The notes beneath the pieces are model-generated. The model searched no databases, was not told the origin of the DNA, and saw only the letters and a list, made by a program, of their open reading frames with translations. Position numbers and translations under genes: made by a program. DNA of 64,000 nt from Hysterangium stoloniferum. Taxonomy: Eukaryota; Basidiomycota; Agaricomycetes; Hysterangiales; Hysterangiaceae. How positions within the stretch are numbered: position 1 is the stretch's first letter; each line of letters starts with the position of its first letter. Below, in pieces: positions 1-64,000 of this stretch. The stretch spans positions 248,001-312,000 of the forward strand of contig WHVD01000082.1 of NCBI GenBank assembly GCA_015178975.1, read 5' to 3'.

Positions 1-345
1 CTTCTAGAATCTTCTAAATGTCTCAGACTAAAATGTATATAAGGAGCTCAGCTCCAGCCTTGAATATATCATATCATATCATCTTTACTACATTTTATCA
101 GCCACATCAGTGTGCCACTGCAGCAGCAGTTATATTCCATCCCTAGTTGGGCTATTGGACAAATACATACAAACACTTAGTCACCTCTAGTTGAGCTGTT
201 GACATGAGCCAATCCCATTGCTACCTCTAGTTGAGCTGTTAGCATAATCCAATCCCTTAACCACCTCTAATTGAGCTGTCAGTTATCAATCAATAATAAA
301 TAAATAAACATATCAACTGTTCCCTTTGCCACTTCTTAGTTGAAT
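1..345. repeat. Partial copy of LTR family C (cut by window start)
   Basis: The stretch is very similar to 51950-52200 and 36840-36950. It has a promoter-like TATATAAGGAGCTC near 45, a block with CACATCAGTGTGCCACTGC near 105, and repeated CACCTCTAGTTGAGCTGTT units from 185 to 290. No open frame of interest is present. The best copy of this family (51442-52801) has TG/CA ends and a target duplication, so this is most likely part of a long LTR. It ends where the Ngaro terminal repeat starts near 351. Confidence 0.6.
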
Positions 346-350
346 AGTTG

Positions 351-1040
351 TCCAGCCTTGTCCAATTCGGACTGATCTGCGCAAAGCTGTATGGTTGGGT
401 AGTGTTACGACCCGTTCCCGGATGTTTCAATATCCAACTTCCGGTCTCCCACTCCCGACTTCCGATCCCCAACTTCCGACTTTTGACCTCTGACTACGGA
501 ACATCATAGTTACCGTATCATCCGCATTCTTCCCTTGTTCCGCATTTGGTAATTTGTCCGTTGACAAGTATTCACTCGTTTGTTTGTTATATTCCTGTTA
601 CGGAATATTGCCTTCCTAATATGTCTTATTGTATTTCCGTTTTAAGAACACTTCCGTTTCCGTCTTATTATAGTCTTAGTTTGTAGTACAATAACGAGCA
701 GACTTATATTAGTTTCCGCGAATTTGTACTTTACCTTAGATCTGATATCGACTTAGTTTCTTATTCCTTCTCCCGTCTTTCTGTACGCTCGATATTCGGA
801 ACTCTTCGAAACTCTGAATATCCGTAACTCCCATCATAAGTCTCACCTCCGAAATTAAGGACATTGAGCGTTTGCGTAGAGGCGCAGCACATAAGCTGAA
901 GCCGACATCCTGACCCTATCTAGTAGTTCCCGACTTCCCGGTGACTTCCCGATAGTTCCGGAATAAGTTCCTGACACGGCACTTAACAGGTAGGGGGAGA
1001 GTGTTAGCTCTCCGCGTATGCGTGGGAAGACTTGCCGCTC
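351..1040 (-). repeat. Distal split direct repeat of Ngaro-like element, interrupted by solo LTR
   Basis: Bases 351-402 plus 994-1040 form 99 bp that match 1352-1450 in the same orientation, with a few transitions. The solo LTR at 403-988 sits in the middle. With the copy at 1352-1450 and the recombinase ORF just beyond it, this fits the B2 repeat of the A1-ORFs-B1-A2-B2 layout known for Ngaro and PAT-type tyrosine-recombinase elements. The A1 and A2 repeats were not independently recognised. Confidence 0.6.
403..988 (+). mobile_element. Solo LTR of chromovirus family A
   Basis: The 586-bp unit starts TGTTACGACC and ends CACTTAACA. It is nearly the same as the two LTRs of element A (13869-14423 and 20777-21339). 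The 5-bp duplication GGTAG flanks it exactly at 398-402 and 989-993, so it is a genuine insertion later reduced to one LTR by recombination. It lies inside the terminal direct repeat of the Ngaro-like element (351-402 continues at 994-1040). It contains the AGATCTGATAT leader start and the shared CAGCACATAAGCTGAAGCC box described in the findings. Confidence 0.9.
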
Positions 1041-1351
1041 GGAAGGGCGGGCATCTCATGCATCTACAACCTTGCAAAGATACTCCAATAAACAAAATTC
1101 AAATATCTCTCGATATTAAACTGATTATTACTGTATTAAAACTGTTCTCAGCCTAAGGGCAAGGGTGGGTGGGTAAACTAATTCAGAAGGATTAAAGAAA
1201 GATAATGTGTAATGAGCGAAATTATAACGACTGCGAATCGATCGTTGTCGTCATCAGGAAACAGAATGTGTGGGAGTCCCCCATCTGCTCAGCTAGACAT
1301 TGAGTGTCACACTTTCCTGGCAAGTGTGGGATCGTACGACACTCGACACTA

Positions 1352-1450
1352 TCCAGCCTTGTCCAATTTGGACTGATCTGCACAAAGCTGTATGGTTGGG
1401 TAGGGGGAGAGTGTTAGCTCTCCGTGTATGCATGGGAAGACTCGCTGCTC
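1352..1450 (-). repeat. Proximal split direct repeat (B1) of Ngaro-like element
   Basis: This is the 99-bp partner of the repeat at 351-402/994-1040. It lies about 55 bp beyond the end of the tyrosine recombinase reading frame, where a B1 repeat is expected. The 300 bp between the two copies (1041-1351) would then be the A2 region; nothing else is visible there. Confidence 0.6.
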
Positions 1451-1504
1451 ACCCACAATGGCTGCCTACAAACAACGGGGCGAGACTATGCCACCCACCC
1501 AACC

Positions 1505-2690
1505 CTAGGCAGCTGCTGTCCTGTTTGAAAGATTCCTTAAATGATGCGATGTGATCTGTTTGAAGGCCCTAATGTACGTCTGGTATGCTAGTGATTTCCA
1601 TCTGCCCGCTAACCTTACTATTTCAGGGTCAACTCCCTGTGCCAGGAAAAAGGAAGCACCACCGATACGAAATGAGTGGCCGAAGGATGTTCCCCATCCT
1701 TTGTGAGTAAGAATTGAATTTATCCACTCAAGAGCTGCAGTTCTGACTACTGGTCTGATATTGTCTTTGATGTCTCGCCAGCAGAACAGTGGGTCGCTGG
1801 GCCCGGCCGGCACCACTCTCGATAAATTGATCAAGGCTTCGATTGGGCATGTTTCTTGTTGCTCTGTCAAGAATACTGACTGTGTGATACCAGCTTTGGC
1901 TGTTTTCGATGCAGGTAAGTCCAAGAGTGCATAGCACTTTCCATTGTCATCTCAACTAATCATGGCATCCTTTCATTTCAGGTGCTTTCTGGTGTCAAAA
2001 CACAACCTAGATGGTACTGTGACTTCTCCAAAACGCATTAAAAGGCGCATGTCGATACTGCCCAAATGCAGGCATCAAAGGGATCCTCCAGATCCAAAGA
2101 TGATTTTAATGTGAACAGCATATTCAACTTCACTGGAGGCCTTGGAGGTCGTCTACTCGTACTCCCTTGTAGGTTATCTAACCCCCATAGTGACCATTCA
2201 ACCCTTGTGTGCTCATCATCTGACAGTGGTGGTGGCCAACCTTGGGCTATCTGCCAGCCCCTAATTGCTGACAGATACTTTCACGTCACACTGACTGATA
2301 TCGTCTCGAAGGCAGTCCCAGCCGCTAGTTCCTCTCCTAGCAATGATGGGTCTGCTGCTGCTGCCCATAATGCAAATGAGTGTAAGACTGGGAAGGATGC
2401 TGGGAGCCTGTCTGATTCCGCCACAGAAAAAAATGTCACAGAAGATGTGAAACTTGTGCAGGCTGGCTCCATAACTATTCGCCTCCTTCAGTGATGCTTC
2501 TGAGGCCAAGGATGCAATTGCCTGCAAGACTGGATGCCTCATTGTGGATGGTGGTGGGGCGTTGATCCCCTTCCATTTGAATAGCCTCTTGTTTGCCTTA
2601 CATGGTGGTCTGAGATTCGATGGAACTCCTTGCAACCGGCTTGGTGCTGATGTTTGTAATGTAGGGGAAAATGGTGCTGATGTCAACACG
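1505..2690 (-). pseudogene. Tyrosine recombinase of Ngaro-like element
   Basis: The C-terminal catalytic domain (1924-1505) shows the H-x-x-R box as GHSFRIGGAS, then AGRW and the nucleophile tyrosine in YQTYIRAF. The upstream part, in shifted frames between about 2550 and 1925, gives a core-binding domain (HPVLQAIASLASEASLKEAN) and the first catalytic Arg region (LMRFGEVTVPS). Enzymes of this family insert circular DNA intermediates by strand exchange, instead of a DDE integrase. Two in-frame TGA stops at 1973-1975 and 1952-1954 fit CGA-to-TGA changes, and there is at least one frameshift. It is not functional as written. Confidence 0.8.
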
Positions 2691-2694
2691 GTTG

Positions 2695-3217
2695 CTACAA
2701 TAATTGGATCTGATGCGCCAGGTGCCCAGGAATATCGACTCTGGCTTGTGTTTCGGCTTTTGGAAAACCCCTGAGGAATTCACCAATATGCCCTTGTGAT
2801 AGGGCATCTGAAACATTGTCCCTCGACGGTACGTATATTGCCTTCAGCTGTATACGGTTTGATACTAACAGTTTGTAAATCTCTTTTAGAATCTTGTTTG
2901 TCTCCTTGCTGCGTGATTGGCCTTTGTTTAAAACAGCTATCACGCCACTGTTGTCCAACCGCACCAAAAATTTCAACTGTTCTGGGCTCTGCTGTTGCAT
3001 CCAATCCTGCTGTAATGCCACCCGTAGGCCCATCTCGACTGCAACGGCTTCAGCCCAGCCAATGTTGCACTGGCAATGTGGACCCACTTTGAAGCTGGGT
3101 GCCCATCTCTATGCTGCCCATTGGTTGTCTACTACGATGCCCAACCCAAAGGATGTGCTGGCATCACCCCACCATCCCATGTCCACTACCTCTGGTGATG
3201 TGATTGGTAACTCATTT
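2695..3217 (-). pseudogene. RNase H domain of Ngaro-like element
   Basis: Reading starts at 3217, right at the solo LTR insertion, with a segment containing WWGDASTSFG (first catalytic Asp). It continues through EAVAVEMGLRVAL (Glu), VRLDNSGVIAVLNKGQSRS (Asp) and YVPSRDNVSDALSQG (final Asp). This is the RNase H arrangement of DIRS-type elements, where it directly follows the RT. A TAG stop at 3109-3111 probably replaces a Trp. The domain was fused to the RT at 3861 before the LTR inserted. Confidence 0.75.
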
Positions 3218-3860
3218 TGTGAAGAGTCGATAGATTCTGACCGTTCGATATACGAAGAATAGTGTTTATTCAACTACTATTAGCAGGTATTGACCGTTCA
3301 GTACAATACCGTAGATTACTAGACAAGCAGTACTAGTAAGAAGACACGCTACATGTCACAAGAGCAACTGTACAGTTGCTCTTGACGGCTAGAATGAAAG
3401 AATGAAAGAGTTGACCTTCACGGTACAACTCGTAGCTAGATGTAAAATAGATAATCAACGCGAAGCTGAATATCTAGAGTAAAGAAATAATAGCATGAGT
3501 CGACTATAATGTCGACTAGCGCAAAGACCTTAGATTGGAACTTGACCTTCGTGGTTCGAGTCCAAAGTACGTTAGTATGCAAGAGAATACTACTTTTAAA
3601 GGTAGTTGAGACGTTACCCTTGACACCTCTCGCTATTCGACGTCTGGGTCGTTTACGAGGTGGTGTCTGCTGGGTAAAAGTGTCTATTCTTTTGGCGCCG
3701 AGAGCACCCATACGTATACACAAAGCTTCGAACTACAAAATAAAGGTATGCTCGAAATATAGAAAGAATATAAAGAAAGAAAATAAAAGATAAATAATAA
3801 AGTACTATAATCCAACTATTATTCCTTAGTCCAGGTATGCATATATGCATACCCTTTACA
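3218..3860. mobile_element. Solo LTR inserted between RT and RNase H
   Basis: The 643-bp unit starts TGTGAAGAGTCG and ends CCCTTTACA. It is flanked by the exact 5-bp duplication CATTT at 3213-3217 and 3861-3865. The first 50 bp resemble the LTRs of the gag-only element at 5333-11604 (TGTGAAGAG, TTCTGACCGTTC, ATATACGAAGAA), so it is a diverged member of the same LTR group. Removing it rejoins the Ngaro RT and RNase H frames. Confidence 0.85.
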
Positions 3861-4792
3861 CATTTGGTAGGTGGAGAAGTATATACTGAATCCATGATAT
3901 ATCTGCCTGGACTGCTGCACCTGGGGATAATGATGCTCTCCTCAAATGAGGCGATGGAACGTAAGAAAGGTCTTATCCACGGAAAAATGGATGAGATGTG
4001 CACTAGTTTCCCATGCAGTCTGTCTGCTTCCTTCCCTGAGAAACATGCATCTTCCGCTGCCCAGCCCTTGATCAAGTTCAGCATTGCATCTAGCTTCTCC
4101 TTTGGTACTGAAACTGTTTTGGTATCCAGGTTCCACGAAAAACCTATGTACTTCTGGATTGATGAAAACGGTCTCGTCTTGCTCTGGCTCCATGGCATGC
4201 TGAATTGTGCTGTCAGGGCAATGAACTCATCTTCGGTCCATTTCTGACCTGGGAGGCGCATGGCCAGGAAATCGTCTACCCATTTGAGTAGGTGTCCAAA
4301 GCCAGCCTTCTGATATAGAGCTATCAGCATGTCAGCTATGCTGCCAAACACCCCAGCACTCGAAGCCAGACCAAATGCCACTGCACAGTTGACGTACACC
4401 AGGCCATTCCAGCAGATGCAACAGGCATTCTGCTGGCTTGGCTTTACTGGCGTCATTCGGTATGCTGCTGAGATGTCGAATGTGGCTGCTACAGAACCTT
4501 TTGGGAGTGAGAGAATCAATGCTGCAGCATCTGCAAAGGTGCCCCATTCTGTTGGGAAGTCGCTGGGGTTTATGTGGCTGTTTATGGAAGAATGAGATGG
4601 GTCCCCCCAGGGGAATGATAGGTTTTGTATTAAGCGGTAAGTACTTGAATTCGGTTTCGGTATTAGCCCCAGGGGTGACGTTTGGAACGGTCCAATAATC
4701 TGCTCCAGCTCCTCTGGCGTGAAACCCCTGGAATAGTGGCCTATTTTTTGTTCGCTTGCTATATAATTGTCTATAAAGTCTGTATCTACCAA
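3861..4792 (-). pseudogene. Reverse transcriptase of Ngaro-like element
   Basis: About 310 residues of DIRS-type RT. Visible motifs are SPLGLIPKPNSSTYRLIQNL, the first Asp in VAATFDISAAYRMTPV, AFGLASSAGVFG, and the active site LLKWVDDFLAM, where VDD replaces the usual YxDD as is common in this group. The thumb region follows (QKYIGFSWNL, KLDAMLNLIKGW). It is joined upstream by frameshift to a Gag-RT linker (4965-4793) and interrupted downstream by the LTR at 3860. The frame also continues open into the LTR; those residues are not part of the protein. Confidence 0.8.
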
Positions 4793-5332
4793 TGATGATT
4801 TGTGGTTTTTGAAAAATTACTGTATGTAATATGTGATCCTGCACCCAAATGTCAAATCCTTCCATTAAACTTGTTATAATATGTTGCCAGTCCTGTTGAA
4901 TGCCATATTTACTTAATGTACGCACCGCTTCAATGGGGTTGAGCAGCGTTGTGACCCATCTTGGGTCAGAGCTGTCTGCAGGCACCTGCTCCGTGGTTGT
5001 CTTCGAAGCAGATGCTGCAGGCGTGAGTGTTGGTGCAGCTGTCACCCTGCTTGCACTGTGATCTGAGGGCCCAGTTGAAACAGAATTGTTCTCCATTGGG
5101 GGCGGCAAGGGCGTGCTTGTTTTTGGCCCCTTGTGCAAATGGGGCTGCAGGCTTACTGGCAGTTGTGAGTTTTGACTTGCATTCTGCTGGAAAGTGTCCT
5201 TGTGTTCTGCACCGAAAACAATGCAACGATTCCCTGTCTGTGTGTGGCCTCTTTGATGATGGCCCGTGCTGGGGCAGTGCTGCTGCTGACCATGTGCGTT
5301 TAGGTGGAGTGATTGGGGGGCCGCTTGCTCTC
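4793..5332 (-). pseudogene. Gag C-terminal part of Ngaro-like element, zinc knuckle
   Basis: Between 5332 and 4966 the frame contains a CCHC knuckle (CFRCRTQGHFPAEC, C-x2-C-x4-H-x4-C) followed by a Cys/His-rich segment (CFNWALRSQCKQGDSC and CSICFEDNHGAGAC). It ends in a stop near 4966. A second frame carries on to 4793 as a Gag-RT linker (GIQQDWQHIITSLMEG). The upstream half of the same frame lies across the nested LTR element, at 11815-11605. Confidence 0.7.
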
Positions 5333-5808
5333 TGTGAAGAGTGGTGGAAGTTCTGACCGTTCTATATACGAAGAAATGAGTAGAAGAGGAGGATATTGAC
5401 CTATTCAGTGCAATATAAGAGAAAGTGAGAGAAAGAGCACAAGATGACGAAGGAGTCAACGAGTGCAATGGTTCAAGTGGAGGCCTCGACTATTACAGTT
5501 CGAGGCCAGAAGTATTCAGTAGTTCAGATAATGCTACCTATGTGGTAGCTGACACGTTACCCTGATCACCGCTCGTAGTAGACCTAGTTTGTGTCTTACG
5601 AGTGGTGGTGGTTCTTGGGTTAAAGTGTGTCTGAGTTCCAATTGGTGCTGAGTGCACCCACAAGTATACACAATGCTTCGAACTAATGAAATAGCGATAT
5701 TTGAAGAATATGAAAGATAGTAAAATATGAATAGAATATGTAAAATATAAATTAAATAAAAGGAGTGTTTTACCACAATGAAACTGTGGTAAAAGCATAC
5801 TCCTCACA
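5333..5808 (-). repeat. 3' LTR of the gag-only element
   Basis: This is the left LTR, which is the 3' LTR in minus orientation. It is bounded by TGTGA and TCACA. It differs from the right LTR at only a few positions, for example one three-base indel near 5609. The run of G on the minus strand at 5811-5817 is the likely polypurine tract. Confidence 0.88.
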
Positions 5809-6769
5809 GTGCCCCCCAGTTCAAAGGGATGTGCTATACGAAGTTCTGGAAAGCTTCGGGGATGCCCCCCAGGTGTCTTGTGTGGAGCCCCCCAAACTGC
5901 AAGGTGCCGAGACCCCAGTATTCGAAGAGAGGTTGGTGGGTTTATGGGCAGTAAGGAAGAATGTCGATGTGGAAAAAGGGATAGAAGGGAAGGGGAAAAA
6001 AATAGATCCATTCTTTTCCTTCAGTCCCTAGTCGAGTACTCCTTCAGTCCTCGAACAGCAAATTGACTACTTGATAGCCTTCTAGACACTGCCACATTGT
6101 CTCCTTCCAGGACACGAGGCATTCCTCATAGTAAATGTCCTGTAGGCGGACAGACTGTCATGTAACTCGTTGGGCAGTGCATCTTGGGGTTAGGAGGGTA
6201 AGCTATCATTAGAGTCCATCGGAATCTCCTCCTCCTTAAATGAGTACTGGAGGAGGTTTATGATGCTTTGCTGTGGCGAGATAGTGTAAGACTCGGGATT
6301 AGGATCTTTCCATGCTGCTAGTCTATGGGACCTAGCAGCATGCCAGGATGTATACCCTATACCCCCTATACCGCCCCCCACTTTGCGATATTGTGATTCC
6401 ACCACGATCTCACAAATTAACCATTATTGTGCACCAGTCTGTGTTCCCAAAAGGTCTAGCCCATGGTAGGTCTAGAAAGTGTCCAGAAATGCTGCGAGTA
6501 GGTGGGCAAGTCCGGAGGAAAAAGAAAAAATCACAAAATCGACTGAGTTCAGTACGATTGTAATAATGAACCCGAATACAGTACTTGAGTTGGGTGTGTA
6601 CGCATTCCTCGCTCCAAAATCCCAACACTGGCACATAACCGCTTTTCCTGCCCCCATCGCAGCCGAATTTGACATCACAAGTCACGCCTATCAAAAATGC
6701 GTGTCGTCGCTATGCCTAATGAAAGCACACGAACTGAAATCGAAAGTGAAAGGGGTGAAGGGGAAAGAG

Positions 6770-7440
6770 TCCCTGTCTGTTGGCGAGACGTTGTCAGGGT
6801 ATGGTGTTGCACAACCAGAGGGCTACAGGCACGTTGACATGTGTGAGAAGCACACTCATGAATTTGACTGCGAGTGATGAGCACATTGACACGACTCGCG
6901 AATTCCACTGGAAGTCTGTGTTCATCAGCGAAGTCGTTAAGGTGTGGTGTTGCGCGGCCAGTGAGCTTAGAGTGTACCACCGTCGTTGTTGCATCGTCAC
7001 GGATGTCGCACACCTTCCTGACACTCGTACTCCGATGTCAACCTGGACCGCCGCCACGCCTTGTTGGAAGGCGTGCACTGCACTGAACCCAAACCCAAAC
7101 TTGTCGAACAATGCTGCTTATAATGGATGGGTAACTGGACATTCGTGACGAGTTCCATGTACCCAGGAGGGGAAAGAGCCCGTGTCCATTGGCGAAATAC
7201 TGTCAGGGCACGGTGTTGTGTGGCCAGAGGACTACAAGTGCATCGATGGGTGTGAGAAGGATGCTCGTGAATTTGACCGTGAGAGATGAGCGCATCAATG
7301 CAACTCGCAAATTCGACCACAAACGACGAGCGCGTTGGTGTGGCTACTGAACTCCATTAGAAGTCAGCATCTGTCAGTGAGGTCATTGAGGCATGGTGTT
7401 GTGCAGCCTGTGAGCTACGAGCGCATCAATGTAGTATATC
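6770..7440. repeat. Direct duplication, about 410-bp period
   Basis: The segment from about 6778 (TTGGCGAGACGTTGTCAGGG) recurs, diverged, from about 7190 (TTGGCGAAATACTGTCAGGG). The two copies stay parallel through GTGTGAGAAG, GAATTTGAC and GGTGTTGTG blocks. It lies inside the gag-only element. No convincing coding frame is seen across it. Confidence 0.6.
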
Positions 7441-7910
7441 TTCAAGCTGTGCCCCCACACCGTATTTGCACACCCGTGTAGCACAAGTTGTGCACTCATG
7501 TAGCCCAGTCGCATGGTCGTACCGTTGTGCAGTTGCACCATCACGCAGTTGCACCGTCGTACAGTCGTGCCATCGTGCTGTAGCACAGTCGCGCCGTTGT
7601 GCACCCGTGCAGCACGGTCGTGCAGTTGTACTGTCGTGCAGCGCGATTGCGCAGTCACACCATCGTGCAGTCGCACCATCGCACTGTCGCGCAGTCGTAC
7701 AGTCGTACCGTCGTGCAGTCATACTGTCGCGCCGTCGCGCACCCGTGCAGCGTGGTCGTGCAGTCGCACGCTTGTACAGCACGATCGTGCAGTCACACCG
7801 TCGTGCAGTCGCACCGTCGCGCTGTCGCACGGCCGTACAGTCGTGCCGTCGCGCACCCGTGCAGCGTGATCGTGCGGTTGTGAACTCTTGCTGTGCAGTC
7901 ACGCAATCGC
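7440..7910. repeat. GC-rich minisatellite (GTCGTGCAGTCGCACC-like)
   Basis: Short units of the type CGTGCAGTCGCACCGTCGTG are repeated with many point differences for about 470 bp. All frames on both strands are open and give meaningless Arg/Ser/Val/Thr-rich repeats, which is a composition effect and not a gene. Confidence 0.8.
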
Positions 7911-8639
7911 ACCCTCATACCCCGTCCCTCTATTTTTCGACGTTCCTTTGAAATAACCTCTGCTATAAGATTCCCCAGATGTCTCCCCAACCAAGAGAAG
8001 TTCCGTCGACACCGTTTCCCGCAAGTCAACAACGTTGTGGGACAGTAGTAGTGTCGATGCTGATGACAAGGAGTGGGGAAGAGTGCGAGACCGAGGTCAG
8101 GACCAAGACTGACATCGAGACGAGTCACGGGTTTTACTGAAGAAGCAAGGTGAAGGTTGAGATGGTGTGAAGTTATCAGGGCAGTGTCGTAAGGCGTCGC
8201 ACACTGAATCCGAATCTGTGAATGGCTGATCAGAAAGTGTCACACACCGAGCCTGAAAGTCACGAAGGTCAAGAAAGGCAAAGCTTCGACTATTTCAGTG
8301 CGAAGCTCTGACCATGAGGAAGGATCTTGTTGAACGGTGTGTACCAAACCTATGAGTTGCAAGGGTCAGAAAGGAAAAGCTTTGACTATTTCAGTACAAA
8401 GCTTTAGCAGAGGGGAAGGCTAAGAGTAGAAGACGGTGTGAAGGCGTCGTTGTGAGGTGACACGGCCCTGTGTCCACATGTGTCCACAAGTTTTGGAAGT
8501 CAGTCTTTTACTCTGTCGTACTCGACCGTCAACCTCATATCCTCATTGTTTGGAAGGACTGAGTAAGGTATGTCCACCTCTCTGGCGTTGTCTTGCTCGG
8601 TGATGCCATCCCTATACTGACTTGCACACTTTTGAACCG

Positions 8640-9580
8640 CTGCACAGCGCACCCTTGAACTGCCGCACGGCGCACCCTCGAACCACATCCCTGCCGCAGT
8701 TGCACATTTGCGCAGCACACCCTTGAACTGCACCCATACTCCTGTGCTGTCGCACCCGCATCCGTGCACTGCACGCGGGCAGCACATCCTCGTGCTATGC
8801 CCATACGCCCGTGCCTACACAGTGCACTTGCGTCTCTCAAACCGCACCCACCACCATGCGTTGTACCCCTACGCCGTACCCATCCGCCCACACCCCTACG
8901 CCCGTACTTACGCAGCGCACTTGCGTACCCATGCGGTGTGCCCACATCCGTGCGCCGCGCGTGCGCACCACATCCACGCCATACGTGCACATCCACGTCC
9001 ACACGCCTCCACACACCGCGCGCACCACGTCCACGCACCGCGCAAATGCACCACATCCCGCACGCGCGCACTACATCCACACGCCACGTGCACGCACCAC
9101 ATCCCGCACGCGCGTGCACGCACCACCTCCACATGTCGTGCGCACACACCGCCTCCACGCATCATGCGCACGCACCGCCTCCACACGTCGTGCGCATGCA
9201 CCGCCTCCACACGTCGTGCGCACGCACCACCTCCCGCACGCACGCACTACATCCACGCACGCACACCTTCACACGTCACGCGCGCACACATTCACATGTC
9301 GCGCAGTGCACCGGCGTCTTCAAACTACGTCCATGCGCCGCACCTGTGCACCCGCGCAATTGCGCCTTCAAACCACGCACCGGACCTGCGCACACCCGCG
9401 TCTTCAAACCATACCCATGCACCACACTTGCGCACTCTCGCAGCAGGCTCGCACACTGCATCCAGCTCTCGACCATTTCATTGGCGAGACTGGTGACGCA
9501 GTCGTTTGCATGCTGCCACACCTGCATCCATGCACCGCACCCATACTCCCGCACACTTGCACCTATGTGCTCACGCACTG
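8640..9580. repeat. GC-rich minisatellite (CACGCACCACCTCCACACG-like)
   Basis: Units near CGCACCACCTCCACACGTCG are repeated from about 8640 to 9580, densest at 8990-9300. Both strands are open in several frames (His/Thr/Pro-rich one way, Val/Arg/Gly/Cys-rich the other), so none is taken as a gene. Two similar blocks near 9470 and 9590 share CTCGACC/TTCATTGGCGAGACTGGTGAC-like text, suggesting duplication of a larger unit. Confidence 0.75.
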
Positions 9581-9907
9581 CACCCCACTCTCGACTGTTC
9601 TATCAGCGAGAGTGGTGACAAAGTCGTTTGCATGCTCTTGCTGGCAATAGGTGACGATCCCATATGTGCCTTCTCCTATACCCCCTCTACTTCCCCCCTG
9701 TTGTGATACTGTTGTTCCAGAACAATCTCTCAACATAATGATTGTCCCCCATATGATGTAATCTTTGAGGGAGCGTCCCGGGTCGAACGGAAATGTATCC
9801 GTCCTTGGCTTGGTCTATCGAGGGGTATCCTTCACGGTGTGTCCATGATTGCCTTCCATTCGCAGAAACCTTGTCAGTGCCCCCCATGCTGGAATTAGGG
9901 GCTTGTG

Positions 9908-11047
9908 TCAACGACTTCCCAGTGTTGTCTCCATGGGAAGACTTTTGTTGAGCTCTGTGAGATGGGATAGCTTTACCATTAGTGAGTCCTGTTCCGAGCC
10001 TTTTATATCCTTAAAACCATCATCTGATTTCTGCTCTCCAGTTCCCAGGCTTCTATCGCAATTCCAATCGTTCGAGTTATTGGACGACTTGTTGGAAGGT
10101 CCACTCGGGGAAGTAAATGGAATAGGATGGATAAGTGATGGATGGTGAGATTCGTCAGGACACTGCGAATCTCGACCTGAGGATGATGGGGAACTGGAGA
10201 CGACTTTGGCTGTGATCTTTTCTGCAGACGCATTCGAGAAAGACGACTGTCCATTTTTGGCAGTTGATCTGGCATAGATTCCAGGACATTCTTCGTGAAA
10301 GGGACCAGAGGGTCTTCGTGTTGGCTCATCAAACCCATTGAGCAATTCCACCATCATCTTGTTACATCTCTCCAGGTTGTGCATCAATCTCGACCTGAGA
10401 GTAAAGTAGGCGAAGCACACATTCGAGGGTTTACCGTATATGGATTCCTTCAATGTTTGAATGTATAAGAAATCCGTATCAACCCTTGGCATGATGTGGT
10501 CCCCTCTGAGCAATACATGCATAATCTGTAGCAGATCATCATGCACACAAAGTAAATCAGTGAGGAGAGTGAACAGTTCCATCTTGATACCCGCTATTCC
10601 CTTTTCTCGGAAGAACATCACATCGTTTGACCACTTTGGGATCAGCTTTGTTACCCCGTCGAGAGTTCCAGGCCAAGTGAATAAATCATGTGCTGATATG
10701 ATGCCATGATACCGACCTAGCCAAACTGCTACTGTTGCAGGCATGGATGGGTATCTAGTCCTGTAATCCTTCGTGGCAGCGATGACCTTATCTTTCAAAA
10801 CTCGAGGAGCATAGTAAGAGCCCCACTTCACATTGGCAGGCTCCGAATAAAGTAATTGGTCATGATGCTTGAGCATAACTTGTCTCGGCGGGAAGACCAG
10901 GGTATTCTTCACGAAGGTGTGAGCATTTTGCCTTTCCAAGGGACTCGACTGCTCGAAGTTCGAGTTACCTTCCATTTGACCAGATTCACAATGCTCAGCG
11001 TGCGAGGAGTTCCAGACAGCCTTTTGCGAAGTTGCGAATGTTGACAC
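9908..11047 (-). CDS. Gag-like protein of the non-autonomous LTR element
   Basis: 379 residues, starting at an ATG 83 bp inside the 5' LTR and intact to its stop. The first 240 residues are mostly helical-looking and well-behaved (KWGSYYAPRVLKDKVIAATK, YGKPSNVCFAYFTLRSRLMH, ERCNKMMVELLNGFDEPTRR). The last 140 are Ser/Pro-rich and disordered in character. No CCHC knuckle and no protease motif are seen. Position next to the PBS and intactness in an otherwise non-coding element argue for a capsid-type protein. This is inferred from position; I do not recognise the family with certainty. It could instead be a captured host gene. Confidence 0.55.
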   Translation of the reverse strand: MSTFATSQKAVWNSSHAEHCESGQMEGNSNFEQSSPLERQNAHTFVKNTLVFPPRQVMLKHHDQLLYSEPANVKWGSYYAPRVLKDKVIAATKDYRTRYPSMPATVAVWLGRYHGIISAHDLFTWPGTLDGVTKLIPKWSNDVMFFREKGIAGIKMELFTLLTDLLCVHDDLLQIMHVLLRGDHIMPRVDTDFLYIQTLKESIYGKPSNVCFAYFTLRSRLMHNLERCNKMMVELLNGFDEPTRRPSGPFHEECPGIYARSTAKNGQSSFSNASAEKITAKVVSSSPSSSGRDSQCPDESHHPSLIHPIPFTSPSGPSNKSSNNSNDWNCDRSLGTGEQKSDDGFKDIKGSEQDSLMVKLSHLTELNKSLPMETTLGSR

Positions 11048-11130
11048 CTTGCAGCTGTATAGTTAGAATTTCGTATTTGAATATAAAGATTTTCTTCGTA
11101 GGGAAAGAGCGGTCCGGCCCGGATCACCAC

Positions 11131-11604
11131 TGTGAAGAGTGGTGGAAGTTCTGACCGTTCTATATACAAAGAAATGAGTAGAAGAGGAGGATATTGACCT
11201 ATTCGGTGCAATATAAGAGAAAGTGAGAGAAAGAGCACAAGATGACGAAGGAGTCAACGAGTACAATGGTTCGAGTGGAGGCCTCGACTATTACAGTTCG
11301 AGGCCAGAAGTATTCAGTAGTTCAGATAATGCTACCTATGTGGTAGCTGACACGTTACCCTGATCACCGCTCGTAGTAGACCTAGTTTGTGTCTTACGAG
11401 TGGTGGTTCTTGGGTTAAAGTGTGTCTGAGTTCCAATTGGTGCTGAGTGCACCCACAAGTATACACAATGCTTCGAACTAATGAAATATGTGATATTCAA
11501 AGAATATGAAAGATAGTAAAATATGAATAGAATATGTAAAATATAAATGAAATAAAAGGAGTGTTTTACCACAATGAAACTGTGGTAAAAGCATACTCCT
11601 CACA
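11131..11604 (-). repeat. 5' LTR of the gag-only element
   Basis: This is the right LTR and the presumed promoter LTR in minus orientation. It is followed in that direction by one G and then TGGTGATCCGGGCCGG, a PBS-like sequence with the TGG expected to pair with a tRNA CCA end. The target duplication CTCTC follows at 11605-11609. Confidence 0.88.
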
Positions 11605-11815
11605 CTCTCAATTCCTGTAGCACCACCCGTGTCGCAATGACTGTCAGTGCGTCAGTGTCCAGGCAACCCAGATCATGAGTTAAGTTGTGGGCAGCTGCTT
11701 TGTGCTGCTGGATGTCATATTCCATGGCAACCTCCCAGCTGTGTGACTTCGTAATGGTGGTCACGATGGAATGATGTGCCATGAGTGCCTCAGCCCTAGT
11801 GTCACCACTATATGT
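11605..11815 (-). pseudogene. Gag upstream part of Ngaro-like element
   Basis: The frame includes AEALMAHHSIVTTITKSHSW and ATRVVLQELR and ends at the LTR at 11604. After removing the nested element and one TSD copy, the next codon continues without a stop at 5332 into the zinc knuckle frame. That is the main evidence that this block belongs to the Ngaro-like element and not to the gypsy integrase to its right. The junction with the gypsy fragment is only approximate (11810-11830). Confidence 0.6.
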
Positions 11816-11819
11816 CTGT

Positions 11820-12639
11820 CATCCTGTCGCTCATTTGTGAACACCCGTATGTATTGCTCTAGTTCCATGTTGAGACGTTCTGTCTGTCCATCTGTCTGAG
11901 GATGATAGGCAGTAGAGGAGGCTATCTTGATGCCAAGCAAGCGGTAGAGTTCCTTGGTGAATTCCACCACAAACTGTGAGCCCTGGTCAGAAACCACCTT
12001 CATTGGCAAACCATGTAATTTCCAGACATGCTGTAGGAAAAGACATGCTGCACCTGCTGCTGACAATGTGGTCATGGTAGGGATGAAGTGTGCCCGTTTC
12101 GAGAGTGAGTCAACCACATTCATAATTGCATCAAAACTATGGGCCTCTGGCAGTTCCGTAATGAAGTCCACATTGATTACTTCCCAGCATTGACTGGGGA
12201 TTGGCAATGGATGCAGCTGACCCATAGGTTTATGCCGGATGGTCTTGGTCTGCAAGCACACATCACAAGTCTTGGCATAGAGTCCTACATGTCTGGACAT
12301 TTGGGGCCACCAGTAATTCCTGGAAATGAGTTCTAAAGTCTTCCACCTGCCTGGGTGGCCTGTTACCTTGGTATCGTGATGTTGGGCCATAATGCGGCGG
12401 CAGAGATCCAAGTGGTCTGGAACATATACCTTACCACAAAACAGGAGTAGGCCCTCTGATTCTGACCACTCTGAGGACTGTATAGACCTGCTTCTAGTCT
12501 TGCACATCGCTTGAATGGCATTCGCCACTGCATCTTCTGGGGTTGACTCCTTCAAGCCTTTCCGGACATCCTTCAGGATGTCCCATTCTTCACCATAAAC
12601 CTCCACCCCTTCTAATGCTCGAATAACAAACAATTCTGG
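11820..12639 (-). pseudogene. Gypsy integrase, C-terminally truncated
   Basis: The HHCC zinc finger is visible (MAQHHDTKVTGHPGRWKTLE, then CDVCLQTK). The catalytic core shows Asp in VINVDFITELP, Asp in KVVSDQGSQF, and Glu in TDGQTERLNMELEQYIRVF. The frame becomes unrelated after FTNERQDD near 11825, where it meets the Ngaro gag remnant. It was part of one polyprotein with the RT/RNase H, separated only by the TGA at 12640-12642. Confidence 0.88.
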
Positions 12640-13868
12640 TCAGAGGAGTACCCTATCCTTGTTGTCTTCTGCACCAGAACCATGGTCAGCACGTTTGGAT
12701 AGAGCATCTGATTTTCCCATAGAGGCTCCCGGACGATGATGCATCTCAAAGTCAAACCGTGCCAAATAAAGTGACCATCTGGCTTGCCTCCGGTTCAACT
12801 TCTTGGATGTGTGAAAGTATTCCAGGTTCTTATGGTCTGTCCAGATCTCGAACTTATGCTCAGCACCTTCTACAAAGTGATGCCACTCTTCCAGTGCCCA
12901 GATGATAGCCAGCATCTCCTTATCATGAATGTCATCATTGTGTTCCACCTCATTGAGGCTTTTGGAGTAGAATGCAATGGGATGCCACTTGCCATCCTCC
13001 TGTGACTGCTGAGACAGTACTGCCCCCATGGCAAAGTCTGAACTGTCAGCCTCAATATGGTATGGAAGGTCATCTTTTGCAAAGGCAAGAACTGGTGCTG
13101 AAGTCACCAGATGCTTGAGAGTGTGGAAGGCACTCACTTCCTCTTTGTCCCACTTCCATGGCTGATCCTTTTTGGTGAGATTAAACAAGGGATGCGCATG
13201 GTGGGAGAAGTCCTTGATGAAGTGTCGGTAGAAGTTGGCAATCCCTAGGAAGGATTGTACTTCCTTATGGCTACCTGGGGTTGGCCATTCTGCTACACCA
13301 GTCACTTTGATCGGATCCATCTCCATCTGACCCTCTGAAATAATGAGTCCCAAATACTCAATCTTGGTCTTCTCAAATTCACACTTCTCTGGCCTGAGAT
13401 AGAGTTTATGCTGGCGTAGCCATTGCATGACTAGATGTGACACACGGTAGTGCTCTTGCAGTGTTTTGGTGAATATCAAAATGTCATCCAGATAAATGAC
13501 CACTACACCCTCCATGATGAGGTCATGGAAAATGTCATTCATCATTGTCTGGAAGGTGGAGGGGCTATTGGTGAGTCCAAAAAACATAACAAGGGGTTCA
13601 AACAATCCCCGGTTGGTGCGAAAGGCTGCTTTCCATTCATCCCCTTTCTTTATCCTTACATTGTTATAGCCCCATCGTACATCTAATTTGGTGAAATAGT
13701 GAGCTCCACATAGCTGATTGATAAGGTCAGAGATCAAAGGAAGAGGGTATCAGTTTTTGATAGTGACAGCATTGAGAACACGATAGTCCTGTACTAAATG
13801 AAGGGACCCATCCTTTTTCTTAATAAAGAAAACTGGGGAAGCCATGGGTGACTTTGAGGGTCGGATAC
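12640..13868 (-). pseudogene. Gypsy reverse transcriptase and RNase H
   Basis: Starting at 13868 the frame reads [20 protein letters not shown] and [13 protein letters not shown]. An in-frame TGA follows at 13750-13752, where the family has Arg. It continues with FTKLDVRWGYNNVRIKKGDE, MFFGLTNSPSTFQ and the active site VIYLDDILIF. RNase H follows with EADSSDFAMGAVLSQ, NDIHDKEMLAIIWALEEW and WTDHKNLEYF. It ends at a second TGA (12640-12642), again at an expected Arg, after which the integrase continues in the same frame. Apart from these two stops the frame is intact for about 400 residues. Confidence 0.88.
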
Positions 13869-14423
13869 TGTTACGACCCGTTCACGGATGTTTCAATATC
13901 CGACTTCCGATCTCCCACTTTGACCTCCGACTACGGAACATCATAGTTACCGTATCATCCGCGTTCTTCGTTTGTTCCGCATTTGGTAATTTGTCCGTTG
14001 ACAAGTATTCACTCGTTTGTTGTTGTATTCCCGTCTCGGAATATTGTCTTCCTAATATGTCTTATTGTATTTCCGTTTTAAGAATACTTCCGTTTCCGTC
14101 TTATTATGGTCTCAGTTTGTAGTACAATAACGAGTAGACTTATATTAGTTTCCGCGAATTTGTACTTTACTTTAGATCTGATATCGACTTAGTTTCTTAT
14201 TCCTCCTCCCGTCTTTCTGTACGCTCGATATTCGGAACTCTTCGGAACTCTGAATATCCATATCTTCCGTCGTTAGTTCACTTCCGAAATTAAGGACATT
14301 GAGCGTTTGCGTAGAGGCGCAGCACATAAGCTGAAGCCGACGTCCTGACCCTATCCACGAGTTTCCGACTTCCCGGTGACTTCCCGATAGTTCCAGAATA
14401 AGTTCCCGACATGGCACTTAACA
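13869..14423 (+). repeat. 5' LTR of chromovirus A
   Basis: 555 bp, TGTTACGACC to ACTTAACA. The predicted transcript start is AGATCTGATAT at 14174-14184, inferred because those 11 nt pair exactly with the PBS at 14426-14436. The U5 part contains the box shared with families B and F (AGCACATAAGCTGAAGCC, about 14320-14337). Confidence 0.9.
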
Positions 14424-14425
14424 GT

Positions 14426-14436
14426 ATATCAGATCT
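14426..14436 (+). promoter_or_regulatory. Primer binding site for self-priming (chromovirus A)
   Basis: ATATCAGATCT lies two bases after the LTR. It is the exact reverse complement of AGATCTGATAT at 14174-14184 inside the LTR, and the match stops on both sides. No TGG-starting tRNA-type PBS is present. Tf1/sushi-type elements prime with the first 11 nt of their own mRNA pairing to an 11-nt PBS, which is the arrangement seen here. The second family (B) shows the same arrangement with a different sequence. Confidence 0.75.
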
Positions 14437-14457
14437 CAACTCTGCGACTCGCTCATC

Positions 14458-15684
14458 ATGGGTCCCAAACGCAAAGCTGCCGAAGGACCATCCCAACTTC
14501 AATCCCCGTTGCAACTTTACACCACCCAACCCGAAACCCCAATTCAGCCGACAACATCAGCTTCAATCGAAGAAGTTACCGAGGAGGTTACCGAGGTAAC
14601 GAAGGATCCCAATGATCCCCATACTTCCGACAACGAAGCAGAAGATCAGCCAGAGACATCGAAAAAGAAATCTCCCGACGAACCGACTGAAATGTTGTTT
14701 ATCAACTCCATTGTGAAATTCGCTGACTATTTGAAATCCGCTGAGGATAGCAAAGAATCATCCCACACCGGAGTCAAAGAACCCGAACCATTTACCGGCA
14801 AGGATCCGAAAAAATTGAAGAATTTCCTTCTTCAATGCCGTTTCAGTTTCCGTGATCGACCCAATGCTTTTAAATCCGACAGTCGAAAAGTCAATTTTGC
14901 GCTATCATATCTCAAGGATACCGCTCAGGATTGGTTCGAACCCGGACTATCCGGAATATCCAACGAGACACCCGTATGGCTCGACGACTGGGATGCTTTC
15001 ATGGAAGAACTGGAAACTAATTTCGGACCTTACGATCAATCCGGCAAAGCAGAAAACGAACTAATGACGCTCAAGATGAAGGACAATCAACGAGTTTCCG
15101 ATTATCTCGTCAAGTTCAATACCCTCGCCACACGATGTGGATGGGACGATTCCGCCCTCAGGCACCATTTCTATATGGGACTTCCGTCACGCCTTAAAGA
15201 CGAAATCTGCAAAGATGGAAAGCCAAAAACTCTCCAACTCATGCGGATGAAAGCTCAAACATCCGATGCCCGTTATTGGGAACGAAAAGCCGAGGTCTCT
15301 CGAGAGAACCCGACGGAACGTTCTCAGAACAACAAGGCATCGACTAGCAAGTCTTCCGGCAACAACTCAGGCAATAATACCGGCTCTGGCACTAATACTG
15401 GCAAATCAAATTCCGACCGGAAGAAAGACAAGAAATCCAACAAGGAAAAACAGTCAACTTCCGACAAACCCGACATTTCCCATTTGTTGGGTACCGACGG
15501 TAAACTCACCCTGAAGGAGAAACAACGACGTATGGACAACGACCTCTGCCTTTTCTGCGGGAAAGGCGGACACAAGGTTTCCGACTGTACCGTTAAATCC
15601 AGCTCTTCCAAGGCTCGCACGGCAACTTCCACTACGACTACGACGTCTAAGGAAAACCCCGCCACGGAGTCAAAAAAAGAGTAA
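14458..15684 (+). CDS. gag: Gag of chromovirus A
   Basis: 408 residues from the first ATG after the PBS, intact. The N-terminal 95 residues are acidic and disordered. The Retrotrans_gag-type capsid region is at about residues 100-285 (EPFTGKDPKKLKNFLLQCRF, LKDTAQDWFEPGL, LMTLKMKDNQRVSDYLVKFN). A basic Ser/Asn-rich linker leads to one CCHC knuckle at about residues 365-378 (CLFCGKGGHKVSDC). Gag forms the virus-like particle and binds RNA. The stop TAA (15682-15684) lies inside the frameshift signal leading to pol. Confidence 0.93.
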   Translation: MGPKRKAAEGPSQLQSPLQLYTTQPETPIQPTTSASIEEVTEEVTEVTKDPNDPHTSDNEAEDQPETSKKKSPDEPTEMLFINSIVKFADYLKSAEDSKESSHTGVKEPEPFTGKDPKKLKNFLLQCRFSFRDRPNAFKSDSRKVNFALSYLKDTAQDWFEPGLSGISNETPVWLDDWDAFMEELETNFGPYDQSGKAENELMTLKMKDNQRVSDYLVKFNTLATRCGWDDSALRHHFYMGLPSRLKDEICKDGKPKTLQLMRMKAQTSDARYWERKAEVSRENPTERSQNNKASTSKSSGNNSGNNTGSGTNTGKSNSDRKKDKKSNKEKQSTSDKPDISHLLGTDGKLTLKEKQRRMDNDLCLFCGKGGHKVSDCTVKSSSSKARTATSTTTTTSKENPATESKKE

Positions 15685-15719
15685 GCAACCCTCCGGAATC
15701 TGCACGGACAGAGGGTTGC
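15672..15719 (+). promoter_or_regulatory. -1 programmed ribosomal frameshift signal, gag to pol
   Basis: The slippery heptamer A AAA AAA (15672-15678) is in the correct phase relative to gag. It is followed by a 6-nt spacer holding the gag stop, then a perfect 9-bp stem: GCAACCCTC at 15685-15693 with GAGGGTTGC at 15711-15719, loop 17 nt. A -1 slip gives a frame open from 15663 through the protease and into RT without a stop. Heptamer, spacer length and stem all fit the classical design. Function is inferred, not tested. Confidence 0.82.
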
Positions 15720-18700
15720 GTTGACTCTCTCCGTGTTTCCGAGGTTGTCCGTCTCAACGCGTCCGCTCTCTCTAATCCCAATTCATTATTTGTAAAACTC
15801 GTCTCTGACTTTCTTGGAAATTTAGTGTTCCGAGCTCTAATAGATTCCGGCTCCACACACTGTTTTGTAGATACCACCTTTGCCACGAAACATAATCTGA
15901 AACTCCATTCTGTTCCCGCAATTTCCTTGCGTTTGTTTGACGGCACTAGCAATACGGCAATTACTCAAGCCTGCGACATGTCTATCCGGTTCCCTTGTGG
16001 AACATCCCAGATGGTTACATTTTTCGTAACACAGTTGGACTCTAGCTGTTCGGCAGTTCTTGGATACAACTGGCTCACCCGATATAATCTGTTGATTGAC
16101 TGGGTATTGGGCAGTATTACTTTCCGGACTCCCGACACTTCCGTTCCTCCTGCAGCGTCTTTTCCGGCCAACGCCTTTTCGGCATCAACGGCATCTCCGG
16201 CTTCTATCGAAACTTCCGAGCCCCCAAAAATCTCTCTCATCAATGCTTCGGCATTTGTTAGGGTGAGTAAACTGGATGGCTCACAATGTTTTTCGATCAG
16301 CTTAAAAGTTGATGAAGCATCTGGACGTTTTGCAACTCCAGAATTATCCGAGCTAAAAGCCGATCTGGAAGGAGTTCCCGAAAAATACCATGATTTCGCG
16401 GACATTTTCAGTAAGCAAAAAGCTGACAGGCTTGCACCACATAGGCCCTACGACTTAAAAATCGATATTGAGCCCGGTTCAAACCCTCCATTAGGACCTA
16501 TTTACCCATTATCCCAATCGGAACTTTCGTCTATTCGGGAGTTCCTGGATGAACATCTGTCGATAGGTTTTATCCATCCCTCAAAGTCTCCGTATGGAGC
16601 ACCCGTCCTTTTTGTCCGAAAGAAGGACGGCTCTCTTCGACTCTGTGTTGATTTCAGAGGGTTAAATTCCATCACACGGAAAGATAAGTATCCACTCCCA
16701 CTCGTTACCGACTTACTCGACGCCCCACGGAAAGCTCGAATTTACACCAAAATAGATCTCAAACATGCCTATCATTTGGTCCAAATTGCCGAGGGCGACG
16801 AATGGAAAACTGCTTTTCGGACTCGCTATGGATCCTTTGAATGGTTGGTTATGCCGTTCGGCCTTACCAACGCCCCTTCCGCTTTTCAACGTTTTGTTAA
16901 TGATATATTTTCCGACATGCTTGACGTATGTGTTATAGTCTATTTGGACGACATTTTGGTATTTTCCGAGGACCCCGCTCTTCACGATGAACAGGTCCGT
17001 GAAGTCTTCCGAAGACTCCGTAAAAACGGTCTTTTCGCCAACGGTAAAAAATGTTATTTCAACATGGATTCTATTGAATACTTAGGTTTCATCATCGGCC
17101 CTGATGGTCTCCGTATGGATGAAACCAAGGTTCAATTGTCCGTGACTGGCCCGAACCACGGAAGGTCAAGGACATTCAATCATTTTTAGGTTTTGCCAAC
17201 TTTTACCGTCGTTTTATTCGGAACTACTCGGATATTACAGTACCGCTCACTTGTCTTACCCGTAAAACTCAACCATGGGTTTTTGACGACAAATGCCGCT
17301 CCGCCTTCCAGACTTTAAAAAATGCTTTCACTTCTGCCCCGATTCTTTCCCATTGGAAACCTGATTTTCCGATTATTGTGGAAACCGATGCTTCCGATTA
17401 TGCAATTGCCGCGATTCTTTCCATTCAAGAGTCTGACGGTGAAATTCATCCGGTCGCATTTCTTTCTCGGACACTTTCAGTATCCGAACTCAATTACGAC
17501 GTCCATGATAAGGAACGTTTGGCAATTTCTGAGGCTTTCAAACATTGGCGCCATTATCTTGAAGGTTCCGCAACTCCCGTTGACGTCATTACCGATCACA
17601 AAAATCTCGAATATTTTTCTACCACTAAACTTTTAACCCGCCGGCAGGCCCGTTGGTCTGAATTTCTTTCTGCTTTCAACATGATTATCCGTTTCCGACC
17701 CGGACGTCTTGGTGGAAAACCAGATGCCATGACTCGACGATGGGACGTCTATCCTAAAGAGGGGGAAAGTAACTACGCTGTTGTTAATCCACATAACCTG
17801 AAACCGGTTTTTACAATGCAACAACTTTCCGCATCTATCCGAGCAACTTCCCTTTACTATCCAATTATGCGTAGCGTCATGATTATGGACACTGAGCAAT
17901 TACATCAAGATATCCTTTCCGCACTCACTTCCGACCCGGCCCTCAAGCCACATTTAGAAGTTCCCGACAATCCCGACCAACCCCGATGGTCACAAGACTC
18001 TCAAGGTTTTATCCGTCTCGATGGACGTATCTACGTTCCAGATTCCAACAATCTCCGACTCCGCGTACTTCAGTATAAACACGATCATCCAATCTCCGGA
18101 CATTATGGCATCAACAATACTCTTGGTTTAATCCGTAGAGAATATACTTGGCCCAACCTCCGAGATTTCGTAACTCAGTTCTGTAAGTCATGCACCACCT
18201 GCTTACACTCCAAAACCCAGAGGCATAAGCTGTACGGCCTTCTCAAAGCAACTCCCGATACCAGAAAAACCTTGGAATTCAATTTCCATGGATTTTATCG
18301 AACAACTCCCAACTTCCGAAGGCTTTACATCCATTCTAGTTGTTGTGGACCGATTCTCGAAACAAGGCATTTTCATACCCACTCATGATACAATCACGTC
18401 CTTACAATTAGCGGAACTTTTCATTATTCACGTATTTTCCAAACACGGAGTTCCATCTCACGTAACTTCCGATCGAGGCTCCAAGTTCGTCTCCTCATTT
18501 CTTCCAGGCCCTCGGAAAAGCCCTCGACATGAAACTACACTTCACCTTCGGGATATCACCCGGAAGGTGATGGACAAACGGAACGTGTTAATCAAACATT
18601 GGAACAATATCTCCGCATCTATTGTAATTATCAACAGGACAACTGGAAATCCCTTCTTCCGATCGCGGAATTCACCTACAATAACTCTCCGAATGCAACC

Positions 18701-19373
18701 ACCGGCATATCTCCCTTTCTTCGCCAATAAAGGCTATAATCCGAATCTCACAGTACATTCCGAACGAGATTTGGCTTCTGTCCGTGCTCAAGAATTTATT
18801 ACTGACCTCGACGAATTACATCAAGAACTTCGGAAAGCTATTTCTTCCGCACAGGAACATTATCAACGTTCCGCGGACAAAAACAGGATCCCGCCTCCTA
18901 ATTTTAAAGTTGGTGATCAGGTTTTTGTAAAAGCTCAATTCTTCCATACTACCCGACCTTCTAAAAAACTCGCTGAGAAATTCTTAGGACCTTTCGAAAT
19001 TATAGCACAAGCTGGTTCACTTTCATGGACTCTCCGTCTTCCCGACAGTATGTGAGCAGTCCACCCCGTTTTCCACGTTTCCATGTTAGAACCTTGTGTT
19101 CCTAACTCATTCCCGGAACGTATTCAACCTCCGTCCCCTCCGGTCATCATTGATGGAGAACCCGAATTCGAAGTTTCCGAAATATTGGATTCTAAAATCG
19201 ACAATCGCCGACGTACTTGTAAATTGCTCTATTTAGTTAAATGGGCAGGTTATGAAGGTACCGACGAGGAAACTTCATGGATATTGGCCACGGAACTTGG
19301 ACATGCTATGGAAATTGTTACTGACTTCCACACGGCTTATCCAGGCAAACCCGGACCTTTATCATCACTCTAA
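15678..19373 (+). pseudogene. pol: Pol of chromovirus A: protease, RT, RNase H, integrase, chromodomain
   Basis: Protease: FRALIDSGSTHCFVD near 15828. RT: RKKDGSLRLCVDFRGLNSIT, AYHLVQIAEGDEWKTAF, MPFGLTNAPSAFQ and IVYLDDILVF. RNase H: VETDASDYAIAAILS, NYDVHDKERLAI and VITDHKNLEYFST. Integrase: zinc finger CKSCTTCLHSKTQ, core Asp in SISMDFIEQLP (shifted frame), Asp in VTSDRGSKFVSS, Glu after [13 protein letters not shown] (shifted frame). A chromodomain ends the protein at 19140-19360 (FEVSEILDSKI, LYLVKWAGYEGTDEETSW). Damage: one-base indels near 17136, 18265, 18510, 18560 and 18715, and a TGA at 19053-19055 at an expected Arg. The chromodomain should direct integration to marked chromatin. 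Confidence 0.9.
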
Positions 19374-19458
19374 TCTTTCTGTTCCTTTTCTGATCAACTT
19401 CCGACACTTCCGTCTTCACACTCGTTTTAGGTTTTGCAAGTCAAAATTATTATTAAAT

Positions 19459-20592
19459 CTATCTCAAAGTCTCTGACACCCCAAATCCGCCTTCCACTTC
19501 ATCTCCTGCAACCTCCGCACTTTCCACCATATCCTGTACCTCCTCATCTTCACTCTCCTCTTTTCCCGACCCCCATCTCCGCTCCACACACTCCGCCAAT
19601 GGATCGTTTGGCTGGTTTTTCGCCTTATCGGCAAATCGTTCGGATACCGCGATTACACCGATACTAACCATCATCTTCTCCAGGAAATCGTTTTGCCTCT
19701 GGAAATTCTGGACCAACGAACGGAAACCCTTCTCCTGGATCTCATTATGGCGATCCAGTGTTTCCCGCATTTTCCGCATCTCAACCCCGATGAAGACCAT
19801 TGTATCGACCAATTCCTTAAGGAGCTCAACACCCATACCATCCGTACTCGGCACCTTAGTTTCCGCAGTTTTGGTCACTCCTGAACCTTCCGCGATGGTA
19901 GGTTTTTGAGCCTTTTCGCTTTTCGGAACCCTTTTCGCAGCAAGAGTGCACGGAAGTTTGAGGACCGCGCAAGGATAACAAGTTCCACCCCATTTTACCT
20001 TCTGTTTCCAACAAGTTATATCCTGTACGGAACATCGAGCACATGGAGTGTCATGGGCAATTTCCATCCGTTCCGGAGCCTTGACCTTTTGTTTCTGTTT
20101 CGAAAGATTAGTCAATTACCGACCTTTTGTAGATGCACTTACTTTAGGACTCGAAGGCCCAGCTTCTCCCTCTACTTCCACCTCCACAGCTTTTCGCTGT
20201 ACGCAACAGTTATCGGTTGGAACCACGGAAATCTATGGAATCGGACTCACCTTTCCTTCCCTTACCTCCTTATGTTTTTCCGCCGCCTCAGCTTCTTGTT
20301 GTTTCTTCACTTCTTCTTCCTTCAACCTCCGATCCTCCATCACTTTCCGCAACCTCGCCAACTCTTTTTCTTTTTCCGCCTTCGCCCGCTCCAATTCCCG
20401 CTTTTCCGCCTCCTCCGCATCCTTCAACTCCTTCATCAACGCTCTTTCCTCCTCCTCCTGTCATCGCTTCAACTCCTCCATTTTCTGGGGTTTTTGTTGA
20501 AGTTCTGCGACCTTCGACATCTTTTGAAGTACGGATATTTCGGTATCTGAGTCTTCCAGGGTAGTGATGAATAACGGCCGACGAATCGACAT
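19459..20592 (-). CDS. Antisense spliced gene in the 3' region of chromovirus A
   Basis: It is convergent with pol, its stop 85 bp from the pol stop. Start ATG at 20592-20590. Two GT-AG introns are inferred: 20250-20197 (54 bp, GTGAGT...ACAG) and 20142-20095 (48 bp, GTAAGT...CTAAT...ACAG). Both remove in-frame stops and keep the frame. The 343-residue product has an N-terminal Lys/Glu-rich coiled coil (MKELKDAEEAEKRELERAKA and on), then a Cys-rich motif (CARCSVQDITC, CYPCAVLKLPC) with a KWGGTC core, a second helical region (ELLKELVDTMVFIGVEMRKM), and an acidic tail (GKEESEDEEVQDMVE). One TGA remains at 20463-20461 after AAG CGA, fitting CGA-to-TGA. The motif looks zinc-binding; function is unknown. 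Confidence 0.72.
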
Positions 20593-20776
20593 ACAAGTCG
20601 TGGATAAAGAAACAAAAATGTTAATTTGAATATTTGGAGGTTTTTATACTCAGAATAATAACTGAAACTCTCACCTCCATAATTGCGTAAATTTCATGAC
20701 ACATAACAGTCAGCCGTCGCTTCAAACACTCAGTACCTAATCGCCTCTATGGGATTTCGGCCTAACAGGGGGGTAC

Positions 20777-21339
20777 TGTTACGACCCATTCCTGGATGTT
20801 TCAATATCTGACTTCCGATCTTCCACTTTCGATATCCGATATCCGACTACGGAACATCATAGTTACCGTATCATCCGCGTTCTTCGTTTGTTCCGCATTT
20901 GGTAATTTGTCCGTTGACAAGTATTCACTCGTTTGTTGTTGTATTCCCGTCTCGGAATATTGTCTTCCTAATATGTCTTATTGTATTTCCGTTTTAAGAA
21001 TACTTCCGTTTCCGTCTTATTATGGTCTCAGTTTGTAGTACAATAACGAGTAGACTTATATTAGTTTCCGCAAATTTGTACTTTACTTTAGATCTGATAT
21101 CGACTTAGTTTCTTATTCCTCCTCCCGTCTTTCTGTACGCTCGATATTCGGAACTCTTCGGAACTCTGAATATCCATATCTTCCGTCGTTAGTTCACTTC
21201 CAAAATTAAGGACATTGAGCGTTTGCGTAGAGGTGCAGCACATAAGCTGAAGCCGACGTCCTGACCCTATCCACGAGTTTCCGACTTCCCGGTGACTTCC
21301 CGATAGTTCCGGAATAAGTTCCCGACACGGCACTTAACA
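20777..21339 (+). repeat. 3' LTR of chromovirus A
   Basis: 563 bp, TGTTACGACC to CACTTAACA, preceded by a G-rich polypurine tract. It matches the 5' LTR almost base for base from about 20850 on. The first 70 bp differ (several C/T changes and an extra GATATCCGATATCC block). Confidence 0.9.
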
Positions 21340-21684
21340 CCGCCCCGCAGCATAGCAAGGGTTTCTAAGCTTGTCATATAAGTTAATTCACATCAGTGGG
21401 TCTGTGGGCACTGCTTAGTCACTAATTGGTCAGCATTAGGTCAGCATCTGCGAGCGAAGCGAGCCTTGGCTTTCCCACACCCACAATCACACACGTTGTC
21501 ACATGTTGCCAGGCATGACACGCCATTCAATGCGCATTCATGACATAATGTGCTCGGTTGCTGACGCCATTCATGTGCTTCATTCCATGCACGACGTGCC
21601 ACCTCACTCACGTTGTGTGACCGGGCGCATTACGTCACAGATGTGCACCCCACATGCACACGAATGGGCGCATTGCATTTGCAC

Positions 21685-21830
21685 CACCTCACTCAGGTCA
21701 TGTCACCTTGCCCACATCACGCCACTTTGCCCACGTCATGCCGCCTCACCCATGTCACGCCATCTCACTCACGTTGCACCGCTTTGCCCACATCGTGCCA
21801 TCTCACTCACATCGCTAATCTCAATTGTAT
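21685..21830. repeat. Minisatellite of about 20 bp (CACGCCATCTCACTCACGTT-like)
   Basis: About seven degenerate units such as CACGTCATGCCGCCTCACC and CACGCCATCTCACTCACG run in tandem. Related wording appears from 21500 and again at 21880-21930. The open frames here are compositional. The 340 bp between the 3' LTR and this array contain nothing else I can identify. Confidence 0.65.
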
Positions 21831-22099
21831 TGGAGAAAGAATAAATGGAATTTTATTACCACTCCCTCACTCACTCCCTCACCTTGCGTGACCGGGTGCA
21901 TTATGTCACAAACACGGACTCACGCACCACCTCACTCGCATCCTAGATTTCCCACGGTGCCTCAGGTTTCCCACGAAATTTTAAAACTCCATCACTGCTG
22001 CCACACTGTCAGGCCATCCAATCACCACACCTACATCTTCTGTTCCAAGCTCTCTAAAAATACCCTCTCACCAGTGCTTCTATAGGACAATCAGGAGCT

Positions 22100-23110
22100 A
22101 TCATATTAACACTTCTCTGAGCCTTTTAATTGGCCCATTGGCTTTGAGGTATGTGTCAGCAAATTGTCTCTTTTTCAATCTTAACTGATTTACTTCTTAT
22201 AAACCTTTGTTCTTTTTTATTAGTTTTGTTAAAGTAGATCAGGGAGGTGAAGTTTTGAAGATTTGATTGACTTTCCTGGACATTCCAGTGAGTTATTTGT
22301 TAATCTTCGCTTTTTTAAAAAATTTTAATACATTTGTACCCTTTTTGGCCCAGTTCAGGGCTTGAATATATCCTCATAACATCCAAGGCTTTTTTAGGTA
22401 GGTTTTATGTTATTTTGATCATGTTTTTGATTTTCTTTATATTTTTTTGTATATAAACTTTGCATTTTTAATGTTTTTTTAATATTCGTTCAGGAAACCA
22501 TTTGATCTTTTGATTAGTATTTCATCTCAAAGCTTCTTCAAAACATCCAGGACAATTTCAGGTGAGTTTTAGATGATTCTATTTTACAGGGATTTCTTAT
22601 TTCTTTGATAGTCTTTTCCTCTCACAACATCCTTCCAATATGCAAGACATTTTCAATTATCAAGTGAGTTGTGAATTCCCTTATATATGATGGTATTCTA
22701 AATACATCTTCTTTTCACTTTTCTTTAGGATTTTTTACTCACTGCAGGTATGTAAGACATGATACAAGTACCATTTAATCTTTCTGATGCTTTTGGACTA
22801 GACTAGGAACATCAGCATATTGCAAGTGAGTGTTTAAATGATATCTTCATATTTTAGCATGTTTTTTGATTTTTTTTGAGTATTTCAGATTCTTTTGACT
22901 TTGTTCACATCAATTAACTCCAGGATAGTTGGAGTTCCTCAAATGCAATTCAGAAGGCATTTTATAAGGGTATGTTTACAATCTTTTCTATGGTTACTTG
23001 GTATTGACTGAACATTGTCAGGTTTCACTTTTTTGCTTATTGGTAGCTTGCATAGTAATGTAAGTCTATCTTATTTTTCATTCAATGCCTAATCTATCCA
23101 CCATTTTAGG
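22100..23110 (+). other. AT-rich leader with serial splice-donor-like sites, upstream of Helitron ORF
   Basis: About 1 kb of T-rich DNA without a useful open frame. At least five GTRAG-like donors or TGAGT blocks occur about 100 bp apart (near 22290, 22398, 22561, 22664, 22746, 22827), often after short matching segments such as ACATCCAGGACAATTTCAG and ATGCAAGACATTTTCAATTA. An acceptor-like TTTTAG at 23104-23109 precedes the first Helitron coding segment. This may be a 5' leader with several small introns or a degenerate tandem repeat. Confidence 0.4.
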
Positions 23111-24417
23111 GATTTACCTTCTGAACCTTCTACACCTGAATGCAATCAGCAGAATGTATGTGCTCAGGACCATCAGCAGTGTTTGGTAATGACCCCACAC
23201 ACTGAGCGTCGCCGCCTGAGGCATGATGGTGTTTCTCAGCAGCATGCTATTTCTGCTCCTGTACCATTTCTCTTAGCCCCTCCTGCCAATCCATTTGCTA
23301 TTGCTGGATCATCACGTAATATAGATGGTCCAGCTCTTACTCCTGGCACTGTTGTAGCTAATATATGTGCACAATTGGCAGATGGACCACAGCTTGCATC
23401 ATCATCTACTGCATTACAGCATCCTGTTGCAGTGGGCAGGAGAGCAGTGAGAGACTTATTTGATCAGGCTGCTAGGGTCCCTGCACCTCTTCCTCTTAAT
23501 AATAGATGGTTACAGGGAAGAAATGTAGCTCCACCTCTCTCTGAATTGCCACTTCATATTGGCAGAAGAGCAGTCACTGCTTTACAAGTTCAGGCAGCTG
23601 CCCTTCCATTACAACAGGTACCCTCCCAGAATCCTCAGATTATTCCTGCTCTTCCTATCTTCCCTTTAGATCATGTTTCTATTCCTCCTATTGTTCCTGT
23701 ACCAATGGATGAGGATGCATTACCATTACCACATATTCCTGAACCTGCTGAACCTGTTCCACCACCTCCTGGACCCCCTGGGCCACTCCCCCTGGCCAGG
23801 TGCCCAATTGATGAGGATAATCCACAGCTGCAGCCACATTATCTGGGAACAATGACTGTATTGTGTTCAAAATGCAATGCATTACATTGGATGGCAGAGC
23901 GTCTTCAGCATTCCTCTAATAACAATCCTCTTTTTGGAAGTTGTTGGCTATCTGGAAAGATCAGATTACCTATACTTGAAGATGTCCCTCAACCATTACA
24001 TCATCTACTAGAGAATCCTGAGGATGCTGATTCTAAAGAGTTTCATAAAAATATCCGGGCATATAATTCTGCTTTAGCATTTACTTCCCTGGGTGCTACA
24101 ATGGACAGGTCATTGCTTGATGGGGAACGTGGTCCTTATGTCTTTAAACTCCATGGGGAACTTAGACATAATCATGGTGCTCTGATTCCTAATGAGGGTC
24201 AGATTACTTCCTATGCTCAGCTCTACTTTTATGAAGCAGACACTGCATTAGAGCATAGGTATGCATGTAACCAGGACAAAAGAATCAATGCTACAACCCT
24301 TTCTGGATTACAGGATATGATGTTAGAATTTAATCCTTTTGTTCACATCTATAAACAAGCTATGACACGTCTGAGAGACCAACCAATCACTCCTCAGCTC
24401 CAGGTCAGGCTGACATA
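23111..24417 (+). pseudogene. Helitron protein, N-terminal part
   Basis: The frame opens after the acceptor at 23109 and includes an ATG at 23189 (TPHTERRRLRHDGVSQQHAI). A Pro/Ala-rich disordered region is followed by a Cys/His zinc-binding segment (VLCSKCNALHWMAERL, then FGSCWLSGKIRLP). The Helitron-like N domain begins next (FKLHGELRHNHGALIPNEGQ, AQLYFYEADTALEHRYACNQ, LQDMMLEFNPFVHIYKQAM). It is intact up to the Tc1 insertion at 24418. Residues read into the Tc1 terminal repeat after QVRLTY are not part of the protein. Confidence 0.85.
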
Positions 24418-26018
24418 CAGTATGCAACAAAACCCTTACAATGTTTTGCACTTTTTGAAAGACATGGCTATTCCTCCAGAAATAAATTCTGTAAATTGCT
24501 GAAAATATTATGTAATATACTTCAACATCATACCTTCCAGAAATGCACAGCCACAAGGCACCATGTCCTTATTTGGTAAGTCCACATCACACACAAACCA
24601 ATAGCTCATTGTAAGGATTTTGTTGCACACTATTTTGAAACTATTATTACAAGAAATTAGTATTTAGTATGGCCCCTCTTTGCTCTAATCACTGCTGCAA
24701 GTCTTCTAGGCATACTCTCAATAAGCTTCTGACACTCCTCCTTTGGAATCTCTTCCCACACCTTCTGCACCCTCTCCCACAGTTCATGAACACTATTTGC
24801 AGGCTGTTCATACTCCCCCAGCTTCTTTTTGACATCATTCCACAGATGTTCAATAGGATTCATGTCAGGAGATTGTGCAGGCCACTTGAGGATTGTAACA
24901 TCATGGTCAGTGAACCATTTCTGGGCCTTTTTACTGGTGTGTTTGGGGTCATTGTCTTGTTGAAACACAATGTCAGCCACTGTTTTGTTGTAATATTTGA
25001 GGGTTTGCTGGAGTTCATCATCCAGGATCTCCACATAAAGCTCAGCATCCATCCTCCCATCAATTTTGGTTGCAAACCCAACCCCATCCCAGCCCATGCA
25101 TCCCCACATCATCAGGTTTCCTCCACCAAACTTGACTGTTCCCTCTACTAACCTATCATTTAACCCCTCACCCACATTTTTCCACACATATTTCCTTCCA
25201 TCTGATCCCAGCCTATTAATCTTAGTCTCATCAGACTATATGACCCTCTTCCAGTCCTCCAGGGTCCATTCCAAATGCCTTTCTGCAAATTCCAATCGAG
25301 ATTTCTGATGATGAGGTTTGAGAAGTGGCCTTTTTCTCTTTACCACAGCCCTCATGCCTATGGTTTTGAGGTGGTGATGCTCTGTTTGTGAAGTAATAGG
25401 AGTGTTGATGATGTCTATAAGTTTCTTGGTTGCCTGTGTGGCATTATCAACCTTCCCCATGCAAATTATTCTTCTAGCATAGGCAATATTGGCTGTGGTA
25501 AGCTTTGTAGGATGGCCACCAGAGCATTTGGGGAGGTCAGGGTGATGCTCAGAGTGAATACGACTGATGGTGGCACTGCTGAGATGAGTTTGGTAACATA
25601 TTTGAGCTCCAGAAATGCCAGAGTCAAGTAGAGTAAGAACATGTTGGATTTGGCTGGAGGAGAGCTTTTTCATTGTGAGTAGGGTGATTGTGGGATTCCA
25701 ACTGGTTGCTTTCATCTTATATACATTGAGGAAGAGTGGTCACATGACTTTGTTGAACTTTATAAACAAAATCATCTGACTAGGACCCATTTTGAACTTT
25801 CAAAATGTGTGCAACAAAACCCTTACAATGAGCTATTGGTTTGTGTGTGATGTGGACTTACCAAATAAGGATGTGGTCCTTGTGGCTGTACATTTCTGGA
25901 AGGTATGATGTTGAAGTATATTACATAATATTTTCAGCATTTTACAGAATTTATTTCTGGAGGAATAGCCATGTCTTTCAAAAAGTACAAAACATTGTAA
26001 GGGTTTTGTTGCCTACTG
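24418..26018 (-). mobile_element. Tc1/mariner element A with long terminal inverted repeats
   Basis: Length 1601 bp, flanked by TA at 24416-24417 and 26019-26020. It is inserted in the Helitron gene, whose frame rejoins cleanly when the element and one TA are removed. Terminal repeats are about 220 bp (24418-24640 and 25797-26018), starting CAGTATGCAACAAAACCC. Each is bounded by oppositely oriented copies of CAACAAAACCCTTACAATG: 24425-24443 (+), 24607-24625 (-, one mismatch), 25812-25830 (+), 25993-26011 (-). The internal gene is on the minus strand and almost intact. Confidence 0.93.
24657..25715 (-). pseudogene. Tc1-type DD34E transposase, one stop codon
   Basis: About 350 residues. The N-terminal paired-type helix-turn-helix region is at residues 15-125 (SSSQIQHVLTLLDSGISGAQ, ATISRIH, GGHPTKLTTANIAYARRII). 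The catalytic triad is D in SDETKINRLGS, D in QQDNDPKHTS and E in MNPIEHLWND, with 34 residues between the last two. The C-terminus has PRRLAAVIRAKRGHTKY. The sole defect visible is a TAG in KRVI*SDETK, where Trp is usual (TGG-to-TAG). It cuts and pastes the element into TA sites. The start ATG at 25715 is likely, though one at 25670 (MKKLSSSQ) is also possible. Confidence 0.92.
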
Positions 26019-26020
26019 TA

Positions 26021-28584
26021 TAAAGCTCATACAGATCCAAGGTGATACAACATTCCAACAGGGGATGAGTTGGCAGTCATTCTCCCAAGGGATGGTACTT
26101 CTACTGATAGAAGAGACATTGTGCTTAATTATCAGGGTGGAGGATTTAGAAGAATCTTTGAAACTAATCCTTTGTATGCTCCACTCCATTATGTACTATT
26201 CTTTCCAAGAGGAGAGTGAGGCTGGAGCTGGGACATTCCCTATGCAAATGAACCACTCCCTGCTGAGATAGTCCCAGCCCCAGCAGCTATTGAGGAGATT
26301 GCTCCAGAGCCAGAAGTTCTTGAGCCAGCTCCTGAGGAGATAATACCTGACTTTCCAGAGGTAGTGATTCCTCAACCTGAAGTAGTTCCCCAAGTTGTAC
26401 CTCTCCCACCTGAACAAATAGATATTCCAGTTGATGATGCTATACCACCTCCTGAACCAGCTATGGAGCAGGATGAGGTGCAAGGAATTACTGAAGAACT
26501 TGAACCTGAACAAGTGACAGAGAATAGGCAGAAGAAAAAGCAGACAAAAGTCTCCCAGATAAAGTATTATGCTTATCGACTCTTTCAAAGAATTGGTGAA
26601 GCAACTACAATTCTGAGAGGTGGAAAACTGCTTCAGCAATACATTGTAGATGCATGGGCAGCAGCAGAGCAAAGCAGGCTATCATGGATAAGACACAATC
26701 AAGGCACTTTATGAGCTGAAATGTACCATCAGGTGGTTGATGCCTTCACAGTACAGGATAATAACCAGCAACCTGAGCCAAATGAAATTGGAAGTAGATT
26801 TATACTGCCAGCAACCTTTCAAGGTAGCAGTCAGGATATGATGGAAAATTTGCAAAATTCACTGGCTATATCATGCAAATATGGCAATGCAAGCATGTTT
26901 ATTACTATGACAGCCAACCCCAAATGGAGAGAAATAACTGAAGCACTTCTTCCAGGGCAAACTGCTGCAATCGCCCAGATATAGTGTCACGTGTTTTTGC
27001 ATTGAAAAAGGCATACTTGCTTCAGCTCATTATGAAGAAAAATTACCTTGGCAAAACAGTTGCCCGTGTCCATACCATTGAATTTCAGAAGTGTGGTCTC
27101 CCTCATATGCATTTGCTCATATGGTTTGAAGAGGGGGCAAAGCTTCGGACTCCTGCAGAAGTTGATTCTATGATATCTGCAGAGTTTCCAGATCAAGAGC
27201 AGGAACCCAGGCTTTACAAGTTGGTATCTGAGCTCATGACTCATGTATGTGGTGAAAAATGTATCAAAGATAACAAATGTACAAAGCATTTTCCCAAGCC
27301 CTTTCGTGAATCTACAAGTATAAATGAAGATGGCTATTCAAAGTACTGCCGTAGAAATGATGGCAGAAAACATAAAGTCAGAGGTCATGAGCTAGACAAT
27401 CGACATGTTGTCCCTTACTGTGCTGCCCTTCTTCTCATTCTGGAATGTCATGAGATGACTTTTAATGTTCACTCCATTAAATATATTCACAAGTATATAT
27501 ACAAAGGACATGATTGTACAACAATGGAGTTTGGAAAGAACAAGGATGAAATTCAACAATATATTGATGCCCGCTATGTCAGTGCACATGAAGCATTTTG
27601 GAGACTTTTGGAAAATGAGATACATACTCAAATTCCTGCTGTCATAGCCCTCCCTGTGCATTTAGAGAATCACCAGTCAGTTATCTTTGATGGCATGGAG
27701 GGTCCAGAAGAAGCTTTGGATGCTGCCCATCGTTCCAAGACTAAGTTGATGGCATACTTTGAGGCCAATTCTAACAATACAATAGGCCTTAATGGTAGAA
27801 CAGCCAATTCACTTCACTATGTTGATTTTCCAGAATTTTTTACATGGAATTCAAAAAACAGAAAATGGAATACAAGGAAAGGGGATTTGCCATTGGACGT
27901 ATTCATTTTCCAGGACCCTCAAGTGGCCCAAGGTTCTTCCCACGTACTTTACTCACAGTTGTCAAGGGGGCAACTTCTTTTGAAGATCTCAGGACCTATG
28001 AAGGACAGGTCTATCCTTCCTTCCAAGCAGCCTGCATGGCACGTGGTCTACTTGAAGATGATAAAGAATGGAAGTTGTGTCTTCAAGAGGCAAAGGCTAT
28101 GCAGACTGGATCTCAATTGAGGAGACTGTTTGCTACTATTCTCAGCCAATGCTTTCCTTCTGATCCAGCTGCACTCTGGCATGAATTCAAAGCAGACATT
28201 TGTGATGACTTGAAACACTTTCTTCAGACACATCTTAATGAGCCAAATCCATCTCCTGAGACAGTCCATGACTTTGGCCTCTTTAAGCTTGATGAAATTC
28301 TTCGTACAAGTGGGAAACCACTCTCAGAGTACCCTCATATGCCTCAATATACACAGCCATGGGAAAACAGAGTAGCAAATCGATTCATCAATGAACAGAG
28401 GGCTTATGACAAGGATACTGAGCAAATAAAAGCAAATATAAATATTGAAGAAAAGTTAAATGAGGGCCAAAGTGTTGCATACAATCAAATTATGGCTGTT
28501 GTCATTGCAAGACATGAAACTGGAGTAGATGGAAAGCTTTTCTTTTTAAATGGACCTGGAGGTACTGGAAAATCATTTGTTTGA
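26021..28584 (+). pseudogene. Helitron protein, Rep domain and start of helicase
   Basis: After the Tc1 insertion the same frame continues with the N domain (YNIPTGDELAVILPRDGTST, RRDIVLNYQGGGFRRIFETN). It passes TGA stops at 26043-26045 and 26217-26219, then an acidic Pro-rich insertion (26280-26500). The Rep region shows MFITMTANPKWREI, the HUH motif GLPHMHLLIWF at about 27095, and the two-tyrosine motif YIHKYIYKGHD at about 27485. Helicase motif I is NGPGGTGKSFV at about 28550. Further damage: TGA at 26712-26714, a frameshift near 26970, another near 27850, and TGA at 28582-28584. Rep nicks and joins DNA in rolling-circle transposition. Confidence 0.88.
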
Positions 28585-29838
28585 AATACTTTGGCACATG
28601 CCTGCAGAGGCAAAGGACTCATTGTACTCTGTGTTGCCTCCTCTGGCATCGCTTCACTTATTCTGAGTGGTGGGGATGTCTCACAGTATGTTTCAAATTC
28701 CCCTTGAGGTTGATGAGAAATCCATCTGTAGAATGAAGAAAGGCTCAGATAAGGCCAATCTAATGAAAGAGGTCAGCCTTATTATTTGGGATGAGGTTCC
28801 AATGCAGAATCACTTTGCCTGTGAAGTAGTAGATCGGAGCCTTAGAGATATCCTTAACAAGGATGTTCCTTTTGGAGGCATTACAGTAGCATGGGGTGGT
28901 GACTTTCAACAGACATTGCCTGTCATTCCTAAAGGTTCAAAAGAAGATATTATTGGTGCATGTATTTCATGGTATCACCTTTGGCACAATGTCAAGATTC
29001 TGTTTTTGACTGAGAATATGCGTGTAGATCCTACTGATCAAGAGAGTGCTGTTTTTGCTCAGTGACTTTTGGATATTGGACATGGAAAGGACATGCCTCT
29101 TGATCATATGTTTCAAGTCCCTGAACACATGCTATGTGGACCAACAGTGGATAATTTAGTCTCAACTATTTATCCAAACATACATAATCCTGAGGTTCTT
29201 ACTGATGAGTTTTTCTTGGAGCGGCCATTCTCTGTTGTCGAAATACAGATGTAGATCAAATCAATGACATGCTCTTTGAAAGATTTCCAGGGATTGGGCA
29301 GACCTACCACAGTGCAGACAGTGTCAAAGATGGAGCCAATGAGACATTATATCCTCCTGAGTACTTAACCTCAATCAACTTTGGAGGATTGTCACCAAGT
29401 AAATTGCATTTGAAACCTGGAGTGCCATTGATGCTTCTCTGAAACTTGGATCCAGGACAAGGACTCTGTAATGGAACAAGACTGCAGTTAATACAAATGA
29501 CTCACAGAGTACTTGAAGTAAAGATCATTACAGGACCTTCAGCAGGAGAGCTGGCATTCATTCCTCGAATAACAATTATTCCAACTACAAAACAAGTGCC
29601 ATTTGAACTGCATCGTCCGCAGTTTCCAGTCAGGCTAGCATTTTCTATGACTATCAATATGTCACAGGGTCAATCTTTAAAATTAGTTGGATTGGATCTG
29701 CGTAGTCCTGTGTTCTCACATGGACAGTTTTATGTTGGTGTTTCAAGAGGGACAAATTGGGGAAGAGTGAAAATCCTACTCCATGACACTGATATGACTG
29801 CAAATGTAGTGTTTAAGGATGTTATTATTGATCCATAA
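28585..29838 (+). pseudogene. Helitron protein, Pif1-like helicase part
   Basis: Visible motifs: VASSGIASL (Ia), EVSLIIWDEVPMQ (II), VAWGGDFQQTLPVI (III), FLTENMRV (IV), MTINMSQGQSLKLVGLDL (V) and FYVGVSRGTNWGRVKILL (VI). TGA stops at 29063-29065 and 29440-29442 fall at positions normally Arg in this family (LRNLDPGQG). There are frameshifts near 28665 and 29240. The protein ends at the stop at 29836-29838. The 190 bp after it are non-coding up to the terminal hairpins. Confidence 0.85.
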
Positions 29839-30232
29839 GTAAGTATTCAGTAACATTCCAAAAGGAGACTGACTTATGTTTTTTAGGTTCAGTGAATTTA
29901 CAAATGTGTATAATGTATATAATTCTGAATAATGTAAACTTTAATCACTTTAAAATAAGTCTCTGAATCAGAATAAGATATGGCTGTTGATGTATGTTTA
30001 AAGACATTATTATTGATCCACCAGGTCGCGAAGCGACCGAGTAAAGTTGTGGGGTGGTAGTGTGGTGGGGGCTTGACCCCCACGGGTCACAGCCTTGTAT
30101 GTTATCTATATGCCCTTAAAATATTATGGCATAAGCATTAGTATTTCCCACACTATAAATAAGATAATTATAAAATCACATTGGAAGGGTTTTGGTTTTG
30201 TCCCTGGTATAAAAGAACACAGATCAAACAAT

Positions 30233-30440
30233 CTAGTACTTGGTATAGCCTCCCTTGGCCTTCAAAACAGCCTCAACTCTTCTAGGCACACTCTCTATCA
30301 AGTTCTGACAGGTAGAGGCAGGGATCCTCTCCCACTCTGTTTGAACCCTCTCCCACAACTCATGGGGTGCCACTTCATACTCTCCCAGCCTCTTTTTGAG
30401 GTAATACCAGAGATGTTCTATTGGATTAAGGAGGTTGTCC
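30233..30440 (-). pseudogene. Tc1-type transposase of element E, C-terminal part
   Basis: Reads NPIEHLWYYLKKRLGEYE (catalytic Glu in PIE), HELWERVQTEWERIPASTC and PRRVEAVLKAKGGYTKY, the usual Tc1 C-terminus. The residues before NPIE come from the inserted sequence. Confidence 0.88.
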
Positions 30441-31075
30441 ATAATCATTATAATATCAGATGTTTATTGGTAAAATTTATATTTCTACAAAACTCCATCT
30501 TTAAATAGTGATATATCCTCTAAGACTATTATATTGTTAGCCACCAACCATAAGAAACAATTCTCCATATTATATCCTAAACAATTCAGAGTCAATTAAT
30601 AGAACCTATTGTATATGGTTTTCCAAGTTATATAAATACTTGCTAATACTTTTGTTGTTAATTTGTTTTTTAAAAGCTAAACTGTAGTTATTTCCTAGTA
30701 AAATATGTGAGATGTCATTGGAAATTTTTCATCCTATGGCCTTCTTTATTAAGTGAAACCACCCATATATTCTGGGTATGTTAAATCAAGTAGAAATCTG
30801 TTCAGATTGACAGATCCATTCTGAAGTAATACATATGTATTTAGAGGTGCCAATGATATACATATGCATGGAATGGACTATCTAAAGGTATCTATTTTTT
30901 AAAAGTATTAGTGTTTCAAACTACTAATTTTTATATTGTCTACTCGTGTCCAGAAAGATTCTTTAGTTTGTAATGTACAAGAGAGTTTAATACTTCTCAA
31001 AAAATTTTAAAAACCAAATTACATCCCAGATGTTTAAATGACCTTTTTTAGAGTATATTAGAATTTGGTATACTT
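30430..31075. repeat. AT-rich dispersed repeat inserted in Tc1 transposase genes
   Basis: The first 220 bp (AGGTTGTCCATAATCATTAT onward) recur nearly unchanged at 48966-49185, where they also abut a Tc1 transposase gene. Two independent junctions with transposase coding sequence suggest a dispersed element or a shared ancestral insertion. No ORF, LTR-like ends or clear terminal repeat were seen. A direct TA duplication could not be confirmed. Confidence 0.55.
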
Positions 31076-31918
31076 AATAGTTTTCAGATATCCTCCTAAG
31101 GTCAGCAGACTGAGGTAGCTGTACCATGACCACAAATCCATTGTCTTCAAACCAATTGGTGGCCTTCTTGCTCTTGTGTTTGGGGTCATTGTCTTGCTGA
31201 AAGACCACATCTTCTGTATTCTTGCCATAATACTCCATGGTTGCTTGAAGTTCATCTTCCAGAATGCTAACATAAAGGTCAGCATCCATCCTTCCAGCAA
31301 TCTTGGTGGAATATCCTGGTCCTTCCCTTAACATACAGCCCCACAACATCAAATTTCCTCCTCCAAGCTTGACTGTACCCTCAACCAGCCTATCACTGAG
31401 CTTCTCTCCTGCCCTTTTTCACACCCACTTCCTCCCATCTGACCCCAAATGATTGATTTTTTTCTCATCTGACAAAACAACCCTCTTCCAATCATCCACA
31501 GTCCAGTCCTTGTGTGCCAGAGTAAAGTCCATCCTTGCCTTCCTATGCCTCTTAGTGAGTAAAGGCCTTTTTTCTTCACCACAGCCCTCATTTCAGCCTT
31601 TGTGAGTGTTTTATGAACAGTCTTCACTGAAATGGACTCTCCAATCATATTTTGAAGGATTTTGGTGATCTCAGTGGCATGTTCTGCCTTCTGAGAAGTG
31701 ATTTGTTTGATGGAATAATGAATATCTGAGGGAGAAAGCTTGCATGGATGGCCACCAGGTGCTTTGGCAAGTGATGGGCAATGGATAAAGTGAATTCTGG
31801 ATATAGTAGACAGACCTCTACCAGTGATTGCAGAGATCTGAGGAGCAGACTTTGTTAAATTTGATGATGAAACACACCTTTTTATAGGGGGAGTCCACCA
31901 ATTATTGCAACTTTTCAT
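31076..31918 (-). pseudogene. Tc1-type transposase of element E, N-terminal and central part
   Basis: The helix-turn-helix part contains TGRGLSTISRIHFIHCPS and GGHPCKLSPSDIHYSIKQIT. The central part contains MMLWGCMLREGPGYSTKIAG, MDADLYVSILEDELQATM and the second Asp in DVVFQQDNDPKHKSKK. Frameshifts occur near 31560 and 31350. The coding sequence stops at about 31078, where the inserted sequence begins. It resumes at 30440. Confidence 0.85.
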
Positions 31919-32536
31919 ATGAAGATGCTAATTGTGGACCATGCTTTTGGAGGTTAATGTGTGTCAGAACCACTATACACCTCCCAGAGCATCCAACCTA
32001 TATTGTCAGGAGGTGCTACACTAACAGACACAAGATATTGAGAAACAAATACTTTTATTACAAGCTTATTAAACCCTTGTATATTGTGTATTGCAATAGA
32101 GTCAACTCATACTATTTTTAATAGACTTGCCCTTATTGAGCAAAGTGAGAATGTGGCTAACTTGAGCAGGAGTAAGAGCTTTCATGGTGTAGAATGTTGA
32201 GTTGTGGGGATGTTGTTGAACTAGAAAGTGAGCAGCTATATATATGTCTAATTTTGATAGGTCACATGATTAAACAAAACCTTATTTGCAGACAATCAAT
32301 AAGGTTTTGTGCCAATCATGTGACTGGGACAAAACCCTTCCAATGTGATTTTGTTATTATTTTATTTATAGCATGGGAAATACTATGCTTATGTCATAAT
32401 ATGTTAAGGGCATATAGATAACATATAAACCTAACCAACCACCAAATTTCAGGTCTGTATTTACAGTGGTTCTTGAGTTATTCAAGAATCTTTGTACAAC
32501 TGGAAGGGTTTTGTCCCTCACTGTATACATGCAGAA

Positions 32537-32570
32537 GCCCTGGGCTCAATTCCCAGTCTGGCCATTCATC
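32537..32570 (+). other. tRNA 3'-half-like hairpin next to Tc1 end
   Basis: The text CTGGGCTCAATTCCCAG folds as a 5-bp stem with a 7-nt loop, like a T arm with a B-box-like GGCTCAATTCC, followed by TCTGGCCA. The 5' half of a tRNA is absent because the Tc1 right end lies directly upstream. It could be a relic of a tRNA or tRNA-derived SINE. Confidence 0.3.
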
Positions 32571-32849
32571 TTATACACTTTTAACACAAAATAAAACTGA
32601 CAAAGTGACCGAAAAAAACCAACACCCTGTTTACTCCCCGTAAATCCATGACTGCCTGTAAGCCTGGCGCCTCAGACTTACACTTTCACTCATTCTTCCT
32701 GTTATGTGTTTGCTCCTTGTTATGCGTTCACTCTTTGTTATGTTTCACCCTTTGTTCCTTGTTTCCTTTGTTCCACCCTTTTGTTCTATTGCCACATTAC
32801 CATGACTTATATAGCCCAGGATGTTTCCCTTCTCTTCAGACACCATAGC

Positions 32850-32945
32850 TATACTTCCTGTATCCAGTCTTGTTCTAGACTATACACCGTGGTCCTGTCA
32901 ACTCGTGTGACCGCCAGTGATCCCATTTGACGACGGGATTACACC
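32850..32945. repeat. LTR-end-like repeat (GACGACGGGATTACA), copy 1
   Basis: About 80 bp from CTATACACCGTGGTCCTGTC to GACGACGGGATTACA are nearly identical to 56637-56702. The ending in CA and its presence at two unrelated places suggest a retroelement LTR end. The start is not recognisable. The region 32580-32850 and the 340 bp after 32945 hold nothing else I can support. Confidence 0.5.
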
Positions 32946-33283
32946 GCCCCTCATACTCAACTTGCGGGATCACCAAGCCACGATGTTATGCACAACCAAC
33001 CAAACAGATCTCCAAGTATGCAAGATTTCCGGCAGACCACCACTTCAACCTTTGATTTTATATACACACATGACCCCGAAACATGTTTTTTAAATTGGGG
33101 AGATTAGCGGGTCTGGGTAGTGCTGGGTGGAGCCTCAACGTTTTCACTCCAAGCCCTCATTTTGGCTCTTTGTCACATTACGCTCATCTGACGTTTTAAA
33201 TCATATAGAACATTAACGAAAATCGGGATGAAAGGAAAGCTTGAATACATGAACGAAAACAGAGAACTACAGGAAATTCCGTA

Positions 33284-35607
33284 CTATGCTTCGTTAGAAA
33301 TCTCAACAATGTCTTCTTCCTCGTCTTCCACCGTGTCCTCCTCTTGATTCTTCCTTCTCTTAATGGACGAAAGACCGCGATTAACAATTTGGCGCGGCAC
33401 AGGTCGACCATTCGCGTCCCATCCATCCAGGAGTAGCGCCTCATCGAATACGCCTTGCAGCCAATCTTCCCGCTCTAGATTGGCCAACCTGGCCTGCCTG
33501 AGTGTTACAGGGTGATGTCTTAGGAAGGCGTTTCGAAGCTCATCATCCGGTAGCGCCATATATACGTTGTAGTCATCTATGTCCTGTCGGGTAATTGGTT
33601 TTTCATATCGAACCGCTAGGGAACCCGCCATGGTAACTATCAAATGTGAAAGGGGCTCATTTTTGAAAGAAATATCGGTGGGTACGTTGAAAAGCATGTT
33701 CTTCAACAGACCACCTCGACATACGCCTTCCTTGTTTAGATACCAATCGTCAAAAATTGTGTAAAGCATGAATGTCAGTTCTTCTAAGCTCAATGAATGA
33801 GCGGTTGCTCGCAACGCTACCCAGGTGAGGACGTGAAAAAAAGATTCTAAATCATCAGCACGGTCTGGTTTCGGGATCGTGCCGTCCTCAGGCTGGGGCT
33901 CACGGAGGAGTCGTATGGCCATAAATTGCCAAGTACCCTAATGTGCAAAATAAGTCGGCATAGCTTTCATGCTGGCGGACGCCTGTTACGAGAGACTCAC
34001 AACACGTTCCGCCTGTTCTGTGACAAAAGCCTCTACATCAGTACTCTTTGACACATCCCAATCAATCAATAGTCCTCGTCCCAAACTAGTGATTATAATG
34101 TTCCCTGCGCTGATATCACGGTGGAGAATTCCAGCATCGTAGAAGGCATGGCGATGTGCTGCGAACGTAGGGTTCAATAATGAATGATATAAGCTTAAGC
34201 TATTCGGCGCACCTGCAACAGCATCCCTCATAGCGGTCACCAGTTCTTTCGTACTAACAAAAGACAACAGATCGCGTCCAATCTCACGGAGAACTAAGCG
34301 GTAGTGTCGGAAGGTGCGCATTCCATTCGGCTGGCTTTTTACCCAGTTTTTGTTCATGTTCTCAGGTGTTCGTGTAAGGTGGTCGAGAATATCAGCTGCC
34401 TCCGTACAAGTCGCGATATTGGGGACATTGGCTTGCTTGAGTTTCGCGTATGTCTCGTGTTCCGGGATATACGAGGGAGAGTAGATCCTCCACGTGTCTT
34501 TGAGAAACACTGGTGTATACATTTTCTCACACCATGCCTTAAACGTACGAGTGGATCGCCCTGTAAGAGACGTTGTACCAGTGTAAGTCGGGTTACCTAT
34601 GAGGTATTCCCCCTTTCCAGGGCCGAGAGACATGCGAGCAAGCGGGGTACTCTCCCTAAGCCGGAGCTTCATACGAATCTCCCGAGCACAATCATCGAGG
34701 AGACGTGGATCGGTGTCAACAGAAGTATCCCACCCACGCTGCGCCGCTGAAGCATAGTTGTAACGCCAAAAGAATTCAGAAAATTTGGGATCACTGAGAG
34801 AAATGCTTCCCGTTACCGTGACGCCGCTCCTATCCCACCTCAACAATCTGGCATAAGTTGGAAAAACAAGTGCGGAAAAAGTGTGATTGCGGAATTGAGC
34901 AGCCTGATGTGCAGTGGCATAAGTTGTGATCTGACTGAGGGTAAGCATAGCATCGTCGATTTCGCGTTGGAAAGCTTCATCGTCATCAGCTTCAAATGGA
35001 TCATCCTCGGGGCTGTATTTGACTTCCCAGATCATCTCAATTTTCTTGATATCCATGATACCCGATCGTTCACAATATTTTGAATATACGCCGATGTCAG
35101 GCTTCACCTCTTTACCATCAAAATCCGCTGCAGAGTAGCTGTGTACATCTACAAACTCAAGTTCTGGACAAAGCGGTGTTATTGCCTGGATCTATCCCGA
35201 AACATAGTATTGATCGATATCTCATAGGTAATACAATGGATTGCACCGACCAGAATAGGATACATGGCAATTTCGCTCCCGGCCTTGTCTATATTTTTCA
35301 ACTTCTTTGCCGAGTCTTTGATCCCGGCCCAATTCCCATTAGACGGGCGCGGCAGATAGTCCAAGAAATCATCAATGGGAGCAGGACCGACGATTTTCCC
35401 CACCATTTCAAAAGCCACAGCTCTAATTCTCTCGATTCTGTATTGGTGCCTCGAAGTATATGGCGTTGTGGTGGCATTTTCGTTCGAAATAGGGGTGTCC
35501 GATTCATTTAAAGCTGCAGTGGTTGTAGGGGTAGTAGTACGAGGGTTCTCTTGTCTCTTCTCCTGATCATATAAACATGAAGGTGGTGCACCGGACATGA
35601 GACGCAA
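33284..35607 (-). CDS. FunK1-type fungal protein kinase
   Basis: Exon parts are 35607-35190, about 35190-34001 and 33937-33284. Intron 34000-33938 (63 bp, GTGAGT...TTAG) is clear; it joins ERV to GTWQFMAIRLL. Residues near the start (MSGAPPSCLYDQEKRQENPR) lead to an N-terminal domain (FEMVGKIVGPAPIDDFLDYL). Kinase motifs are the catalytic loop AGILHRDISAGNIII, LLIDWDVSKS (Asp of the DFG position) and the post-loop GTWQFMA. The C-terminal lobe ends in an acidic tail (EEDTVEDEEEDIVE). Near 35190 a stop in one frame and continuation in another need a one- or two-base frameshift or an unseen intron. FunK1 kinases are expanded in Agaricomycetes; substrates are unknown. Confidence 0.85.
33938..34000 (-). 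other. Intron in the FunK1 kinase gene
   Basis: 63 bp, donor GTGAGT at 34000-33995, acceptor TAG ending at 33938. Removing it joins the catalytic-loop exon to GTWQFMA in frame, as in other members of the family. Its length is typical of basidiomycetes. Confidence 0.88.
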
Positions 35608-35805
35608 ATTGTATTACAATTAGTGGATAGGTTGTGGTTGTAGTGAACAATGCGCAAGAGCTCGCGCTCGGTTAGCGAGATGAGCCGGAAACTAATCGTC
35701 ATGCATTGGCTGACATAATAAAGTTGTCAATTTAATCACATGCATATTGCTTTTTTTATATAATACATTTATATTGTAAGAATTACATAAGCAGGGTGAA
35801 AATAT

Positions 35806-35886
35806 TGACCTGAGCTGGATTTGAACCAGTGACCACTAAGTTTGGATTACATGTCTAGTGCTCTTAACCCCTGAACTATCAGGCCA
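35806..35886 (-). tRNA. tRNA-like gene or pseudogene, Thr(TGT)-like
   Basis: 81 nt on the minus strand. The 7-bp acceptor stem pairs TGGCCTG with CAGGTCA (one G-U). The D arm is GTTC/GAGC around AGGGGTTAA. The T arm is CTGG-TTCAAAT-CCAG with a good B box. The anticodon loop CATGTAA gives TGT (Thr), but position 33 is A where T is required, and the anticodon stem pairs fully only if about 8 nt after the loop are treated as an intron. It may be a decayed tRNA-Thr gene or the head of a tRNA-derived SINE. Confidence 0.5.
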
Positions 35887-36655
35887 TTAAGAGTATTTCT
35901 ATTAAGAACCAGTTACTACTGAGATGATTAGTCATCAGTAAGATGTTAATATATCCAGGTCAACCATTACTCATTCAACATATGTACTGTGTCGTGTAAC
36001 TAAGATACATAGCTGTTAGGGGGAAAGGTACCCTAAAGGTAAGTAGGGAGGAGAAAGGTATAGAAGCAGCGGGTTGAGGGGGAAGGGGGGGGCAGGAGGG
36101 TTGAAAGAAGGCAGGGAGGGCAGGGAAGAGAGAGAAAGGGCCTGGGGCTGTTAGAAAGCAAGTCCTAAATATTATAACTCAGTCTCGTATAATGGTATTG
36201 TGTAAAGGACTATATTAAGTGCCTAAATATTATAGCTAATACATCATTAGTATAAATATTTAAGTACTGATATTAAAGAATTGCTCACCTCAGTCTCAAC
36301 AGTAGTGTATAATGGACTGAGGTCTAGTATGATAGGAAAGAGAGTTTACATATATATGTGAAGGGAACAATAGGGATAGTAGAAACAATGCAAGTGGCAC
36401 AAGGGGTGGTGTTCCCATTGTGTAGCTAAAAATAGCTATGCCATTTGATCCTGTTGTCTGGGCATTTGGTGTTGTCCACAATGCTCGAATTCCAACAGGG
36501 GTGGGGTGGGGTTCTGAGGGGGTGAGGCAATGCTTACATATGTCTTCTGGAAGGTGGCAATAAACTTGGCCAGTGCTTCAAGGCCTTTGTGGGTGCCAAG
36601 GATGATGGCAGGTGACAGGTCATGCAGAGAGGAGGGTGTGTCAGTGCTCCTCATA
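35887..36655. other. Intergenic stretch without recognisable gene
   Basis: It contains a G/A-rich low-complexity tract (36020-36150) and AT-rich DNA with two similar segments around AAATATTATAACTCAGTCTC and AAATATTATAGCTAATAC. A short minus-strand frame at 36654-36436 (LSPAIILGTHKGLEALAKFI) has a protein-like composition, but I do not recognise it. Nothing firm. Confidence 0.4.
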
Positions 36656-37559
36656 GAGGGGGCCAGCTAGCACTTATTACACGATGCATGGGAATATTTG
36701 TATTTGTCACAACAAGTGACACTCATCATAACAAGTGACAGTTGTCAAAAAAGTAACATCATGATGTGTGGGAACATTCATATATGTTACAATGGAGAAA
36801 TTTCTAAAACATTCTAGCAGTTTCTAGGTAGAATAGCTAAAATAGGATAGAAATAATATTCTAAATGTCTCAAAATGTCTCAGATCTTAGTGTATATAAG
36901 GAGCTCTACTCCAGCCATGAAAATATAACTTTTATCAGCCTATTCTATCACCATATCTGTGGAAACCTTCTGATAAGCTCTGCATGCACTCTTTAACAGC
37001 TGCTTGCTGTCAGAGAAACCTGTGGGATGTTAACTTTTCGGTGAAAATATGACCAGACCTATAGAGGATGAGTGCAATGCTGTCTGAGTTACATATATTG
37101 TTGGTTATAAACACATAGGGGTTATGTATAACTACAGGATTATATACTCAAAACAAGAGCAGTAATGAATGTGGGTCATAATGACCCCAGTCACTATACA
37201 ACTCTGGCTGCTTGCTTTACCTGAAAATCTAACACACCTCCTTGAGTGAAGGAGTTGTGTGGCATTTCTATCCTGCTAAAAGGCATACTCTCAGGTACTG
37301 TACTCCCTATCTTCGTCTGTTGAGCATAATGTCCTCTACTGCCGCAGAAGGAACATGTGGTCTCAGACACAGGCCGTTTACTGTTGCTGCAAATGACAAG
37401 CACAGTCTCTGGGTCAGGAAAAATTCCGGTGGATGACCTTTGGCACACCTCCTCATTCGTGAGATGGGTGATGACACTATTGAGAGTCAGGTGGTCAAAG
37501 GGGGGGAATCAAGTCAAAGGTGACAATGAGGGTGGAGTAATCTCCTGGGATGTTCTGGT

Positions 37560-37985
37560 GTGCTTTCAATTCAGGCTTCAGTTTGGGTTAGGTGCACACT
37601 GTTCAATGAGGTGTGGCTAACGGTTCGGTTCGGTTCAGTGCACACTGTTCAATGAGGTGTGTCTAATGATTCAATTCAGTTCGGTGTGCGACGCTTGTCA
37701 ATGAGGTGTCCATGGGTTCGGGTTCAGGTTCAGGTTCAGTGTGTGATGCTTTTCAACAAGACATCCACGGTTCGGGTTCAGGTTCAGTGTGCGATGCTTT
37801 TCAACAAGACATCCACAGTTTGGGTTCAGGTTCAGTGTGCGATGCTTTTCAACAAGGCGTCCACAGGTTTGGGTTCAGGTTTGGCATGCAATGCTTTTCA
37901 ACAAGGCATCCACAGGTCTGATTTGGGGTTGGCATGTGATGCTTTTCAACGAGGCATCCATAGTTCCGATTTGGGTTTGACTTTG
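37560..37985. repeat. 49-bp minisatellite inside the small LTR element
   Basis: About seven units with GGTTCGGGTTCAGGTTCAGT, then GATGCTTTTCAACAAG and CATCCACAG. Units are increasingly diverged toward both ends. All open frames through it repeat the same short peptide and are not taken as genes. Confidence 0.8.
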
Positions 37986-38579
37986 TAGCATGAGTGTTGT
38001 AAGGGATTGGTGTATGACATCCATGACAATAAAGCAAGTGGCTACTCAAAGCCATGCAAGTCTAGTGGTTTCAGCCCCACTCGGTGTTGCTTGACAATGC
38101 CCTTCAAGCTAGGTTATGTGTTTATGTTAAATTTTTGGTGAAAATATGACCAGACCTATAGAGGATAAGCGCAATGCTGTCTGAGTTATATTGTTGGTTA
38201 TAAACACATACAGTGACTCAAAAAACCCTTCGCATGTTTCACCCTTCAGACTTATATCCCTGATAACTCAAAGAATAAAAATGCAAGAATATCAAGAATA
38301 TTTGTGAATATGCACTATCATATCTAGATTATGGAGGTATGATGCCCTTACATAAGTTCCAAATATGGAAATATTACAAATATTTATATACAAGAGACTC
38401 ATGCGAAGGGTTTTTTTGCTGGCAACTTTGATGACTATAATGCTTACAGTCATGTGACCTTGTTGATTGTTTACCTCCAATTGGGTCATATTAACAAAAT
38501 CATGTAATGTCACATGACCATGTTGTACTGGAGTATAAATATATAGTCTTTAGCAACCAGCAATGCTCCAATTCCCAAA

Positions 38580-38910
38580 ATGCACACTTTGTCTCTTGCC
38601 AGCCAGAATCATATCCTCTCATTGCTTGATGTTGGCCATTCAGCTAGCTACATTGCAGCTTTTACTGGTCATAGCATTTTCACAGTCTCTACACTTCACT
38701 CTAAGCATTGTTCTCATCTCTCTAAGTCCATTGGTGGTCATCCCTCAAAGCTTTCTCCTACCAACATTCACTATGCACAGCACCTCATCAGCTCTGGGAA
38801 GGCTGACACTGCTGTTGATGTGGCCAAAGCTCTTAGGAGTGTCACCAACCAGTTCATCTGCACCCAAACTGTGTACAATAGTCTTAATATGGTTGGGAAT
38901 GCCTCAATAA
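38580..38910 (+). pseudogene. Tc1-type transposase of element B, N-terminal part
   Basis: About 110 residues with the helix-turn-helix region (QNHILSLLDVGHSASYIAAF, GGHPSKLSPTNIHYAQHLIS, ADTAVDVAKALRSVTNQFIC). The frame then runs into the internal copy of the terminal repeat at about 38915, so the rest of the N-terminal half and the first catalytic Asp are missing. Confidence 0.85.
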
Positions 38911-39099
38911 CCCTTCTAATGTTTGGTACTTCAGATTTACATCCCTGATAACTTAGAGAATAAAAATGAAAAAATATCAAAGATATTTGTGAATATGCTC
39001 TATCATATCTATATTATGGAAATACAGTGCCATTACATAAGCTCCAAATATGGAAATACTACAAATATTTATATATAGGAGACTTATTGGAAGGGATTT

Positions 39100-39557
39100 T
39101 TTGTGAGGTTTGGAGAAGGATTTGTGATGTTATGGGCTACATGCTGCGGGAAGGACCTGGGTATTCTTTCAAGATAGATGAGAGGATGGATGGAGACCTT
39201 TATCTTAAGATTATAGAGAAGGACCTTCAAGCCAGCTTCAGCTATTATAGAAAATATGTGGGTGATGTCATCTTTCAGCAAGATCATGACCTTGAACATA
39301 CCTGCAAGAAGGCCCAGACTTGGTTTCAAGATAATGATTTCAATGTTCTCCCATGGCCAGCACAGTCTCCAGACCTCAACCCCATTGAACACTTGTGGGA
39401 CTATGAAAAGAGGAGGCTAAGGGATACTGGTGTTGTGGGAGAGGGTGGAGGAGGAGTGGAACAAGATTGATGCAGAGGTGTGTCAGAATTTGATTGAGAG
39501 TATGCCTAGGAGGGTTGTAGCTGTGTTGAAGGCAAAGGGTGGCTATACTAAGTACTA
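39100..39557 (+). pseudogene. Tc1-type transposase of element B, C-terminal part
   Basis: Reads MLREGPGYSFKIDERMDGDL, the second Asp in VIFQQDHDLEHTCKK, and the Glu in PAQSPDLNPIEHLWDY. A one-base shift near 39425 separates the tail (ending RRVVAVLKAKGGYTKY-like at 39557). The first part of the catalytic domain was lost at the internal repeat junction. Confidence 0.85.
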
Positions 39558-40952
39558 AATATAAGTAGTTTTGTGGGTCAGAGTGGTCAGCAAAAAAACC
39601 CTTCACATGAGTCTCTTGTATATAAATATTTGTAATATTTCCATATTTGGAGTTTATGTAATGGCATCACACTTCCATATTCTAGATATGATAGAGCATA
39701 TTCACAAATATTTTTGATGTTTTTCCATTTTTATTCTTTGAGGTATCAGGGATATAGGTCTGAAGGGTGAAACATGCGAAGGGTTTTTTGAGTCACTGTA
39801 GGGGGGGGGTTCTCATGCGTAACTACAGGATTATATACTCAAAACAAGAGTGGTAATGAATGTGGGTCATAATGACCCCAGTCACTATACATACATACAA
39901 CTCTGGCTGCTTGCTTTACTGAAAATCTAACACTGGAAAGCTGGTAGGACTTGGCTTCAGCTTATAGGCTGTGCACTCGTGAGATTGTGGCATCTAATTT
40001 CAGACGGGTGGATGGGAATCCTGGGGAGTCCAGAAGTAGTTGGTGGGTCAAGAGGTCAGAGGGTTGTTTGTGGGAATGGGTCAGAGGTTGGGCAATAGAT
40101 AGGTTGGAACCTGTGGGCTCCGACAAGGTAATTAGTGGTGTGTTTCAGAGAGAGGAATAGAGTGGAAAATGTACTGAGATTACTGGGGGGAATCTAAGCT
40201 GATTTTCTGACTGGATTGTATGTACAACATCTGCCAGACTATATAGACTGTGGAATGTATGTTATACCAAATCCAGTAATAATGAAATCCAAACTAGTAA
40301 TCATGAAATGAGATGAGTAAACACACCAAATTAGGTGTTAGGAGTGGAATGGAATGGGGGTGGAGTCTGAAATGTGACAGGTTGTTAGACCATAATGGGA
40401 ACAGGGTGGGAGTGGAGTCCGAACCGTGACAGGTCATTTGACCATAATGGGAATGGGGCTCAGTTACAGAGCTGACAGGGTTTCTGAGTGGGGTCCAGTG
40501 ACTGATGTGTGGGACAGGGTTGGAGATAGACAGGTATGATGTGCATGGGTCCTGGTGGATATTCCAGTGACTGATTCATGAGACAATGAAGGTCAGACAT
40601 GGGCTGGTTCATCGTCCGGCTCCCGGCAGGTATTCCAGTTAACTGATAACTGGTGCATATAGAGTAGTGCCCAGAGTCCGGTGGGTTTTCTGGTTGTAAC
40701 AGCAACCTATTCCACCCCTATTTGGGCAGTTGGACATTTACTTCCACTTCTATCAGAGTTGTTGGCTATCAACTCAAGTAATAAACAATTTTTGTTACAT
40801 TATTTGAAATTAGAAATACAATTCTAGTTTCTCCCAGTTTTTGATCATTAATAAATACTGAGAATATTCTTGCAGAATCCTTAGGACTACATTAAGATCC
40901 TGATAAGTTAGTATCACAGTAGATCTGGTAGGTTAGAAGAATCAGAATATAC

Positions 40953-41828
40953 TGTTAAGAACAGAAACTGACAGATGTCGGTAGACCGACAGGGACTGAT
41001 CGGAAGGACTTGGCTTCAGCTTATGTGCTGCGCCCTTGCAAGTTACCATCAGGTGTCCTTAAATTTCAGGCAGGCGGAAACTAGTCCTGTTGAGTAAACC
41101 TCTCAGTAAACTACCAATCGGAAACCGAAGGATAAGTCAAGGGTTGGGCTGAGGGGTCAGAGATCAAGAGTTGGAGACTGACAGAGTTGGAGACTGACAG
41201 AGTTGGAGACTGAGAGTTGGAGACTGAGAGTCAGAGACTGAGAGTTGGAGATTAGAGGTTGAAGGTGTAAATATAGGTTGAATTGTAAATTGGATGGAGT
41301 CAGAACATGGTGGTCATGAATAGATAATGGAGTTGGAAATTAGAGGGGTATCCAAGTTGATCTAAGTTGATATTCTGATTGTCTAGTAGTTACATTACAG
41401 TGGGTTTATATATGAGTTATCGGCGTCTAGAAACTACTAACTAAGGGAAGAGCAGAAACACTATTTAACAAATAGACTTGACTAGAAACTGGAAGGTTAC
41501 GATAATATTGGAAGCCGAGATTTAGCCGAGAGTGGGATTACGAGAAAAGGGAATAGTCCATGGGCTACAAGTATATATGGGCATATGTGAAACATAGAGT
41601 AAAACAGATCATCATAATGAAAAGGGATGTATCAAAGCATAACCAGATGGTACAAGTATATTTTGACAGGGGCGTAAATGGGGTTTGATTGCCATGAAGG
41701 TATACGTCAGTGTCGGTGTTCTGAAGGTTGCTGAAATGATGACTTGATCAATAACTTGGAACATCGATAGATGGTAGTATTCTCGGAGACCATCAGGTTG
41801 TGACATGGGTTACAACATGGTCGTAACA
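40953..41828 (-). repeat. 3' LTR of chromovirus B
   Basis: Contains the shared GACTTGGCTTCAGCTTATGT box near 41009, a short array of GAGTTGGAGACTGACA units at 41170-41250, and the ATATTCTGATT leader start complement at 41370-41380. It ends GGTCGTAACA. Confidence 0.85.
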
Positions 41829-41864
41829 GTATCCCCCCATTTGGCCGAAATCCCAAGGAGGCTG

Positions 41865-42500
41865 AAAAAGTGCTGAAGAATAAGATGAAAGCAGGAAGGT
41901 TGGAAAGGCATGGGATTTGGCAAGGTGCTGGAAAGGGTTCGGAAAAGGTTCAGAAAGGTTCAGAAAGGTTCGGAAAGGTTCGGAAAGGATTCAGAAAGGA
42001 TTCGGAGAGGATTTGGAAAGTCAAGATCAAGATCAAGATCAGGACGAGGCCATGGTCACATTTGGATACTTGAACGTAAATTCAAACCTCTGAAAAGGTC
42101 CAGAAATCTAAAAATGTCCGAAAATCCAATAAGGTCTGAAAGTCCGAAAAGGTCCAGAACAGAGTCTGGAAGTTCCGAGGGATCCAAGCACACTGAAAAT
42201 GTGGGAGCAGACAAACAGGGAAAGGGGGACAGGGGTGACAAAAGTCCGAAGATGCCAAAATGCAGAGGGTGCAAGGCAGTGCGAGAATAGATGCTAACCA
42301 GTAGGACAGAAAGGTGCCGGAAAGGCCGGAAGGTGTCCAAATGGACTGGAAATTGCCCATGAGGGGCCAGAGTGTTACCTGGGGGCAACAGGGAATGCCG
42401 AGTTGCTGGCAGCCACTGAGAGGGCTGAGGAGGAAGCGAAGGAAAAGAGACAGGATACAAAACTATGGGTGTCGGAAAAATGTTGGGATGCTGTAGGCTA
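41865..42500 (+). pseudogene. Possible antisense gene remnant in chromovirus B
   Basis: On the strand opposite pol, between the chromodomain and the 3' LTR as in element A, lies a charged region (RKRFRKVQKGSERFG, RSRTESGSSEGSKHTENVGA) followed by CRGCKAV and, after a stop, RCRKGRKVSKWTGNC. The spaced Cys residues and the K-x-x-KW-x-G-x-C text echo the CARC...KVKWGGTC motif of the element A antisense gene. The similarity is short and the frame is broken. Confidence 0.4.
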
Positions 42501-42650
42501 TAGGGGTCCGGATTCATTTGGATATACTTGGTGAAAATCTTTAATGATGTCCGATGCATTCCTGAGTTATGTGGCCAGAATCCAGGATGTTTCTTCGTCA
42601 GTACCTTCGTAGCCTGTCCATTTGACCAAATAGGGTAGTTTGCAGGTACG

Positions 42651-44060
42651 TCAGCAATTATCAATCTTTGAATCTAGGATTTCCGATATCTCAAATTTGG
42701 GTTCCCCATCAATAACCACCGGTGGAGGCGGAGGTTGTACTAGGTGTACTCCACGCATATTCTCGGGGAGCTGAAGTGTCCAAGAGAGCGTGCCGGCTTG
42801 TGCTATAATTTCAAAAGGTCCTAAGTACTTATTGGCGAGCTTTTTGGATGGCCTAGTCATTCAGAAGAACTCAGCTTTGACAAATACTCAGTCACTGATC
42901 TTGAGTTCAGGGGGCGGCAGCTGATCTTTGTCTGTGGAGTGTTGGTAATGTTCCTGGGCCGATGCGATGTTCTTTCGAAGTTCTTGGTGTAGCTCATTGA
43001 GGTTTGTGACAAAGTCCTGAGCATGGGTTGAAGCGAGATTGCGTTCCAGATGGATAGCGATGTTTGGGTTGTAGCCTTTATCTGCAAAGAAAGGCGAAAT
43101 GCTGGTAGTAGCATTTGGGGCATTGTTATATGTGAATTCGGCAAGCGGTAAAAGTGATTTTTAATTGTCTTGTTGATAGTTGCAAAAGACTCAGATGTAC
43201 TGTTCCAATGTTTTATTAGTGCGTTCAGTTTGGCCATTGCTTTCCAGGTGGTAGCTGGAAATGAAATGGAGTTTCATGTCAAGTGCTTTTCTGAGTGACG
43301 TAAAAAAGTGAGAGATGAACTCGAATCTGTGATCGGAAGTGACATGCAACAGAATGCCATGCTTGGAGAATACATGAGTGTTGGACAATTCGGCCAACTG
43401 TATGGATGTTACTGTATCATAAGTTGGAATGAAAATACTTTGCTTGGTAAGCCAATCCACAACAATGAGGATTGCAGTATGGCTGTTGGGTGCCGGTAGG
43501 TGTTCGATGAAATCCATTGATATTGAATTCCAGGGTTTTTCTGGTATTAGGAGTTGTTTGAGTAGGCCATATGGTTTGTGATGTCTTGATTTGGAACATG
43601 CACAGTTGGTGCATGATTTACAATAATGCTTGACAAAATCTTGGAGACCGGGCCATGTATTTTCTCTTTGGATAAGTCCGATGGTTTTATTGATACTGAA
43701 ATGTCCCGAGATCAGGTGGTCATGTTTATGCTGTAAAACTCGAAGTCGGAGAGTGTCGGAGTCCAGAACATAAATGCAATTGTCAAGTTTAATGAAACCT
43801 TACAGGTCGGGTGACCATTGGGAATGATCAGGGTCAGACAGGTTATCAAGGTGTGCTTGGATGACTGGGTCTAATGGAATTGCCGATAATATATCTTGAT
43901 GTAATTTTTCGGTGTCCATAAGGATAACACTGCGCATGACTGGATGTATAAGGTAAGTAGCTCGGATTAACTTGGACAGTTGTTCCGATAAAAACATAGG
44001 CTTGAAATTATGCAGATTAACTGTGGTGTAGTCACTACTCCCCTCTTTAAGATAGACATC
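42651..44060 (-). pseudogene. Integrase and chromodomain remnant of chromovirus B
   Basis: In minus order: the RNase H/integrase linker (EQLSKLIRATYLIHPVMRSV, near 43990), the integrase core with MDFIEHLPAPNSHTAILIVV, VTSDHRFEFISHFF and SNGQTERTNKTLEQYI, the C-terminal KKLANKYLGPFEIIAQAGTL region, and the start of a chromodomain (FEISEILDSKIDN). It is clearly homologous to element A. Frameshifts are frequent, and the second catalytic Asp region reads SDHRFEF instead of SDRGSKF. Confidence 0.85.
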
Positions 44061-44159
44061 CCATCATCTAGTCATAGCGTCAGGTTTTCCACCAAGGTGG
44101 CTGGGACGGAAGTGGATGACCATATTGAAGGCAGAAAGGTATTCGGAGAAGGGCCAGGT

Positions 44160-45345
44160 GATGGCATTTTTGGAATCTGAAGTTTCCAAAAGTTCGGAGA
44201 GATTAGAAAATCTGGAAATCTGAAATTGAGCTGAAACATTGGTGCCAAAAGACCAAGTATGCTAAAATGGTTGGAATGGCACAAAAGGCCATATATGCTA
44301 AAAAGCCGAGATAAAAACAATCATGGCAAGAAGGAAAACTCAACAAAGAGTTAAAATTCAGAGAGTCTGAGGTTTCTGGAAAGTCCAAGGGTTCTGGAAA
44401 ATTTGAGGATTTTTGACAGTCCAAGAAATTCTGAAAATCCAAAGGTTCTGGAAAGTCCAAGGATTCTGGAAGGTCCAAAAATTCACAGAATTTGAAGTCG
44501 GACAAAAGGGCTGAAAAGGCCGGAAGAAAGGCCAGGGATCCAAAAGGCTAGGATTGCCCAAGGGCCAAAGTTTGCCTGAAAAGGCTGGATTAAACTGATT
44601 TTTGGCAAGCAAACACTCAACAGATAATTGGGAATGGAAAGGTCCAAGGATTCCAGAAAGTCTGGAAATCTGAGGAATCCGAAGTTAAGTGAAAGTGTTG
44701 AACATGCCGAAAACAGCCATAAATGCCTAAAGGGCAGAATATGCCAAAAGGCTTGAGGTGCCCAAAAGGGCCGAGGGTTGCCTGAAGGCCAAGAGTGCCA
44801 AAAGAGGCCAGGGGTGCCCGAGAAAAGGGCTGAGGGTTGCCCGAAGGCCAAAAGTGCCTGAAAGGCTGGATTAACTGATCTCAGCAAACAATTACTCACC
44901 AAACAGGTAGGATCTAAAGGGTCTGGAAAATCCAGAAAGTCCAGAAGTCCGAAGAATTGAAAAGTTCCAAAGGTTCCGAGGGTTCTGGAAAGTTTGGAAG
45001 AAACCATGGAATCCGAGTTTAAGTGAGAGAGTGGGAAGCAAAAAGACCAGAGATGCCAAAAAGGCCAGGCCCAGAAGGGCCATGGCCCAAAGGCCAGAGA
45101 TGCCTGAAAACCCAGATTAAACTGATCTTCACGAGCATATACTCAACAGGTAATTGAAATCTGAATGGTCCAAAGATTCCAGAAAGTCTGAAAATCCAAG
45201 GAATCTGAAGAATCCAAAGTTCACTGAAAGAGTAGAACATGCCAAAGGGACCAGAGGTACCAAAAGGCCAGAAATGCCCAGAAAGGCAAAGGGTTGCCCG
45301 AAGGCCAGAGATGTCTGAAAATATTCAGAGCAGACCAATACAGTC
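44160..45345. repeat. Tandem array of about 250-280-bp units in chromovirus B
   Basis: Units begin near 44587, 44868 and 45113 with GGATTAAACTGAT-like text. They carry AGTCTGGAAATC/TCCGAAG and CAAAAGGCC stretches and are themselves built of TCCAAAGGTTCTGGAAAG-like short repeats. A partial unit precedes them from 44160. This block occupies the place of gag to RNase H. Frames through it give repetitive Pro/Phe/Leu peptides and are not counted as genes. Confidence 0.65.
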
Positions 45346-46170
45346 AAATAAGAGGCATTGGAAGTTTCAGAAAATTTACTGCTCAATACCTGGAAATCAA
45401 CGGATTATAGTGGGTGAGACAGTGGTATCCTAGAAATAATCAAGAAACTCATACTGCTAGTCAAAGGGGTGATGTCCAGATTTGTTTCACAAGTGAAACA
45501 AATAAATGCTCCTCAGAGAAACTGGAAAGTCTGGAGAGTCATTGTAGGAATCAATGCAGAGGTTGAGAGGAATCCAAATAGTCAGAAAATAGTCAGAGAA
45601 TGGGTCTGAAGGTAGTGACATGACAAGGAACATGCATGGGACAGCATGGACCAAAGGGTAGGTTGAAAAGGGTCCAAACAAAAGTTCGGAAAAGGGGCCA
45701 GAAACCAGAAAAGTCTGAAGGTGAGGCAAAGAACAAGGGTAAGCAAGGCGATATCGATTTGGAGTTATGAGCAATGGTTTAGGAAGGTATATCTGTAAAG
45801 AAAACCAAGTACTAGGTGGCCAACACATTGTGAACTTGAATCCATAATATACCATCAAGGTAAATGGCAGACATAGTGAATTTCTGGAAGCCGATGGATT
45901 CCGAGGGTATGGTGACTAGTGGTAAATTAGTCCATTCGGAATATCCGGAAATAATCGGGAGCCGAGAAAACCAGGGGCAGGACAAAACAAGGATCAGAGC
46001 AGGGCAAAATGAGTGGAATCTGAGTAAAACAGGATCAGCTTTGGCCCTTTGCATCTGGAAATCAGAGTGATGTCTGAAAACACAAAAGGGTTCTGTAAAG
46101 GATAAGTAATGTGATGCCAATGTGGAGTGATGAAGAAATGAATAGACATAAGGACGGGTTTGCGAGTAGA
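45346..46170. other. Unassigned interior of chromovirus B
   Basis: This 5'-proximal interior should hold the gag start in coding sense. No capsid or zinc knuckle text is visible on either strand. Low-complexity AGGTTCGGAAAAGG-like wording continues. Confidence 0.45.
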
Positions 46171-46181
46171 AATCAGAATAT
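46171..46181 (-). promoter_or_regulatory. Primer binding site for self-priming (chromovirus B)
   Basis: In coding sense the 5' LTR is followed by GT and then ATATTCTGATT. This is the exact 11-nt reverse complement of AATCAGAATAT in the LTR (46747-46737). The spacing and length are the same as in element A, although the sequence differs. Confidence 0.75.
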
Positions 46182-46183
46182 AC

Positions 46184-47185
46184 TGTTAAGAACAGAAACT
46201 GAGGGATGTCAGTAGACCGACGGGGACTGATCAGAAGGACTTGGCTTCAGCTTATGTGCTGCACCCTTGCAAGTTACCGTCAGGTGTCCTTAAATTTCGG
46301 GCAGGCGGAAACTAGTCCTGTCGAGTAAACCTCTCGGTAAACTACCGATTGGAAACCGAAGGATAAGTCGAGGGTCGGGCTGAGGGGTCAGAGATCAAGA
46401 GTTGGAGACTGACAGAGTTGGAGACTGACAGAGTTGGAGACTGACAGAGTTGGAGACTGACAGAGTTGGAGACTGACAGAGTTGGAGACTGACAGAGTTG
46501 GAGACTGACAGAGTCGGAGACTGAGAGTCAGAGACTGAGAGTCAGAGACTGAGAGTCGGAGACTGAGAGTCAGAGACTGAGAGTCAGAGACTGAGAGTTG
46601 GAGACTGAGAGTCGGAGATTAGAGGTTGAAGGTGTAAATGTAGGTTGAATTGTAAATTGGATGGAGTTGGAACATGGTGGTCATGAATAGATAATGGAGT
46701 CGGAAATTAGAGGGGTATCTAAGTTGATCTAAGTTGATATTCTGATTGTCTAGTAGTTACATTACAGTGGGTTTATATATGAGTTATTGATGTCTAGAAA
46801 CTACTAACTAAGGGAAGAGTGGAAACACTATTTAACAAATAGACTTGACTAGAAACCGGAAGGTTATGATAAGATCAGAAGCCGAGATTTAGCTGAGAGC
46901 GGGATTATGAGAAAAGGGAATAGTCCATGGGCTACAAGTATATATGGGCATATGTGAAACATAGAGTAAAACAGATCATCATAATGAAAAGGGACGTATC
47001 AAAGCATAACCAGATGGTACAAGTGTATTTTGACAGGGGCATAAATGGGGTTTGATTGCCATGAAGGTATACATCAGTGTCGGTGTTCTGAAGGTTGCCG
47101 AAATGATGACTTGATCAATAACTTGGAACATCGATAGACAGTAGTATTCTCAGAGACCGACACAGGTTACAACACGGTCGTAACA
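46184..47185 (-). repeat. 5' LTR of chromovirus B
   Basis: Same family and order as the 3' LTR, but about 126 bp longer because the GAGTTGGAGACTGACA minisatellite at 46390-46620 has expanded to roughly 14 units. The leader start complement is at 46737-46747. Confidence 0.85.
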
Positions 47186-47566
47186 TCTATATCTAATCTT
47201 TTGACCTATTTATAAATATTTTCACTGTTTGAGAAATAGTATAAAATATATATAAACTAGCTAGAATCAAAGTTGAATCTATGTAGTTTTGGAATCAGTG
47301 AATTGTTATTCATATTTTAGTAATTAATTTCACAGAAAATGGACAGCTTGCAAAAAGCAGCTCTCAAAACCTTCTTTGCTAAGTAGGGTGCATATATTCA
47401 AGTAAACTCTTGACTTCAGGGGTCTAAGTCTATTCAGGCTACCACTAATTAATATCAAATACTTAAATTATTTTACCTTGCAGTCAATTGAGTATTTGCA
47501 CACTTTGATAGAGCATTGGACTCCTTTTTCCAGAAAATAGTATTAAAATAAGGCTAATACATCACA

Positions 47567-47886
47567 TGGGGTGCCATGAGCAGTGATATGATGAGCAGGG
47601 GTACCAATAGTGAGAGGCTGGAGGGTTACAAGACTAAAACAGGTTGTGGGTCCATAGCTCCTGTAGGTCACCTCACACTGAAAAGGTCAAGTGCACCATC
47701 TTATCTGGAGGTTCCCACAGATTATTGGCCTTCTTCCTCAAGGCCTTGGGGGTCAGTGGAAATCACCTGGAAGTACACCTTTGAACAAGCCTTTCCAGCC
47801 CCCTCACCCAAGGAAGAAGCTTGAAAGCACTGCAAAAAGGAGCAGTGTGACACCAAAAGTCAACAAGAGTTTAAAGAGCTGCAAAG
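47567..47886 (+). other. Unrecognised open stretch ahead of LTR F2
   Basis: A plus frame (47576-47824, SDMMSRGTNSERLEGYKTKT) and an overlapping one to 47909 have a protein-like look, but neither is recognised. A basic stretch also follows LTR F2 (48690-48960), so an unknown gene may have been split by F2. No continuous frame could be shown. Confidence 0.25.
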
Positions 47887-48685
47887 TGTTAAGAGCTGGT
47901 CAGGCTTAATGGAGGGTTTCTGGAGAAACCCACAGATGTTCCAATAGGACTTGGCTTCAGTATATAGGCTGCACCCTCATGAGATCATTATGTCCAATTT
48001 CACACAAGCGGACAGGAAACCCAGGGAATCTGGGAGCAGGTGATGGTTGAGAGGTCAGAGAGTTGATGTAGGAAACTCATGGAGGTTGATAGGTTGGAGG
48101 TCAAGCAGTTGAATAGTCAGAGGTCAAGTGGTTGACAAGTCAGAGCCCATGGGCTCCAATGAGATTGATAACAGTGTGTTTCAAAGAGAGGGGTGGAGAT
48201 ATAGAACAGAATAAATACTGAGATTACTGGGGAAATCTAAACTGATGTTCTGACTGGATTGTATGTACAACATTAGCTAGACTATATAGACTGTGGAATG
48301 TATGTAATACCAAATCTGATAATAATGAAAGCCTAAATGAGTAATCATGAATTGGAAAAGTAAACATTAAACTTGGTGTTAGGGACAGAATGGAATGGAG
48401 GTGGAGTGCAAAACATAACAGATCCTTTGACCATAATGGGAACAGGGCTCAGGTTAGAGAGCTGACAGGTAGTCTGGGCAGAGTCTGGTGACTGGTGTGT
48501 GGGACAGAGTCGGAGCTAGACATTTGACATGCACAGGTCCCAGTGGAGTCCAATGACTGGTGGTCAGGCATAGACAATGTGACATCCAGGTTCTGGCAGG
48601 TTGTCCAGTTAATGATAACTTGGTACAGAGAGCCAGGTGCATCTAGGGTGGGGTCCAGAGCCCAGCGGATTTTCTGGTCATAACA
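47887..48685 (-). mobile_element. Solo LTR family F copy 2
   Basis: 799 bp, TGTTAAGAGCTGG to GGTCATAACA, aligned along its length with the other F copies (GGACTTGGCTTCAG near 47949). The flanking 5-mers CAAAG and AAAAG differ by one base, consistent with an aged target duplication. Confidence 0.75.
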
Positions 48686-49196
48686 AAAAGGAAAAGGAGG
48701 GAGGAATTTTTGGAAGAACAAAAGGTGAGAGGAGCATGAGTAGGTGTACTATCAAAGTCACAGAGGAGGAAGAGGAGAGAATTTGAGAGGGTCATGTTAC
48801 AACCACAACCATAACTGTCCTTCCCCCCACTGGATGAAAATGGGCTGACTTTGCTGAAATGGATGAGAGTGATGGTGGAATGCCCTGCATATGCACAATG
48901 GGAGTTAAAGGTTGGAAGGAGAAAGATGGTATAATGTTCTATGACTGGGAGTTAGTCAGACAGGAAGGTTGTCCATAATTACTATAATATCATGTTTATT
49001 AGTAAAATTTATATTTCTACAAAACATCATCTTTAAATAGCAGTATCTATTCTGAGACTATTATATTGTTAACCACCAACCATGAGAAACAATTCTCCAT
49101 ATTATATCCTAAACAATTCAGAGTCAATTAATAGAACCTATTGTATATAGTTTTCCAAGTTACATAAATACTTGCTAATACTTTTGAAATAAATTG

Positions 49197-49672
49197 CCTT
49201 GGCTCAGATGGGAGGAAGTGGGCATGGAAAAAGACTGGGGAAGGCCTGAATGAGAGGCTTGTTCAAAGAACAGGGACGTTTGGTGGAGGGTCTGTCATGG
49301 TTTGGGGGTGCTTCATGTTGGAGGGTGTGGGATATGCCACTACCCTGCTAAAATCATCTTTCAGCAGGACAATGATCCAAAGAACACCTGCAAAAAGGCA
49401 AAGGATTGGTTTAAAAAGCATAGAATGACTGTCCTACCATGGCCTGCACAGCCCCCAGACCTCAATCCAATTGAGCATCTATGGGATTACTTGAAGAGAA
49501 AGCTGGGACAGTATGCCATGGCACCAAGTGGGATTCTGGAGTTGTGGGAGAGGATAGAGAAGGAGTGGGAAGATAGACCAGCTTCTGAGTGTCAGAGGTT
49601 AATTGAAAGCATTTCAAGAAGGATTGAGGCAGTAATAAAGGCCAAGGGAGGGTATATGTACCAAGTATTAAA
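49197..49672 (+). pseudogene. Tc1-type transposase of element D, partial
   Basis: Reads LGSDGRKWAWKKTGEGLNER and GGSVMVWGCFMLEGVGYA. After an internal deletion and shift it continues with IIFQQDNDPKNTCKKAKDWF, PDLNPIEHLWDYLKRKLGQY and SRRIEAVIKAKGGYMYQVL. The second Asp and Glu of the triad are present. The N-terminal DNA-binding region and first Asp are missing. Confidence 0.85.
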
Positions 49673-49813
49673 ATGTAGTATATATTGTATGATAATCATC
49701 AGCAACAAAACCATTTCAATGAGCAGGCCTGACTAAACTATTTTTAGCATGCCTGAAAATGGATATTATGTAATTATATTCTAGACCATGATTCTACACA
49801 TGTTTAGCTATAT

Positions 49814-50632
49814 TGTTAGGATACATACACAGGGCGGGTCTCCAGAGAAACCCGCGGGATATCCGGTAGGACTTGGCTTCAGCTTATAGGCTGTGCCCTT
49901 GCTAGATTGTGTTGTCCAATTTTGAACAGGTGGACGGGGATCCCAGGGAGTCTGGGTGGGGTTCGTGGGTCATAGGTTGTAGGTCGGAGGTCGTGAGTCG
50001 TGAGTTGAGATAGTCGAGAGAGATAGATGCGCCAGAGCCCGTGGGCTCCGACTAGTGTGAGCGGTCTGATAAGAGTAGGCTTTTAGAGCAGAAAATATAT
50101 TAGATTACTGGGGGGAATCTAAGCTAATTTTCTGACTGGATTGTATGTACAACATCTGCCAGTTTATATAGACCGTGGAGTGAATAACATACCAAATCCA
50201 GTAAAGATGAAATGAAACTAACAAAACATAAAACGGGAATAGTAAACACCAAGTTTGGGGTTAGGAACGGGACAGCACGGAGCGGAGTCCGAATCATGAC
50301 AAAGCATAACCCATAACGGGAAACAGAGTGGGAGCAGAGTCCTAAATTGTGACAGGTCATTTAACTAAAATGGGAACGGGGCTCAATTAGAGCGGTGACA
50401 GGATTCTGAGTGGGGACCGGTGACTAATGCGTGGGATGAAGACGGACATAGACAGAGATGGAGTCCAGGGCAAGTCCGGTAACTGATATGTGTCGTAATG
50501 AGGTCGAACGTAATGAGTCTTGACGTATGGAGTCCAGGCGGGAGATCCTATAAACAGACAATTGGTGCTTGTAGCGTGTGGGGGTGTACGGGTTAGTGCC
50601 CGGAGTCCGGCGGGATTTGTCCGGTCATAACA
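49814..50632 (-). mobile_element. Solo LTR family F copy 3
   Basis: 819 bp, TGTTAGGATACATAC to GGTCATAACA. The exact 5-bp duplication TATAT lies at 49809-49813 and 50633-50637. It is nested in the Tc1 element D. Confidence 0.9.
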
Positions 50633-50738
50633 TATATACTGTATTTTCTTTTGAGATTTGTTGCTATTTTTTCTCCTCTGGTAGCAGCCTGCCAATATGC
50701 AAATGCCAAACATTGAAAAGGTTTTGTGAGTCACTGTA

Positions 50739-50998
50739 TCTAGCTGGCCAGAGGTGATTTGATGCATGACCCTCCTTTGGTCAGCAGGAGAAAGCTTGGA
50801 TGGACATCCTCCTTTCAAGTTTTCTTTGTCTATCTCTATCTCCTGAGCAATTCTACTGATAGTAGACTTGCTAAGACCTGTTGTAGAGGCTACATTCCTA
50901 TTGAAGAGTCCATTTTGTAGGAGGGAGATGGCTTGTTCTCTTTTGAGATGGGAAATAGCTTTCATGATAAGAATGATAGTTAAAATGTGACATTTCAT
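50739..50998 (-). pseudogene. Tc1-type transposase of element C, N-terminus only
   Basis: About 85 residues: KREQAISLLQNGLFNRNVAS, TGLSKSTISRIAQEIEI and GGCPSKLSPADQRRVMHQIT. This is the helix-turn-helix DNA-binding region. The frame runs into the right end of element D at a TA. Confidence 0.8.
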
Positions 50999-51311
50999 GT
51001 CACATATTAGTTAGAACATCAAATATATGTCACATGATCTTTCCTGTAATTTTTCTAGCCCTCTAGAATATAATATAATATAATGAAATGTGTGAAAAGA
51101 GAGGTTGCAAAACTGTCCCAATGATTGGTCATTTTTAAATATTCACTATCACACCAATATCCATCTATATTATGTAATATTTGGGTATATCAAAGCTAGT
51201 ATGCTAAGGTATATGTGAGAATAATTTCACCATTTTAGAAAGTTTATTTGGTAGGTTATAAAGCATTTATTGAGAATTACCAAAACATTGGGACAGTTTT
51301 GGAAGCCACTG
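50739..51311 (-). mobile_element. Tc1/mariner element C remnant
   Basis: The right end GGGACAGTTTTGGAAGCCACTG is followed by TA at 51312-51313. The inner inverted site CAAAACTGTCCCAATG at 51108-51123 pairs with the outer one at 51286-51301. The transposase gene starts in minus sense at about 50998 and is cut by the insertion of element D at 50738. Confidence 0.75.
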
Positions 51312-51312
51312 T

Positions 51313-53177
51313 ACATACTTGTAACCCATGGACTACTTCCTTTTCTCATAATTCCACTCTCAGTTAAATCACGGCCTCTGAACGTATTGTAACCTTCTGG
51401 TTTTTAGTCAAGTTTATTTATCGGTAATGTTTCTGCTCTTCTGTTATGTATTTTTAGCTTTTTCCAATTTTTAACCAATCTCCCCCAACAAATTGGTAAA
51501 AACAAGTCTAAATGTACTTATATTGCGACAAAATTCTTGTACAATAGTCTCTTGAAATTAACCTGATTTTTACAATTTTTTTCATATTTTTTTCATTTAT
51601 TTTGGGAGAGCTATCGAATTTCTACTGTTTATTCTTTTTTATCTAAATATCTTCTTTAAGTCGGCCATCTGGCACTTATTGTGCAATGCGCGGGAACATT
51701 TGTCACAACAGCTGACATTTGTCACAACAAGTGACTGTCATCACAAAATGCGACAACTTGTCACAAACACGAAGTAGTGTGACATGCACGGGAAAATTAA
51801 GGAATCAGCACATGCGCACGAAAATCAGCAACTTCACGACACACGAGAACATTACATCAGTATATATGCTACAATGGAAAGTAGTAGAAACTCCTGGAAT
51901 ATTCCAGCAGATTCTAGGTAAAATAGCTAAAAATAGGTAAAACAAGTAGCTAGAACATTCTCCCATGTCTCAGATTTTACTGTATATAAGGAGCTCTGCT
52001 CCACCACTGAAATATAACTCATTTTAACCATCTTAACAAGCCACATCAGTGTGCCACTGCATCAGCAGTTATATTCCACCCCTAGTTGGGCTATTGGACA
52101 AATATATATAAACACTTAGTCACCTCTAGTTGAGCTTCTGACAAACAATCTTGTTCCCTTTTTGCCACCTCTTAATTGCTATCCTTTATTACTAATCCAC
52201 CTCTAGTTGAGTTGTTGGTTATAAATTAAAGTAATAAATATTTTAGGTTATATTGAGATTAGGAATACATATATTCTAATTTCTACCCAGTTTTTGGCAT
52301 AAATAAATACTGACAATATTCTTGCAGAATCCTCAAGACTACATTAAGATCCTGATAAGTTAGTATCACAGTAGACCTTGTAGGTTAGTGTAAATAAAGC
52401 ATATATTAGCCAAATAGTGTTTTATTCTATATCTAATCTTTTGACCTGTTTATAAATATTTTTACTGTTTGATAAATAGTATAAAATATATATAAACTAG
52501 CTAGAATTGAAGTTAAATCTAGCTTCGGAATCAGTGAATTGTTATTCATATTTTAGTAGTTGTTTTCACAGAAAAAGAACAGCTTGCAAAAGCAGCTCTC
52601 AAAACCTTCTTTGCAAAGTAGGGTGCATATATTCAAGTTAACTCTTGACTTCAGGGGTTCTAAGTCTATTTAGGCTGCCACTGATTAATATCAAATACTT
52701 AAATTATTTTACCTTGCAGTGAATTGAGTATCTGTGCATTTTGATAGAGTATTAGACTCCTTTTTTGGAAAATAGTATTAAAATAAGGCTAATACATCAC
52801 ATCTTCCATTAGTTAGTATTTTCTAGATGCCAATAACTCGTATATGAGCCCACTGTAGTTTTAGTCACTAGGCAATCAGAATATTGACTCAGAACACTCA
52901 CATACATCTCTAGAAGTCTTACTCTAAGTATCCTGCTCTCTGCCTTTGCGTGCACTCACCCACTCTCAGTCCCCGACCCCTTGGCCCAACACTCAACTTA
53001 TCCTTCAGTCCCGATCGGCTACTCACCATGAGGAACTCATTAGGACTAGTCTTCACCCACCTGAAGTTTAAGGACACCAACGGTTACTTGTGAGGGCATA
53101 GCACATAAGCTGAAGCCAAGTCCTTCCGATTGGTCCCCGTCGGCCTACCGACATTAGTCAGTTTTCAGTTCTTAACA
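51313..53177 (+). mobile_element. LTR of family B, split by a family C LTR
   Basis: Segments 51313-51441 and 52802-53177 are successive parts of one family B LTR in the orientation opposite to element B. The second part includes the CACATAAGCTGAAGCC box and ends CAGTTCTTAACA. The family C unit at 51442-52801 separates them. The 5' end is cut by the Tc1 element C. Confidence 0.8.
51442..52801. mobile_element. Family C solo LTR (or short element), intact copy
   Basis: 1360 bp, TGTTATGTATTTTT to AATACATCACA, flanked by the exact 5-bp duplication TCTTC (51437-51441 and 52802-52806). The interior contains TATATAAGGAGCTC near 51984, likely a promoter. No ORF of note. This copy defines the boundaries of the family seen in pieces at 1-345 and 36660-47566. 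Confidence 0.85.
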
Positions 53178-53660
53178 CATATTGTTTGCTGTAGAATTAA
53201 TATTTAATCAAATTCAGTTGATTAGGTATCACTCTGAAGAATGTAAAAATATTAAGATTTATCCTATATCTGACAAAATTTAGTCAAACAATCATCTGTA
53301 GATTATTCTTTTGGAATAAATTGCACAATGGGGATTGGTACCCCAGATAGTTCTGGTTAACTCTCTAAACCAACTAAATTTAAATTATATGAAATATATT
53401 TGAAAGTTTGCTTGTATACAAGAGAATACATCATAACCCAAAGATTAAGTCATAACCCAAATAATCTTGTGTAACTATGTCATTTGTGTGTATTTTAAAA
53501 GGGCATGCATATTTTAAAGATGAAATTTCAGGTAGTTAAATATAAACTCATAGACTAAGTTGTCATGGCCAGAAGGAATAGTCTGACTTGGAAAATATGA
53601 GGATTATTCAGTAAAATTTTGTATATTCAATAAAGTGTGACCATCCTCCTTAGAAGGGTG
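53178..53660. other. AT-rich stretch without recognisable content
   Basis: No coding frame, repeat match to other parts of the window, or terminal structure was seen. Confidence 0.5.
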
Positions 53661-53945
53661 CGGGAAATTCATCTGGCAGGGCAGTGGGAAACATGATCTA
53701 GAGGGGCATTGGAAATACTACCCCACAGCATCACAAAATACTCCCACATGTTGCAAACAATGCTCCCATGCATGTAACAATACTCCTGTGGCATGAAGAA
53801 ATACTTCTGCGCACATGACAAAATACTCCCATGCATGCAAAAATACCTCTGCACATCACAAAATACTTCCACATTAGTCACAGAATACTCCTGCGGTGCC
53901 AATAATACTCCTGCGAGTGCACAAATACTCCCACAATTACCAAAG
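53660..53945. repeat. Short tandem repeat of about 27 bp (AAATACTCCCACATG-like)
   Basis: Around nine degenerate units containing AAATACTCC(C/T)(A/G)C with CATG-rich spacers. The minus-strand frame through it (repeated YF/MHGS text) is a repeat artefact. Confidence 0.7.
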
Positions 53946-54116
53946 CTTCTGACTTTGCTCCCACACTGACTTATAATGAAATTCAGGTGCTAATGTGCCC
54001 TCATTGGGATTTTCGGGCCTGATCAAGAAAATTCAGGTCCTCTGCACCCTCACTGGGTGCCTGCGGCACCTAAAAATGTACAACCTTACTTTCTTTGATG
54101 ATTACAACAGTAGCAC

Positions 54117-55885
54117 TGTTAGGACCAGAAAACCTGCTGGGCTCTGGACCCTATTCTACATGCACCTCTATACCAGGTAACAGTTAACTGGAAAACCTGC
54201 CAGCATCTGGACCCCACTTTATATGCACCTGACTCACTATACCCACCAGGTTCCAGTGAACTGGAAAACCCACCAGTATCCAGACCTGCCTTATATGCAC
54301 CTGACCCTCTACATATATATTACCTAAGTACAGTCAACCAGAGTATCCACCAGGACCCATGGATGTCAAACCTGTCTATATCCAACTCTGTCTCATGCAC
54401 CAGTCACCAGACTCTGCCCAGACAACCCATCAGCTCTTTAACTGAGCTCCATTCCCATTATGGTCAAATGACCTGTCACGGTTCAGACTCCACTCCCACC
54501 TTGTTCCCATTATGGTCTAACAACCTGTCACATTTTGGACTCCACCCCCATTTTGTTCCACTTCTAACACCTAATTTGGTGTTTACTTATCTCATTTCAT
54601 GATTACTAGTTTTGATCTTCATTATTACTGGATTTGGTATTGCATACATTCCACAGTCTTTATATATGTATAACCTAACTAATGTTGTACATACAATCTG
54701 GTCAGAAAATCAACTTAGTTCTCCCCCAGTAACTTCGCATATACCCCACTCAATTACCATCTCTCATCCTTGAATCATAATGCTATCAACCTCATTGGAG
54801 CGCACAGGTTTTCCAACTGACCTCCCCACCTATCAACTGACCTCCCCACCTATCAACTGACCTCCCAACCTACATATTGACTGACCTCCCAACCTATCAA
54901 CCTATCTGTTAGGATACACGTACAGGGCAGGTCTCCGGAGAAACCCGTGGGATATCCGGTAGGACTTGGCTTCAGCTTATAGGCTGTGCCCTTGCGAGAT
55001 CGTATTGTCCAATTTCAAACAGGTGGATGGGAATCCCGGGGAGTCTGGGTGGGGTTCATGGGTCGAGGGGTCATAGGTTGGAGGTCATGGGTCAAGAGGT
55101 CGTGAGTCGAGATAAGTAAGAGTGATAGATGTGCCGGAGCCTGTGGGCTCCAACTAGCGTGAGCGGTGTGATTCAAGTAAGGGTTTAGAGCGGAAAATGT
55201 ATTAGATTACTGGGGGGAATCTAAGCTAATTTTCTGACTGGATTGTATGTACAACATCTGCCAGTTTAAATAGACCATGGAGTGAATGACATACCAAATC
55301 CAGTAATGATGAAACGAAACTAACAAAACATAAAATGAGAATAGTAAACACCAAATTTGGTGTTAGGAATGGGACGGAATGGAGTGGAGTCCGAATCGTG
55401 ACAAATAATAACCCATAATAGGAAATGGAGTGGGAGTGGAGTCCAAATTGTGACAGGACATCTGACTAAAACAGGCATGGGGCTCAGTTAGAGCGATGGC
55501 GGGATTCTGAGCGGGGTCCGGTGACTGATGCGTGGGACAAAGACAGACATAGACAGAGATGGAGTCCAGGGGAAGTCCGGTGACTGATATGTGATGTAAT
55601 GAGGTTGAATGTAAACAAGTCTGACGTACGGAGTCCAGGCGGGAATTCCTGTAAACAGACAATTGGTGCATCTAGGGCATGGGTGCATACGAGTTAGTGC
55701 CTGGAGTCTGGCAGGATTTTCTGGTCGTAACACTATCAACTACACCTGGACTCCCCAGGTTTTCTGTCCACCTGTCTGAAATTGGACACCATGATCTCAC
55801 AAGGGTGCAGTCTATAAGCTGAAGCCAAGTCCTACTGGATTATCTGTGGGTTTCTTTGGAAACCCTCTCTGAGCCTGCACATCCC
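54117..55885 (+). mobile_element. LTR family F copy 5, reverse orientation, split by F4
   Basis: Starts TGTTAGGACCAGAAAACC at 54117 and resumes after F4 at 55738 with CCCCAGGTTTTCTGTCCACC, the CTATAAGCTGAAGCCAAGTC box and TGGGTTTCTTTGGAAACC near 55850. Its 5' part contains a 70-bp unit repeated three times (54117-54330), and CTGACCTCCCCACCTATCAA units occur at 54820-54900. The right end is approximate. Confidence 0.75.
54907..55732 (-). mobile_element. Solo LTR family F copy 4
   Basis: 826 bp, TGTTAGGATACACG to GGTCGTAACA, with the exact duplication CTATC at 54902-54906 and 55733-55737. It is inserted head-on into F5. Confidence 0.92.
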
Positions 55886-55950
55886 TTCACAAGCACCCTA
55901 CTTAGATTTGTCACCAGTCGCATGACAGAGGAACACAACCTTTAGTGGTA

Positions 55951-56021
55951 ATGTTGGGATAGCGTAGTGGTGGTCCCAATAATGGTTGGAGCAACTCTAC
56001 TTGCCATTAAGTACCCAACAT
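55951..56021 (+). other. tRNA-like stem with A-box-like sequence
   Basis: ATGTTGGG (55951-55958) pairs perfectly with CCCAACAT (56014-56021) across 55 nt, the size of a tRNA body. TAGCGTAGTGGTGG after the stem resembles an A box. There is no convincing T loop, so this is at most a decayed tRNA or SINE head, or chance. Confidence 0.25.
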
Positions 56022-56614
56022 GGATATGCATAACTATATAGAAGTTCAAAGTTGGGAGACAAAGCCCCTTGTAGAATACAACTTATGACTAAGCTACTGT
56101 AAAGTACTACACTACCTAGCCAATTGTCCATTGAGTAAATAGAATATCCACCTGGTAATATAGTATAACCCAAACAAAGAGACAGCAAGACTGTCAGCAT
56201 CCTCAACGGCTTGCAACATATCTCAATAAATCCTGATACTTTGCAGTAAGTGTGTGTTACCAAATCAAGTATTTTTATTTAATACAGTAGATACTCTCAC
56301 AATGCAATGGTTGGGTCAGAACAACTTTGGTGCCTGCCTGATAAACTGCCTACTCATATGCAAAATATCATAATGGACTCATTCACTGGGCCTCCAATCA
56401 TATACATTATCATTATCTACTGTGTTTCCTTTCATAGAGGCTATACAGTAGAAGTGAAAAACTGGACAATATCACTCTCATGAACTATTTGTTGAAATTT
56501 TGGCCATTTGGTAATAATCTCAACATGATGACACTTGTGGGTCCTAATATATTTCACATTAAAACTACATAACACCTCTTTTCAGGACCTTAGATCTTAC
56601 CGTACGCTGCACTT

Positions 56615-56702
56615 GCCTGTATCTTGTTCTGCTCTGGACAATACACCGTGGTCCTGTCAACTTGTGTGACCGCCAGTGATCCCAATTGACGACGGGATTA
56701 CA
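56615..56702. repeat. LTR-end-like repeat (GACGACGGGATTACA), copy 2
   Basis: Near-identical to 32865-32943, again ending GGGATTACA. About 350 bp downstream, GGGGTTTTCTCAGTGACTGTA at 57037-57060 resembles a Tc1 end without a visible partner. Confidence 0.5.
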
Positions 56703-57099
56703 CAACCCAAGCCCTAATGCTCATAATCCCACACATGTTCTATGTGATGTTAAATTCTGCAACCATATCCAGGAGTTTTGTGGATTGTTAATTGGATCAT
56801 CCTCTGACAAGTCACAGGAAAGATAAAGGGATACAGAATCCCACTGGACTATACAAAATTGAACGAGTTTATATTCCATGATATGGTTGATGCTTACAAG
56901 ATCCTGTGTACACCTGATCACCCTCCACCTATCTTTTGGATCCTTAACCAATTTTAAATCTTATAAGGATCCAATTGTGATTATTGGAGTTTATATAAGA
57001 TAAGGCTCTACTACATATTCTAAAATCTTTTGGAGAGAGGGGTTTTCTCAGTGACTGTATCTGCAATCAGCATCAACATGTCAAAATTCCAACACAGTA

Positions 57100-58568
57100 C
57101 TGCTCCCCCCCCACTGGTACCATTTACAAATCAGGCAGGCATATTTATCTAACTACTGACACCACCTTACCTTATGACGAAGCTCTTCCGCCGCAGTCAG
57201 TATATTTCTTAACGTGCGGCCAGTCGCTGCCTCCAAGAATCTTGGCAAGAAAGTTCTTGAACATCCGACCCGTCTCCATATTCGTAGCCATTGCCTTTTT
57301 TAAGTCTGCCAGTCATTGTTTTCTTTTTCAACACAATAACCGTGACAAAGAACCTTTAAACATCAACAGAAGCTGGCGAGGCGAAGATATAATCTCCTGC
57401 TTAGAGAGCATTTTCTACCCCTTTAATCTGAAATTTGAGATCGAGCGTGGCATTTTTTACCGGTTCTTTAAAAGGCAGCGTGATGCACATCCTTCCAAAA
57501 CCATTCAATTTAGTGTTCATTTTATAGCTCATAAACGATGCGTTAGAGCATGTGCCGTGACACGTCACAAGAATCAGCCAGACTATCCATCGCTTGTAAC
57601 AATATGGGGACAACATAAACTCCAGCCCTTTCCAGACGTCTCTAAAGCTGAGATAGAGCATATCTCATCGCAGCTCAATATAGCTTCATTTTCATGTCAT
57701 TTCATACCACTTATTTACATAGTACTCAAAATTCTTTTCAAATCTAAATCTGTTTCTCGAAAACACCTCCAAAGCAAAATCCTACTATATAAAAATTGAC
57801 AGCAATCCATATTATAGTGGCTATGAAAAATGGAAAACGCCAAGAGTGCTGTACCCCCCGAAGCATCTTAACTCAATTTTGGAGGCAATAATCCTAAGAG
57901 ATATGAATTTCCTCCTCCTCCTACTCGTGGGGTCTGTCGGCCGTGGTAAATGCTGATAATAAGTGAAGGGGTTGCAATAGTGAGTAGATTTGCTTACCTC
58001 CCATCAGTGGCCAACCATGCACAATGCCAACGCTAATTAATCGAGCCTGTATAAAGGGAACATGGACAAAGCAAGTTATTCCTATTTTAGTGCAACCTAA
58101 TTCAGGAAAGTCCCCGGAACATCTAAATATCGCCAACGCCCATAGGGCCTGTATTTTTTATATGCTCAAAGATCATCACTTATAAGGGTGGCTGTGGTAA
58201 CAGTGATACTTCCCTGGGAGTTGCTTAGAAGGAGATAAAGTTCTGTCTCAGACTATAATTAAAAAATCCTTAAAAAGTCCAATGATTGATTCCAATTTTA
58301 TCTACTAGGAAGTTCTATAGTTTTTTTAAATTTTCCGAGTCCTTGAGCATTCCGCAATATTCCATAAGGTTCCAGTAAATCCCCGAATGAACCTCATGTA
58401 ACCAATAGTAATCAAGGTAGTCGATAGGTTTTGAAGACTGTTGTCTTGCGCACCCTCTCAACCATCCTGAACATGAATTGGACAACTTGGACAACAAAGC
58501 ATTGTTATTCCACTCTTCCACTGTCAATTGAACTGAAGTATGCTAAAAGTACTTTTTTTTTTTTCACT
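57100..58568. other. Region with weak coding signals
   Basis: A plus frame at 57242-57799 (185 codons) and an overlapping minus frame are open, but neither is recognised. On the minus strand a short ATG frame at 57288-57172 (METGRMFKNFLAKILGGSDW) looks protein-like and may be an exon of a host gene. The rest is AT-rich DNA with no assignable feature. Base composition resembles the host-gene area more than the nested LTRs. Confidence 0.3.
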
Positions 58569-58930
58569 TCACTCGCTCTCTCCAGGTAGGATAGTTCCAC
58601 AATCGACGGCAGCGGCATGGCCACGGGCCAGATAACTGTAGGTTGCAAGATACCTGAGGACCGTGTAAGGGGTTCAATGTCAAGAATAATATACACAAAA
58701 TATGTACCTGTCAAAGAATGGAATTAACTCCTCTGCACCAGGCGTGTTCCTCCAATCTCGCATAAGGTCGCAAACCATGGTGAACATTGACACAACGTGT
58801 ACTCCCGCAGTACACATACGGTCGTTTGCAGCGTCTGCTATCTTCTGATTAAGAGCACCTGAAGCGTCATGGTTGGCGTACACGGTGTATCCTTCCTGGA
58901 GAAGGGAGAGTGCAAGGAACGTGTACAGAC
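58569..58930 (-). pseudogene. Isochorismatase-like hydrolase, C-terminal exons
   Basis: Exon 58930-58707 reads LYTFLALSLLQEGYTVYANH then DASGALNQKIADAANDRMCT, AGVHVVSMFTMVCDLMRDWR and NTPGAEELIPFFD. Intron 58706-58654 (53 bp, GTACAT...TCAG) joins it to ATYSYLARGHAAAVDCGTIL and the stop at 58569-58571. This is the C-terminal half of the cysteine hydrolase/isochorismatase-like fold. The catalytic Asp and Cys of the N-terminal part are not found upstream, where AT-rich repeat DNA begins at about 59045. Either the gene is truncated by rearrangement or more exons are too diverged to see. Confidence 0.65.
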
Positions 58931-59369
58931 CTGGCGGAAGTATTTTAACCAGCGCTTATGTGTGAGAATAGTGAACGTACACCGGTTGTGGGCTATAGGA
59001 AAGTGCCACGCAGGGTGTCGCACTGCCGCGCAAGTGCCGTGACATGTTTCTTTTTTCAAAATCAGTAGATACTTCGTCAATTTTGTATGAAAATTACCAA
59101 AATAAAATTATATTTGACATTATATCATTAAAACATGAGCTGTTACATCTAGTGTACATTTTCCTGCTGAAATATACCTTGTGCACCACTTTAATTGGCA
59201 CATGCCCTTCCTTGAGTGGTATTAATTCTCAAATAAACTTATTAAAGTCTTAAATAATAAAATATAACTTCTAAATGACATGGTTCTAGGTTTACACAAA
59301 AAACTTGCATGTTGCGGCAGTTACCTTCCTAATTAGGAAGGTAACTGCCGCGACACTGAAACACTGTAC

Positions 59370-59830
59370 TTGTGGATGAGAGGCTCTAAAAAACGTCAAA
59401 TACTATATGTGAAATGCTTTATATTATGTTATATGCTCTTAAAAGTGAATATTATCTACAAAAAACTTTGTTATTAGGGGGTTAGGGTTAGGGGTAGGGT
59501 TAGGATTTACCATACCTCTATGTCTTTTCATAATTCACCCTGGGTCATTTTCTGAGTATTCTTTTAGGCTACCTCTGAAACATAGCTTCCTCACCCATTC
59601 ACTCTGCTTTGTACTTCTGAGCTAATCAGAATTTTGGTCTATTTAGAGGCAAATGTGAGATTCTTGGGTATCTGGTTCACTGCATTCACTAAACCCACAT
59701 TACATACATGATAGTATAAGTATCAGATTTTGAAATTGATAGTGAAATACCTAATATTCAGTCTCTTCTGGTTCAGAAATATCACATTCATTCCAAGAGT
59801 AAGGAATGAAAGAATATGGACTCCACTATT
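59370..59830. repeat. Direct duplication, copy 1 (partner 60253-60670)
   Basis: It runs parallel to 60253-60670 (GTCAAATACTATNTGTGAAATG, TTTCTGAGTATTCTTT, GGTTCACTGC, ATTCAGTCTC, TCACATTCATTCCAAGAGTA). It contains the telomere-like tract at 59474-59504, which the partner lacks. Beyond 59830 it switches to an inverted copy of the PHD-finger segment. Confidence 0.75.
59474..59504 (+). repeat. Interstitial telomere-like repeat (TTAGGG)
   Basis: Four degenerate TTAGGG units (TTAGGG, GGTTAGGG, TTAGGGG, TAGGGTTAGG) lie in sequence that is otherwise duplicated at 60253-60670. The partner has an unrelated AT-rich stretch at this point, so the tract was added or substituted in one copy. Confidence 0.75.
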
Positions 59831-59834
59831 TCCA

Positions 59835-60065
59835 ATCTCATGTCACTGTAGATGCACTGGTGATAACAATGAGGAGGCAGCTCAGGGGTTTACCAATGAA
59901 CTATATTCACTATTATCAATATCATAATTGGTCTATATTGGTTGTCAACATGAAGGAAGGGTTAGTAACCTTGGAAATAAGCCATTCATTTGTGATGAAT
60001 GTGATATGATTCAGATTTAACTGTCATTGTGACCTCAATCAGAATTGTATGTGAACTTGGTTTGA
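59835..60065 (+). repeat. Inverted partial copy of the PHD-finger coding segment
   Basis: Reverse complement of about 61735-61965 with moderate divergence (AATCTCATGTCACTGTAGATG, GGTGATAACAATGAGGAGGC, CATTTGTGATGAATGTGATATG). It is non-coding here because of shifts. Confidence 0.7.
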
Positions 60066-60564
60066 TATTTGGATAACCTCTTACATATTAAAATAACTCC
60101 TCTGTTTATATACACATACATGTAGAAATAGTATTTGCAATCCAATCTGAATATGGTGTTACATCACATTGCATTTAACTTACTTCTCTACAGAAAAACT
60201 ACCATTCCCTTTCCATTTTGGCACATTGAATAACAACTTTACTTATGGATGACAGAGGCAAAAAATGTCAAATACTATGTGTGAAATGCTCTTAAAATGC
60301 AAATTATATATACAGAAACTCTGTTTATTTGCATTAAAATATTTTATACCTTCAAGTCTCTTTATAATTCAACCTGGGTTGTTTTCTGAGTATTCTTTCA
60401 GATTGCTTCTCAAACAAAGCTTCCTCACACACTTCCTCTGCCTTGCGCTTCAGAGCTGGTCAGGGTTTTGGTCTATTTAGAGGGAAAATATGGGATTCTT
60501 GAGTGTCTGGTTCACTGCCTTCACTAAATTCTGGCCCATGCTATATCAAAGTATGAGTAGTAAT

Positions 60565-63500
60565 CTATATCAGATTTTGAAATCGATAGTAAAATACCTG
60601 ATATTCAGTCTCCTCCGGTTCAGGAATATCACATTCATTCCAAGAGTAGGGAACAAAAGGATATGGACTCCATTTATTCTGATGATTACCTGCATCCAAT
60701 CTCCATTGTTGAAAGCTGGCAGGCCCTGCTGCTTTTGAAGTCTCAAACATTTCATGTTCAAGTAATCCAATGGCCTCTTTGTCAACATCTATAGCAGGGA
60801 AAGGTGGTCCCTGGCTATGCTGTATATGCCACAAGTGCTTCAGTAGGTCTTGAAATAGTTGTGTATGTTTAGGAAGATCCTCAAAAGGTGGGCCATCAGG
60901 GGAGAATTGGGTGTAGCACTGTGTGAGGATAAGAAGAGTCATTGCATGGGCTGCAGGTACTCTTTAAATCCATTTATCCTTGTTCCTTGTACCAGAGTCT
61001 AGGTTCATATGCAGCCAATAATGTGTCATGGCAATTTGTATCGAGGAGAGATTTCCAGAAAACAATATAAGATGGTTTTTAAGGTAAGTGGATTCAGCCT
61101 TCAACTCTGAAATAGCCTTCCCAGTGTACAGGTAATCCAAGGCAGGACATTCTTCCCTTCTAACTTGTTTTCGTGTCTTCACCAGCTTGTTAAGTAATGG
61201 AAGATGAGGTTTCAGAACAGCATCAAATATTGGAGATGAGGGATAATGAAGGTAATCCAAGATCTTGTCATCCTCCTGTGATAATGAGCACACCAAATCC
61301 CATTTTCCCAACTATAAAGTCAAACTTCAGTTATGTTAATAACTACAAATACCTTCAAATAGCTTACTCTAATTTTCCTCTGTGCTTCTGGTCCCTCCAC
61401 AAGGAGTCAATAACATCATGTTCTGGAATCTATGATTCTGTTGAAGATAGATTATGAGAGTGATTGTGTCGCCACCATTTTACATGCCATCTTTTGGGAT
61501 CAGAATCATGATCAAGTCGAATTAGCCACACAGGATAGTAATACTTCCCATTTTGGGCAAGGGCACCTAAACCAGGTCTACATGTGATTAACATGCACTA
61601 AGACAATTGAAGGTGAATTTGGATTTGGAAACTTACAAGAGGCACTTGTGCAAAGGTTGAGTAGCATGGTTATTTAGCTATTTAGCTGTTGAGCTGTTGA
61701 GCTATTTAAAACACAACTGTAAGAGGTTATCCAAATATTTCTGATCAAGGTCACAATGCGAGTTGAATCTGAACCATATCACATTTATCACAAATGAATG
61801 GCTTATTTCCAAGGTTACTAGCTCTTCCTTCACGTTGGCAAGCAATATGAGACCAATTATGACATTCATCACAGTGAATGTAGTCATTGGTAAACCCTTG
61901 AGCTGCTTTCTCATTACCATCACCAGTATGTCCACAGTGACATGAGATTGGAAATAATGAAGGATTAGAACCTATCCCAGGAATCTCAGGTATGGGAGAT
62001 GAGGCAGGCATAGACATAGATTTTGGGAGTCTTTTGGGCTTTGCTTTATGAATGACCACCTGGCCTTCACTATCAGACTCTACTCTTTGAAGGTATCTTT
62101 GAGAATACTTCTGTTGGGGATAGGATGCCTCATCATCCTCATCAGATTGGATTGATATATGAGATTGATTACCATTTTGTCTTTTGAATGTACTAGATGC
62201 ATTTGGAGTGATTTGAATTTGAATATCAAGCCTATTGGGGTTTGTAAGCCAAAAGCATTTCTCTGATGGAAATAGAGAAAAGATAGTAGCATTTAGAGTG
62301 GCTTGAAGCAGTGTTGCTGAAGAATTGTAGTTTAAAAGAATATGGTGATTAGCCAAGACTTTTTTTTGTATTTTCTGAAACTCTTCCTGAGCTCTAATTC
62401 CACCTTGCAACACATATATAACAGCACTGGTATATGAAGATATGCCTGAAACTGTCTGAATCTTCTCTTCAAGGTATTGTGATATGGTACCTTTTTGTAT
62501 TTTTACTGAGGATCCTGAATGTTGTAAACCATCATGCTCGTAGATAGCATTGCCATTATGGAACCTTGATGTAAAGTGTTGAACAGATGGTGAATAGATG
62601 GCTTTGCCTACAAGGTTGTAGTGGAGACCTTCTAGATGGGTTGAATTCTGAAATAATTTGAGCTTTTTAGGCAGACACCATGTCTCTGTCAAGCCCTCAT
62701 AATCCAGGGACAAAACAAGCATGATAGGAATGTGTATCCAGATTTCCATTATAGATTGTAAATTGCCATTTGCCATCTGGTAGTGTTTGAGTTGAAGATA
62801 GTGAATTGTTCATTTCTTTGGCAGGCTGGTGAGTTGATAATGGGCCTCTTCTTGGGTTTTACAAGAGCGGAGTTGGATTATTTGGGCTTCAAGAAATGGA
62901 AGTGTTGAATTATCACAAGAATGGTTATGAAACTCTTGAATAGCCCTCTCAAACCAACCCATGAGAACATCAGGCTCATTAATTGCTTTAATAAACCTCT
63001 TTTGAAGGAGTTGTTCACATAACTGATCACATTTGGTAGAAATCAATATACTTTCTTGACCATTGAATACCTCACCAACAGGAATCAAATGCTCTTCAAA
63101 AATATGGTATAAAAAAGAGAGTAATAACTGAGTATCCAGTTGTGAAAGATTTTGACGTAATGCTGGCTAATGGTGATCAACTGCCTGGTATATGAGTTCA
63201 AGAGAAGTATCCAACCAATAGGAGTTTTCCTTCCATTGGTATCCTGGCAATTGTGTCATAACTGATCAATATCCTACTAGTACTACTGGAGTCAAAACAG
63301 ATTTCTTTTTCCTGCCTTTAGTACCAAGAATAAGTGCCTTAGCAGTATCTGGTGGGTGACCATCATTTTGAAATCTTTTAGAAGTTGGATTTCGGTGGAC
63401 TTTAGTTCATCCTAACCGATGAGTATTCTTTGTCCAAGGTTTCATAGTCCCATATGCCACTGGTATTCCTGATTGTTTGGCAATGCCCTGGATCTCTAGA

Positions 63501-63889
63501 AGATTCACAAATGAAAATAATCCCTCTAGACCTTCCATAAGTCCTAAATTACAACCAAGCACACTGTAAAGTCTAAAATGCATGGCTTCCTCAGCATTTG
63601 TAGTATCTGGTAGTTGCTTGCAGAGAGCTTCTTTCATGGTTCCAAATGGCTTAAAAAGCATTCAGGAAGGTCTGTCCTGCTGCCACCAATCCATCCAGTT
63701 TTTAACACCTGGAAAGTCACATATAAGTGCTGCAGCATGTGCTTTAAAGGCCTCTGCATTGATAGTCTCTAACAAACCTAGAGCATGTGATTCAAAAGTG
63801 TCCTGTAGCTGGGGTTGTACCACACCACTAATCCTTTTGAGACAAGTGATGCTGGTACGAAAATGCTGATAGCATCCTTTCAAAAGTGA
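60565..63889 (-). pseudogene. Large gene with Cys-protease-like box, PHD finger and Tudor/PWWP-like segment
   Basis: Minus order: N-terminal region (63889-63407; CDFPGVKNWMDWWQQ, then TTNAEEAMHFRLYSVLGCNL after a TGA at 63664-63662); then near 63235-63205 YQWKENSYWLDTSLELIYQA, like the N-S-C-W box of ubiquitin-specific/papain-like proteases but with Tyr for Cys. A long helical region follows (63088-61990). A PHD-type finger at 61960-61790 reads CHCGHTGDGN, CDECHNWSHIAC, CDKC. After a gap, 61585-61463 reads GALAQNGKYYYPVWLIRLDH and WHVKWWRHN, a PWWP/Tudor-like pattern, and conserved helical segments continue to 60565. I recall a multi-copy agaricomycete protein family with these phrases, but I cannot name it. 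Whether it is transposon-borne is open. Confidence 0.5.
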
Positions 63890-63903
63890 GTTTGCTGCCT
63901 TAG

Positions 63904-64000
63904 TGTTAAGAACTGAAAACTGACTAATGTTGGTTGGCCGACGGGGACCGATCGGAAGGACTTGGCTTCAGCTTATGTGCTGCGCCCTCGCAAATAACCG
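63904..64000 (-). mobile_element. Start of a family B LTR at the window edge
   Basis: TGTTAAGAACTGAAAACTGA, the GGCCGACGGGGACCGATCGG block and the GGACTTGGCTTCAGCTTATG box match the beginning of the LTRs at 40953 and 46184. It runs off the window. It probably truncates the upstream end of the large PHD-finger gene. Confidence 0.85.

What the first reader, a model, noticed from the sequence alone, without database searches (positions are those of the whole stretch)
19459..20592. Spliced antisense gene inside chromovirus A
Opposite to pol and between chromodomain and 3' LTR lies a 343-codon gene with two inferred 54- and 48-bp GT-AG introns, each removing in-frame stops and preserving frame. 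It has a coiled coil, a Cys-rich zinc-binding-like motif and an acidic tail. A retroelement cannot carry introns in its sense genome easily, but antisense introns survive reverse transcription. Such a gene may control the element or its host silencing.
Basis: partly seen in the sequence, partly recalled or inferred. Interest (0 to 1): 0.8.

Follow-up and report, generated by a model that had tools for sequence, protein, structure and literature searches.

The report
Antisense spliced gene in fungal retrotransposon
A large family of fungal jumping genes carries, on its opposite strand, an extra intron-containing gene that natural selection has kept about as strictly as the element's own enzyme gene, probably encoding a nuclear zinc-binding regulator of the element.

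Summary
The window copy has an in-frame TGA at codon 44, so this copy is dead; intact relatives exist. In the 40 closest copies, ATG, both GT-AG introns and the terminal TAG are in place in 40 of 40, and the frame is unbroken in 25. Across 47 copies dN/dS falls from 0.37 (near) to 0.23 (distant) in the gene frame, like the pol 3' end (0.36 to 0.21). In 6 of 7 copies with intron lengths not divisible by three, the exons stay in frame only if spliced. No processed copy was found among 40 scored places. A TATA box 55-57 bp upstream is kept in 47 of 47. The host is Hysterangium stoloniferum or a near-identical strain. The protein has Zn2Cys6-type cysteine spacing, without significant Pfam support, an NLS-like stretch, a long helix and an acidic tail. 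Best reading: an element-borne accessory gene, expressed antisense from its own promoter, encoding a nuclear regulator, HBZ-like in logic; expression is untested. Antisense accessory genes are known in plant and fungal (Boty brtn) elements: a new variant.

The parts
13869..14423 (+). 5' LTR of the element (TG..CA)
   Evidence: 96% identical to the 3' LTR (548 of 569 alignment columns, which include a few flanking bases); 300-nt exact core; ends read
14458..15684 (+). gag
   Evidence: Pfam Retrotrans_gag 2.4e-14, Ty3_capsid 8e-8; CCHC knuckle only weak (zf-CCHC_5 0.0055, below cutoff)
15825..19055 (+). pol (protease, RT, RNase H, integrase), interrupted in this copy into several open pieces
   Evidence: ORFs; Pfam RVT_1 3.6e-37, RT_RNaseH 4.5e-33, Integrase_H2C2 1.9e-17, rve 1.1e-6 (rve just under its cutoff)
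19101..19373 (+). integrase C-terminus with chromodomain and stop
   Evidence: Pfam Chromo 2.2e-7; stop codon 19371-19373
19459..20592 (-). antisense gene, ATG to stop, 343 codons when spliced (codon 44 is TGA in this copy)
20251..20592 (-). exon 1: N-terminus and E/K/R-rich helix
20197..20250 (-). intron 1, 54 bp
   Evidence: GT in 48 of 48 and AG in 47 of 48 copies
20143..20196 (-). exon 2: 18 codons, part of the NLS-like stretch
20095..20142 (-). intron 2, 48 bp
   Evidence: GT and AG in 48 of 48 copies; CTAAT- or TTTAAC-like box before the acceptor, read by eye
19459..20094 (-). exon 3: Cys cluster, long helix, acidic tail
   Evidence: 150 places scored of 944 candidates, 69-100% identical; 115 of the 150 without a stop in the matched stretch
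19948..20043 (-). Cys cluster C-x2-C-x6-C-x10-C-x2-C-x6-C
   Evidence: same spacing in P0122
20641..20648 (-). TATA box of the antisense gene, first base 56 nt upstream of the ATG
   Evidence: 47 of 47 copies at 55-57 nt; also at 55 nt in L084, whose exon 3 is 49% identical to that of L068
20767..20773 (+). purine run beside the 3' LTR (possible polypurine tract)
   Evidence: read directly; not tested further
20777..21339 (+). 3' LTR

Best explanation
The feature is a resident accessory gene of a large Ty3 chromovirus family of Hysterangium stoloniferum (or a near-identical strain). It is transcribed from its own TATA promoter, lying between gene and 3' LTR, towards pol, spliced twice by the host, and translated into a protein of about 345 residues: charged helix, NLS-like stretch, Zn2Cys6-type Cys cluster, long helix (possible dimerisation) and acidic tail. 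Inferred function: a nuclear DNA-binding regulator acting in trans on the element's own LTR or promoter, setting the level of gag-pol transcription, in the way HBZ does for HTLV-1. Introns persist because the sense genomic RNA, not the antisense mRNA, is reverse transcribed. Shown here by comparison of copies: gene structure, conservation, protein-level selection, residence in the element. Inferred: promoter use, splicing in vivo, nuclear location, DNA binding, regulatory role. My estimate is about 0.95 for a genuine spliced, selected gene and about 0.5 for the regulator mechanism; the figure given is for the whole statement.
For: Splice sites, ATG and terminal TAG in 40 of 40 and 48-copy intron counts; dN/dS 0.37 to 0.23 in 47 copies, like the pol 3' end, 0.36 to 0.21 in 40 loci; 6 of 7 copies with intron lengths not divisible by three keep the exon frame; TATA 47 of 47; the -60..0 stretch diverges 0.076 against dS 0.68 in the most distant bin; antisense exon 3 lies 84-184 bp past the chromodomain in at least 81 of the first 100 of 150 chromodomain hits; gene and pol distances correlate, r 0.70, 0 of 2000 permutations; same layout in L084; Cys spacing and flanking motif kept in P0122, 37-39% identical to the window exon; NLS-like stretch and acidic tail; long helix in both models, pLDDT about 90 over exon-3 residues 91-140.
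Against: No transcript or splice-junction data. One old copy (L071) has lost the first Cys, and among the nearest pairs the Cys segment shows dN/dS 0.92 (0.17-0.19 among more distant pairs). Elements with deleted genes but 99-100% identical chromodomains exist, so the gene is not strictly needed in cis, or acts in trans. 15 of the 40 nearest copies, the window copy included, are broken. No direct evidence for regulation.
Confidence: 0.5

Rival explanations
1. The antisense protein counteracts host silencing (RNAi or DNA methylation of repeats) rather than regulating the element's own promoter.
For: NLS-like stretch and acidic tail. 20 of 23 premature stops sit where the majority codon is CGN (43 copies), a signature that would be expected if these repeats are CpG-methylated (inference). 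Transcription towards pol could make double-stranded RNA (inference).
Against: No significant match to any described family in Pfam or to PDB sequences that would point to such a role; no functional data.
Confidence: 0.15
2. The protein handles the element's RNA (export, packaging or translation control), like Rev or Cer1 CERV.
For: CERV of the C. elegans LTR retrotransposon Cer1 is a nuclear protein made from a spliced Cer1 mRNA and needed for genomic RNA export (PMC10309623, abstract read); Rev is named as a retroviral accessory factor in PMC7264820 (passages).
Against: From recall, Rev and CERV come from sense RNAs that share splice sites with the genomic RNA; no such need is evident here. 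The Cys spacing fits a DNA-binding cluster better than a CCHC knuckle (inference).
Confidence: 0.12
3. What matters is the antisense RNA (double-stranded RNA trigger or transcriptional interference); the protein is secondary.
For: Regulation by antisense transcripts of LTR elements is discussed in PMC7264820 (passages). The 60 bp before the ATG are kept more strictly than the next 90 bp.
Against: Selection is at the protein level: dN/dS 0.23-0.38 in the gene frame, amino-acid conservation to P0122, exon frame kept through intron indels.
Confidence: 0.08
4. A host gene captured by the element and carried as a passenger, or a nested second element.
For: Introns and an own promoter are host-gene-like, and capture in reverse orientation would preserve introns (inference).
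Against: Sits 84-184 bp from the chromodomain in at least 81 of 100 elements, diverges together with pol (r 0.70) and is about as constrained as pol.
Confidence: 0.1
5. No gene: a chance or mirror open frame with chance splice signals.
For: The window copy has a stop; the sense+1 mirror frame also shows low dN/dS, 0.30-0.52.
Against: The gene frame is lower than the mirror frame in each of the six distance bins; splice sites, TATA and intron-indel pattern.
Confidence: 0.02

Closest known systems
Boty-like elements of Botrytis cinerea with the antisense gene brtn (Zhao et al. 2011; paper not held; known here through passages of PMC7264820, PMC8365987, PMC4227169)
   Same: [quoted passage not shown]
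   Different: Ascomycete host; sequence homology with brtn could not be tested; whether brtn has introns was not seen in the passages read
Plant aORFs-3R: maize Grande gene23, rice RIRE2, PvRetro13, Retand TRP28 (PMC7264820: passages and section 5; PMC11963269: passages)
   Same: [quoted passage not shown] Grande gene23 has its own promoter and a nuclear product; the Retand TRP28 domain is predicted to bind DNA
   Different: No TRP28 match here; the word 'intron' does not occur in the main text of either paper, whereas two conserved introns are central here
HTLV-1 HBZ and other deltaretroviral antisense genes (PMC10186651, passages read)
   Same: Antisense gene at the 3' end, with spliced transcripts and a nuclear regulatory product
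   Different: HBZ is expressed from the 3' LTR and is a bZIP protein; here the TATA is internal, the Cys cluster is different, and function is untested; convergent at best
Fungal Zn(2)-Cys(6) binuclear cluster proteins (PF00172)
   Same: Cys spacing C-x2-C-x6-C-x10-C-x2-C-x6-C fits the Gal4-type consensus as recalled
   Different: Pfam score far below cutoff; the cluster lies mid-protein after a long charged helix

Membership tests
Ty3 chromovirus (carrier element) | gag, protease, RT, RNase H, integrase, chromodomain in this order between LTRs | tested here: met
   (this copy's pol is broken)
[quoted passage not shown]
Antisense accessory ORF between pol and 3' LTR (aORF-3R kind) | present in most copies of the family, conserved like gag-pol | tested here: met
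   at least 81 of the first 100 of 150 chromodomain hits; dN/dS like that of the pol 3' end
Antisense accessory ORF between pol and 3' LTR (aORF-3R kind) | own antisense promoter | tested here: inconclusive
   conserved TATA in 47 of 47; no expression data
Antisense accessory ORF between pol and 3' LTR (aORF-3R kind) | nuclear product (Grande gene23) | not testable with these tools
   NLS-like stretch only
Boty brtn family | sequence homology with BRTN | not tested
   Zhao et al. 2011 is not held; sequence not available
Retand TRP28 proteins (PF04195) | TRP28 domain | tested here: not met
   not among the Pfam matches of the full spliced protein of copy L026 (E up to 1) or of 12 exon-3 members (E up to 10)
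Zn(2)-Cys(6) cluster, PF00172 | six Cys with binuclear-cluster spacing (consensus recalled) | tested here: met
   11 of 12 aligned members and P0122 keep all six; L071 lacks the first
Zn(2)-Cys(6) cluster, PF00172 | match above the Pfam gathering score | tested here: not met
   4 of 12 members, best E 2.4; 8.8 bits against a cutoff of 21 for L068; so it is not filed as a member
HBZ-like antisense regulator (works like) | nuclear, represses or tunes sense transcription | not testable with these tools
   inference from anatomy only

The most novel reading that the evidence does not exclude
Basidiomycete chromoviruses have independently evolved an HBZ-like layer of control: an antisense, intron-bearing gene with its own promoter encoding a Zn2Cys6-type transcription regulator that acts in trans on the whole element population. 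If so, the antisense orientation is what allows a retroelement to keep an intron-containing regulatory gene through endless rounds of reverse transcription.
Probability: 0.4. Interest if true: 0.75.

Novelty: new variant of a known kind. Interest (0 to 1): 0.58.

Why it matters
Antisense accessory ORFs of LTR elements are known but their function is open. Here one is shown, by comparison of tens of copies in one genome, to be under selection about as strong as on the pol 3' end, with two introns whose removal is demanded by the comparative data. That makes a long-standing question (do retroelements encode their own antisense regulators, and can they carry introns?) testable in a defined family: candidate promoter, introns, Cys cluster and natural deletion variants are mapped.

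Tried and rejected
Chance or mirror frame: rejected by dN/dS and splice evidence. Loss of introns by retrocopying of the antisense mRNA: a spliced-junction query gave no contiguous place over all three exons among 40 scored of 209 candidates; the one near-hit (C13, L083) is a 38-bp gap across the end of intron 2 and the first bases of exon 3, between short repeats by eye, not a splice product. Amplified gene-less subfamilies: 4 of the 19 chromodomain hits without a listed gene were fetched; 3 have internal gene deletions (L079, L081, L082), 1 a full-length but frameshifted gene (L080); the deletion junctions of L079 and L081 matched only their own place over full length among 40 scored; the junction of L082 was not searched and the other 15 were not fetched. 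IMG/VR scans with the window exon, alignment A4 and P0122 gave no relative; one scan of prokaryote genome contigs gave none. PDB by sequence: nothing below E 0.06 for the window exon, and a designed helical repeat protein at E 0.0044 for the alignment. Pfam: DUF3744 at E 0.33 for the full protein of L026; DUF5380 at E 0.0037 in one of 12 members, taken as noise. The first protein-database search with a full spliced protein found nothing at E 1e-3; an alignment of exon 3 found three.

Full report
What is there. The window (contig C536 of a 111-Mb assembly) holds a Ty3 chromovirus with LTRs at 13869-14423 and 20777-21339 (96% identical), gag, a broken pol, and a chromodomain ending at 19373. Between chromodomain and 3' LTR, on the minus strand, lies the reported gene 20592..19459.

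Is it a gene? A DNA search of the genome scored 40 of 357 candidates, all 40 full-length, 83-100% identical. In these 40, ATG, GT..AG of both introns and the terminal TAG are present in 40 of 40; 25 are free of premature stops and frameshifts (one of these, L033, reads a different sequence over part of exon 1), 15 are broken, the window copy among them. A protein search with exon 3 scored 150 of 944 candidates; the 150 match at 69-100% and 115 of them have no stop in the matched stretch. Adding distant copies gave 49 distinct copies. L073 (exon 1 frameshifted, start region lost) and L077 (exon 1 not alignable) were dropped before the dN/dS and TATA counts, L077 alone before the intron counts.

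Selection. Over the 1081 pairs of 47 copies, Nei-Gojobori dN/dS in the gene frame is 0.37, 0.38, 0.29, 0.27, 0.23, 0.23 from near to distant pairs. Four other frames give 0.59-0.77 in the nearest bin and 0.86-1.53 in the three most distant bins. The sense+1 frame, which mirrors the gene's third positions, gives 0.49, 0.52, 0.39, 0.32, 0.30, 0.32, above the gene frame in each bin. As a control, the 3' end of pol in the same 40 loci gives 0.36 to 0.21 in its coding frame and 0.65-1.1 in the two other sense frames (L033 matched only part of this stretch). The antisense gene is thus constrained much as pol is. By segment, the distant pairs give 0.12 (acidic tail) to 0.28, with a looser linker at 0.54 (residues 184-225); among the nearest pairs the Cys segment stands at 0.92, which speaks against strict constraint on it after insertion. 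Counted per site, singletons against the majority codon are 67 synonymous, 115 non-synonymous, 6 stops; shared variants 189, 225, 8, against 217 synonymous and 815 non-synonymous sites: constraint is visible in both, a little stronger in shared variants. Pairs overlap and share history, so these are summaries, not independent tests.

Splicing. In 48 copies intron 1 is 54 bp (41), 53 (4) or 52 (3), intron 2 is 48 (44) or 47 (4). Seven copies have an intron length that is not a multiple of three; in six of them the exons are still in frame with one another (1-3 premature stops spliced, 6-26 stops unspliced); the seventh (L073) is a broken copy. One of the six, L076, also reads a shifted frame at the start of exon 1 and lacks the stop at the usual place. 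Removal of the introns is the simplest reading of this. In-frame stops in the introns are found in 42 and 43 of 48 by the script, whose test for intron 1 skips copies with a shifted exon 1. A 114-nt exon-only query found no place contiguous over the three exons among 40 scored of 209; one partial case is a 38-bp deletion. This fits an element copied through sense RNA.

Promoter. GAGTATAAAA stands with its TATA 55-57 nt upstream of the ATG in 47 of 47 copies. The 60 bp before the ATG diverge 0.076 in the most distant bin, against 0.169 for the next 90 bp and a synonymous divergence of 0.68. In a far relative (L084; exon 3 is 49%, exon 1 58% identical to L068) the same TATA, ATG and two short introns with GT and AG ends recur, next to a chromodomain on the opposite strand; L085 shows the exons in degraded form (TATA altered, intron 1 acceptor not seen).

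Residence in the element. Of the first 100 of 150 chromodomain hits, 81 have an antisense exon 3 at 84-184 bp, 79 of them at 84-110 (positions copied by hand). This is a lower bound: among the other 19, searches show gene pieces beside at least five more (C57:1381, C522:185147, C257:119654, C99:133187, C26:107244). Four of the 19 were fetched: three carry deletions inside the gene, one a complete but frameshifted gene. Two deletion junctions were searched and each matched only itself over full length. Gene and pol distances correlate (r 0.70, 0 of 2000 permutations reach it), yet the gene is more diverged than pol (mean 9.1% against 3.5%), and 30 of 209 pairs with pol ends under 2% apart differ by more than 10% in the gene; the six most extreme, which the call prints, all involve L031. 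So gene variants seem to have been exchanged between element lineages.

Host and distribution. An alignment of 12 exon-3 proteins found three proteins at E up to 1 in a database of 5.8 billion: P0121 and P0123, both named Hysterangium stoloniferum, and P0122, from unnamed sources, 37-39% identical to the window exon. P0121 is encoded at 100% over 146 of 146 residues in the window's own genome, so the host is H. stoloniferum (Agaricomycetes, Phallomycetidae) or a near-identical strain. P0122 keeps the cysteine spacing, CWKQ..(K/R)WGG(T/S)CYPCAV.K.PC and the EK.MVSIGVIAV block, so the protein exists beyond the copies of this genome. The database does hold basidiomycete element proteins (Trametes, Armillaria, Pleurotus RTs), so the gene is probably rare or hidden by its introns rather than unsampled; the search reaches only relatives sharing exact words.

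The protein. About 345 residues: a charged N-terminal helix (residues 21-112: 28% E, 16% K, 14% R, 20% hydrophobic, so it may be a single charged helix rather than a true coiled coil), a KRK...PKK.K NLS-like stretch made across exons 1-3, six cysteines C-x2-C-x6-C-x10-C-x2-C-x6-C, a long helix modelled at pLDDT about 90 over most of its length, and an acidic tail. The spacing fits the Gal4-type Zn2Cys6 consensus as I recall it; Pfam Zn_clus is the family most members touch, but only at E 2.4 at best (4 of 12). I call it Zn2Cys6-like and do not file it as a member.

How it most likely works. The gene is read antisense from its own TATA, spliced, and its product returns to the nucleus to bind element DNA and tune gag-pol expression. 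Acting in trans would explain why deletion copies with near-identical chromodomains still arise. Rivals are a silencing antagonist, an RNA-handling factor, or an effect of the antisense RNA itself. 20 of 23 premature stops lie where the majority codon is CGN (43 copies), which suggests CpG methylation of these repeats and keeps the silencing reading alive. None of these functional steps was tested.

Known or new. [quoted passage not shown] the brtn paper itself is not held). HBZ of HTLV-1 is the best functional parallel (PMC10186651, passages). What I did not see described, within the papers and listings named, are two conserved introns demanded by comparative data, selection measured alongside pol, a Zn2Cys6-like cluster, and a basidiomycete host. 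Hence a new variant of a known kind.

Noticed in passing
window 13864-13868 and 21340-21344: The five bases flanking the two LTRs differ, so there is no target-site duplication: this copy may be a product of recombination between elements.
   Followed up: partly
window 11761-13868: Minus-strand pol fragments of a second Ty3-like element abut the 5' LTR (ORFs; identified by eye).
   Followed up: no
window 26984-28584: Helitron-like helicase ORFs (by eye); Hysterangium protein P0123 joins a stretch 88% identical to the window ORF to a piece of the antisense protein, and its best places in the genome lie side by side on contig C113: a nested or captured piece.
   Followed up: partly
L086 (C2:1251900-1254200): At the locus encoding H. 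stoloniferum P0121, exon 3 follows an integrase end on the same strand, a rearranged copy that was annotated as a hypothetical protein.
   Followed up: partly
43 gene copies: 20 of 23 premature stops lie where the majority codon is CGN, a CpG-methylation-like signature.
   Followed up: partly
L031 and others: Gene variants and pol ends are partly uncoupled, and intron 2 occurs in two distinct sequence types across copies, pointing to module exchange.
   Followed up: partly
L033, L076: Exon 1 of these copies is read in a shifted frame over part of its length, giving a different sequence.
   Followed up: no
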